Assembly (NCBI GenBank): GCA_021323995.1
Contig: JAJPJY010000069.1
Span: 1-43,147, forward strand
Origin: a bacterium
Lineage (GTDB): Archaea > Thermoproteota > Bathyarchaeia > 40CM-2-53-6
Length of the DNA: 43,147 nt
Direction of reading: 5' to 3'
The notes under the pieces are model-generated. The model was not told the origin of the DNA, searched no databases, and worked only from the letters and a program-made list of their open reading frames with translations. Shown piece after piece: positions 1 to 43,147 of the stretch (the first letter of the stretch is position 1; each line of letters begins with the position of its first letter). Both the position numbers and the translations under genes were made by a program.

Positions 1-43
1 AGACCTGTAGAGGGGTCCTACCAGAAGAGAGGATTTGACGGAT

Positions 44-343
44 CTAAGATTTTGTCTTTGCGGCGTGTTTGTCTCTAGTATGCTGGTCTAGTGCAGTTTG
101 CGAGCCGAATACTGCTCCGCACTGTGCACACTTGAACTGGCCAGCCGTAGCGCCTGCTGCCGGCTTGCCCATCATTACTCCTCCGACTATGATGAGGGCT
201 CCAAGGACTGCGAGTCCCAAGCCTCCTAATGGGATGATATGGTGAGTTCTTCCTCCCAGAAGATCAGTGTAGGATGCGACTGCGTACGTGGCGATTCCCG
301 CAGCTAGTAGTACTACGCCGAGGACGAGGAAGCTCTTGTTCAC
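44..343 (-). CDS. Small membrane protein (2 TM) with C-terminal C2H2-type zinc finger
   Basis: ORF with two hydrophobic segments, then FKCAQCGAVFGSQTALDQHTRDKH (CxxC...HxxxxH). Confidence 0.7.
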   Translation of the reverse strand: MNKSFLVLGVVLLAAGIATYAVASYTDLLGGRTHHIIPLGGLGLAVLGALIIVGGVMMGKPAAGATAGQFKCAQCGAVFGSQTALDQHTRDKHAAKTKS

Positions 344-516
344 GATTGACCGGTATTCTGGTCGGAGAACACCGTTCTTAAGCTCTACGAAAGGAGCAGA
401 CCCTGGTCAAGACCAGGCGACAACCGATAAGGCTGGTTCATTCCGATCGCCTCTGCGTGTTGCATCTCATCAAGGCTTAACTATCGATTATGCAATGAGG
501 GTCGAGCGTCCAAAGA

Positions 517-810
517 TTGGCACAACCTGAAGAAGCACCCCGCAAACCCGCTCCTGAGAGGAAGAGGATCTCCAAACTGCAACTGGCAAAATACGACTCA
601 ACACCCCTCTACTACTATACCGAAAAAAATCTTCTCGACCGGGTTACTGTTCTGAAGGAACAGGGCAAGGAGATCTACCTGATCGCGGGACGATACACAA
701 GGTTTGAGAACGATTCACGAGTCTATAATCAGTTAACAGACGATGAGAAGGCTCAGATCGAGAAACAGCTCCGGATGGGCCGAAAAGATGCTTTGATCAG
801 TTTCCTCTAG
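517..810 (+). CDS. Hypothetical protein
   Basis: 97-aa ORF (TTG start), charged soluble composition. Confidence 0.5.
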   Translation: MAQPEEAPRKPAPERKRISKLQLAKYDSTPLYYYTEKNLLDRVTVLKEQGKEIYLIAGRYTRFENDSRVYNQLTDDEKAQIEKQLRMGRKDALISFL

Positions 811-854
811 AAAACCGATAAGACTTTCTACCCCATGACAGGTGTGGCTGAAAC

Positions 855-1232
855 ATGACGCCCCTCGAAGAGCTCACAAGCCTCGTCGTTGAAAAGGGCC
901 GGAAGATACTCGTTGCGGAGAACCCGGTCGACCTTCAAAACCTCCAAGCCGAGAACTCGGTCTACATCCTTCAACTGCCTGAGGGCGGCTCTTCAGCGGG
1001 AGGCCGGACAGGAGGCTTTGGAGAACGACGATTGGAGAGACTGTACGCGTTCCACTACGAGAACGGGGCATGTTACAAACTGTTCGAGGTCGACAACCCG
1101 GAAAAACTGGAAAGGTTCGACCTGCCCTATCACGCTGCCGGGACCCCGATAATACTCCCTGACGGTTCTGAGCATGTGATTTCAGGGGTCATAGACCCGG
1201 AGTTCGTAGAGTCCTACAAGAGAATAGTCTGA
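855..1232 (+). CDS. Hypothetical protein
   Basis: 125-aa ORF; shadow ORFs in other frames are less protein-like. Confidence 0.6.
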   Translation: MTPLEELTSLVVEKGRKILVAENPVDLQNLQAENSVYILQLPEGGSSAGGRTGGFGERRLERLYAFHYENGACYKLFEVDNPEKLERFDLPYHAAGTPIILPDGSEHVISGVIDPEFVESYKRIV

Positions 1233-1251
1233 GACAGCTTCTGCCCCACGA

Positions 1252-1809
1252 TCAGCTTACCGTGGCAGTTGCTTGCGGTGTCAGGTGACCGTTCATTGCC
1301 AGTATCTCCGCATCGTTGAATGAGACTGTTAGGAGGAGCCGGGTCTGCGTGCCGGGGCTGCTCTGGAATCCTCCTCCAACAATCGAGACCTTAAGCGAAC
1401 CGCTCGGGACAGTGTAAGTCACGTTTCCAACAGTGGAAAAGTCGACTACGGCTGTCGAGACGGTGAACCGGAGCTGATCATATGATCCAGTCGCAAGGTT
1501 CGTCGACGCCAATGTTCGAGAATTATTCAGGATAGTGAGCATGTCAACCATGGTCGGCGGTCCTACTATAGAATGCCAGCCCGTATCGTTAGTGCTTCCA
1601 ATTCCTGCTTGATGAATCTCGATGCCGACAAACGTGATGTAGATGTGCAGTATGGTCGAGTTGTAGTGTGGATTACCTCCGTTCCCGCCGGGCGGGTCAG
1701 TAATGCTGAGGGTTACACTTCCTTGGGCGTAGTCGTGGTAGAAGAAATAACCGGCTATTACACCGACAATAAGGATAACCAGGACAGTCGCAATCTTCCC
1801 CTTAGCCAA
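1252..1809 (-). CDS. Membrane-anchored DUF4382-like extracellular protein
   Basis: N-terminal TM, then SVTLSITDPPG...ILHIYITFVGIEIH...W..I...MVDML, resembling DUF4382. Confidence 0.65.
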   Translation of the reverse strand: MAKGKIATVLVILIVGVIAGYFFYHDYAQGSVTLSITDPPGGNGGNPHYNSTILHIYITFVGIEIHQAGIGSTNDTGWHSIVGPPTMVDMLTILNNSRTLASTNLATGSYDQLRFTVSTAVVDFSTVGNVTYTVPSGSLKVSIVGGGFQSSPGTQTRLLLTVSFNDAEILAMNGHLTPQATATVS

Positions 1810-1911
1810 CCCTCTTCAACCGGGACTACGCGCTTCTCAACTATCGGGAGTCGCGAACGGGCTTATCCCTAGCATAACCCTGTTAGGACTCGGACAGTTA
1901 CAAATCCGGAA

Positions 1912-2817
1912 TCAGCCCGCGGCCGGAAGCGGCTTCGGGACAGGCTCGCGAGAGAGAATGATGAAAATTGTATCCTTGCCAGATTCTCGCGTCAATCGCC
2001 GCTCTAAGGAAGCTTTCTCTGATGCTGAGAGATCTCTAGCAGCATAGATTTCCAAGTCCAGCCCATCCGCACTGGCACTAGTTCTCAAACCGTTTTCAAC
2101 ATAGGCTAGCGCAGGTCTGAACAGTTGACCATGGAGATTCTCTAGCTCGACGGTCGATAAGGTGTTGGGCGTGGCTTTTTCTTTGAGAATCCTGTACAAT
2201 TCGGGAATGTCTGGAATGTTGAGAGTCTGAGACTGGTGCTTGAACTCGTGGAGCTCGAATCGTAGCTCTCCAATCTTTCCCTTGCTCCATAGTCTCGAAT
2301 GATCTTCTGCAGCCAGCCCGGATCCGAAGTCAGCGTAGGCGAGCAGAACGTTAGCGTTACTCATGTATTCTGCCAGGATCATTTTTCCCTCAAACGGAAA
2401 CTTTGCCGTCCCAGATGTAGAAGATGGATTGTTTCGATCGTCGACAGGAAGGACTTCTTCCGTGCTCTGGAAGATGAGAGCAGACTTCTCTCTAGAGACT
2501 CCATTTTCTGTCAAGTATCGATTCGCGAGATAAATGGTGTCTTCGAACAGGGCCGGATCTGGAAAGAGACGAGGGAAGCGCAGCGACAACTGATAGACGT
2601 CTACTCGAACTGTCAAAGCCTCAGGTTTCCAGACATGTTCTCTCGCCCTAGATGATTCTAATCCAGTGGATGTCTCGCGAAGTAAAAGAATACTTCGAGC
2701 ATGCATCGTCCACGCGGGACACTTTAGGGAAGGGGAGGATTGGTATGGAATCCTGACCAGATCCTGACCAGTTCCTATTAGGAGGATTTGGCGAGAGTCT
2801 ACAAGTCTTAATGTCAT
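1912..2817 (-). CDS. Hypothetical protein (start probably internal to the ORF)
   Basis: Long ORF with soluble composition; no family recognised. Confidence 0.45.
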   Translation of the reverse strand: MTLRLVDSRQILLIGTGQDLVRIPYQSSPSLKCPAWTMHARSILLLRETSTGLESSRAREHVWKPEALTVRVDVYQLSLRFPRLFPDPALFEDTIYLANRYLTENGVSREKSALIFQSTEEVLPVDDRNNPSSTSGTAKFPFEGKMILAEYMSNANVLLAYADFGSGLAAEDHSRLWSKGKIGELRFELHEFKHQSQTLNIPDIPELYRILKEKATPNTLSTVELENLHGQLFRPALAYVENGLRTSASADGLDLEIYAARDLSASEKASLERRLTRESGKDTIFIILSREPVPKPLPAAG

Positions 2818-3191
2818 TGACTACAAAGCGGACCCTTGACGCCCCCGGCGAAATGGAATTGGCCAAGCTTCACTCTCCCTCCGAGACTTCTTGGAGACGA
2901 CTTTTGTGGTATATTCTGGCCGGGTCCCGCGGCGGCGTCAACCGGGGCAGAATAATCAACCTGTTACGCGTTGAGCCTCACAACATTAACCAGCTGGCTG
3001 ACGCCTTAGACGTTCACTATAGAGTGGCCGAGCATCATATCCGAGCATTAGAGAAGAACAATCTCATCACTCCCGCCGGAGAACACTATGGCAAGCTCTA
3101 CTTTCTCTCACAAGAGATGGAGGCGCATCTCGGTCTCTTCGACGAGGTCTGGAAGAAGATACAGCCCTCGAATCGGGAGGTGAAAAAGTAA
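2811..3191 (+). CDS. ArsR-like winged-helix transcriptional regulator
   Basis: SRGGVNRGRIINLLRVEPHNINQLADALDVHYRVAEHHIRALEKNNLITPAGEHYGKLYFLS. Confidence 0.8.
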   Translation: MSLTTKRTLDAPGEMELAKLHSPSETSWRRLLWYILAGSRGGVNRGRIINLLRVEPHNINQLADALDVHYRVAEHHIRALEKNNLITPAGEHYGKLYFLSQEMEAHLGLFDEVWKKIQPSNREVKK

Positions 3192-3475
3192 TGTCGTTGC
3201 TAATGGAAATAAGCATGTACTCCGCAGCCCTCAGCGCAATCCTCCTGCTCGGTCTAATCGCAACATATGGCCGGATCTATCGGGACACTCGCGCCCAGTT
3301 CAGCCTCGGACTCACAATCTTCGCACTCGTACTTTTCGCTCAGAACATTCTCGCAGTCTATTCGTTCATCACCATGTCCAACCTCATACCCGACCCGATG
3401 CCCGCATACCTGCTCGGGATCAACATCACAGAAGTGCTGGGGATTGCAGTGCTATTCAGGACTACGATCCGGTAA
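3191..3475 (+). CDS. Three-TM small membrane protein, translationally coupled to the upstream HTH gene
   Basis: Start overlaps the stop of the HTH ORF; three hydrophobic segments. Confidence 0.7.
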   Translation: MSLLMEISMYSAALSAILLLGLIATYGRIYRDTRAQFSLGLTIFALVLFAQNILAVYSFITMSNLIPDPMPAYLLGINITEVLGIAVLFRTTIR

Positions 3476-3584
3476 AAATAGGCCGGATCTAGACCGGAGA
3501 AAGACCACATCTCGCTCATTCCGTAAATAGAATCGGCACAGACTACCACGCATCGGCCATGAACACGGGAGGTGAGTTTGTAGA

Positions 3585-4694
3585 ATGAAAAACCAGAAAC
3601 TCTCCATATTCGTCGCAGTTCTAGCATTACTAGTCGTCGTTGTTCCAAGTGTTGGAGCGGTTCCCCGTGCTCACGCGCAGGGATCAGCAGGGACAGTCTA
3701 CATCATGACAAACGATCCAACTGGCAACCAGATCGTAGTCTACAGTCGATCGGCTGACGGCAGTCTAACCTGGGTAGCAAATGTCGCTACTAATGGTCTT
3801 GGACTAAATGGTCTAGCGGGAAGCGTTCAGAGCGCCTTGGCTCTCAGCAGTGATGGCAAGTGGCTCTTCGCGGTGAATGCAGGAAGCAATAGTGTAAGCG
3901 TCTTCCAGGTCAGCAAGAGCGGACTCGTTCTAACTGATACAGCGTCCTCCGGCGGAGTTCGTCCTGTTAGCGTAACGGTCTTCGGCTCCTGGGTCTATGT
4001 CCTCAACAACAACACTGCAAACGCTGCTGGCAATATCGCCGGCTTCTCCCTAAGCGCAAATGGCAAACTATCACCTATTGCGGGATCGGTTCAGCCGCTG
4101 AGTGGAGTCGCTACCGTAGCCGAGATCGCGTTCAACCCAACCGGCACAATACTCGCAGTTACCGAGAAGTCAACCAACCTCATCGACACTTACACGGTCA
4201 ACAGTCAAGGAGTTGCTACCGGTCCAACCACTACTCCATCGAGCGGGGCTGAGCCTTTCGGCTTTGTCTTCGACTCCAAGGGTACACTCCTCGTCAGCGA
4301 GGCTCCGGGCAGCGCAGCATCCTCATACTCAGTATCATCCGCAGGCGCAGTAACCACCATCAGCGGATCCATCGCAAACGGCCAACTAGCAGCTTGCTGG
4401 CTGGTCGCCACTGGAAACAGCCGCTACGCATACACGGCAAACGCACACAACCACACCATATCCAGCTATACAATTAGCCCAGACGGTACTCTGACACTGC
4501 TCAAGCCAGTTGCCGCCGATACGGGCGCTACTGATCTTGACATGGCCTTCACCGGAAACAGCCACTTCCTCTACGTCTTCGTACACGGCTCTAACTCTAT
4601 CGAAGGATTCAGCGTCAACCACGACGGAAGCCTAGAACTCGTAACAACAGTCACTGGAGTCCCAGCAACCGCAGACGGACTAGCAGCCTTCTAA
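3585..4694 (+). CDS. Secreted beta-propeller (YncE / lactonase-like)
   Basis: Signal peptide plus repeated propeller blades (ALSSDGKWLFAVNAGSNSVSVFQVSKSG...). Confidence 0.8.
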   Translation: MKNQKLSIFVAVLALLVVVVPSVGAVPRAHAQGSAGTVYIMTNDPTGNQIVVYSRSADGSLTWVANVATNGLGLNGLAGSVQSALALSSDGKWLFAVNAGSNSVSVFQVSKSGLVLTDTASSGGVRPVSVTVFGSWVYVLNNNTANAAGNIAGFSLSANGKLSPIAGSVQPLSGVATVAEIAFNPTGTILAVTEKSTNLIDTYTVNSQGVATGPTTTPSSGAEPFGFVFDSKGTLLVSEAPGSAASSYSVSSAGAVTTISGSIANGQLAACWLVATGNSRYAYTANAHNHTISSYTISPDGTLTLLKPVAADTGATDLDMAFTGNSHFLYVFVHGSNSIEGFSVNHDGSLELVTTVTGVPATADGLAAF

Positions 4695-4758
4695 ACTCCC
4701 AAAACTGCCCCTTTTTTCTAGGGCTTACTCTTTCTTTGATTGTCCACAGCGACTGTCT

Positions 4759-5154
4759 TTAGCGGAAGATCGCTTGGTGCTTGACTGTCTGGACAAGGTG
4801 TCCTTTCGGCTTAAGCCTATTTTCCCTGTCGACAAGTACAACGTGAGGCTTCCAGTGCAGTGCTTGTTTCTCGCTCATCCAAGCGAAGGCTGTGATGATG
4901 ATCTCGTCTCCCTGCTGGACCTTTCGGGCGGCGGCGCCGTTGATCGCAGCGGTCCCGCTTCCTCTCGGGGCTGAGAGAGCGTAGGTGGAGAATCTTTCCC
5001 CATTGGTAATGTTCCAGATGTCGACTTGTTCGAAGGGAATGATGCCGGCAGCCTCCATCAGGGATGAGTCTATCTCGATGCTTCCCTCATAGTTGAGGTC
5101 GGCACCGGTCACTCTAGCACGGTGGATCTTGCCCTTGAGCATTCGAAGCTGCAA
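4759..5154 (-). CDS. panD: Aspartate 1-decarboxylase, bacterial pyruvoyl type
   Basis: MLKGKIHRARVTGADLNYEGSIEID...IIPFEQVDIWNITNGERFSTYAL...GAAARKVQQGDEIIITAFAWM; includes the Gly-Ser self-cleavage site. Confidence 0.9.
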   Translation of the reverse strand: MQLRMLKGKIHRARVTGADLNYEGSIEIDSSLMEAAGIIPFEQVDIWNITNGERFSTYALSAPRGSGTAAINGAAARKVQQGDEIIITAFAWMSEKQALHWKPHVVLVDRENRLKPKGHLVQTVKHQAIFR

Positions 5155-5274
5155 TACCTGTTCGCCTTCTACAGTGATAATGGTGAGACTCGCTAGAATT
5201 GAATGAGAGCTACCTTCTCTCTAGAGAACATAGGAGCTTAGCTGGAACGTGTCAAACGATTCGTAGCTGATCGC

Positions 5275-6525
5275 TTATGCTTCCTCGGGCGGTGTTGCCT
5301 TGTGAAACATGCGATAAAGCATTGCGTCATAGCCGATTTTCAATACTCCTGCGAACACGAAGGGCGAGCCGATCCATAGAACGGTAATCAGGTACCCGGC
5401 CAGCGAGGGACTGACGGATTGAGCGCTGGTTCGTGAAACGTTGGTGAAACCGGCTGCGGGAGTCCTGTCTCGTTCCGAGACCATGCTCATCAAGAACGAT
5501 TGTCTAGTAGGGACATCCATCTGAGAAAGTGATTGTCTGCCAAGCAAGAGAATGATCGCGGGTCCTGCCGATGGGGCAAACGGGATCGCCGCGAGCAGGA
5601 CGTTGGATGGAATATGACTGAAGACCATCGTATTGACGAGGCCGAAACGATGCGCGAGCCGTGCGGCCAGCAGGAAAGAGACCGCGGTTACGACTTGGGC
5701 GGTTCCAAACAAGAGTCCGAGCGATGTTAGGTCTAACGAGTATCTCTCGAAGAAGTAGTACGATAAGATGCTCTGGCCGACGAATCCTCCCGCGAACGCG
5801 TCCACCGAGAACAAGGCGGACATCTTGTACACGATAGGCTTGGACTCTCTAGACAATACTTGACGAGATGAGGATACCGTTTGCTCTTGTTCAATTTTTT
5901 TGGAGAGACGGGAATAGAGAAGTGCGCCTAGGAGCCCGGAGACGAGATAGGCGGCGAAGAGTGGTCGATAGCCTGCGATGCCCGGACCCAGGTATCGAGG
6001 AAGTCCGGCCAGAAATGATCCGATAGATAGGGACGCGTAGCCGACTAGGTTGTAGAGGCTGAAGGTTAGTGTTCGCCGTTTCAGGTCAGAGGTTCTCGGC
6101 AGGATCGCCTGGTCGAGTGACAGGAAGGGTCCGGTCTCTCCCGATCCCACGGACATGTTCCCAACAATGCCCGCAGCGACCGGCGCCCACCAAGAGGCTG
6201 AGGCGAATAGCAAGGCTCCTGCGAGCGCGTCTGTCAAGGCAAAGAAACCGAGAGAACGTCTGCGTCCAATTCGGTCCGCTACGAGGCTAGCGATGAAAGT
6301 GTAGAATGCGCTGGTTGCGACCGTTAGTGTCAGGACAATACCGATCTGGACGGCATTGAATCCTAGCTGGCTTAGATAGACGGGGAATAGAACGCCGAGG
6401 AAACCGTACGGGATTGTCCGGACCATCTTCTCGGCGAGGACCAGTCTTCCATCGCGAGAGATCCAGCTGAGAAACATTGCCGATTCCTGCGTGTTGAGGG
6501 TGGTGTTTACATAGATAATCTGCAC
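5275..6525 (-). CDS. MFS transporter
   Basis: About 12 hydrophobic segments and a DRIGRRRSLG loop motif. Confidence 0.85.
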   Translation of the reverse strand: MQIIYVNTTLNTQESAMFLSWISRDGRLVLAEKMVRTIPYGFLGVLFPVYLSQLGFNAVQIGIVLTLTVATSAFYTFIASLVADRIGRRRSLGFFALTDALAGALLFASASWWAPVAAGIVGNMSVGSGETGPFLSLDQAILPRTSDLKRRTLTFSLYNLVGYASLSIGSFLAGLPRYLGPGIAGYRPLFAAYLVSGLLGALLYSRLSKKIEQEQTVSSSRQVLSRESKPIVYKMSALFSVDAFAGGFVGQSILSYYFFERYSLDLTSLGLLFGTAQVVTAVSFLLAARLAHRFGLVNTMVFSHIPSNVLLAAIPFAPSAGPAIILLLGRQSLSQMDVPTRQSFLMSMVSERDRTPAAGFTNVSRTSAQSVSPSLAGYLITVLWIGSPFVFAGVLKIGYDAMLYRMFHKATPPEEA

Positions 6526-6536
6526 ACTCGAGAGTT

Positions 6537-7016
6537 ATGAAATGGGTTACTCGAGAAAAGGCGAAGGTCGACCGGATCGCGTGCCCTTGGCTGATCAGAA
6601 AGTTCGTTGACAAGAACCCCGAATTCCTCTTCGTCCCACCCGAGACTATTCCACGAGTCGTCAAAGACACAGGCGCGATAGCATACGACGCCAAGGGTGT
6701 AGAACTGACACATTACAAGGAGAACGGTGAAGAGCGCGTCAGCTTCGACGCGATTATCAAGAAGTACAGTCTGACGGACCCAGCGCTACTCGAGCTCGCC
6801 AAGATAGTAAGAGGAGCAGACGCGAAAATCCCGAACCCTCCGCCGGAATCGGCTGGACTCGAAGCCGTAGCGCATGGTTTCCGGAATCTTTCCAAGGACG
6901 ACTTTGACAACATGCGACTACAATTCCCAACCTATGATGCTCTCTACAAGTTCTGCCAGCTGAAGGTCGAAGGAACTCAGAAGCTAGAGTACAACGTCGC
7001 TCAAGCCGCACGGTAA
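6537..7016 (+). CDS. ChrB-like (chromate resistance C-terminal domain) protein
   Basis: MKWVTREKAKVDRIACPWLIRKFVDKNPEFLFVP...DFDNMRLQFPTYDALYKFC. Confidence 0.8.
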   Translation: MKWVTREKAKVDRIACPWLIRKFVDKNPEFLFVPPETIPRVVKDTGAIAYDAKGVELTHYKENGEERVSFDAIIKKYSLTDPALLELAKIVRGADAKIPNPPPESAGLEAVAHGFRNLSKDDFDNMRLQFPTYDALYKFCQLKVEGTQKLEYNVAQAAR

Positions 7017-7031
7017 GTCTAGGGTCAAAGC

Positions 7032-7949
7032 CTGAAACTCCTCGGCCACATAGACCTGCCTACTCACCAGAACAAGGGCGGCTTCGACCACGCCGCCATC
7101 CACGACAAGTCAGGAACCCTATACGTCGCGCACACAGCTAATGACTCGGTCGATCTGATCGACATCCGGACCGACAAATATTTGCGCTCAATTCAAAATC
7201 TTCCCGGAGTCGCGGGCGTGCTTGTCTCGAACGAGAAAGATCTGGTCTTCACCTCCAACCGCGGCGAGAAGACCGTAAGCATATTTCACCACGGCAGAGA
7301 GAACAATCTGGACAAGATACGCGTAGGCGGCTTTCCGAACGGACTAGCCTATGATCCATCGCGAGACAATCTCATCGCCGCAAACGTTTCTCGTCCTGAT
7401 GATCCTAATCCGATCACGGTTTCCGTGGTAGATGCAAGAAAGAAGGTACTGGAAGCTGACATCATAGTTCCGGGACGGACTCGATGGACAATCTACGACG
7501 CGAAATCGGACCGTTTCTTTGTCAACATCTCAAAACCCTCACAGATTGTCGCGATCGAAAGTAAGGATCCAGACGGAATAGCAGCCAGCTATGATATCCC
7601 TGCGACAGGTCCCCACGGACTTGACATTGACTCTGAAGATAGGAAGCTCTTCTGCGCTTGTGATCAAGCAGCTCTATTCACGGTTGACCTAAGATCAGGA
7701 AAAGTTGCCAGAATGGGGCCACTCACCGGCCCGCCTGACGTCATATTCTACAACAAACGCTTGAACCATCTTTACTTGGCCATTGGAGATCCCGGAGTGA
7801 TCGACGTTTACGATACAAACAAGGGAAAGCTGGTCGAATCAGTGAAGACGGAGCGCGGAGCGCATACCATCGCCTATAGCCAGGCGGACAACAAGGTGTA
7901 TGCGTTCCTGCCGGAGACCCACAGAGCTTTGGTATACCTGGATGAATGA
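7032..7949 (+). CDS. YncE-like beta-propeller protein; reading frame extends upstream of the ORF-track TTG start
   Basis: Frame is open from 7023 and encodes blade-like sequence LKLLGHIDLPTHQNKGGFDHAAIHDKSGTLYVAHTANDSVDLIDIRTDKY before 7182; only a CTG (7032) is available as upstream start. Confidence 0.7.
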   Translation: MKLLGHIDLPTHQNKGGFDHAAIHDKSGTLYVAHTANDSVDLIDIRTDKYLRSIQNLPGVAGVLVSNEKDLVFTSNRGEKTVSIFHHGRENNLDKIRVGGFPNGLAYDPSRDNLIAANVSRPDDPNPITVSVVDARKKVLEADIIVPGRTRWTIYDAKSDRFFVNISKPSQIVAIESKDPDGIAASYDIPATGPHGLDIDSEDRKLFCACDQAALFTVDLRSGKVARMGPLTGPPDVIFYNKRLNHLYLAIGDPGVIDVYDTNKGKLVESVKTERGAHTIAYSQADNKVYAFLPETHRALVYLDE

Positions 7950-8833
7950 AGGGACCGACAACACTTATCTCAAATGACCAATCTGATCCAGCGAACTTGA
8001 AGTCTCAGAAGGAGAAGGCTGAGGAGTTTCGCGCCCTTCACCGAAGGGGCCGCATACTGGTTCTTCCTAACGCTTGGGACGTTGCAAGCGCGCGGGCCTT
8101 CGAAAACGCTGGGTTCCCAGCCGTCGCCACCTCCAGTGCCGGCATGATGGTCTCACTAGGCTATCCTGACGGAGAGGTCATCGACAGGAACGAATTTGTC
8201 CAGGCGGTCAGAAGGATCGCAAAGATCCTAACAGTTCCTCTCAGCGTAGATGTGGTCGCAGGGTTTGGCGAAACACCCGATGAAGTTGTCTCAACCGTTA
8301 GAGAAGTGGTCAAGACTGGAGCTGTCGGGGTAAACATCGAAGATTTTCTCCATGCCGAGAAGAGATTGTTTGCTGTTGAGAAGCAGGTCGAGAAGCTCAA
8401 GGCTGTCAGGAAACTTTCGCAGTCGTTGAACATTCCATTCGTCATCAACGGACGGACAGACGCTTTCAGGTTTGGAGAAGGTGATGAGCCGGCTAGATTG
8501 AAAGAAGCAATTCGTCGGGCGACAGCGTACAAGGATGCTGGGGCTGACTGCGTTTATCCAATGGGCTTGGTGGATCCCGCTTCGATCTCCACCTTCGTAA
8601 AAGCTCTAAACTTTCCAACCAATGTCATGGTCAGAAAAGGACTCCCATCCGTCAAGGAATTGGAGAGGCTAGGAGTTGCACGCGTGAGCTTTGGACCCAG
8701 CGCCTCTTACGCTACAATGGGTCTCCTAAAACGGATCAGTAAGGAAGTCCTTGAGAAGGGCACGTTTGATAGTCTGATCGACGGCGCGGTAAGCTACGAC
8801 GAACTGAACAATCTAGCTTTGCCGCGAGCCTGA
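7946..8833 (+). CDS. Isocitrate lyase / PEP mutase family protein
   Basis: ILVLPNAWDVASARAFENAGFPAVATSSAGMMVSLGYPDGE...PLSVDVVAGFG...GAVGVNIEDF. Confidence 0.9.
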   Translation: MKGPTTLISNDQSDPANLKSQKEKAEEFRALHRRGRILVLPNAWDVASARAFENAGFPAVATSSAGMMVSLGYPDGEVIDRNEFVQAVRRIAKILTVPLSVDVVAGFGETPDEVVSTVREVVKTGAVGVNIEDFLHAEKRLFAVEKQVEKLKAVRKLSQSLNIPFVINGRTDAFRFGEGDEPARLKEAIRRATAYKDAGADCVYPMGLVDPASISTFVKALNFPTNVMVRKGLPSVKELERLGVARVSFGPSASYATMGLLKRISKEVLEKGTFDSLIDGAVSYDELNNLALPRA

Positions 8834-8888
8834 TTTTTGGAAAGAGACTATCAACTACGACCTCCAATAGCGCGGCCGGTTTCAGTAG

Positions 8889-9671
8889 ATGGCAATGCGT
8901 GTCGATAATCACAGTCACATCATTCTCGCCAACATTAACGATATGGTTGCGGCGGCCAAGGCGAAAGGTGTTACAGAGTACTCCATTACTGAGCATGTCT
9001 CTCAGTTTAAGGAACTCCGAGAATCCATCAAGTTTGGCTCGACACATTCCTCTGGAAGACTCTTCGAAGACTTGAACCAATATGAAAGGGAGTTTCAGAA
9101 AATCGAACTACACGATCCGGGAATGAAGATCAACAGAGGTCTCGAGGTAGACTTTTCACCCCGGTTCGAGTCTCAAATTGCAGAATTCGTTGACAGGTCC
9201 AAGTGGGACGTTCTGCTCTGTTCAGTTCACGAGTTTGAAAACGCGAAGGATATCGAAAAGAATCCTGGAAGAGCGTTAGACCAGGACGAGGTAAACAGTC
9301 GCTGGCGAGAGTACATCAGGCTCCAGCAACTAGCGCTCGAGAGCGACTTCATTCCTTTCCAAGTGCTTGCTCATCCAGTTAGAATGTTCAGAGGTCTCCG
9401 AGCAGCTCCCTCGGAGATGGAGGAGCTGTTGCTCGGGTTAGCGGCGACCGCGGCGACAAGGGAGAAAGCTTTGGAGCTAAATGGAAACGATATCGATAAC
9501 GCTCCCAGACTGGTTCGTATGCTTGCTTCGGCTTGTTCAAAGACTGGTTGCAGAGTGAGCTTAGGCTCAGATGCGCATCATCCAAGAGGAGTGTTCCGTA
9601 ACATGGAAACTGCAATGCAACTCGTTGACGAGTTCAAGCTGAGACAATTCAGCATAGCTTCAACGCGTTAA
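8889..9671 (+). CDS. PHP-domain phosphoesterase (histidinol-phosphatase-like)
   Basis: MRVDNHSHI...YSITEHVSQF...NRGLEVDF...CSVHEFE...VLAHPVRMFRG...SLGSDAHHP. Confidence 0.85.
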   Translation: MAMRVDNHSHIILANINDMVAAAKAKGVTEYSITEHVSQFKELRESIKFGSTHSSGRLFEDLNQYEREFQKIELHDPGMKINRGLEVDFSPRFESQIAEFVDRSKWDVLLCSVHEFENAKDIEKNPGRALDQDEVNSRWREYIRLQQLALESDFIPFQVLAHPVRMFRGLRAAPSEMEELLLGLAATAATREKALELNGNDIDNAPRLVRMLASACSKTGCRVSLGSDAHHPRGVFRNMETAMQLVDEFKLRQFSIASTR

Positions 9672-9683
9672 GTCAACCCTCTT

Positions 9684-10133
9684 ATGCCTGGACGAAAGCG
9701 CCTCGGAATCTGTATGATCAAAGGTATTCACGGACTATTCTACACATCTCGACCAGAGGAAGCTCGGGCCTTCGTCCGAGACAAACTTCAGCTTCCGCAT
9801 ACTGATGTGGGTGACGGCTGGCTCATCTTCGATCTCCCGGAAGGAGATTTTGGGTTCCACCCTATTGACGAGTCTGGAAAACCGCCATCCGGTACCCACG
9901 ACATATCCTTCTACTGCAACGACATCGAGAGCACAGTTGCGTCGCTGAAGAAACGCGGAGTAGTTTTCGACCAGGACATATCCGATGCGGGCTTTGGCCG
10001 CATAACATACTTCACCATACCAGGCGACGTGAAAGTGATGCTCTACGAACCCAAATATTCAAAATCCAAACCGAAAAGGAAACCTAAACGATCCAGCACC
10101 TCTAGGGTTCAGAAGCGCCGGCGTCGCGGCTAA
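9684..10133 (+). CDS. Glyoxalase / VOC superfamily protein (start may be 9714)
   Basis: IKGIHGLFYTSRPEEARAFVRDKLQLPHTDVGDGWLIFDLPEGDFGFHP...GFGRITYFTIPGDVKVMLYEP. Confidence 0.85.
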   Translation: MPGRKRLGICMIKGIHGLFYTSRPEEARAFVRDKLQLPHTDVGDGWLIFDLPEGDFGFHPIDESGKPPSGTHDISFYCNDIESTVASLKKRGVVFDQDISDAGFGRITYFTIPGDVKVMLYEPKYSKSKPKRKPKRSSTSRVQKRRRRG

Positions 10134-10204
10134 AGTATTGTCGGGCTCTTCTCACCTCTAATCTTAACATGATTACGCATCGAGAATGCTTGAGCTGGTA
10201 ACGT

Positions 10205-10660
10205 TTGGTCAAGTCATCAGAAAGAATGCGGGGCTCTTCAGCCAAGAGACTCATGCTCAACGAAAAGAAACTGGTTACGAAACAACGATCGAAAGAGGTC
10301 GACGCATACATATCGGCCGCGCCAAAGGAAGCGCAGGCTAAACTCCGGCGGTTCCGAGCAATAATTAGCGAGGTGGCACCGACGGCCGTCGAACGCATAA
10401 GCTACCAGATGCCGTTCTACGACTACAAGGGACGCCTAGCTTGGTTCGGGCTGCACAAGACGTACATCGGACTGTATCTTCGACCTCCGGTTATCGAAGA
10501 GCACCAGAAAGAATTGGCCGGCTTCGGAACAACCAAATCTGCGGTGCACTTTCCCCTCGACGAAAAAATCCCTACCTCTATGGTCAAGAAACTAATCAGA
10601 GCTCGGTTGAAAAAGAACGAGGCAGAGACAAGCAATCGCGACTACGCGCGGACTCGATAG
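10205..10660 (+). CDS. DUF1801-family protein
   Basis: SKEVDAYISAAPKEAQAKLRRFRAIISEVAPTAVERISYQMPFYDYKGRLAWFGLHKTYIGLYL. Confidence 0.85.
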   Translation: MVKSSERMRGSSAKRLMLNEKKLVTKQRSKEVDAYISAAPKEAQAKLRRFRAIISEVAPTAVERISYQMPFYDYKGRLAWFGLHKTYIGLYLRPPVIEEHQKELAGFGTTKSAVHFPLDEKIPTSMVKKLIRARLKKNEAETSNRDYARTR

Positions 10661-10731
10661 ACCCCAGTGGGTCAACGAGCTTCGAAGGCTTATCATCATC
10701 CGCCAAGGAAGAGTGGCCAGTTGATTATCTG

Positions 10732-11919
10732 ATGGACGTGTTGAAGGAGGCAACGGCGATCGAGCCTGAGATTATCAAGACTCGACGCGAGATTCATCAG
10801 CATCCTGAACTGGCCTATCATGAAGAAGCGACCGCTAAACTCGTCGCTGACAGACTCGAATCTCTGGGAATAGAGGTCCGGCGGAAGGTTGGCGGCACAG
10901 GGGTCCTGGGCACTCTCAAGGGGTCGAAGAATGGTCGGGTTGTGGCTCTGAGGGCCGACATGGACGCTCTACCTTTGGAGGAGAATGCTGATGTCGCCTT
11001 CAAGTCCAACGTCAAGGGGGTTATGCATGCTTGTGGTCACGACACTCACGTAGCTATTCTGCTCGGCGTTGCCAGGCTACTAGCCCATCACAGAGACGAG
11101 CTTCAGGGAACGGTCAAATTCCTCTTTCAACCCGCCGAGGAACACGGAGGGCGTGGTGGTGCGAAACCGATGATTGAGGACGGAGTGATGAAGGACCCGA
11201 AGGTGGACTTTGTCTTCGGTCTTCACATAAGCGGCGACCATCCATCCAAGGTCTTCGGTTTCAGAGGAGGGCCAATTATGGCAGCTCCGGACACGTTCAA
11301 GGTCCGCGTTATCGGGAAGGGAGGACACGGATCCGCCCCACATCAGACCATCGACCCGGTCTATGTAGCCGCTCAGATCATTACTTCGATGCAGGGAGTC
11401 TCTGGGAGAATGATCGATCCTATCCAGCCGTTTGTGGTCACGATAGGCTCAGTCCACAGCGGAACTAAAGAGAACATCATACCCGACGAAGCGGTTCTCG
11501 AAGGAACAATCAGAACACTAGACGAAGCCACTAGGAAGACAGCTAAGGCTAAGGTCCAGAAGGTAGCCGAGGGAGTTGCGAAGGCGTTCGGAGCGAAGGC
11601 AGTAGTCGATTTCGAGAAAGATGCCTATCCTGTGACAGTCAACGACCAGAAAGTAACGGAACAAGCGATGAAGATAACAAAGAAAATCCCCGGAACAAAA
11701 ACAATCACCATGAAACCATTACTCGGCGGAGAAGACTTCTCCAGATTCCTACTCGAAGCACCAGGCACATTCTACTTCCTCGGCACCATAAATCCGACGA
11801 AAGGATGTATCTACCCAAATCACAGTTCAAAATTCAAGGTCGACGAGGACGTTCTAAAGTATGGCGCGGCTTCGCTGGCTATGCTCGCTCTAGAATTCAC
11901 CAAATCAAACAACGTGTAG
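10732..11919 (+). CDS. M20 family amidohydrolase / peptidase
   Basis: TRREIHQHPELAYHEEATAK...ADMDALPLEE...HACGHDTHVAILLG...PAEEHGGRGGAKPMIEDG; start set at internal ATG MDVLKEATAI. Confidence 0.9.
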   Translation: MDVLKEATAIEPEIIKTRREIHQHPELAYHEEATAKLVADRLESLGIEVRRKVGGTGVLGTLKGSKNGRVVALRADMDALPLEENADVAFKSNVKGVMHACGHDTHVAILLGVARLLAHHRDELQGTVKFLFQPAEEHGGRGGAKPMIEDGVMKDPKVDFVFGLHISGDHPSKVFGFRGGPIMAAPDTFKVRVIGKGGHGSAPHQTIDPVYVAAQIITSMQGVSGRMIDPIQPFVVTIGSVHSGTKENIIPDEAVLEGTIRTLDEATRKTAKAKVQKVAEGVAKAFGAKAVVDFEKDAYPVTVNDQKVTEQAMKITKKIPGTKTITMKPLLGGEDFSRFLLEAPGTFYFLGTINPTKGCIYPNHSSKFKVDEDVLKYGAASLAMLALEFTKSNNV

Positions 11920-12131
11920 GACCAGAGTATTCGTTTCAAGAACCATTTGCCCGTTAGGAAAGGGGCAATGCTTGCATAGACCTCAAACGCGATCTCGTCG
12001 TAGGTGAGACTGTTACGGTTGACGAATATGTCTAGGTGCATACTCTTGGCCCCAGCAAGGGGTTACGCGAGTCTTTAGCGCTAGTAGTCAGTCTTCCCGA
12101 AGTCTGAGAACGGATTTCATAGCTTATTGGA

Positions 12132-14636
12132 ATGGGACGATTGCTCGCGACCCAGAAGAGATTACAGATTCTTATCTTGTTAGTAGCGGGCTCGCTGGTC
12201 GCTCTTGGAGCCACTCCGCAAGCTCACGCCATAGGCTATACTCTTACGACTAGTGTAGCCCGAACCCAGGAGTCAAACACGCCTGGAGTCGTCTTGACAC
12301 TCAATGTGACAGGGGCATCGGTCAGTACAACGTACAAGTTTACCTGGGTAGTTACCGATCCCACAAATCACAATGCGAACGCGGCGAACCAGACAACCAC
12401 TACGGCTACCCAGACGAGTTTCGTTTTGAGCGTCGACTATCCCTCTCAGTTCGGCGGAACAAACATCGACTACGTCGGTAATTACACGGTCAATGTTCAA
12501 GAAAACAATCCCGTCTCGATTCCAAGTGTTGCCACGGGACGTTTTCTTGTCGGACTAACCGATTCTATCTCATACGCGAGAACCTCTACGGCTTCGATCG
12601 TAGCGAGCGGCTACGCCAACAATTCGCCTGTGACTCTCAACATCTCCCACCAAGGATCACCCGCTCCTGGATATCCCAAAACGGTCACGGCAAGTCCTAC
12701 TGGAACCGTCTCAGCCGGTTGGGCCATACCTGCTAGCGTTCCTACGGGAATATGGTACGTGTCTCTCCTACCCGCGAAGAGCATTGCGGACAACCAGACC
12801 ATTACTATCCTCGCCGCAAACGTAACAATACCCAGGCTGAACATTGCGCAGGCAACACTACAGCGAATGCAGACCCAATCGTTTAGTTTTGACGCTAGTT
12901 ATCCAAACGGGTCATCTGTCCGTGTCGGTTCGGGCCAGATCACGATAACGGAATCAAATGGAACTACGTTGCCGCTTCAGGCAACTTACAATTCGACTCT
13001 CTCAGCCTTCAGCGTCCTGTACAGGGTCCCAATCAGTGCTCCGACAGGTGTTTGGACGGCCGCGATTCAATCGAATGCTTTCAACGACGGTTACGGAAAT
13101 CTGGGGCCGATAGCCATTCTGTCTGGTAGCTTTTCGATCGACGCGATTAACATCACGATCTCACAGCTGAACATTGGCCAAGTCTCTCTTGCTAGAACGC
13201 AGGCCCAAACGGTCAGTTTCAAGGCGACTTATCAAAATGGGATCCAGGTTCAGACGGGTTCAGCCCAAGTCACGATGACCGAGACTGATGGAACGACCTC
13301 CTTCTCAACCCAGGCTGTTTACAATTCCACTCTCGGGACATTCCATGCATCATACCGGATTCCTCCAGACAGTGAGACTGGAGCGTGGGTAGCTTCCATA
13401 GACGCGGATGCTTTCAATGATGGGTTCGGAAATCTTGGACCCTCAGCGAGCGTCGTGAGAGCCTTCACTGTTGTGGCTGCTAACCTGACCGTGTCCGCTT
13501 CTATTCCGGGCCAGACCTATACGCTGGGACAGGTCGTCCCGATTTACGCAATAATAGTATTCCCTGACGGCAGTCTATTCAGAAGCGGCAACGTCACCGC
13601 AGTCCTTTCATCCGCAACTGCGCAAATAGGAACAACAAGTCTAACGTTCGTGCCAGGTCAGTCGCAGTGGGTGGGCACTTACACTGTAAAGTCAGGCGAT
13701 CCTTCCGGGCTACTGCTCGTAACCCTGAAAGTTATCGATTCTTACGGCAACGGTGGCCAAGAAACTGTTTCCGCCATCATTAACGTTCCCCCTCCCGCGC
13801 CAGCTCAACAACCGCTAGATCTGTACTATTTCCTCTTGGCCGCTCTCGCAATAGGCTCCGGAGGATCAGGTCTCCTACTGGTCAGGAGGATCAATCCGAC
13901 CCATGGAGGCTTTGACGAATTCTTCAGACTGACCGGAGGAGAGATCCCAACGGGAACTACTCTCTTGATCCTAGGCGAGCCGGGTAGCGGCAGTAGCACT
14001 CTCACCCAAGAGCTGATTCATCACCAACTGGAGAAGGGAGGACGCTGCGGCCTGCTCACCTACGACGCGTTCCCATCAGAGGTCTCTCGCGCAATGAGAA
14101 GCTTCGGATGGGACCCGACTCTGAACCTGAGCGATGGGACATTCAAGATTCTAGACTGTTATTCGGCTCTGGCAGGGGCAGAAAACGCGCCCATCAGGGA
14201 TCCCGTTGATTTCACCGAAATAAGCATCCAGGTCAGCAGCATGATCGAAAAGGCCTCACCAAAGCCTCTGACTCTAGTAGTGGATTCGATCACTCCACTC
14301 TTCAACAGCGCACCATCCCGGACAGTCATTAACTTCCTCAGAGTAGTGAGTGCGAAGCTCAAAAGCAACAACGGCATCCTGATGCTTACCGCTGCCAAGG
14401 GCTCGATTCCGGAGGAAGTAAGATCAAACCTCGAGACCACTGTCGACGGTGTCGTGGACCTCAGTATAATTCACAGCGGGCAATCAGTGATCAGAAGATT
14501 GACCGTCAGTAGACTCGCAGGCAGGAAGATTTCTTCAGAGCCTACGGAATTCGACATTGTACCAGGCAAAGGCATACTGTTTAGAAAACTTCGGATTCCT
14601 CTAGGGATAATTTCGCCGAAGAGAAAGGCGGACTAG
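12132..14636 (+). CDS. Surface-exposed Ig-like-repeat protein with TM helix and cytoplasmic KaiC-like RecA-fold domain
   Basis: Signal peptide; at least two ~100-aa repeats (AFNDGYGNLGPIA / AFNDGFGNLGPSA); TM DLYYFLLAALAIGSGGSGLLLV; then LILGEPGSGSSTLTQELIHHQLEKGGRCGLLTYDAFPSEVSRAMRSFGWD...LTLVVDSITPL. Confidence 0.85.
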   Translation: MGRLLATQKRLQILILLVAGSLVALGATPQAHAIGYTLTTSVARTQESNTPGVVLTLNVTGASVSTTYKFTWVVTDPTNHNANAANQTTTTATQTSFVLSVDYPSQFGGTNIDYVGNYTVNVQENNPVSIPSVATGRFLVGLTDSISYARTSTASIVASGYANNSPVTLNISHQGSPAPGYPKTVTASPTGTVSAGWAIPASVPTGIWYVSLLPAKSIADNQTITILAANVTIPRLNIAQATLQRMQTQSFSFDASYPNGSSVRVGSGQITITESNGTTLPLQATYNSTLSAFSVLYRVPISAPTGVWTAAIQSNAFNDGYGNLGPIAILSGSFSIDAINITISQLNIGQVSLARTQAQTVSFKATYQNGIQVQTGSAQVTMTETDGTTSFSTQAVYNSTLGTFHASYRIPPDSETGAWVASIDADAFNDGFGNLGPSASVVRAFTVVAANLTVSASIPGQTYTLGQVVPIYAIIVFPDGSLFRSGNVTAVLSSATAQIGTTSLTFVPGQSQWVGTYTVKSGDPSGLLLVTLKVIDSYGNGGQETVSAIINVPPPAPAQQPLDLYYFLLAALAIGSGGSGLLLVRRINPTHGGFDEFFRLTGGEIPTGTTLLILGEPGSGSSTLTQELIHHQLEKGGRCGLLTYDAFPSEVSRAMRSFGWDPTLNLSDGTFKILDCYSALAGAENAPIRDPVDFTEISIQVSSMIEKASPKPLTLVVDSITPLFNSAPSRTVINFLRVVSAKLKSNNGILMLTAAKGSIPEEVRSNLETTVDGVVDLSIIHSGQSVIRRLTVSRLAGRKISSEPTEFDIVPGKGILFRKLRIPLGIISPKRKAD

Positions 14637-14670
14637 TTTCTCCTTTCGCCTGTTTGAAGGGCGCTCGATT

Positions 14671-15390
14671 CTAGTTTGCGGTCTTGTCTTCTAGGACCCT
14701 ACTGTACACTAGTCCGGCCAAAATAGCGCCAATGAGCGGGCCCACCCAGTAGATGTACCAGTAGCTTGGAAATGAGACGCCTGTTACGAGGCCTGCTATC
14801 ATGGGGCCCATGGCTCTGGCGGGGTTCATGGCTGCGCCCGTGAACGGTCCCCCGACCAGGACGTCGGCGAGCACGATGAGGCCTACGCCGAAACCGGCGA
14901 TCTTTGGCGCGCGCTTGTCCACGATTGTCCCATAGACTGCTGTAACTAGGAGGAACGTCATGACGAGTTCGAATACTGTTCCTTGTGCGACTGAGATGGC
15001 GTTCGTGGCTAAAACAGGGGCTCCCCAGGATACGGCCTTTCCAATATCGGACGGTAGGACGCTGATCAGGAGGAGGCCCGCGATAATGGCGCCAACTAGC
15101 TGAGCGATCCAGTAGGGGATTACGTCTTTTGTTTTTGCCTTCTTTCCGACGAGAAGTCCGATGGTGACTGCAGGGTTGAGATGGCCTCCGGAGATTCCCA
15201 TAGTAACGGAGATTCCTATCGCGAGGCCTAGTCCATTTGCGAGAGCTGCAACGAGCAGTGAGCCGGCAGCGTCATAAAATGTGAATATGTATTGGCTGGC
15301 GACCGCCGAGCCCGCCCCGACAAAGACGAACAGGAATGTTCCGACAAGTTCAGCCGTGAATCTTCGAACAATGTCTGGCTCATTTGACAA
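14671..15390 (-). CDS. Aquaporin / MIP family channel
   Basis: Two NPA motifs: GGHLNPAVTIG and GAAMNPARAMGP; six TM segments. Confidence 0.95.
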   Translation of the reverse strand: MSNEPDIVRRFTAELVGTFLFVFVGAGSAVASQYIFTFYDAAGSLLVAALANGLGLAIGISVTMGISGGHLNPAVTIGLLVGKKAKTKDVIPYWIAQLVGAIIAGLLLISVLPSDIGKAVSWGAPVLATNAISVAQGTVFELVMTFLLVTAVYGTIVDKRAPKIAGFGVGLIVLADVLVGGPFTGAAMNPARAMGPMIAGLVTGVSFPSYWYIYWVGPLIGAILAGLVYSRVLEDKTAN

Positions 15391-15459
15391 TTGGGGATTA
15401 CACGCCTTAGAGACTTTGGAATTAGGTTGCTTTCTTAAGACTTGTTAAAGATGGATTTT

Positions 15460-15576
15460 TCAGATGCACACGACTGTGCAATCGGCCTCTAGTAGCAGTC
15501 CTAGAACTATGCCCACTGCTAATCCGATTGCCAATCCAATTGTCGTTCCCAGGAGAACTGTTTTCGAGATCAACAA
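15460..15576 (-). CDS. Small 38-aa single-TM peptide (missed by the ORF-track size cutoff)
   Basis: Minus-strand frame (TTG start) LLISKTVLLGTTIGLAIGLAVGIVLGLLLEADCTVVCI*; glycine-rich TM, CxxxxC tail... upstream AGAAAGGA could serve as SD. Confidence 0.4.
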   Translation of the reverse strand: MLISKTVLLGTTIGLAIGLAVGIVLGLLLEADCTVVCI

Positions 15577-15629
15577 ATCGCGTCCTTTCTAATCAAAAAG
15601 GGAGATGGGTGTTCAGACTATTTCCCATC

Positions 15630-16181
15630 TTACTTGGGTGTTACTGTCGCGCCTTGGATCTTCAGGAACCACAAGTGCGCTAGTTTGCTCTGTGGCATTC
15701 GGAAGTCTACGGTGAAAGCTGTGGTGGATGAGGCTTTGGCGTGGACACCGAAGAGTATCAGGTGGAATGTTTTGCCTGAGCTGTCCTTGACGACGAGGTG
15801 GAGTATCATCCTGTCGCTGTGGTAGGTGCTTATTCCATGCCCGCTGACAACAGTGTATGTGCTGCCGCCGCCTTCTACTGACCCAAGGGTCAATGTGCCG
15901 CCTGTGAAGTTGAGCATTCCCCGTCCTGGGGAGCTCTTGTCCACAGTGGCGGTGAGGCTGATAGTCGCGGATTCGGTCCTTGTCTTGTTTCCGATCTTGT
16001 AGGCCGTTCCTGACCCGCCTATCGTTAGAGTTGTGCCTTTGGCGATTGGTGGAACCTGATGATGGCCATGGTCTGAATGGTCCGCTGCGATTCCTGTCGG
16101 GAGTGCGCCGACGACTGGGACTACAATGCCGAGTGCTAGAGCTAGAGTCATTATTGTTCCGATCAGTGCCATTCTTCGCAT
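15630..16181 (-). CDS. Secreted hypothetical protein
   Basis: Signal peptide MRRMALIGTIMTLALALGIVVPVVGALPTG, beta-rich remainder. Confidence 0.7.
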   Translation of the reverse strand: MRRMALIGTIMTLALALGIVVPVVGALPTGIAADHSDHGHHQVPPIAKGTTLTIGGSGTAYKIGNKTRTESATISLTATVDKSSPGRGMLNFTGGTLTLGSVEGGGSTYTVVSGHGISTYHSDRMILHLVVKDSSGKTFHLILFGVHAKASSTTAFTVDFRMPQSKLAHLWFLKIQGATVTPK

Positions 16182-16315
16182 TTTTCTTCGCGGAGCTTAG
16201 CGTATGCCCGGAGGTATAACCCAACAGATTTGATCACTAGTTCAATTGATCAGAACATAGAGTGGAAAACTGGAATATGGAAAGAGGAGTCGCGTGCTCT
16301 TTCGCGTGGATTCGG

Positions 16316-18205
16316 CTACCGAATTAGCCGCGCCGAGTTCAGTATAAAGACCAGTTCGGAAGCTACATGGATTCCAGCCGCGAGTAGAGGATTGAGCAGT
16401 CCCTGAAACGCGAGAGTCAATCCGATCCCGTCCACGATCAAGGTCCCGTAGAAGTTCTGCATGATGGCGCCGTAGGCCTGCTTGCTTGCTCTAACGATAG
16501 CTGGGACCTTTCCCAGGTCGTTGGTCATGAGTACGATATCTGCTTCTTCGATGGCAACGTCAGTGCCGGTGCCCATTCCTATGCCAACGTTCGCTCTCGC
16601 CAGTGCAGGAGCATCGTTGATTCCATCTCCCACCATGGCAACTTTTCGTCCAGAGGACGATAGGTTGTCGATGATGGAGACCTTCTCTGGAGGAAGGAGT
16701 TCTGCATGGACCTCTCTGATTCCTACTTGGTCCCCGACGGTCCTTGCGGCGACTTTGTTGTCGCCAGTGAGCATAATGGTCCTCAGGCCCATGCTTTCCA
16801 AGTCTTGGATCGCTTGGCGGCTTTCGTTTCGTATTCGGTCTGCGATTCCGATGATTCCACAGATGTGACCGTCGTGAGCAACGAGAACTGTAGTCTTGCC
16901 TTCAGACTCCTTTGCAGAGAGGGTCGCGTCTACGTCGGTTGATAGTGGAACATGTTGTTCGGACATGAGCAGTGAGTTTCCTACTAGAATACTTTCATCA
17001 CCGAACCGTGAAACCATGCCTTTTCCTGCTTGGTAATCTGAAGCCGTGCTTGATTCTGGGTTGATTCCGAACTGCTTGGCCTTTGTTGTGATTGCACGTG
17101 CTAGGGGGTGGTTTGACATTTTTTCCGCGGCCGCGGCGAACGTCAACACTTGTCTTTCGGAGTGGCCGTTCAGCCCCACAATGTCCGTGACGACTGGGTC
17201 TCCGAGAGTCAGGGTCCCGGTCTTGTCGATTACGACCGTGTCGACCTTGCTCATCTCTTGGACGTACACTCCCCCTTTGACGATGACGCCTTTCTTCGCG
17301 AGTCCTCCCATGACGGCGACTATCGCGAGAGGCGTCCCGGCTGCGACTCCGCAGGCGCCCGCTACGACGATGACCGATATTGTCGATATGAGGTTCCTGG
17401 TTACAACGAAGGTGACTACTGCAAAGAGGATGGTGAATTCGACTAGCCATGTCGCCAGTTTGTCTGATAGTTTCTGTATCGGGGCCTTCCGACTCTCAGC
17501 TTCTTCCACCAGTCTGATAATCTGACCGAATACCGTCTCAATTCCGACCTTCTCGGTCTCTATCTCTAGTATGCCGGACTCGTTGATGCTCCCTGCGAAG
17601 ACTCGATTACCGATTGTTTTCTCAACTGCTAGGGCTTCTCCGGTGATTGCGGATTGGTTTACGAATCCGGAGCCTTTGACGAGGATCCCGTCGATAGGAA
17701 TGCGCTCGCCATCTCTGACAATTACGACTTCATGCGGTGAGATGGTTTCGATGTCCGCCTCGACCTCGTCGTTGTGCCGACGGACTAGGGCTCTTCTCGG
17801 GATCGACTCTTCCAGTTTCACAATTGTTGCTCTACCCTTGTCTACAGCATAGGATTCGATGAATTCCGATAACAGAACGAAGAAAGTGACCACGACTGCC
17901 GCAGTGAATTGGCCGACCAGGAGCGACGCGACTATGGCCACTGTCATGGATACTTCCATGTTTATCGCGCGATGGCGAAGCGAGCGGAACGTCTCCGCAA
18001 AAACCGGGAACCCTCCGACAAGCGTGGCGGCAATTGCTATGATGTCGAAGGAGACGAATGCCCGCCAGAGTCCAAAATAGCTGGAGAGGGCGGCCACGGC
18101 CATGAGAACGAGACGTATTCCGTCTCTCCCCTGATCTTCAGGAGTTTCTACCGTTCTGGCGATGACTCCCCCCGTCACGGGGAGTTCGCTGGGATGAGTG
18201 CTCAA
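16316..18205 (-). CDS. P1B-type (heavy-metal-like) cation-transporting ATPase
   Basis: DKTGTLTLG, TGEA, SNHPLA, GDGINDAPALA; TM motif reads AGACGVAAGTPLA instead of a CPC-type motif. Confidence 0.9.
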   Translation of the reverse strand: MSTHPSELPVTGGVIARTVETPEDQGRDGIRLVLMAVAALSSYFGLWRAFVSFDIIAIAATLVGGFPVFAETFRSLRHRAINMEVSMTVAIVASLLVGQFTAAVVVTFFVLLSEFIESYAVDKGRATIVKLEESIPRRALVRRHNDEVEADIETISPHEVVIVRDGERIPIDGILVKGSGFVNQSAITGEALAVEKTIGNRVFAGSINESGILEIETEKVGIETVFGQIIRLVEEAESRKAPIQKLSDKLATWLVEFTILFAVVTFVVTRNLISTISVIVVAGACGVAAGTPLAIVAVMGGLAKKGVIVKGGVYVQEMSKVDTVVIDKTGTLTLGDPVVTDIVGLNGHSERQVLTFAAAAEKMSNHPLARAITTKAKQFGINPESSTASDYQAGKGMVSRFGDESILVGNSLLMSEQHVPLSTDVDATLSAKESEGKTTVLVAHDGHICGIIGIADRIRNESRQAIQDLESMGLRTIMLTGDNKVAARTVGDQVGIREVHAELLPPEKVSIIDNLSSSGRKVAMVGDGINDAPALARANVGIGMGTGTDVAIEEADIVLMTNDLGKVPAIVRASKQAYGAIMQNFYGTLIVDGIGLTLAFQGLLNPLLAAGIHVASELVFILNSARLIR

Positions 18206-18465
18206 CTTCTGTTGGCGACTACTTGTTTTAGTTCGAGAACGAGATCGTTTACTCGCTCTCCCTTTCTCGAAGTGGCGACACAGTCTTCGACAATGTCTTC
18301 GATGATGACTTCAACTACGCTGTCAAGCGAGGCCCTGACTGCAGAAACTTGGTGCACAATTTCCGGATATGCTCTTTCCTCAACGAGCATCTTGCGAATA
18401 GAGCGCACGTGTCCCTCAATCCGTGCTAGCCTCTGATCGACCTCTGGGCGCTTGTGTCTGGACAT
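18202..18465 (-). CDS. CsoR/RcnR (DUF156) family regulator-like protein
   Basis: RPEVDQRLARIEGHVRSIRKMLVEERAYPEIVHQVSAVRASLDSVVEVIIEDIVEDCV; 4-nt overlap with the ATPase start. Confidence 0.85.
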   Translation of the reverse strand: MSRHKRPEVDQRLARIEGHVRSIRKMLVEERAYPEIVHQVSAVRASLDSVVEVIIEDIVEDCVATSRKGERVNDLVLELKQVVANRS

Positions 18466-18498
18466 ACCCCATCCCCGGGAGGGGGTTAACCTATAACC

Positions 18499-20095
18499 CT
18501 ATTTCTTCTCGTCCAGGTCCTTTCTGACCTGTTCTTTTATGGTCTGGAAAAATTCCTGGTTCTCTATCCTTCCAGCTTCCGAGTGTACAGCGTCAAGGTC
18601 GATCTTTAGGCTCGTATGACTTACGCGGCGTCTTCTGAATACTAGGAGAGTTGCCAAGAGTAGGCCTGCGATTATCGCAGCGAATATTCCGAAGTAGAAG
18701 AGGGGAAAACTGGCTGAAGGGCTTCCTGTCGTAGTGCTAGTGTTTTGAATCGTAATCGCCCTGGTTGCGGTGCCGGAGTGGAGGATTGGAAGAGTCGGAA
18801 GCTGAGACGATCAGCGACCAGAGGCCGCCGGTGTCGCCTGACTTTGCTATATAGGTACCGACCCAATGGCCGAAGCTCGAATCATAGACGAGCGGAATTG
18901 TGTCATTGATTGCCGGGGTCCCGCTATAGACAAGATACGCTCGAGTTATCGCGGAAGGAACCATGGTTCCATCAGGATAGAGCACCGTCACATTGAACCC
19001 GAGTTGCTGACCAATCGCAATCACGGTATTCGTGCTCACAGTGACAGACAGGGTAGCCGTCGTCAGCCTAGGAGAATTCGTCAGCGTGGTCACAGGTCCA
19101 CTATTGCCATAAGCGTCGCTGTACCCATGTGCACCCATACTAGCCGTCCAGATGCCCGTCCGGTTGCTAACTGTGGTCTGATAGGTCGCGTTGAACGTCT
19201 GAGACGTGTCGTCGTAGGTTGCAGTGAGAGTAACTTTCCCACTGACAGGGTTTGTCAGAGTCATGAGTCCCACGCCGGTCGTCGGAATAGTTCCATCCGG
19301 ATAGATTGGCTGGAAACTGAACTGCATCGTGTCGGTTCTCTGATAGGTCGATTTCGAAGACCATATGGATGAGATCGACATGATTGCAACTCGCACTGCG
19401 AACGTCTCATTGTCAGGAGGAGACTTGTGAGTCGTCGTCCCTGTCAGGGTCGCTAGGTAATTGTCAATTGTAGCGTTCGGAGGAATCCTCCAGCTAGCCG
19501 TGACAACTCCCGTAAGCGACGCTGTCGTGGATGACGAGAAGACGATCGTTGAAGTTGTCTCGGTCTGTATTGTTACGTCTACTGTTTCGGAAGCGTTGTA
19601 GCCGCTCGCTTGCACGTTGACGGTCTGAGTTCTCTCGTACGAATTATTGTCAGTGCTGCTCAGCGAGAACGAGGTGCTAGCAACGTTCGGCATTGCGCTC
19701 GGCGCGAGCTGGTTGACCATAGCCATGTAAGTGCCGACGAGCGAATTAATCCCCGGGAATTGGGGACTAGTGTAGTTCACTATTACGCTGAACTGGGTCT
19801 GAGTAGAAGTAGTGGTATAGTTCATAGGTTGTGATTGAAACGTTGCCCCGGCCGGGTCTTTGACTATGAACCTAAACGAGTAAGTGGTGGAGCCTATCAC
19901 GACAATACCGAGAGTAACCGTTAGTACGAGTGATACGGGCGTTCCTTCTTCTGCAGTTGCTGGCAGCGCGGTCAGATTGTATGTATTGCCGCCGCTGCTC
20001 GGCGCATAGACCTTCGGAAGGCCCCAAAAGGAGAGCATTGAAGCGGTTACCAATATCAGTAAGATGGCTCGACCAATGCCCCGAGAAGACCGCAT
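18499..20095 (-). CDS. Ig-like surface protein paralogous to the 12132-14636 ectodomain, with C-terminal TM and cytoplasmic tail; interrupted by a frameshift near 18770-18800
   Basis: ORF 18737-20095 stops abruptly; another minus frame continues SGTATRAITIQNTSTTTGSPSASFPLFYFGIFAAIIAGLLLATLLVFRRRRVSH...DLDEKK* to 18499. Confidence 0.7.
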
Positions 20096-20331
20096 TACAC
20101 ATTCCTGGTGACGAGTTATGAGTGTTGAGAGGGGACTGAGCGACTAAAGCGGCACGTAACTTCCAATACCTGTTTGGAGTATCGCTATGATGGCTTCCGA
20201 AAAAGCGGGGACTCACCGAAGAGGGGAACCGTAGCCACACATCCACTGGCTTGAAGCAGCGAACCGTTGTCGGGCGGTCGCCAAAAACTGCTTACGATCG
20301 GCTCAAATGCCCTCACCGATAACCGCTTCGC

Positions 20332-21723
20332 ATGGACGTTGCTCTCTTGCGTCAGAGCCTGCGTCGTCTCTTTGCACACCCTGTCGCCTTAGCCGTCATA
20401 GTAGGGGGCGTTTGCGGAGTCAGTGCCCTCGCACTCTTAGAGGCAATAAAGATCTTCAATGTACTCCTACTTGGGCTGATAGCGAGCTACACGCCACCGG
20501 GTCCGGGCGGAGAGGGAGGTCCAGCAGTCGCAACCTTCGGCTCAAGGTTCTTTCTCGTCCCAGCCGTAACGTTGATCGGAGGACTGGTTGCCGGACTACT
20601 GGTCTACCGGTTTGCTCCAGAAGCTGAAGGGGTAGGCACAGACCAGGCAATCAAAGCATTCCACGAAAAGGATGCGATCATAAGACCACGGGTCCCACTC
20701 GTCAAACTTCTCGCATCCGCGCTGACGATCGGTTCAGGCGGAACCTCGGGAAGGGAAGGCCCTATAGCACAGATCGGCGCGGGAACGGGAAGCGCGATCG
20801 CATCGTATCTCAAACTGGATCGTAAGACCCGTCAGATACTTCTGGCGTCCGGGCTAGGAGCGGGAATTGCCTCTATATTCAAAGCGCCACTCGCAGGCGC
20901 GATCATTGGCGCGGAGATATTCTACACACGCGACTTTGAAGTCGAGGCCTTGATTCCTGGATTCGTCGCATCAGTAGTCGGCTATTCAATCGTGGGATTC
21001 GCAACAGGCTGGCAGCCAATATTCTCGACTAATGTAAGCCCTACCGAATTCAGAAACCCGCTGTCTCTACCGCTCTTTTCGGTGCTCGGTCTCGTTTGTG
21101 CGCTCCTCGCTCTATTCCTGTTTCGAGTCTATTATCCGACAATCAACCTCTTCCGTCTCTGGAGGGCACCACTCTATGTCAAGACCGCGATTGGAGGATT
21201 GATGACTGGATTGTTGGCTCTTGCGTTCCCATCGGTTCTCGGTGTAGGCTATGGATGGGTCCAGATCGCCATCAACCAGCAATACGCCATTTTCTCTCCA
21301 ATGTCGATCCTTCTTGGAGTGTTTGCAGAGATGTTCGCGCTCTCGTTCACCCTAGGCTCAGGAGGTAGCGGTGGAATATTCGGACCCTCCGTCGTTATTG
21401 GAGGATTATTGGGCGCATCAGTCGGCTATCTCTTCTTCCAGCTCTTTCCAGGAATTGTTCCCAGCCCATCCGATTTTGCGGTGGTAGGTATGATGGCTTT
21501 CTTCGCTGCCGATGGCAAGGCACCTCTCTCGACAATAGTTCTCGTAGCTGAGATGACGGGAGGCTACGGATTGCTGGCGCCCTCAATGTTCGCGGTGACC
21601 CCCGCGTTCCTGTTATCCGGCAAGAGGAGCGTGTTCCCAAGCCAACTGCCCAGCAGACGAGACAGCCCCGCTCATGCCGAAGAATATGGTCTGGCTCGGA
21701 CCGCTGCTGAGGCGTCTGCCTAG
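20332..21723 (+). CDS. ClC-family chloride channel / transporter
   Basis: GSGGTSGREGPIAQIGAGTGS (GREGP with gating Glu), GSGGSGGIFGPS. Confidence 0.95.
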   Translation: MDVALLRQSLRRLFAHPVALAVIVGGVCGVSALALLEAIKIFNVLLLGLIASYTPPGPGGEGGPAVATFGSRFFLVPAVTLIGGLVAGLLVYRFAPEAEGVGTDQAIKAFHEKDAIIRPRVPLVKLLASALTIGSGGTSGREGPIAQIGAGTGSAIASYLKLDRKTRQILLASGLGAGIASIFKAPLAGAIIGAEIFYTRDFEVEALIPGFVASVVGYSIVGFATGWQPIFSTNVSPTEFRNPLSLPLFSVLGLVCALLALFLFRVYYPTINLFRLWRAPLYVKTAIGGLMTGLLALAFPSVLGVGYGWVQIAINQQYAIFSPMSILLGVFAEMFALSFTLGSGGSGGIFGPSVVIGGLLGASVGYLFFQLFPGIVPSPSDFAVVGMMAFFAADGKAPLSTIVLVAEMTGGYGLLAPSMFAVTPAFLLSGKRSVFPSQLPSRRDSPAHAEEYGLARTAAEASA

Positions 21724-22042
21724 CAGCTACAGTCGTATGTGGCAGCGCTCATCCAAGACTGCAGACTCAACCTAGGTTCAGGGATTTATTTCAGACAGGG
21801 AGGATAGTTTTTCTTCACTATCACGACGACTACAGGATTTCAGTTGGGCTTTCGCGTGTCTTCCGAAGAACCATCGTTTCGTTTTTGATTACGACCGGCA
21901 GCACTGAGATATGTCTGTCTGCGAGAGCAGTTGATCCTTTGTCTATCTGCGTCGAGCTTCGGCAAGTTGGCGAGTGAGAATCTCTTCCTTACACGTGGGG
22001 CATTGGCACCGAGGGTCCTCACAATTCTCGCAAGTTACTCGG

Positions 22043-23380
22043 TTATGTAGTTCGCGACTCTGACAAGTCAGCGATGTGCATCAACCCACTCTCCCGCTTC
22101 AGGGGGTCTTCGCGTATTGAACCTTGTTCTCTCTTGCGAGTTACTTTTCCTGCTAGAACTAGTGAGCCAGCCATTAGGAGGGCCGCGAGCAGGAAAGGGG
22201 CGCCTGGAAGACTGATTGGCGCTCCGCTACCGATGAAAAATGCGTATGTGAGCGTGAAAAGCGTGGGTCCGATAACACCCGTGAGACCCATGAGACTTCC
22301 GTTGATGCCCTGAAGCTGTCCTTGCTCTTCGGGACCTACTCGTCGGGTCATTAGCCCCTGTAATGCGGGCTGGACGAATCCTATAGGTGCATAGAAGATT
22401 ATCGCGAGCATGAACACGAGGGCGTTGGGTGCGAGACCCCAGATCACAAACCCTGCTGTGCCAGAGACGATGCCGATCAACAACGCTAGACGCTCGCCAA
22501 ACCTGGCGACAACTCTGCGGACTAGGAGTCCCTGGACTATGATGTTGCATGCGCCGACGAGGGCTAGTGCTGCTCCGACTGTGGCGTATCCCCAGCCATA
22601 CCGGTAAGCGGCATACAGGACGTACACACTGGGAAGGACTTGGAAGGCTAGAAAGTTGAGGAAGTTGACGGTTACAAAGCCTGCGAGTCCGGCGCGGGCT
22701 CGGATCATCGATAGTGAGCCGATTGGGTTAGCTTTGCGGAGTGAGACAGGGCTCCTATGTTCGGGAGGAAGTGATTCTGGTAGCACGACCAGCCCGTATG
22801 CGGCGCTTGCGAGCGAGAGTGTTGCGGCGCCCCAGAAGGGGAAGCGTGGGCCGATTCCTCCAAGCAGTCCGCCGACGAGGGGTCCAATGATGAATCCTAC
22901 ACCCCAGATCGAACCTATCATCCCGTAAGCACCGGTCCGCTTGTTGCCCGGGACAGTGTCGGCGACGTAGGCGAAGCTTACCGTGAAGCTGGCGGCTGTT
23001 ATGCCGCTGACTACACGGCCGATGAATAGCCACGTTAGGTTGGGGGCCAGGGCCATGATCATGTAGTCGGTGCCAAGCCCGAACGCGGAGAGAATGAGGA
23101 CGGGTCGTCGACCGTAGCGGTCGGATAGTGCTCCTATCAATGGTGCGAAGATGAACTGCATCAGCGCCCAGACTGTGCCGAAGAGGCCGAAGATTTCGGC
23201 GCCTCTTGCAGGGTCTCCTCCGACGAAGCTGACGACGAGACCGGGGAGGACAGGTATGATTATGCCAAATCCGAGAGTATCGAAGAGGACTGTGGCGTAG
23301 ATGAATGCGAGTGCCGCTCTGCTAGCTTGAGATCTGGTTGAGGTTTCCGTCGATGGAGGTGTTTGGGTGAGCTCAGTCAA
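22043..23380 (-). CDS. MFS transporter, TetA-like
   Basis: FIYATVLFDTLGFGIIIPVLPGL...PLIGALSDRYGRRPVLILSAFGLG...GPLVGGLLGG. Confidence 0.9.
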   Translation of the reverse strand: MTELTQTPPSTETSTRSQASRAALAFIYATVLFDTLGFGIIIPVLPGLVVSFVGGDPARGAEIFGLFGTVWALMQFIFAPLIGALSDRYGRRPVLILSAFGLGTDYMIMALAPNLTWLFIGRVVSGITAASFTVSFAYVADTVPGNKRTGAYGMIGSIWGVGFIIGPLVGGLLGGIGPRFPFWGAATLSLASAAYGLVVLPESLPPEHRSPVSLRKANPIGSLSMIRARAGLAGFVTVNFLNFLAFQVLPSVYVLYAAYRYGWGYATVGAALALVGACNIIVQGLLVRRVVARFGERLALLIGIVSGTAGFVIWGLAPNALVFMLAIIFYAPIGFVQPALQGLMTRRVGPEEQGQLQGINGSLMGLTGVIGPTLFTLTYAFFIGSGAPISLPGAPFLLAALLMAGSLVLAGKVTRKREQGSIREDPLKRESGLMHIADLSESRTT

Positions 23381-23759
23381 GTCATGGACACTAGTGTGGC
23401 GGTTTGTTGTGGATGAAGAGTCAGTTTACCGTTAGCTGTTGGGCAGGGCAGGCTCCTACTTCAAGGTAGTGAGGGATAGGAAAGTGAATTCAGTCATGCG
23501 TTTCTACCACAGAGCGCAATTCTTCTCCTATGCAGCCGTAATCGCTCTGGAAGCGAACCCGGTCTTGGTTGTTAGAGCCCTACAAGAGGTCAGTCTCTTG
23601 GAATTGCTTTTCCACGAGAGAAACGCCCGTCGTTCGGCACTTTAACGCGGCATAGAGCGCCAATGAGAGAGTTGACTAAGCGCATTCCGTGCATGCTGTG
23701 GACCCTTTCTGGGATCGAGTTTCATCGACAGAAATAGTTAGAAATCGACTTGTGCTATT

Positions 23760-24533
23760 GTGCTCCGAGCGGGTATCCAATTGACAGACGATCTCTCGCA
23801 GCATCTTCTGGTCCTTGGGAGTGAGGATCGGCTGACTCTGCTCACTACGATTGATCGCGGGAAACAACGCCTCACTTCTCTTGCAAGCATCATTCATGCT
23901 TCGAACCAAGAATGTTCTCGTCACCTATCCCGGCTAGTCGAATCTGGCCTAATCAAGAGGGACTCAGCCGGATTCTACGAAACGACTCCGCTCGGAAGAG
24001 GAGTGCTCGGACTTCTGCCCAGCCTGCGATTCCTAGTAAAACACAGAAACTATCTTCAGTCCCACGACCTTTCGCCTCTTCCTAGACCTTTCACGGAGAG
24101 GATCGGCGAACTGATCGAAGGTAGACTAGTCGGACATTTCAACATCGTCCTAGAACAGATCAAGAAGACCATAGCCGAAGCCAGAGAACACCTATGGCTG
24201 ATCGCGGACCAGCCGATAATCCCCACCACCTCTGTCGGCGTGGGTTTTCCTTCTCGCAAGCTTCCTGTCAGATTGATCATTCAACCAGGCTATGACCTCA
24301 AGGCTTTCTCAGAAGCGAAATTGGCGCTTCCAAACAGATTCGAAATTGGTCTAGTACAGGAAGTGAAAGTGGCTATGGCGATAAACGAAAAAAGCGCAGG
24401 AGTGTGTTTTCCGGGTCTCGATGGGAAGATCGATTTTGGGATTGGCTTCACCGGGTCCGACTCCGAATTTCGAACCTGGTCAAGCGACCTTTTCGAGCAC
24501 TACTGGAAGTCTAGTGAACCAGTCAAATTCTAG
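23760..24533 (+). CDS. Predicted winged-HTH regulator (DUF1724-like)
   Basis: N-terminal HTH (LASIIHASNQECSRHLSRLVESGLIKRDSAGFYETTPLGRGVL) with a larger C-terminal sensor-like domain. Confidence 0.75.
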   Translation: MLRAGIQLTDDLSQHLLVLGSEDRLTLLTTIDRGKQRLTSLASIIHASNQECSRHLSRLVESGLIKRDSAGFYETTPLGRGVLGLLPSLRFLVKHRNYLQSHDLSPLPRPFTERIGELIEGRLVGHFNIVLEQIKKTIAEAREHLWLIADQPIIPTTSVGVGFPSRKLPVRLIIQPGYDLKAFSEAKLALPNRFEIGLVQEVKVAMAINEKSAGVCFPGLDGKIDFGIGFTGSDSEFRTWSSDLFEHYWKSSEPVKF

Positions 24534-24632
24534 GGCCGCACGTTCCACCTCGCCTCTACTCAACGCTATTGTTGAGAATTTCCTACTCTTGTTGAGGAGA
24601 ATTCAACACCAACCTAGTAGTAGTTATTAAAC

Positions 24633-25028
24633 ATGAGAGAAACGAAGTCTGCCACGGCCCAAGAGAGCGACTATGCTCAGCTGTTTGTCTTCCGGGTCCC
24701 AAAGAAGAATCGTGAAGCGATGCAGAAGCTTGAGGCTCGAATAGTCACGATGTTCAAGAAACATGGGGTAATGAAGTCAGAATTCTTCCAGCTCACCCCT
24801 CATGAAACCGTCAAGGGATTCACAAATCTCGCTGAGACTATTTCGGCTAGTCCTGAGGAGGAGGTCTGGGTCGAGATCGAGCATTACCTGGACAGGGAAC
24901 ATCGGGACCAGATTTTCGCAGCCATTCGAAAGGATATGCCCATGCTTGAACTGTTCGGGCAGTGGTATGGACTCGTAACCCCTGGCATAAACAGCGTCAT
25001 GGGAGATTTCAACAAACTGAAGATCTAA
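24633..25028 (+). CDS. DUF1428-like protein
   Basis: YAQLFVFRVPKKNREAMQKLEARIVTMFKKHGVMKSEFFQL...EVWVEIEHYLDREHRDQIFAAIRKD. Confidence 0.7.
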   Translation: MRETKSATAQESDYAQLFVFRVPKKNREAMQKLEARIVTMFKKHGVMKSEFFQLTPHETVKGFTNLAETISASPEEEVWVEIEHYLDREHRDQIFAAIRKDMPMLELFGQWYGLVTPGINSVMGDFNKLKI

Positions 25029-25054
25029 GCCACAGCTGCAATCGGTAAAGCTCT

Positions 25055-25390
25055 TTGACTCCAAGTCAAAGGTTCGCGGCAATTGTCGACAAGTTTCGAG
25101 GCAAAGCCGGCGTGACGCTCCCGTCCGACGAACCAAGTAAAAAGAGAAAGTTTGGGTCATCAGGATTGAGGATCAAAGGCAAGGTGTTTGCAATGATGTC
25201 GTCGAATGGCGAGTTCGTGGTCAAACTTTCTCGAGAGCGAGTTGATAGGATGGTCGCTTCCGGCGAGGCTGCGCGTTTCGATCCCCGTCGGAACGGTCAC
25301 GTGATGAAGGAATGGGCGGTCATCGCTCCAACATCCAAGACCAAGTGGTTGGAGGTTGCAAGAGAAGCGAAGAATTTCATCGGAAAGTGA
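25055..25390 (+). CDS. TfoX/YjbR-like small protein
   Basis: TPSQRFAAIVDKFRGKAGVTLPSD...GLRIKGKVFAMMSSNGEFVVKLSRERVDRMVASGEAARFDP..RVMKEW-type pattern. Confidence 0.8.
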   Translation: MTPSQRFAAIVDKFRGKAGVTLPSDEPSKKRKFGSSGLRIKGKVFAMMSSNGEFVVKLSRERVDRMVASGEAARFDPRRNGHVMKEWAVIAPTSKTKWLEVAREAKNFIGK

Positions 25391-25395
25391 AAGCG

Positions 25396-25791
25396 ATGGA
25401 GGACAAGAATTTTCTGACGGAGAACAAGTTGATGAATCTCGCAACCGCCGGAAACAGTGATCCCCATGTAGTGCCCGTGGCGTTCATGTTCGACGAAGGA
25501 CGCCTTTACATCTCCACCGCGGAGAAATCTCGAAAAGTGAACAACATTAGGGCAAACAGTCGTGTGGCGTTCGCTGTTGAAGACTCGACGCGACTCAAGG
25601 CGATTGTGGGGAAAGGGACTGCGAGAATACTTCCCTCGCATGGTATCCACGATGATCTGATGAAGAAGCTAGTAATCCACCTCGTGGGTAGCCTAGACCA
25701 CCCTTACGCTAAACTCATGATGGGGCCGAACAGGGTAATAATCGAAGTAACTCCAACGGCATTAAAGAAATGGGAAAGTCCCCCAACCTGA
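25396..25791 (+). CDS. Pyridoxamine 5'-phosphate oxidase-like (PPOX) family protein
   Basis: NKLMNLATAGNSDPHVVPVAFMFDEGRLYISTAEKSRKVNNIRANSRVAFAVED. Confidence 0.8.
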   Translation: MEDKNFLTENKLMNLATAGNSDPHVVPVAFMFDEGRLYISTAEKSRKVNNIRANSRVAFAVEDSTRLKAIVGKGTARILPSHGIHDDLMKKLVIHLVGSLDHPYAKLMMGPNRVIIEVTPTALKKWESPPT

Positions 25792-25806
25792 GGTTTCCCC
25801 CTGAGC

Positions 25807-26050
25807 TTCCTCGCCTTGGACAGGGAGCCGTGAAAATGACGCCGTTATTCGATGAATTGTTTGGAGGTGACTCATACGATAAACGACTGGAGCGGAATCC
25901 AAGAACCAGAATCTAAGCATTCATTCGGATCGTTTCCTCACAAAATCGCCGCGCTCGTGCTATTGCTGGAACGAAAAGCGGTCCTAAAAATCTACGAGAT
26001 AGCAAAGTGCGGCATCCTAGCTCTGAGTCTGGACGATGCAGGACCCTAAA
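25807..26050 (+). pseudogene. Internally deleted duplicate of the SPFH gene at 28524-29519, including the last codons of the gene upstream of it
   Basis: 25807-25968 matches 28470-28631 with about 13 mismatches in 162 bp; 3' end shares caggaccctaaa with the end of the full-length gene. Confidence 0.85.
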
Positions 26051-26054
26051 TTCG

Positions 26055-26558
26055 TTAGTGCTGATGTTCTTGTTTGTCGATTTCTCCAGCAACGCTTCCA
26101 AGCTCAGCGGTCACACTTGATTCAGTTTTAGCTGGCACCATGGGGTGCCCCTTGGGACAAACCCAACCCTTACTAGTCTTGGAGAACCAGTTCTTCTTGC
26201 CACACTCAGGACAATAACGCCAACGCATTTGAGTCGATACGACAATCCCGCCTTTGAGACCGATGCCGATGAACAATCCCAGGAAGCCCCACGCAAATAT
26301 GAGTGCGTCTGGATATTTGTCCGAGAGTCCTACTGCAGTTCCACCTGCGATCATGAAGACCAATCCGCCTATCCTGCCACCGCCTTTTAGTTTCGTATTC
26401 ATGATTAGAAACCAGGCAACAAAAAAGAAGAAAGTGAAACCTGCCCAGAAGAACGGACTGTAGAACCAACCGGCGGGTGTCTCCAGCGCGTAGCCCAAGA
26501 TGACCAGTGCCAGCACAGCGAAGATGCCAGGAACGGCCAAGAGTCTCATTTGGACCAA
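26055..26558 (-). CDS. Four-TM membrane protein with C-terminal zinc ribbon
   Basis: Hydrophobic segments followed by RYCPECGKKNWFSKTSKGWVCPKGHPM. Confidence 0.75.
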   Translation of the reverse strand: MVQMRLLAVPGIFAVLALVILGYALETPAGWFYSPFFWAGFTFFFFVAWFLIMNTKLKGGGRIGGLVFMIAGGTAVGLSDKYPDALIFAWGFLGLFIGIGLKGGIVVSTQMRWRYCPECGKKNWFSKTSKGWVCPKGHPMVPAKTESSVTAELGSVAGEIDKQEHQH

Positions 26559-26579
26559 GCTAGGTTTACACCGCTAGAA

Positions 26580-27902
26580 TCATAGACCTAGCAAAGAGAC
26601 GAATTCAGCTAGGCCACTCACGGCTGAAGACGAGAGGTCTTCAAGAACACCATTTCTCCCGTATTGACTGGTTATCTGGGTAGCGGCGTCTCCAAACGAG
26701 GAAGGATTTTGTACAGTGTCGCCACCCGATGCGAAACCAGATCCCCCAGCAATTATTACATCCAACGTGGTTGACCTATTGTCCTTTCCTTCTGCCGTAT
26801 CCGTCAAATAAGCGGTTGCCGCAGATGCTCCGCCAGCTATCGTACGCGACAAAAGGGTCGCTGCTTCTCCTCCCCCGAGAACCGACCCTGTCGCGCCTGC
26901 TTCAGGTCCTACGAGTCCGCCTGCAGCTCCCAAAGCAGCTCCCGATAGGAAGCTCGCTCCGAAACCTTCGGCAGAGCATCCCTCCGTGCTGTGGCTGCAA
27001 CCGAGGAGATAGAAGTCTCCTGAAAATCCTCCTCCTGCAACTCCCCCGATGAGCACTGGTGCCACGAAAGCATCTCCCGCTCCTGCCGTAGCGACACCTA
27101 CGACCACTAGGACTATTACAGAGATGACTATTGTTCGGAATTTGGCGTCGGTGTTCCATTTGTAGATGAGACCTTGCAGGTGGAGTGGGTCGCTTGATGC
27201 GCCGCCGATTTCTTCGTAGATGTTATGGTATCTGCAGTAGTCAATGATGCACGTTCCAAGGCCACTACCTGTCGCGGACAGTCCGGAGGGGTCTGCAAGG
27301 TCAGCGGGTGAGTCTAGAACGTAGATGTACCTGTTTAGAGTTTCAGGACTAGACAATTGGCCGGGCTTCGAGTCGGGACTGATGAACCGGCCAATCGACG
27401 GGTCGTACCATCGCTGGTAGTAGTAGTACAGGCCTATGCTTGGGCTGTATGGTTTGCCTGTGAACTTGTAGGTCTGGGTTCCCGTGGAGCTATTGTCGTG
27501 CCCGTAGGGTCGATAGTTGTCTGAGAATATTATCGACCCGTTCGCCGATGATACTAGTCTGGTATTCCCGATAGCATCGGGATGATAGTAGATGATTGTT
27601 GGATTGTTCGAGCCTGCGTTGTTCACCATGGCTATACGGAGTCCGTCTGCGTAAACATAGTCGTTGTCTGGACCGAAGGTTCCAGTCTCGCCAAGAGTCT
27701 CGGTTCCCAGATATCCATAGAAGACGTAGTATGCCGTGTCTTTCGACTCGACTCTCCGGCCCATACCTTCAAACAGCCTCCTGTTTGTCGCATAAACGCT
27801 ACGGCATGGAAATGAAATTATCCGGCCTCTTATCGAAGGGCTTGACAAGCCGAAGAGGTAGGTCTCCGTATCCTGCCGCTGCACCATGGATGTTCCATCC
27901 AC
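26580..27902 (-). CDS. RHS-repeat-associated core domain protein with hydrophobic/glycine-rich C-terminal region
   Basis: YYHPDAIGNTRLVSSANGSIIFSDNYRPYGHD...YKFTGKPYSPSIGLYYYYQRWYDPSIGRFISPDSKPGQLSSPETLNRYIYVLDSPADLADPSGL. Confidence 0.9.
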   Translation of the reverse strand: MDGTSMVQRQDTETYLFGLSSPSIRGRIISFPCRSVYATNRRLFEGMGRRVESKDTAYYVFYGYLGTETLGETGTFGPDNDYVYADGLRIAMVNNAGSNNPTIIYYHPDAIGNTRLVSSANGSIIFSDNYRPYGHDNSSTGTQTYKFTGKPYSPSIGLYYYYQRWYDPSIGRFISPDSKPGQLSSPETLNRYIYVLDSPADLADPSGLSATGSGLGTCIIDYCRYHNIYEEIGGASSDPLHLQGLIYKWNTDAKFRTIVISVIVLVVVGVATAGAGDAFVAPVLIGGVAGGGFSGDFYLLGCSHSTEGCSAEGFGASFLSGAALGAAGGLVGPEAGATGSVLGGGEAATLLSRTIAGGASAATAYLTDTAEGKDNRSTTLDVIIAGGSGFASGGDTVQNPSSFGDAATQITSQYGRNGVLEDLSSSAVSGLAEFVSLLGL

Positions 27903-28178
27903 TGCAAGTACGGTTGTCCAAACCTTTCTTTTAAGAGTAAAGAATGAGATCGCTTCTCTTCAGGTCGGCATGATATCTTGAGAGCCTGTCTCCCACGTCG
28001 TCGAAACTTGAAGGTCACCATTTCTCAATGATTCAATTGTTAATAGTCAATTCCCATCTTCCACGTCAAATCCCGCTCTACAAGATAGTGTAGTCGAAGG
28101 CTTTCACTCAGAGTTTCCTGACGGTCTATTGTACATAGTATATGCGGATATTGGCCTAGGGTGCTTAGTATATAGTGG

Positions 28179-28496
28179 GTGGAGGTTGGGTGTACGAAAC
28201 TTCTCCCAGACGAGGAGCGTCCGTTTCTCTCGACAGAGCATCCAGAAGACACCGTACCGACCATGCTAGTGATACCGGTCGTCCTCTGTCTAATCTGCGG
28301 ACTGTTCACAGGGGCCTTCACTATCGCGCTGCTCTTTAGACGGATCGCGATTGCGCTAGCCGTAACCGGACCCCTAGTATTTTCAGCGATCTGGATCGGG
28401 TGGGACTGGAAGGCTTTCCGGAACAAGCACCTCGCGCTCGGCGCGTTTGCTGTAGGTTTCACTCTGACTTTCCTCGCCTTGGACAGGGAGCCGTGA
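28179..28496 (+). CDS. Small membrane protein
   Basis: ORF with three hydrophobic segments; its 3' end is duplicated at about 25807-25832. Confidence 0.6.
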   Translation: MEVGCTKLLPDEERPFLSTEHPEDTVPTMLVIPVVLCLICGLFTGAFTIALLFRRIAIALAVTGPLVFSAIWIGWDWKAFRNKHLALGAFAVGFTLTFLALDREP

Positions 28497-28523
28497 AAAT
28501 GACGTCGTTATTCAGAAAATTGT

Positions 28524-29519
28524 TTGGAGGTGACACATACGATAAACAACTGGAGCGGAGTACAAGAACCAGAATCTAAGCACTCATTCGGATCGTTTCC
28601 ACACAAAATCGCCGCGCTCGTCCTACTGCTGATCATCGCACTGACTTCGCTAGGCGTGATTGGATCAGACCTCTACACGGTCGGAGTCTCACAAGTCGGA
28701 ATACTAGTGAACCCCTACAATGGAGACTTTAGCGGACCAGTGGCGGGACCAACTCTCGCATGGAAAAGCGTCCCATGGATCAATGTGGTCATTGTTTCGA
28801 CCTCGGTTCAGACCATACAGATGGTCGGTCCCGGCAACAACATCAACGTGTTGACCAAAGACAATCTCAATGTCTCGCTAGACGTTACGGTGCGCTACGA
28901 AGTAATGGCGACCAACGTCATTGCGCTCTACAAACGCTATCCCGCGCTATCGTGGGAAGGCGATGCGCTCGTACCCTTGATCAGGTCTAGCGTTAGAGAC
29001 GTTGTCGCAAACTATACTGCTGACGAGCTTCAAGCGGTGAGAGCGCAGATACAGGCGGGCGTAGAAGTCAGGTTGACAACAAGTCTCGCGACTGAACCAT
29101 CGCTCGCGAATGACATTCAGCTAATCGAGATCAACGTTAGGGACATTGTGCTACCGAACAGTTTCCTCGCCGCTATCCAGGCCAAGCTCAACGCTCAACA
29201 ACAACTGCTCCAAGCACAGTTCCAAGCCCAACAATTGATCGTGACAGCTCTCGGCCAGCGCAATGCTACAATCATAGCGGCTCAGGCCTTGGCGAACGCG
29301 ACACTGATCCAGGCAGCAGCCAACGCGCAGTCCATCAGTAGCATCATCTCACAAGTCGAGGCTCAGACAAGAACAACCTGGAATTCGACCCAGGTCGCCG
29401 ATTTCACCAACATGTACACTGAGCTGCAACTACTGAGTAAGCTGACCGGCCAGAACCTGTACATCTTCGTTGGCAGCCCTAATGGCTCACTGATTATTCC
29501 CACCAAGTCAGGACCCTAA
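28524..29519 (+). CDS. SPFH / Band-7 (prohibitin-like) membrane protein; likely start GTG 28530
   Basis: TM, then MVGPGNNINVLTKDNLNVSLDVTVRYEVMATNVIALYKRYP...VRDVVANYTADELQAVRAQIQAGVE...IVLPNSFLAAIQAKLNAQQQLLQAQFQ; GGAGGTG SD-like sequence precedes the GTG. Confidence 0.9.
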   Translation: MEVTHTINNWSGVQEPESKHSFGSFPHKIAALVLLLIIALTSLGVIGSDLYTVGVSQVGILVNPYNGDFSGPVAGPTLAWKSVPWINVVIVSTSVQTIQMVGPGNNINVLTKDNLNVSLDVTVRYEVMATNVIALYKRYPALSWEGDALVPLIRSSVRDVVANYTADELQAVRAQIQAGVEVRLTTSLATEPSLANDIQLIEINVRDIVLPNSFLAAIQAKLNAQQQLLQAQFQAQQLIVTALGQRNATIIAAQALANATLIQAAANAQSISSIISQVEAQTRTTWNSTQVADFTNMYTELQLLSKLTGQNLYIFVGSPNGSLIIPTKSGP

Positions 29520-29569
29520 ACCTAATTTGCCTAGGTCTGAATTTCCCAACTTTTTCATAAAGGACCTAC

Positions 29570-29794
29570 TTAGCTACCATACCGTCGAGAAACCTCGATT
29601 CGAAGCACCATCATCAACTCTTGTACTTTTGAAGGAACTGGATCCTTCCGGTCCCAGTGATCATACACTTCGAGAACTTCTCTAACAAATCCCGGTGCAA
29701 GTTCAACGTATTCATTCGTCTCCGGGACGTGTAGTGGATTGTGCGTATTGATTCTGTGGTGCCTCGTTCGAAGACCCAATTGTTTCTGACTCAA
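29570..29794 (-). CDS. Hypothetical protein
   Basis: 74-aa ORF, weak evidence. Confidence 0.35.
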   Translation of the reverse strand: MSQKQLGLRTRHHRINTHNPLHVPETNEYVELAPGFVREVLEVYDHWDRKDPVPSKVQELMMVLRIEVSRRYGS

Positions 29795-30309
29795 GAGAAT
29801 TAAGAAGACTCTTAGCCAATAGAGGGGTGCAAACCTGATTTCGGTCGAACATGATCCGTCGCTTTGAAAGGAGGCTCAAGTCGAGCAGAGCCATATCGTA
29901 GTCGAATCTTTTCACAAAGTGGAACAAACAAAAAAAAAACGCAGTCTTCAGAGGGTTTTTGCGGACAGTATCGCTTTTGTAATGACGGAGTATGAGTTTC
30001 TCAACTAGTTTCTAGAAGAGAGAGCGGAGAAGGCGAATGCTGAACGAAGCCAACTATATCTATTCGCAAAATCAGCCCTTGAAGCTGACTGTATGAATTG
30101 ACGAGTCTCAACACGGTCATCTTGATCGTTGGAGTTACCATAGTCATAATTGCCGTGGTGATTACTGTTCGTGTCTTGACTGGGCGAGGCTGGAGCAATC
30201 TATCCAAGAAACCTGAAAAGGAATCTTAAACAGAACAAGTGCCGAACGTATTCACTAGAAATTTATGCTCCGAGAATTAGACGAAGCCTTAGGACCCGCA
30301 GCTATTCCG

Positions 30310-30711
30310 CTACTTGCTGGGTGAGGGCGTGTTCTTGCCGAAGAAGTTCTTTGGACCCGGTCTAGTAAGATAGACTGGGATGACTATTCCGGCGATGGTT
30401 CTGATGATGCCGCCGATGAATCCGATGTTGCCGCCGTAGAGGATCTCAGCTATCCCGAGCCCTATCGATATGATGTAGATTACGATGCCCGCCATCCACG
30501 CCCATTTTGCTCCAGTGTAGAATCCTGCGCCCAAGGTGAGGCCAAAAATTCCAAATATGACCACTATGATCGCCAGGACTATGGGTCCGGAGGCATTGCC
30601 TGCAAGAACTGAGGCTCCTCCAAAGAGCGAGAGCAAGCCGCCGGCGGCAGCAACTATTGCAATTATCGTGACACCGAGAGGCCTTTTGGGCTTCGGCCCA
30701 ACTGACGCCAT
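30310..30711 (-). CDS. Small four-TM membrane protein
   Basis: KRPLGVTIIAIVAAAGGLLSLFGGASVL...FGLTLGAGFYTGAKWAWMAGIVIYIISIGLGIAEIL. Confidence 0.75.
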   Translation of the reverse strand: MASVGPKPKRPLGVTIIAIVAAAGGLLSLFGGASVLAGNASGPIVLAIIVVIFGIFGLTLGAGFYTGAKWAWMAGIVIYIISIGLGIAEILYGGNIGFIGGIIRTIAGIVIPVYLTRPGPKNFFGKNTPSPSK

Positions 30712-30742
30712 GATTGTTGATTGAGAGGTCGAAAGATAAGAC

Positions 30743-31021
30743 TTAGCTTGATTCGATGGATGGCTTCGTCTGTTTGGAATTTCTTGAGAGTACTAAGAGT
30801 CCAGCTCCGTATCCGATTGCTAGCGTCTCAAGGACTTCAAGAGCATTGACGACGGGTCCAATGTAGATACTGGTCCCGGGAAAAGTATGATCACATGGTG
30901 GTGAGCCGTAAGGAAGAGCGGGGCAAGATCCGAAGTCTTCGTTCGCGAAAGCAACGGCCAGAAAGAATGATCCTGCTCCTATAGCAACTAGTGTCAACCC
31001 GACTGCCTTGACCCAGTTCAA
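30743..31021 (-). CDS. Small two-TM membrane protein
   Basis: 92-aa ORF with two hydrophobic segments. Confidence 0.55.
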   Translation of the reverse strand: MNWVKAVGLTLVAIGAGSFFLAVAFANEDFGSCPALPYGSPPCDHTFPGTSIYIGPVVNALEVLETLAIGYGAGLLVLSRNSKQTKPSIESS

Positions 31022-31195
31022 ACGACTCTACGCCTAGTTGGGTCCTAGGTGATTCGAAGAGGATTCTGTAACCATCCTATATTTCTCCGCGCCATTTCTT
31101 CAAAGGCCCTGCGAGGGATTGAGGATTATCTTCATCATGGCTTTTATATCCAAAACTAGGCGTTAGAGAGCAGACCCTTTCAGAGTTGATTTGAC

Positions 31196-31675
31196 ATGCA
31201 GCTATCAGGCTATTCGGCTTCAAAAGGGCTGAAGGCTGGGCTAGTCGGCGGACTTGTCGGAGGAGTCGTACTGGGCATATTCGCACTTGTGGGCTCAATG
31301 GCTCTGGGACAAGAAGTTCCCTACGTTACAATAGCCAGGAACATGGGTTTCGGCGACTTTGCCGTTGCAGGAGGCTGGATTCTCCACTTCATCGTGAGTC
31401 TGGTTGCTGGCGGAGTGTTCGTGGCCGTGACGGGTGTGGTCAAGCGCCTCACTCTCACAACAGCCCGGAAGAGCCTCTGGGTCGGCGCATTGGCAGGAGT
31501 GGCTGTGTGGATTGTTGTCGACGTCCCAGTGACAGGCCTTTGGGCTATTGCAGATCTCACAAATCCGAACTTTGCCGTAGGTACGTTCATCCTGCACATC
31601 GTATACGGCATAGTAACTGCACTGGTTGCAGTCGTAATCCTCCGACGCAATGTCTCAACCCTGACCAAAGCATAA
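31196..31675 (+). CDS. Four-TM membrane protein
   Basis: GLVGGLVGGVVLGIFALVGSMAL...WILHFIVSLVAGGVFVAVTGVV. Confidence 0.7.
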   Translation: MQLSGYSASKGLKAGLVGGLVGGVVLGIFALVGSMALGQEVPYVTIARNMGFGDFAVAGGWILHFIVSLVAGGVFVAVTGVVKRLTLTTARKSLWVGALAGVAVWIVVDVPVTGLWAIADLTNPNFAVGTFILHIVYGIVTALVAVVILRRNVSTLTKA

Positions 31676-31713
31676 CAGCAATTATTTGCGACCGCTAGGA
31701 CCTGACAGCCGTA

Positions 31714-32103
31714 ATGGAACTACCTGTTCAGCCAGCCTCGCAAGGGTCCCATGGGAGAAACTATGAGCGAGCTCCCTGGTGCTACCTACTCTGGGGCGTC
31801 CCCGTTGTGCTCGCAATAGGGGCCAACGAAGCCCACGACTTCTCCGGACTATCCATAACCGCAACAGGAGCCCTCTGGGTCACGGCCGTCGCATGGGCCG
31901 GAATAGGCTGCTTGATAAACGGACGAACCTGCGGCAGGGTCCACTGCAGAATAGACGGAATCCTATTTCCAGCACTAGCCATCATCGGCGCGCTCAACTT
32001 GCTGATGGTAATCTCGTTCGGCTGGAACCTGTTCTGGCTCGCCTTCATAGTGATCTTGGTCGCGAGCTTCATTCCAGAATGGACATGGAAAAAATACTCC
32101 TGA
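31714..32103 (+). CDS. Multi-TM membrane protein
   Basis: LSITATGALWVTAVAWAGIGCLINGRTCGRVHCRIDGILFPALAIIGALNLLMV. Confidence 0.65.
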   Translation: MELPVQPASQGSHGRNYERAPWCYLLWGVPVVLAIGANEAHDFSGLSITATGALWVTAVAWAGIGCLINGRTCGRVHCRIDGILFPALAIIGALNLLMVISFGWNLFWLAFIVILVASFIPEWTWKKYS

Positions 32104-32259
32104 ACCATCCTTACCGCCGTGAAGCCCTATTTATCCAAATAAAACCGTAACGTGCTACCACATCTTGAGAAAGACCACAAGGAACAGTCGGGTACTTCGA
32201 ACCCATCGCCATGATCCTCGACCTTCTCGCACCTTCTCCGAAGCTGGCTGCGTAGGGAG

Positions 32260-32302
32260 GGCCATCAATGGCGTTATGAAGAGTTCGTTCGCCATTAAGG
32301 CC
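32260..32302. repeat. Imperfect inverted repeat (GGCCATCAATGGCG...CGCCATTAAGGCC) in the intergenic region upstream of the 32572 gene
   Basis: 7-bp perfect core AATGGCG/CGCCATT plus flanking GGCC/GGCC, 16-nt loop. Confidence 0.55.
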
Positions 32303-32359
32303 AGTGAGTTGATCTAGAAGACTGGAATGAGACAGGGATTTCTAACACCTTACGTTAGC

Positions 32360-32514
32360 GTTTCTGTGCAAAGACGGCATTTCATGCTCACTCCACTAAT
32401 GTCTTTGGAGAAGCAGTTATTACTCTAGTGGCAGTGATCCTCGACAGAGTCATGCATCTGGTCGTCCTGATCGAACTGGAGAGAGTAGCGGATTGTTTCT
32501 GTGCAAAAACGACA
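32360..32514. repeat. Two direct repeats gtttctgtgcaaaRacgRca (32360-32379 and 32495-32514)
   Basis: 18 of 20 identical positions, 135 bp apart, upstream of the 32572 gene. Confidence 0.7.
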
Positions 32515-32571
32515 GGCCCGACACTCAAGCTGAAACTTTAAGCTGAATTCATCAGTATTCTGAACCTAGCG

Positions 32572-33492
32572 ATGGGCAAGCGACCGATTCCAGAACTTAC
32601 GAAAGACCAGATTCGTCATCTACTTGAAGTCATAAGAACATCAAAGACAGAGACCACCAAACGAGACTACCTCATCTTTAAACTGATCATCGAGCACAAC
32701 TTCAAACCTGGCTGGGTCGTGGGAGTAGACCAGCCGGTTAGAGACGTAGAAGATGGTATCCACATTGAAGACCTTGTCGGCGATTCCAAGGTACGAATAC
32801 GAGTGTGGAGCGGACAAACGAAGGAATCTGCTGAGATTGACATTACCAAAGAGACAATGAAAGAACTTCGTCGCTACGCTGGCGACAGGAAGGTGGGTAT
32901 GCTGTTCGACCTCACCGTGGGCCGTATCGAACAGTTGACAAAGAAGTATTGTGAAGAAGCCGGAATTCCTTCGAAGCATGTTCGCCCCGAGACACTTAGG
33001 AATCGATTGAACCCGAGCAGGCCCATTTCGTTTCAGGTAGAACTTTCGTGGGTGGAAGACGACATAATGAGACAAGCCCAACGTATGACGTACTATTATC
33101 TACTGAACTATTGCATCGAGAACAGCATACGCCGCTTGGTCTCGAAAACGCTAGCGAACAAACATGGCCCTGATTGGTGGACTAAATGCACGTCCCCCGA
33201 AATACAGAAACACGTTGACGACACACGAAGTGAGGAAAGGAATCTCCCGGGAGCCATTAGGTCGGAGAATCCTTTGGATTATCTGTTGCTTCGAGAGCTA
33301 TGGGACATTATGAAGGCCAATTGGGCCGACTTCTCGGATAGAGGATTGAATAGGCCCGCGATGAGCCACGCGTTTCTTACACTCAACCAGCTTAGAAGAG
33401 TGATCGCCCACAACGTCGAGCTGCCCGAGAGAGAGAAGAAGAGATTCGAGATCTTTGAAGCAGATTGGCGTGATCTATTAGTAGGCTATTAG
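32572..33492 (+). CDS. Degenerate tyrosine-recombinase-like domain fused to a HEPN (Swt1-like) domain
   Basis: N-term ELTKDQIRHLLEVIRTSKTETTKRDYLIFKLIIEHNFKPGWVVGV...IRVWSGQTKESAEIDITKETMKEL...ETLRNRL; C-term helical YYYLLNYCIENSIRRLVSKTL...LNQLRRVIAHNVELPEREKKRFEI with RRVIAH = RX4H. Confidence 0.7.
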   Translation: MGKRPIPELTKDQIRHLLEVIRTSKTETTKRDYLIFKLIIEHNFKPGWVVGVDQPVRDVEDGIHIEDLVGDSKVRIRVWSGQTKESAEIDITKETMKELRRYAGDRKVGMLFDLTVGRIEQLTKKYCEEAGIPSKHVRPETLRNRLNPSRPISFQVELSWVEDDIMRQAQRMTYYYLLNYCIENSIRRLVSKTLANKHGPDWWTKCTSPEIQKHVDDTRSEERNLPGAIRSENPLDYLLLRELWDIMKANWADFSDRGLNRPAMSHAFLTLNQLRRVIAHNVELPEREKKRFEIFEADWRDLLVGY

Positions 33493-33667
33493 CGATCAAG
33501 AACTAGACAATCTTGAATTAAGACCCTCTCAGGGATTTGGCCTGTAGAAGCGAGACCCGAGCAGTTTCGCCCTTGTGTCTGAGCAATAGCCGAAACATTG
33601 CTCAACTCTACAGACCTTGGGTCAGCGGAGCGGCTGGTGCGAGCGACTACGCGTCAACCCCTCACGA

Positions 33668-33961
33668 ATGGAACAAGAACTCGCGATCAGGCTACAAGAA
33701 GATGGAATACGCTACCAGACACAGGTCGAGATATCAGTGACGACGGCCGACTTCTACTTCCCGCTGGAGTCTAGACCCTTGCTAGTGTTTGTCGATGGTC
33801 GGGTCCCTCTTGGAACCACGCAGATGATCAAGGACGAAGAGTTACGGTCACTGTTACGGAAGAGAGGATACAAAGTCCTCGAGCTACACTACAAGAACTA
33901 CTCGGATAATGCAAGGGACAATTTGTATGGCAAGCTAATGGAGTGCATAGGCGGGAGATAA
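33668..33961 (+). CDS. Vsr/DUF559-like (PD-(D/E)XK-fold) protein
   Basis: MEQELAIRLQEDGIRYQTQVEISVTTADFYFPLESRPLLVFVDGRVP...MIKDEELRSLLRKRGYKVLELHY. Confidence 0.65.
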   Translation: MEQELAIRLQEDGIRYQTQVEISVTTADFYFPLESRPLLVFVDGRVPLGTTQMIKDEELRSLLRKRGYKVLELHYKNYSDNARDNLYGKLMECIGGR

Positions 33962-34119
33962 TTCCTCTATTTAGATCTCACCGTTTCGCCCTATGGACCG
34001 ACTCATGCCATTCTCACGAACGGTCGATTCTGCTATCCCTTGGTATCCAAGGACTGAGTTGTAGGGACTATTCTTATTTACCCATATCTGCAGATTTTTG
34101 GTCGAGAACTTAGAATCCG

Positions 34120-34485
34120 ATGTCCCAGTCAGCAAGGTTCTGTCCGAACTGTGGCCGAGCTAGTAGCTCCAAATTCTGTCCTTACTGTGGCGCCAGCATG
34201 CAAACTCACTTGTCTCAAGTGCAGCCCCAACCTCAGATCGTCTATGCCAAGAAGGTCAGTCATCGTGGCGCGATTTTAGGTATTGTCTTCCTATTGCTGG
34301 TGGTAGGGTTCTTTGTACTGCCCATTGTCAACATTGAGTCAGTGAACATTGCAGTTGCAAATGTGTCAGTGACCGGTTCTGTATCGTATGCTCTGTTTCA
34401 ATGTGGAGAAGTGCACCTGACTGGGTCAACTGTCGGCGTCTCCGTAGATCGATACGAATGGGTTTGTGGGAGTCAAGCTCCCTAG
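34120..34485 (+). CDS. Double zinc-ribbon membrane protein
   Basis: ARFCPNCGRASSSKFCPYCGASMQ followed by one TM. Confidence 0.8.
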   Translation: MSQSARFCPNCGRASSSKFCPYCGASMQTHLSQVQPQPQIVYAKKVSHRGAILGIVFLLLVVGFFVLPIVNIESVNIAVANVSVTGSVSYALFQCGEVHLTGSTVGVSVDRYEWVCGSQAP

Positions 34486-34500
34486 GACGGGCTGAAGGCC

Positions 34501-35595
34501 GTGGCAGAATTCGATAGGCGCTTTTGTCCTGATTGCGGTGCAGCGGTTCTGAAGGGTACCAGCTTTTGTGGTGATTGTGGGCATCGGATCTCGTTCTCCG
34601 ATTCGGCTTCTCCTGAGAAACCTAGTGATCAGTCTAGTTCAATCCGGAATGCTAGTACGAAGGAACCATCGCCAAACATTCAGGTGCAAAGACCCTATTG
34701 GACCGCCGCAAAGGTCGTCGGATTGGTTCTGGTCATGTTCATAGCCGTTTCTGCTGTGGGTGCCGGAGTATACTACACACTTTCCAAGGGCCAAACCGCG
34801 ACTGGAGGATCTGATCATTCATGCTCCTCAGGTCAAACTCTCGTAAATGGCTCGTGCTATGCCAACTGTAGCAATGGCGCGACGAATCCACCAACATGCG
34901 ATCAAAACTCGCAATGCAGCGATGGCGCCATCAATCCACCTCTATGCACAGTCTACTCCAGTTCAGTTTCGTTATCCTGCACACCAACTGACGGTTTTTA
35001 CAGCGGTAATGTCGGGACCGGTCAAGGCCCATTTGGCGCATATTGCACCGCGACCGTGACTGATAGGACGATACCTACAGGAACCGTCGGATGGTCTAGC
35101 TATCAGGCTTTGGGTGGAAGTAGCACGTGTACTCTTATCGGGACTTCCGGCTCAACTTCAGCATGTAGCGACACGCTTACTCCGGCACAGCCTACCAACG
35201 GATATCTTACGCACATGACAGTTCTTGCAAACTACCAAGGTGACAATAGTCACACTAGCAGCTCAGTATCCAGCACTCTTACGGCACCTTCAACGGTAAC
35301 CCTCAGCGGAACCGCAATGTACCAGCCTGGTTGCATTGGTTGCTCGGTGACGAGCGTAGTAATAGTCAACTCCGGAACTCACCAAACAACCACAATAACT
35401 TCAAGCACTTGTCCGGGGAACAGTAACTGGTGCTTCACAGTTTCATTGCCCAACCTTCAAAATTATACCGTGCATGTCTATTACAGTGGAACCTTTGGTT
35501 CCGGGGCCTGCAACTCAGTTGGATCCAATCCGAACTTCTACGTTGACATCTACCAATTCAGTAATACAGCCGGTGGAAACTTCGACTGTGCATGA
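34501..35595 (+). CDS. Zinc-ribbon, single-TM protein with Cys-rich and Ig-like extracellular region
   Basis: RRFCPDCGAAVLKGTSFCGDCGHRI; TM VVGLVLVMFIAVSAVGAGVYYTL; CSSGQTLVNGSCYANCSNGATNPPTCDQNSQCSDGAINPPLC. Confidence 0.8.
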   Translation: MAEFDRRFCPDCGAAVLKGTSFCGDCGHRISFSDSASPEKPSDQSSSIRNASTKEPSPNIQVQRPYWTAAKVVGLVLVMFIAVSAVGAGVYYTLSKGQTATGGSDHSCSSGQTLVNGSCYANCSNGATNPPTCDQNSQCSDGAINPPLCTVYSSSVSLSCTPTDGFYSGNVGTGQGPFGAYCTATVTDRTIPTGTVGWSSYQALGGSSTCTLIGTSGSTSACSDTLTPAQPTNGYLTHMTVLANYQGDNSHTSSSVSSTLTAPSTVTLSGTAMYQPGCIGCSVTSVVIVNSGTHQTTTITSSTCPGNSNWCFTVSLPNLQNYTVHVYYSGTFGSGACNSVGSNPNFYVDIYQFSNTAGGNFDCA

Positions 35596-35710
35596 CAAGA
35601 ATGGTATCGAGGTTGGTCTGAATCTGTCCGACGAAGTCAACAACCACGAACATCCTACGATAACTTACAAAGCCGATCGGCGTCATCTGTATTAGGCCAA
35701 TAATCCTCTG

Positions 35711-35896
35711 TTGCAATTGGGTTTGGGAGGTCATAGCATGGGGTTAAGCAATGAGGAGCTGGCAGGATATTGGTGTCCCCAATGCGAAAAGTCCGAATTT
35801 CTTGAGGGCTACCCTGAGCATGGACGGGCGTGGTGCGCGAACTGCGGCTTTGCTGCCAGTACTAGAGACTGGAAAGATTGCATTTCTCTTTTTTGA
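35711..35896 (+). CDS. Small zinc-ribbon protein
   Basis: YWCPQCEKSEFLEGYPEHGRAWCANCGFAAST (CxxC...CxxC). Confidence 0.65.
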   Translation: MQLGLGGHSMGLSNEELAGYWCPQCEKSEFLEGYPEHGRAWCANCGFAASTRDWKDCISLF

Positions 35897-36194
35897 CCTT
35901 GAAAGTTATCGAGGTTCTAGCGGACCGGAAACTCAGACCGTTCCATCCTTCGTTCTTGAATTAGTCGCTTGATTCGTTCTTGTTTGGGGGCTGAGTCCAG
36001 CACTATGTCCAGCCTTGATTTCCACGAACACCACTTCATGGCTACGTTGGTCTAGACATTGCTGATTGTTTTTCCGTGTCGCCTACATGCCGGGTCAACA
36101 GATATCGTGGGATAGAATTCGATTCAGGAAATCCTTTTATTCGTATAATGTTCGAACACGTTAATATTCCAAAATCGGGAACAGAGGTGATTAG

Positions 36195-36815
36195 TTGAAC
36201 GCGTTCACGATAATCGGGATTACTGCAATCACCCTGCTTTCAATCATGCCAATAGCCAAGACCGCACCGCCTACTCTTACGATTCAATCACTTTCAAATC
36301 AGATCACGCTTGTCCCATGGGAGCGGGTAATACAGAATCAAACTAACACCGGATCCGGGTTCATAGATTTCTGCGGTGTACCATCGAACCCAACCGCACC
36401 ACCTTGGTACGCTACGTACGCGGCTGGTTACAATTTCACGATCAGTCTGAATGGAAAGGATCCGGGATCTACTTTCATCAACTTCAAGTCCGGCATTGCC
36501 GTACCCGCCATTTCTAATGGAATGTTGTGGGTTCTCTACAACTCATCTGACATTTCAATGCCGTTGATTCGGGCCTATTGTGACTATCAATACTACGGTT
36601 TCCTTACTTCTAGCTCAGAAGTCGAGATCTACACTAAGGCAGTAACGGCCCTTTCGATAGCACCCTTCGTCGACACAAACTCGTGGCGAGTTCCTAACTC
36701 TGGCACGTATACATTCTTGCAGTTGTTCAGTTGCTCATGCCAATCAAATCAAGTGCTCACAAATTTCGCTAAGATCAACGCTACAGCCACTTGGACAGTG
36801 ACAACGTTGTCATAG
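36195..36815 (+). CDS. Secreted/exported hypothetical protein
   Basis: N-terminal hydrophobic segment, Thr/Ser/Asn-rich mature region. Confidence 0.65.
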   Translation: MNAFTIIGITAITLLSIMPIAKTAPPTLTIQSLSNQITLVPWERVIQNQTNTGSGFIDFCGVPSNPTAPPWYATYAAGYNFTISLNGKDPGSTFINFKSGIAVPAISNGMLWVLYNSSDISMPLIRAYCDYQYYGFLTSSSEVEIYTKAVTALSIAPFVDTNSWRVPNSGTYTFLQLFSCSCQSNQVLTNFAKINATATWTVTTLS

Positions 36816-37649
36816 AGTTGTCGAGCCTATTCACATTCTTCCTCTCAACCCTTTTTTTGACCTAGTTTCGGTAGCAAGACCACGCGACCTGTAAAATGCA
36901 GGTCTTTTTGTCGCCCATCATACCGGGTAGCTGCGAGTGCTCGCTTCGGGTTCTGTTGAATAAGCACGGCTTAGACCCTTGCCGCAATCAAGGCGTGGCA
37001 AAGGTTGAGAAACAGGTTACAGAACAGCTTTCCAAATCGATAATCGGAAATTACTATCCTGGACACGTTCTGAAACGGGTACCCAAAACAGCGCTTGGAA
37101 CTCGCGTCCGGAAACGTGTTCTGAAAACGACTATCGTTAACTATTCTAGACCCCCCCGGGGCCTATCCAGGTCTCGCGAGACGCTTCACAACCCGCGACA
37201 AGATCCACGTTCTACGATACTATGTTTCTGAGTAGAAACGGTAGAATCGGTCCTTGGACTCGCCCAGAACAAGCCGCGATCGCAATTCACGGCATAGTTT
37301 TTGACCTAGGCGTATTCTGCACGTTCACCGGGACGCTAACCGCTACGATCCTAGAAACACTCGACCAGCCAGATCTGCCGCCAGACTCGAAAAATTCGCC
37401 CAAAACAGTTTCAACCAGCAAGACCACTCTCTAAATTTCCCAATCCTCATTCACTCGCGACACAAAAGTGGTCTTTGGAGGAGAACATTGTCTATGATTC
37501 GCCAGGGAACAGATCCCGATTCGTGATCTGGAGGGTTGGGCCCGATACTGCCTTCGTTAGCCCGTTTCGTAAGCGTGAAAGGGCCCTACCGGCGATAGGA
37601 AACAAGCTTGGACTGATCGAAAGCAAAAATTCTCCCGCGAGACAAAACA

Positions 37650-38066
37650 TTGTTTCCGGACCCTCGTAAGGGAAGGATCGTCCCCAAGGACCCATTGTCC
37701 CCTAAAGGCCCCTTCGCGGTTACCATAGATTCTTTCTTTCGTCTCGACCATCGAAACCCGGTGAACCTTCCGACGAAGCCACAAACCCTAATCGCACTCT
37801 TCACCGCAGTTGGCATCCTTTTGGTATCGTTGGCCTTCTTAATTCTCTCAAGTGATCAAGTCTCATCTTGCACCATTATCATTCCCGGACAGCCCTACAC
37901 GTGTGGCACGCCCACGATAATTGCCAATCCACCCACCACGCTCGCATTCGGAGTACTCACTGCGCTTGGCGCACTAGCCCTTGGGGCCGGGACCTTTATG
38001 CTTCTCACATTTCTTCGAAATAACCGAACAACCTCCCCGACTGACAAAAAGCCCCTAACCGAATGA
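37650..38066 (+). CDS. Two-TM small membrane protein (start uncertain)
   Basis: PQTLIALFTAVGILLVSLAFLILSS...LAFGVLTALGALALGAGTFMLLTF. Confidence 0.5.
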   Translation: MFPDPRKGRIVPKDPLSPKGPFAVTIDSFFRLDHRNPVNLPTKPQTLIALFTAVGILLVSLAFLILSSDQVSSCTIIIPGQPYTCGTPTIIANPPTTLAFGVLTALGALALGAGTFMLLTFLRNNRTTSPTDKKPLTE

Positions 38067-38077
38067 GAGGACAATGG

Positions 38078-38201
38078 CGCCGGGAGTGGGATTTGAACCC
38101 ACGCGTCCGTGAGGACACAGGCTGACAGGAGAGCCATTTTCCAGACATGGGCCCGCACTGTTCTGAGCGGACTGCCCGGTACCAGGCTCCGGAATCCCGG
38201 C
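38078..38201 (-). tRNA. tRNA-Ser(GGA) with two BHB-type introns (38147-38171 at 29/30; 38124-38138 at 37/38); CCA encoded at 38075-38077
   Basis: Spliced sequence: GCCGGGA TT CCGG AGCCTGGTA CCGG G CAGGT CTGGAAA GCCTG T GTCC TCAC GGAC GC GTGGG TTCAAAT CCCAC TCCCGGC G: all arms pair, long variable arm, discriminator G. Confidence 0.9.
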
Positions 38202-38500
38202 CCGACAAGCCACAATGTCCATGGACTATTTTTCCCCTTTGGACACTGAAAACAACCCGCGAATCATCCGGAATGAGATGATGAGAAGTAGAGTGGCGAT
38301 GGGAGCGAGCCAGCCAGCAACCCTTAACGGGCGTATTGGCAGTGCTCGCGCCCGGGGGACGCCACCCTTGTATTGGGTTTACCGGTGAAAACGGTCCTAA
38401 GCTATGTGTTACCCGTGACCATGAGGACCCGTAACCGTGGGAACCTAGCCCGGTAGGCACGATTTTAAGAGACCAAGCCGCCCATTGGAGCAGGGTAGTT

Positions 38501-39349
38501 TTGGACCACTGCGCAGTATGCGGGGCAGAGGAGTTCATTCCCTACAACTGTCGATACTGTGGCGGCGTCCACTGCGTCTACCATCGACTACCCGAGAACC
38601 ATGAATGCCCAAACATAGCCCAGGCACGCGCGCCCCGGCAGAACGTTCAGCTAGAACGTCGACGAACCGGGACCACTCTACGACTAGTCCGGTCTCCCCG
38701 AATCGCCATGATGCCCGGCCGAGAAATTCTCGCACTCTCCGTCGCTTGGATCGTCCTTGGAATCAGCTTCTCCACCCGGTGGATGTACCTAGGCTGGCTC
38801 TCGCAGCCCGTAGCTTTCCTCGAAATCTTCCTCCTAACATTGCTGATCATTGGCACCGGCTTTCTCGGACACGAACTAGCCCACAAGCTTGTAGCCCAGC
38901 GTTACGGTGCATGGGCAGAGTTCAGACTCTGGACTATCGGCGCCATAATGGCGTTAGCCTTCGCGGCCATACCCCCAGGAAATGTTGTCTTCGCCGCGCC
39001 AGGAGCAGTCTACATCGCGTCACGCTCTAGATACCTTGCTGATGTTATGGACCGGAAAACTAACGGAATAGTCTCCCTCGTCGGACCCCTCGTCAACGTT
39101 GCAGCAGCAGGAGTCGCCGGATTACTCTACGCCGGCCTCTCAGCTGCTCGTATAGGGATGACGATCAGCGGCTTCAACCCGCTCCTCTGGGCTATCCAGA
39201 TCAACCTCTGGCTGGGAGCGTTCAACATGATACCGCTCTTCATTCTCGACGGTCAGAAAGTGCTCAGCTGGAACAAGACGATCTGGGCATTGATAACAAT
39301 CCCGCTATGGACAGCAACAGCCCTCAGCATCCTACTACTATTCCCGTGA
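38501..39349 (+). CDS. AN1-type zinc finger fused to M50-type (site-2 protease-like) membrane metalloprotease
   Basis: CAVCGAEEFIPYNCRYCGGVHCVYHRLPENHECP; then FLGHELAHKLVAQRYG (HExxH) and FNMIPLFILDGQKVL. Confidence 0.85.
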   Translation: MDHCAVCGAEEFIPYNCRYCGGVHCVYHRLPENHECPNIAQARAPRQNVQLERRRTGTTLRLVRSPRIAMMPGREILALSVAWIVLGISFSTRWMYLGWLSQPVAFLEIFLLTLLIIGTGFLGHELAHKLVAQRYGAWAEFRLWTIGAIMALAFAAIPPGNVVFAAPGAVYIASRSRYLADVMDRKTNGIVSLVGPLVNVAAAGVAGLLYAGLSAARIGMTISGFNPLLWAIQINLWLGAFNMIPLFILDGQKVLSWNKTIWALITIPLWTATALSILLLFP

Positions 39350-39499
39350 GTCTGAGCCCCATCTCAGCACACTACCGCCGGTAAAGCGATACTCTTGTCC
39401 ACACTTGGCGCAGACAACTGTATACTCTTCATCAGCAGCGACTTGGACCTTGATCTCTTCGCCACAGTTGCAGACGAAAGAGACCTCGCTGGTTGACAT
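39338..39499 (-). CDS. Small 53-aa zinc-ribbon protein
   Basis: Minus-strand frame MSTSEVSFVCNCGEEIKVQVAADEEYTVVCAKCGQEYRFTGGSVLRWGSDSRE*. Confidence 0.6.
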   Translation of the reverse strand: MSTSEVSFVCNCGEEIKVQVAADEEYTVVCAKCGQEYRFTGGSVLRWGSDSRE

Positions 39500-39500
39500 T

Positions 39501-40545
39501 CTAGGATGAGGTTGCAACCTGGACAGTCTGGCTCGGCCGCGACTTCCACAATCGGGGATAAGTGTCGACCGGCATGATCACCCGGACCGTCTTGGCAGCA
39601 ATCCCTCGTTCTTCTTTCATTATCTGCTCGCTCGACATCAATGCTCTAGACAATGCGACCAGCTCCTCCTTCAACGTGAACAATGCGATCGGCGTACGGG
39701 GATAGATCTTGTCGCTAAGCCGGACAATTCCCGGAACCGCCAGCTCCGCACCGTGACAGATAGAACTGACCGCAGAGTCACGCAAGTACACGCGCGGAAT
39801 GTAGTCGAACGCTGATTCCATCGGCTTGACAATTTTTCGAAACAATTCCTCTCTCTTTTCGCCGGTAGACTGTGACAGCTCTAGCACGTCGTAGAGCGAT
39901 TGAATGTCGGATTCGCTGAAGCTGCCCGCACGAGTCCTCCTCAGCTCTCGCATGTGAGCACCCACCTGGAGCACTTCGCCTAGGTCATAGACGAGTTTTC
40001 GGATGTAGGTTCCGGCTTGGCATCCGACCCTGAACAGGACCTGTCGACCATCAATCTCTACATCTCTGATGTAGTAGATCCGTCTTTTTCGAAGATCCCT
40101 TCTCACCGCCGCCCTTACCGGCGGCCTCTGAAGAATATCGCCAACAAACTCGTTGAGTGCGGCTTCTATCTTAGGTTGGTCTATGTCTCCGTGTAGTGCC
40201 ATGAGACAGACGTATTCTTTGCCGGTGAGGAGAAACGCCTGGATCGTCTTGGTAGCGTCTTCGAGTGCTAGCGGCAAGACACCGGTGACCATCGGATTGC
40301 TCCGACCCTTGTCGGGTCTCTAGAGTTCCGCCGTGGCCAGCGTGTTTCAATCCTAGCATTCTTTTCACCCACGCCACAACCTCGTGGCTTGACGGTCCAG
40401 ACGGCTTATCCAGGTTGATCAGTCCAAACCGGATGTGCTGGTCTAACGGTCTCTTCAGAGGAGGACAACCGTACGATGGGTCGGTCTCTTCTTCGAGCTT
40501 GACCAGCAGTTTTCTCTCAGTTTCCCATGGCGCGATCTGAGACAC
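39501..40545 (-). CDS. cbf5: Archaeal tRNA/rRNA pseudouridine synthase Cbf5, interrupted by a 22-nt BHB intron (40298-40319)
   Basis: Exon 1 ...[10 protein letters not shown] and exon 2 ...[22 protein letters not shown] join as [18 protein letters not shown] after intron removal; spliced CDS is 1023 nt = 341 codons. Confidence 0.93.
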
Positions 40546-40642
40546 TCAAATCTCCAACGAAAACCGTTGAGCGTCGAGTCTCTTAAAGAATCCCGAATAT
40601 CGGGAACGGTCGAAGACTGAAAAGAATCGTACAGCGATTCGT

Positions 40643-40939
40643 CTATGCGGTCGTCATTATCTCGGTCGGGAGAACCTTCTCTTTGAGCGACTCTGCCTTC
40701 TTGCCCCGCCCAAATGCTTTCGATACATCCTCGTCAGAGGCGCCTTTCTTGACCTCCACCGTGTCCTCAGTAGGCTCGAGATGTTTCACATTGGTCCGTC
40801 GTCGTCTGACCCCCGTGACCTTTAGCGGCCCAGTTACTAGGACGAAGTTCTTGTCAATCACATCGACAATAACGCACTTGTGTCCCGCTTCGCGGCCGTT
40901 GAGCTTGACGCAGATTCGCCCGACTTCTATGCTTGGCAT
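40643..40939 (-). CDS. rpl14e: Ribosomal protein L14e
   Basis: MPSIEVGRICVKLNGREAGHKCVIVDVIDKNFVLVTGPLKVTGVRRRRTNVKHLEPT. Confidence 0.95.
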   Translation of the reverse strand: MPSIEVGRICVKLNGREAGHKCVIVDVIDKNFVLVTGPLKVTGVRRRRTNVKHLEPTEDTVEVKKGASDEDVSKAFGRGKKAESLKEKVLPTEIMTTA

Positions 40940-40981
40940 GTTCTTCTAGTCCTAGGATGGTTTTGCGTGGAAAATTCTCAT

Positions 40982-41542
40982 TTAAGGCTTCGTCGCCTTA
41001 TGCCGCTCCTTCTTAGCCCTCTTCACCATCAACGCCGCGTCAAGAAGAACCCTCGCCGTGTCGTCAATAGATCCTAAGCTCGTATCAAGGATCAGATGGT
41101 AGATGGATCGGTCTTCGACACGAAATCCGTAGTGGCGGAGATATCTCTCGCTCTGTACCGACTCTCTCTTCTCAGTCTGAACCCGGGCCTCATCGATACT
41201 CAGCTTGTCTCGCTTGGCGATTCGTTCTAGCCGGATGTTTTCGGGTGCCGTTAGATAGATTCGAAGATCTGCCTTGTCCATTATGACCCAGCCTACAAGT
41301 TGGCCATCGATGACGGCGTCACCTTCGTCGGCTTCTTTTACTGTTCTCTCGTCTACGAGCTTGTCGATCGAGAAATCCTCTAGCGCTTTTCGGCCCATGT
41401 CTAGGATCGAGAGATTGTTTTCTCGCGCAATCTTCCGAAACAGAACGCCCGCGGAAACATGCCGTAGTCGCAGGTCTTTTGCGAGTCGTGCTGCGTAGGT
41501 AGACTTGCCGGTTCCGTGGGGCCCGCTTACTGAAATAATCAT
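40982..41542 (-). CDS. cmk: Cytidylate kinase
   Basis: MIISVSGPHGTGKSTYAARLAKDLRLRHVSAGVLFRKIA; internal ATG start chosen. Confidence 0.92.
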   Translation of the reverse strand: MIISVSGPHGTGKSTYAARLAKDLRLRHVSAGVLFRKIARENNLSILDMGRKALEDFSIDKLVDERTVKEADEGDAVIDGQLVGWVIMDKADLRIYLTAPENIRLERIAKRDKLSIDEARVQTEKRESVQSERYLRHYGFRVEDRSIYHLILDTSLGSIDDTARVLLDAALMVKRAKKERHKATKP

Positions 41543-41811
41543 GTATCGGTATTGGAAGCCCGGACCAACGCGCGGATCTGGGTTGAGAGACAGTTCGCGC
41601 ATAATACTCCGCCGAAAGCTCGTCCCGGCCTACGAGCGCTTCTGGCCAGGCTCTGCGGTTTTCTCGTCTGGACCCCATGCAACTCTCGTCCACAGCGCGC
41701 GCACTCCGCCTTCGCCGGAGCTCTAGCCTCAAAGTGGAAAGTTCTTCTGCCAGACGGCAGCCGTACGGCTAGCCTTCTTCGTCCATGTGTTCTCTGAGAC
41801 GGTTTGGTCAT
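41539..41811 (-). CDS. rpl34e: Ribosomal protein L34e
   Basis: RTHGRRRLAVRLPSGRRTFHF...ARCGRELHGV...ARSARRPGRAFGGVLCANCL; conserved position beside cmk. Confidence 0.92.
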   Translation of the reverse strand: MTKPSQRTHGRRRLAVRLPSGRRTFHFEARAPAKAECARCGRELHGVQTRKPQSLARSARRPGRAFGGVLCANCLSTQIRALVRASNTDT

Positions 41812-42404
41812 TTCGTATCACCAGTAGGCGAGGCCATTGAGAACGCGGAGGCCACTCCGAATATTCTTGTAAGTGGGATGCTGATGGAGAATGAGCAGAT
41901 CAGGTACCAGAAGAACAGCGACAAGACTGCCACGCTTCCCGGGTTGGCGGGGTTGCCAAGTATCGCCGCGAATGGAATCGCAAATGGGACGTAGGCGATA
42001 GCGTGGGTTGAGGTTAGAGCGAATCCTAGGACTGCATAGATCAGGTAGAACGGAACAATCGTTATCGGGTATGTCTTCATCTGCTCGAGCGTAGCTCTGA
42101 ACTGCATCTTCTGCATCGATGGACTCCTCTTCATCAGCTTGTCCAACTGTTTCTCGTCCCCATCCTTCCGCGCCTTGTTCATAGCCTTCATGAAAGCCAT
42201 GTATTCTTGTCTTACCCTCGCAATCATCTTGTAATCCACGAGGAACCGGTTAGCGCTCATCGCGACAAGAGAGAGAAGCAGCGCCGCGCCAAACACCGAG
42301 AATGTGGACAAGGGCACACAAGTCTGGTTAGGCATATTGTACGAGGCGCAGGCCGAATGCAAGCCTCCTCCGAGGAAGCTGATAATGTCGCCTATTGATA
42401 CCAA
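41808..42404 (-). CDS. DUF106 / EMC3-like (Oxa1 superfamily) membrane protein
   Basis: NRFLVDYKMIARVRQEYMAFMKAMNKARKDGDEKQLDKLMKRSPSMQKMQ; position between adkA and L34e. Confidence 0.88.
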   Translation of the reverse strand: MVSIGDIISFLGGGLHSACASYNMPNQTCVPLSTFSVFGAALLLSLVAMSANRFLVDYKMIARVRQEYMAFMKAMNKARKDGDEKQLDKLMKRSPSMQKMQFRATLEQMKTYPITIVPFYLIYAVLGFALTSTHAIAYVPFAIPFAAILGNPANPGSVAVLSLFFWYLICSFSISIPLTRIFGVASAFSMASPTGDTK

Positions 42405-42405
42405 T

Positions 42406-42990
42406 CTAGGTCCGCTTCTGAATCATATCCAAGAGATCAATAGCCGTCTTTGCCTGCTGCCCGTCCCGGTTGTGAACAATCTGTATCGGAACCCCCGCCA
42501 GGACCGCGTTGCAGCTTGCCATATACCGTGACCATTGCAGATCCTCCTTAGCGTCTTCAACGTTTCCCCCGTCCCGGTACCTGGTAGCGTCTGTCGCTCG
42601 TCTCTGGGCTATCTCTTCCGCGTCCGCTTCGATCAGAATGATCATGTTCGGATCCAATGCTTCGAGAACCTTTTGAGGAGTGCCAGGCCAGACCCCGTCA
42701 GCGGTTTTAACAAACATATGCGTGTCCACGACAACAGCCGCCTTTCCGGGCGTCCTCGAGATGATGCGGGCTGCTTGTTGCTGAATTCTTGACTGTAGTG
42801 TAATGTCTTGGCGACGCATGTGATCTCTATGGATCGTCTTGCCACTCTTCTTGAACAGCTCACTCATAACATTCCCAAAGTTCACAATCTTCAGCGGGAC
42901 ATTTTTTTCCTTAGCGAGCCTGTCAAGCTCTAAGAGCACCGTGGTCTTGCCGACCCCGGGTATGCCCGCTACTATGATCGTTCCCTGCAT
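42406..42990 (-). CDS. adkA: Archaeal adenylate kinase
   Basis: MQGTIIVAGIPGVGKTTVL...VNFGNVMSELF...VVVDTHMFVKTADGVWPGTPQKVLEALDPNMIILIEADAEEIAQRR. Confidence 0.93.
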   Translation of the reverse strand: MQGTIIVAGIPGVGKTTVLLELDRLAKEKNVPLKIVNFGNVMSELFKKSGKTIHRDHMRRQDITLQSRIQQQAARIISRTPGKAAVVVDTHMFVKTADGVWPGTPQKVLEALDPNMIILIEADAEEIAQRRATDATRYRDGGNVEDAKEDLQWSRYMASCNAVLAGVPIQIVHNRDGQQAKTAIDLLDMIQKRT

Positions 42991-43000
42991 GTCCAGTCCT

Positions 43001-43147
43001 CTATCCTAAGAGTCCCTTGGTGCCTGGGTATATCTCGGTGATTCTCTCCTTTACTAGAATCTCGTAGTATTGCTGGATAATGCCGACAGTCAGTAGTATC
43101 CCTGTTCCTGTTCCGAATGCTCCGAGGAAGTCAGCTCCCGCTGCAAT
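43001..43147 (-). CDS. secY: Preprotein translocase SecY, C-terminal end (runs off window)
   Basis: Minus-strand frame [48 protein letters not shown]; adjacent to adkA as in archaeal ribosomal operons. Confidence 0.9.

Follow-up and report, generated by a model that had tools for sequence, protein, structure and literature searches.

Effectors of the HEPN type, including the Swt1-type HEPN, and restriction-enzyme-like (REase) effectors are already known to sit behind exchangeable N-termini. The AbiJ N-terminal domains (AbiJ-NTD), for instance, are common to HEPN, REase, TIR or kinase effectors (PMC3710099). The 306-aa protein that we describe here resembles the AbiJ-type proteins, in which a single N-terminal domain serves different effectors (PMC3710099), but its own N-terminal domain is a degenerate tyrosine recombinase. 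In the open-access papers searched, no exchangeable effector N-terminus is described as a dead tyrosine recombinase, and the text of the HEPN survey (PMC3710099) does not report an XerA-like N-terminal half, although such absence is no proof.

The window (the whole stretch of 43,147 nucleotides that we analysed) is contig C135 in a 2.0-Mb archaeal draft genome, and the fusion gene occupies positions 32572–33492 of its + strand. A first-pass annotation had placed this ORF and a nuclease-like ORF downstream of it correctly, and the motifs that it quoted (HNFKPGWVVG, ETLRNRL and RRVIAH) are all present. Residues 9–144 (32596–33003, + strand) align, as far as the HxxR box, with the catalytic domains of archaeal XerA and of short recombinases found in the same genus. 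The NCBIfam profile recomb_XerA_Arch matches these residues over model positions 97–220 of 263 (E 2.9e-6) at 27.1 bits vs the 220 bits of its equivalog score, and a profile made from the three known fusion sequences finds, among solved structures, chain positions 97–233 of 4a8e (E 1.6e-4), which we take to be Pyrococcus abyssi XerA; the Pfam integrase match of this half is weak (E 0.18).

Unlike archaeal XerA, the fusion has neither a core-binding domain nor a Tyr-bearing end: its recombinase homology ends at about residue 144 and the HEPN domain starts at about 149, with the H/W box and the region of the nucleophilic Tyr missing. XerA alignments place K45 (codon 32704–32706, + strand) at catalytic Arg I, which is Lys in all three HEPN fusions, and E140 at the His of the HxxR box, a change to Glu or Asn; in the window's box, E140-T-L-R143 (32989–33000, + strand), the Arg is retained. 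Without these two catalytic residues and the end that would carry the Tyr, recombination by this domain should be impossible, in line with the first-pass annotation, which called this half probably inactive.

The C-terminal half, residues 149–300 (33016–33471, + strand), is like HEPN_Swt1 (PF18731) and the PADLOC candidate defence family PDC-M34B in being a HEPN domain with an RX4H motif. HEPN_Swt1 covers residues 181–291 at 31.4 bits (E 2.6e-7; Pfam gathering score 27.5), with 32.9 and 32.4 bits for relatives, and PDC-M34B matches the HEPN halves of the three fusions with E values of 1.6e-30 (the window's), 1.6e-27 and 6.4e-35. R275 and H280 of the RX4H motif (33394–33411, + strand) are unchanged across five sequences, two of them from HEPN relatives other than the three fusions, and this agrees with the earlier assignment to the RNase-type HEPN domains. 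Unlike those families, the window's fusion has no partner gene that we could find beside it. AlphaFold supported only part of this architecture: the HEPN part is a good helical model (pLDDT reaching 93 when taken over blocks of 10 residues), whereas the N-terminal half is poor and the mean pLDDT is 55.6 overall. The recombinase part does show the helix-helix-three-strand-helix order expected for the fold, at low confidence, and Foldseek returned no significant match for the model. On the strength of its profile matches and alignments, the 306-aa protein is a genuine fusion of recombinase-like and HEPN halves.

Two more genomes of the genus, G002 and G015, encode full-length relatives (L087/L088) at 35–39% identity and with R275 and H280 invariant; among the 18 genomes of this genus, three have the fusion. 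We detected no other full-length fusion among 260 genomes of the class or in a 401-genome sample of the phylum. Broader genome contigs yielded nothing when searched with the single fusion protein and, with the three-sequence alignment, only a pair of HEPN-only proteins besides the two known fusions; viral contigs searched with both the fusion and the neighbouring nuclease gave no relatives. A 585-aa frame in G426 was considered as a further fusion and rejected, since it is a normal XerA that ends in low-complexity sequence. The genus relatives include the MAGs 'Crenarchaeota archaeon 13_1_40CM_3_52_17' and 'Candidatus Bathyarchaeota archaeon UBA185'. The sequences that went into a FastTree tree were short and divergent, and we drew no evidence from the deep branches of that tree.

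The same N-terminal domain also precedes other C-termini. An XerA-like domain is joined to a C-terminus matching PADLOC REase_II in a 346-aa protein (G003) and in a 348- to 374-aa protein (G001), and G001 also encodes a 289-aa partial protein in which an XerA-like domain is joined to a second, different C-terminal domain. (The loci in this genus with an XerA-like domain on REase_II-like or other C-termini are L037:10917-11957, L038:3524-4570 and L009:3-869.) Elsewhere in the class the REase_II-type domain follows an OGG-like N-terminus or shares a protein with a DNA-methylase domain, and the recombinase-like domain therefore occupies the position of a DNA-recognition domain. The HEPN domain of the fusion is likewise seen behind other N-termini (DUF2240 and DUF2196). 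One PDC-M34B HEPN protein, whose N-terminus is DUF2240-like, lies near a helicase with HamB-type and Hel308-like features (L036, G015:C22, 3243-7566), and this is a candidate defence locus. The genus also holds short catalytic-domain-only recombinases that retain the Arg and Tyr, and from which the fused domain could plausibly derive. The pairing of XerA-like domains with different C-termini suggests a catalytically inactive module for DNA recognition whose effector can be exchanged.

We put at roughly one in two the probability that the 306-aa protein is a stand-alone sensor–effector, which most likely defends the cell against foreign DNA. The N-terminal domain, though unable to recombine, may have retained DNA binding; on meeting invading DNA or a recombination structure, it would set free or bring into register the HEPN dimer of the C-terminal halves, and the RX4H motif of this dimer would, by analogy with the HEPN family, cut RNA and stop growth. 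The recombinase-like domain would then be a swappable recognition module, one that also heads restriction-enzyme-like proteins in this genus. That swap of effectors behind a common N-terminal domain is the strongest support for the sensor–effector reading, and it strengthens the proposal in the first-pass annotation that a dead recombinase fold acts as a sensor; the retention of the fusion in three genomes of one genus with R275 and H280 invariant points the same way. Against it, the members number only three, all in one genus, and the N-terminal model is poor; against a role in defence, HEPN_Swt1 proteins have non-defence roles too. More tentatively, and at well under even odds, a disarmed tyrosine-recombinase catalytic domain may serve archaeal immune proteins as an exchangeable DNA-recognition module, joined in one branch to a HEPN RNase and in another to nuclease domains, such that foreign recombination sites or structures trigger cleavage of RNA or DNA.

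The fusion could instead be a toxin-like HEPN RNase that senses no foreign DNA, its recombinase-derived half serving only for dimerisation or self-inhibition, or for binding the host XerA, as a growth control or a guard of the recombinase. We recognised no antitoxin gene near the fusion, so such a toxin would need control in cis, and the many short catalytic-domain-only recombinases of the genus are possible pairing partners. That this N-terminal domain also occurs fused to a restriction-enzyme-like domain, however, points towards DNA recognition, and we regard the toxin-like explanation as rather unlikely.

The neighbourhoods of the three fusions count against the sensor–effector reading. Apart from a single HNH_3 gene, we recognised at these loci neither a defence island nor a gene of a mobile element, and no neighbour that all three have in common. 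The HNH_3 gene, of the homing type (L035:4233-4679), lies immediately upstream of the G015 fusion, and by eye a UDG-like ORF lies downstream of the G002 fusion. The parts of the window that were scanned contained no recognised defence gene, and a Pfam scan of the neighbours of the window's fusion showed no adjoining helicase or ATPase. Synteny within the genus holds to the right of about 38.0 kb and, as blocks in rearranged order, to the left of about 30.8 kb; for the intervening 31–38 kb, none of the eight relative loci that we compared is syntenic. Farther to the left, a protein on the − strand (26580–27902), archaeal and with no Pfam match, carries by eye an RHS-like core motif (YYYYQRWYDPSIGRFISPDS), and a fragment at 25861–25968 shares 94% identity with the N-terminal 36 aa of the Band_7 protein at 28524 and represents a partial duplication. 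The G002 fusion has housekeeping-like neighbours, as might be expected if the fusion were a domesticated, non-toxic regulator or RNA-processing protein combining a DNA-binding half with an RNA-binding HEPN, and eukaryotic Swt1 does control cellular RNA (PMC3710099). The patchy distribution (3/18 genomes of the genus), a best profile that is a predicted defence family and the intact RX4H motif nevertheless make domestication improbable.

Still less probable is a decaying remnant, formed when a deletion joined a recombinase gene to a HEPN gene and since deprived of function. The recombinase catalytic residues are indeed gone and a decayed repeat adjoins the gene, but the 306-aa frame is open, and the full-length relatives have kept the HEPN motif invariant in three species at only 35–39% identity.

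That adjoining repeat contains the nuclease-like ORF, which the first-pass annotation had joined with the fusion in one module. The ORF encodes 114 aa from a TTG (33617–33961, + strand) and begins 124 bp after the fusion gene if counted to TTG 33617, or 176 bp if counted to ATG 33669. It scores 20.4 against the DUF559/MTES_1575 (Vsr-type) profile, just below the gathering score of 20.6; its siblings in the genus reach 21.0–26.1 bits, and 4 of 5 full-gene copies tested pass the DUF559 cut-off. The Vsr-like character and the atypical residues noticed earlier are both supported. The siblings are in this respect like known DUF559/Vsr-like nucleases (PF04480, PF18741), but unlike them the gene is a multi-copy repeat in this genus. 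The window's copy has ACC in place of the start ATG of other copies, and has Pro after VDG (VDGRV) at the position where all other aligned copies keep an invariant His. Full-gene copies are under purifying selection (dN/dS about 0.1–0.2); the copy in the window, judged by its sequence, looks damaged.

The repeat copy spans 33553–33929 (+ strand): in blastn searches with the locus, full copies start at about 33553–33564 and finish near 33909–33929. Its 5′ module of about 150 bp (33553–33709, + strand) is also dispersed without the remainder of the nuclease gene; this module, present also at G016:C144 (L042), consists of a 52-nt conserved leader plus about 33 codons of the DUF559 nuclease. The repeat has its own 5′ boundary, with 23 distinct copies sharing an identical first base and the sequences upstream of it failing to align. 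The module has 6 copies in the window's genome and 14 in G016, at least 7 of these within 20 kb; its 5′ end is fixed wherever it is dispersed. None was detected in G002, G015, G001 or G005. A guide RNA or intron in the leader was also considered and is unsupported, since the leader has no Rfam match and shows no covariation.

The Vsr-like neighbour is best explained as one copy of a mobile repeat, now decaying, that lies outside the fusion system and is no partner of the fusion. Because the nuclease belongs to a dispersed repeat whose module is undetected in both other fusion genomes, where the fusions have different neighbours, the pair is most simply a chance neighbourhood, and neither its co-occurrence nor its status as one module held up. 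Cooperation of the two genes, for which one could cite their adjacency on the same strand and the giant MTES_1575 proteins that join a Vsr REase to a Swt1-type HEPN (PMC3710099; the nuclease ORF weakly matches the MTES_1575 REase profile), is very improbable for a repeat with unrelated sequence upstream of its other copies and a window copy that has lost both its ATG and the invariant His, and we rejected the pair. The locus is a clear example of an adjacent nuclease that looks like a partner and turns out to be a dispersed repeat.

If the N-terminal domain of the fusion binds DNA, recombinase folds would join the recognition modules that immune proteins have borrowed, and this archaeal lineage would gain a testable candidate defence family.

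What the first reader, a model, noticed from the sequence alone, without database searches (positions are those of the whole stretch)
38078..38201. tRNA-Ser(GGA) with two introns, one at a non-canonical site
The unspliced gene does not fold as a tRNA. Removing 25 nt (TCCGCTCAGAACAGTGCGGGCCCAT) after position 29 and 15 nt (AATGGCTCTCCTGTC) after position 37 gives an 84-nt type-II tRNA-Ser with every arm paired. The first intron has a perfect BHB: central helix GGGC/GCCC, bulges AGT and ATG, inner helix CCGC/GCGG. The second has a relaxed motif with one U-U mismatch in the central helix. The anticodon stem exists only after both removals, so the 29/30 intron splits the stem itself. Multi-intron tRNAs are established mainly in Thermoproteales.
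Basis: partly seen in the sequence, partly recalled or inferred. Interest (0 to 1): 0.82.

Follow-up and report, generated by a model that had tools for sequence, protein, structure and literature searches.

The report
Archaeal serine tRNA with two introns
This is a serine transfer-RNA gene from a soil archaeon (Bathyarchaeia) that is interrupted twice and must be spliced to work; the kind of gene is already known from other archaea, but here the double interruption is shown to be conserved across the genus, its family and much of its order.

Summary
The finding holds. Window 38201→38078 (minus strand) encodes an 84-nt tRNA-Ser(GGA) interrupted by a 25-nt intron at position 29/30 and a 15-nt intron at 37/38. 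Removing both gives a clean tRNA-Ser(GGA). Orthologs were found in 34 other genomes of the same genus, family and order. All 36 sequences (two from one genome) splice in silico to tRNA-Ser(GGA); exons are 91% identical to the query in the median, introns 60%. The inner helix of the first intron covaries. One relative lacks intron 1 exactly, and its anticodon stem is intact. The host is a bathyarchaeon with a catalytic EndA carrying the crenarchaeal specificity-loop lysine, a second EndA lacking catalytic Tyr and His, and RtcB: the (αβ)2 machinery known to cut relaxed motifs. Both the 29/30 position and multi-intron tRNAs are already described; several other tRNAs of this genome also parse best with two introns. 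This is a new member of a known kind, in a lineage for which the searched literature reports none. No RNA data exist here.

The parts
38078..38201 (-). tRNA-Ser(GGA) gene with two introns (124 nt; mature 84 nt, type II with long variable arm)
38172..38201 (-). exon 1: acceptor 5' strand, D arm, anticodon-stem positions 27-29
38147..38171 (-). intron 1, 25 nt TCCGCTCAGAACAGTGCGGGCCCAT, at 29/30; motif GGGC AG|T CCGC ... GCGG GCCC AT|G (HBh')
   Evidence: alifold consensus
38139..38146 (-). exon 2: GTCTGGAA, positions 30-37 including anticodon GGA
38124..38138 (-). intron 2, 15 nt AATGGCTCTCCTGTC, at canonical 37/38; motif CTGG AA|A ... CCTG TC|A with a U33-U mismatch and the anticodon stem as outer helix (hBH)
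38078..38123 (-). exon 3: position 38, anticodon-stem 3' strand, variable arm, T arm, acceptor 3' strand, discriminator G

Best explanation
The locus is the functional, apparently only gene for tRNA-Ser(GGA) (codons UCU/UCC) in this bathyarchaeal genome. Its transcript carries two protein-spliced archaeal introns. Inferred order: an (αβ)2 EndA first cuts the 29/30 intron at the HBh' motif (central helix of tRNA nt 24-27 with the intron's GCCC), and RtcB joins the exons. This completes the anticodon stem 27-31/39-43. That stem is the outer helix of the hBH motif of the 37/38 intron, which is then cut and ligated. Shown: gene structure, conservation, covariation, and presence of the enzymes. Inferred: transcription, splicing, exact junctions in the cell, and order.
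For: Spliced sequence is a full tRNA-Ser(gga). All 36 sequences splice to tRNA-Ser(gga); exons have median identity 0.91 to the query, introns 0.60. Intron 1 length ranges 15-32 nt and intron 2 11-34 nt at fixed sites. Central helix 1 pairs fully in all but 2 of 33 distinct sequences. The inner helix covaries. RNAalifold over all two-intron orthologs returns the central and inner helices of motif 1. L054 (G026) lacks intron 1 with a continuous stem CAGGC/GCCTG and keeps intron 2. Two EndA genes are in this genome and in most of 40 relatives. The α protein matches Aeropyrum 3p1z at E=1.1e-43, with catalytic Tyr/His/Lys and the K44-equivalent of the Crenarchaea-specific loop. RtcB is present. 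PMC8450103 describes closely spaced introns where one must be removed before the second BHB can form. PMC6379350 ties the loop lysine to relaxed-motif cleavage.
Against: No RNA evidence. The single-sequence minimum-energy fold of the precursor is not the BHB fold (-61.4 against -56.3 kcal/mol with motif 1 enforced). Motif 2 is weak: U33 opposes U in 24 of 34 distinct sequences and its inner helix is about 1 bp, so intron 2 rests mainly on the tRNA fold, the canonical site and conservation. The intron-2 border has a one-nucleotide A ambiguity (37/38 or 38/39). The order of removal is reasoned from structure only.
Confidence: 0.95

Rival explanations
1. The gene is a decayed tRNA pseudogene whose inserts only happen to allow a tRNA reading.
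For: General tRNA finders miss it; its Rfam score is only just above the cut-off.
Against: Exons are 91% and introns 60% identical in the median over 34 compared orthologs; every one of 36 sequences splices to tRNA-Ser(gga); the inner helix of intron 1 covaries; no other full-length tRNA-Ser(GGA) was found in this genome.
Confidence: 0.02
2. There is one intron only, in a different place; for example ARAGORN's reading as tRNA-Asp(GTC) with a 42-nt intron.
For: ARAGORN with introns allowed returns this reading for the unspliced gene.
Against: That reading gives a lower score than the two-intron reading (101.3 against 117.6). In the orthologs the intron sequences vary in length while the exons stay constant, and L054 lacks exactly the proposed intron 1.
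Confidence: 0.01
3. Both introns are real but are removed in any order, perhaps helped by pairing between intron 2 and the D arm or intron 1 in the precursor.
For: In the precursor fold the D-arm GGAGCC pairs with intron-2 GGCTCT, and a GGCTC/GGCTT stretch recurs in intron 2 of most, but not all, orthologs.
Against: The outer helix of motif 2 is the anticodon stem, which intron 1 splits. L020, L021, L048, L049, L054 and L055 lack the GGCTY stretch.
Confidence: 0.15

Closest known systems
Multi-intron tRNAs of Thermoproteales (for example Pyrobaculum islandicum tRNA-Pro(UGG), introns at 25/26, 56/57 and the canonical site; cited in PMC4090602)
   Same: Canonical and non-canonical introns together in one tRNA gene; relaxed HBh'/hBH motifs; (αβ)2 endonuclease.
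   Different: A soil bathyarchaeon; tRNA-Ser(GGA), positions 29/30 and 37/38; conserved over the genus and into other families of its order.
Archaeal tRNA introns at position 29/30 (position listed in PMC4090602)
   Same: Same insertion point splitting the anticodon stem.
   Different: Only the host lineage and the tRNA; the position itself is not new.
Close-spaced introns requiring iterative removal (PMC8450103)
   Different: Here the second motif's outer helix is the anticodon stem that the first intron splits, and one relative without intron 1 is at hand.
(αβ)2 EndA of Aeropyrum pernix (PDB 3p1z; PMC6379350)
   Same: A catalytic subunit with Tyr/His/Lys and the loop lysine (A. pernix K44 aligned to K42 here), and a second, structural subunit.
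   Different: Sequence relative only; substrate range not measured.

Membership tests
Archaeal BHB-type (EndA-spliced) tRNA intron | Removal restores a canonical tRNA | tested here: met
   36 of 36 sequences give tRNA-Ser(gga)
Archaeal BHB-type (EndA-spliced) tRNA intron | Intron 1: two 3-nt bulges about a 4-bp central helix | tested here: met
   GGGC/GCCC with AG|T and AT|G; 31 of 33 distinct sequences pair fully; alifold consensus
Archaeal BHB-type (EndA-spliced) tRNA intron | Intron 1: strict hBHBh' with both flanking helices | tested here: not met
   Inner helix 4 bp, no outer helix (direct reading of the sequence): relaxed HBh' form, itself a documented form (PMC4090602)
Archaeal BHB-type (EndA-spliced) tRNA intron | Intron 2: full 4-bp central helix | tested here: not met
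   3 of 4 pairs, U33-U mismatch; inner helix about 1 bp; outer helix is the 5-bp anticodon stem: relaxed hBH form
Archaeal BHB-type (EndA-spliced) tRNA intron | Cleavage by EndA and ligation by RtcB in the cell | not testable with these tools
   Both genes present; no RNA or biochemical data
(αβ)2-type EndA | Separate catalytic and structural subunit genes | tested here: met
   189-aa protein with catalytic Tyr/His/Lys and 185-aa paralog lacking Tyr and His
(αβ)2-type EndA | Crenarchaea-specific loop with lysine | tested here: met
   Alignment to 3p1z: A. pernix K44 aligned to K42 of the query; role of K44 from PMC6379350
(αβ)2-type EndA | Heterotetramer assembly and cleavage of relaxed motifs | not tested
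   No complex model or assay

The most novel reading that the evidence does not exclude
This lineage of Bathyarchaeia is a second centre of multi-intron tRNA genes, comparable to Thermoproteales but in soil. In its tRNA-Ser(GGA) an obligate splicing order (29/30 before 37/38) has been kept across several families.
Probability: 0.6. Interest if true: 0.45.

Novelty: new member of a known kind. Interest (0 to 1): 0.32.

Why it matters
It extends multi-intron tRNA genes, described mostly for Thermoproteales, to a large uncultured soil clade with the matching endonuclease type. The relatives supply a natural comparison: intron 1 is precisely absent in one, and both introns vary in length and sequence in the rest. 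That makes the co-evolution of endonuclease and tRNA genes testable outside Thermoproteales. It is also a practical warning: a standard tRNA finder misses or misnames this gene.

Tried and rejected
Rejected: the pseudogene reading, and the tRNA-Asp(GTC) one-intron reading (see rivals). A conserved pairing between intron 2 (GGCTY) and the D arm or intron 1 was considered; it is absent from six orthologs, and the all-sequence alifold gives motif 1 but not that pairing. A first version of the intron-2 parser mis-set the border in some sequences and was replaced. In one search ARAGORN's isotype calls for some weak loci (for example L098, L099, L100) are unreliable, so the census is only approximate. 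PMC1852824 and PMC3239211 were not held. The literature search for Bathyarchaeia with tRNA introns found no paper on the subject; most subscription papers are not in that library.

Full report
Observation. The minus strand of 38201-38078 reads as an interrupted tRNA. ARAGORN without introns finds nothing in the window, while Rfam's tRNA model matches exactly 38078-38201 at 30.8 bits. An unguided test of all BHB-like single and double excisions recovered the same first intron and a second excision in the anticodon loop for this gene. In standard numbering the sites are 29/30 and 37/38. The second site has a one-base ambiguity because A38 equals the first intron base.

Motif anatomy. Intron 1: central helix GGGC (tRNA 24-27) with GCCC, bulges AG|T and AT|G, inner helix CCGC/GCGG. 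The bases outside the bulges do not pair (C·U, C·C), so this is the relaxed HBh' form and not a full BHB. Intron 2: central helix CUGG (32-35) with CCUG has a U33·U mismatch, the inner helix is about one pair, and the outer helix is the anticodon stem, so it is an hBH form. Because intron 1 splits that stem between 29 and 30, motif 2 can be complete only after intron 1 is gone. This is inference from structure; the same situation in other archaeal tRNAs is described in PMC8450103.

Comparison. Searching 40 related genomes with the 124-nt gene gave full-length orthologs across the genus and in other families of the order. With further loci fetched by place this made 36 sequences from 35 genomes, the query included. 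After removal of the introns all 36 are called tRNA-Ser(gga); exons have a median identity of 0.91 to the query and the introns 0.60. Intron 1 ranges from 15 to 32 nt and intron 2 from 11 to 34 nt. The inner helix of intron 1 changes by compensation (third pair A-U 13, C-G 7, G-C 6), and 26 of 31 distinct introns form at least 3 inner pairs, against at most 18 in 2000 reshufflings (relatedness is not removed by this control). RNAalifold over all two-intron orthologs returns the central and inner helices of motif 1, although the single-sequence minimum-energy fold of this precursor is a different hairpin, about 5 kcal/mol more stable. One ortholog (L054, genome G026) lacks intron 1 exactly and has the uninterrupted stem CAGGC/GCCTG with a 21-nt intron at 37/38.

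Host and machinery. Nearest named relatives by the EndA protein are MAGs, most of them with soil-depth sample names, labelled Candidatus Bathyarchaeota, archaeon or Crenarchaeota; eight of nine named genomes tested hold the full-length gene. The genome has two PF01974 genes. One protein has Tyr, His and Lys and the Crenarchaea-specific-loop lysine aligned to A. pernix K44. The other lacks Tyr and His. Most relatives also have two genes. RtcB is present. By PMC6379350 such (αβ)2 enzymes with the loop lysine cut relaxed motifs.

Context. In a rough census of 31 tRNA loci of this genome most need at least one intron removed. Several parse best with two: Gly(TCC), Gly(GCC), Gly(CCC), Ser(TGA), Ala(TGC), Ala(GGC) and Gln(TTG). 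Leu(TAG) has an intron at the same point of the anticodon stem. So this gene is typical of its genome.

Known or new. Position 29/30, canonical plus non-canonical introns in one gene, and relaxed motifs are all described (PMC4090602; PMC4033280). Multi-intron genes are said to be prominent in Thermoproteales, and Crenarchaeota and Thaumarchaeota are cited for multiple noncanonical introns. Nothing on tRNA introns of Bathyarchaeia was found in the library searched. I therefore rate it a new member of a known kind.

Side finding. Between this tRNA and a zf-AN1/M50 protein gene lies a conserved, covarying RNA-like element (38291-38469) with no Rfam match, present in 19 of 151 genomes of the class sampled and in a single copy in nearly all of them. 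It is listed under noticed in passing and may deserve its own study.

Noticed in passing
window 38291-38469 (+): Conserved non-coding element upstream of ORF 38501-39349 (zf-AN1 + Peptidase_M50). Helices GUGGCG/CGCCAC (invariant in 19), GCGAGC/GCUCGC (A-U to G-C change) and GUUAC/GUAAC (U-A to A-U change) hold in 19 sequences; single copy in nearly all, in the genus and one other genus of the family, not found in the rest of 151 class genomes; no Rfam match. This genome's RNase P RNA and SRP RNA lie elsewhere. Candidate unclassified structured leader RNA or ncRNA.
   Followed up: partly
own genome, loci L086, L093, L094, L097, L101, L104, L106, L107: Many other tRNA genes of this genome parse best with one or two introns, including T-arm introns in Gly(TCC) and Gly(GCC) and an anticodon-stem (29/30) intron in Leu(TAG).
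   Followed up: partly
G000:C54 (L101, L118): tRNA-Ser(TGA), itself probably with two introns, lies less than 1 kb from the RtcB ligase gene at the end of the same contig.
   Followed up: no
window 39501-40292 (-): A Cbf5/TruB-like pseudouridine synthase with a PUA domain close to the tRNA gene.
   Followed up: no
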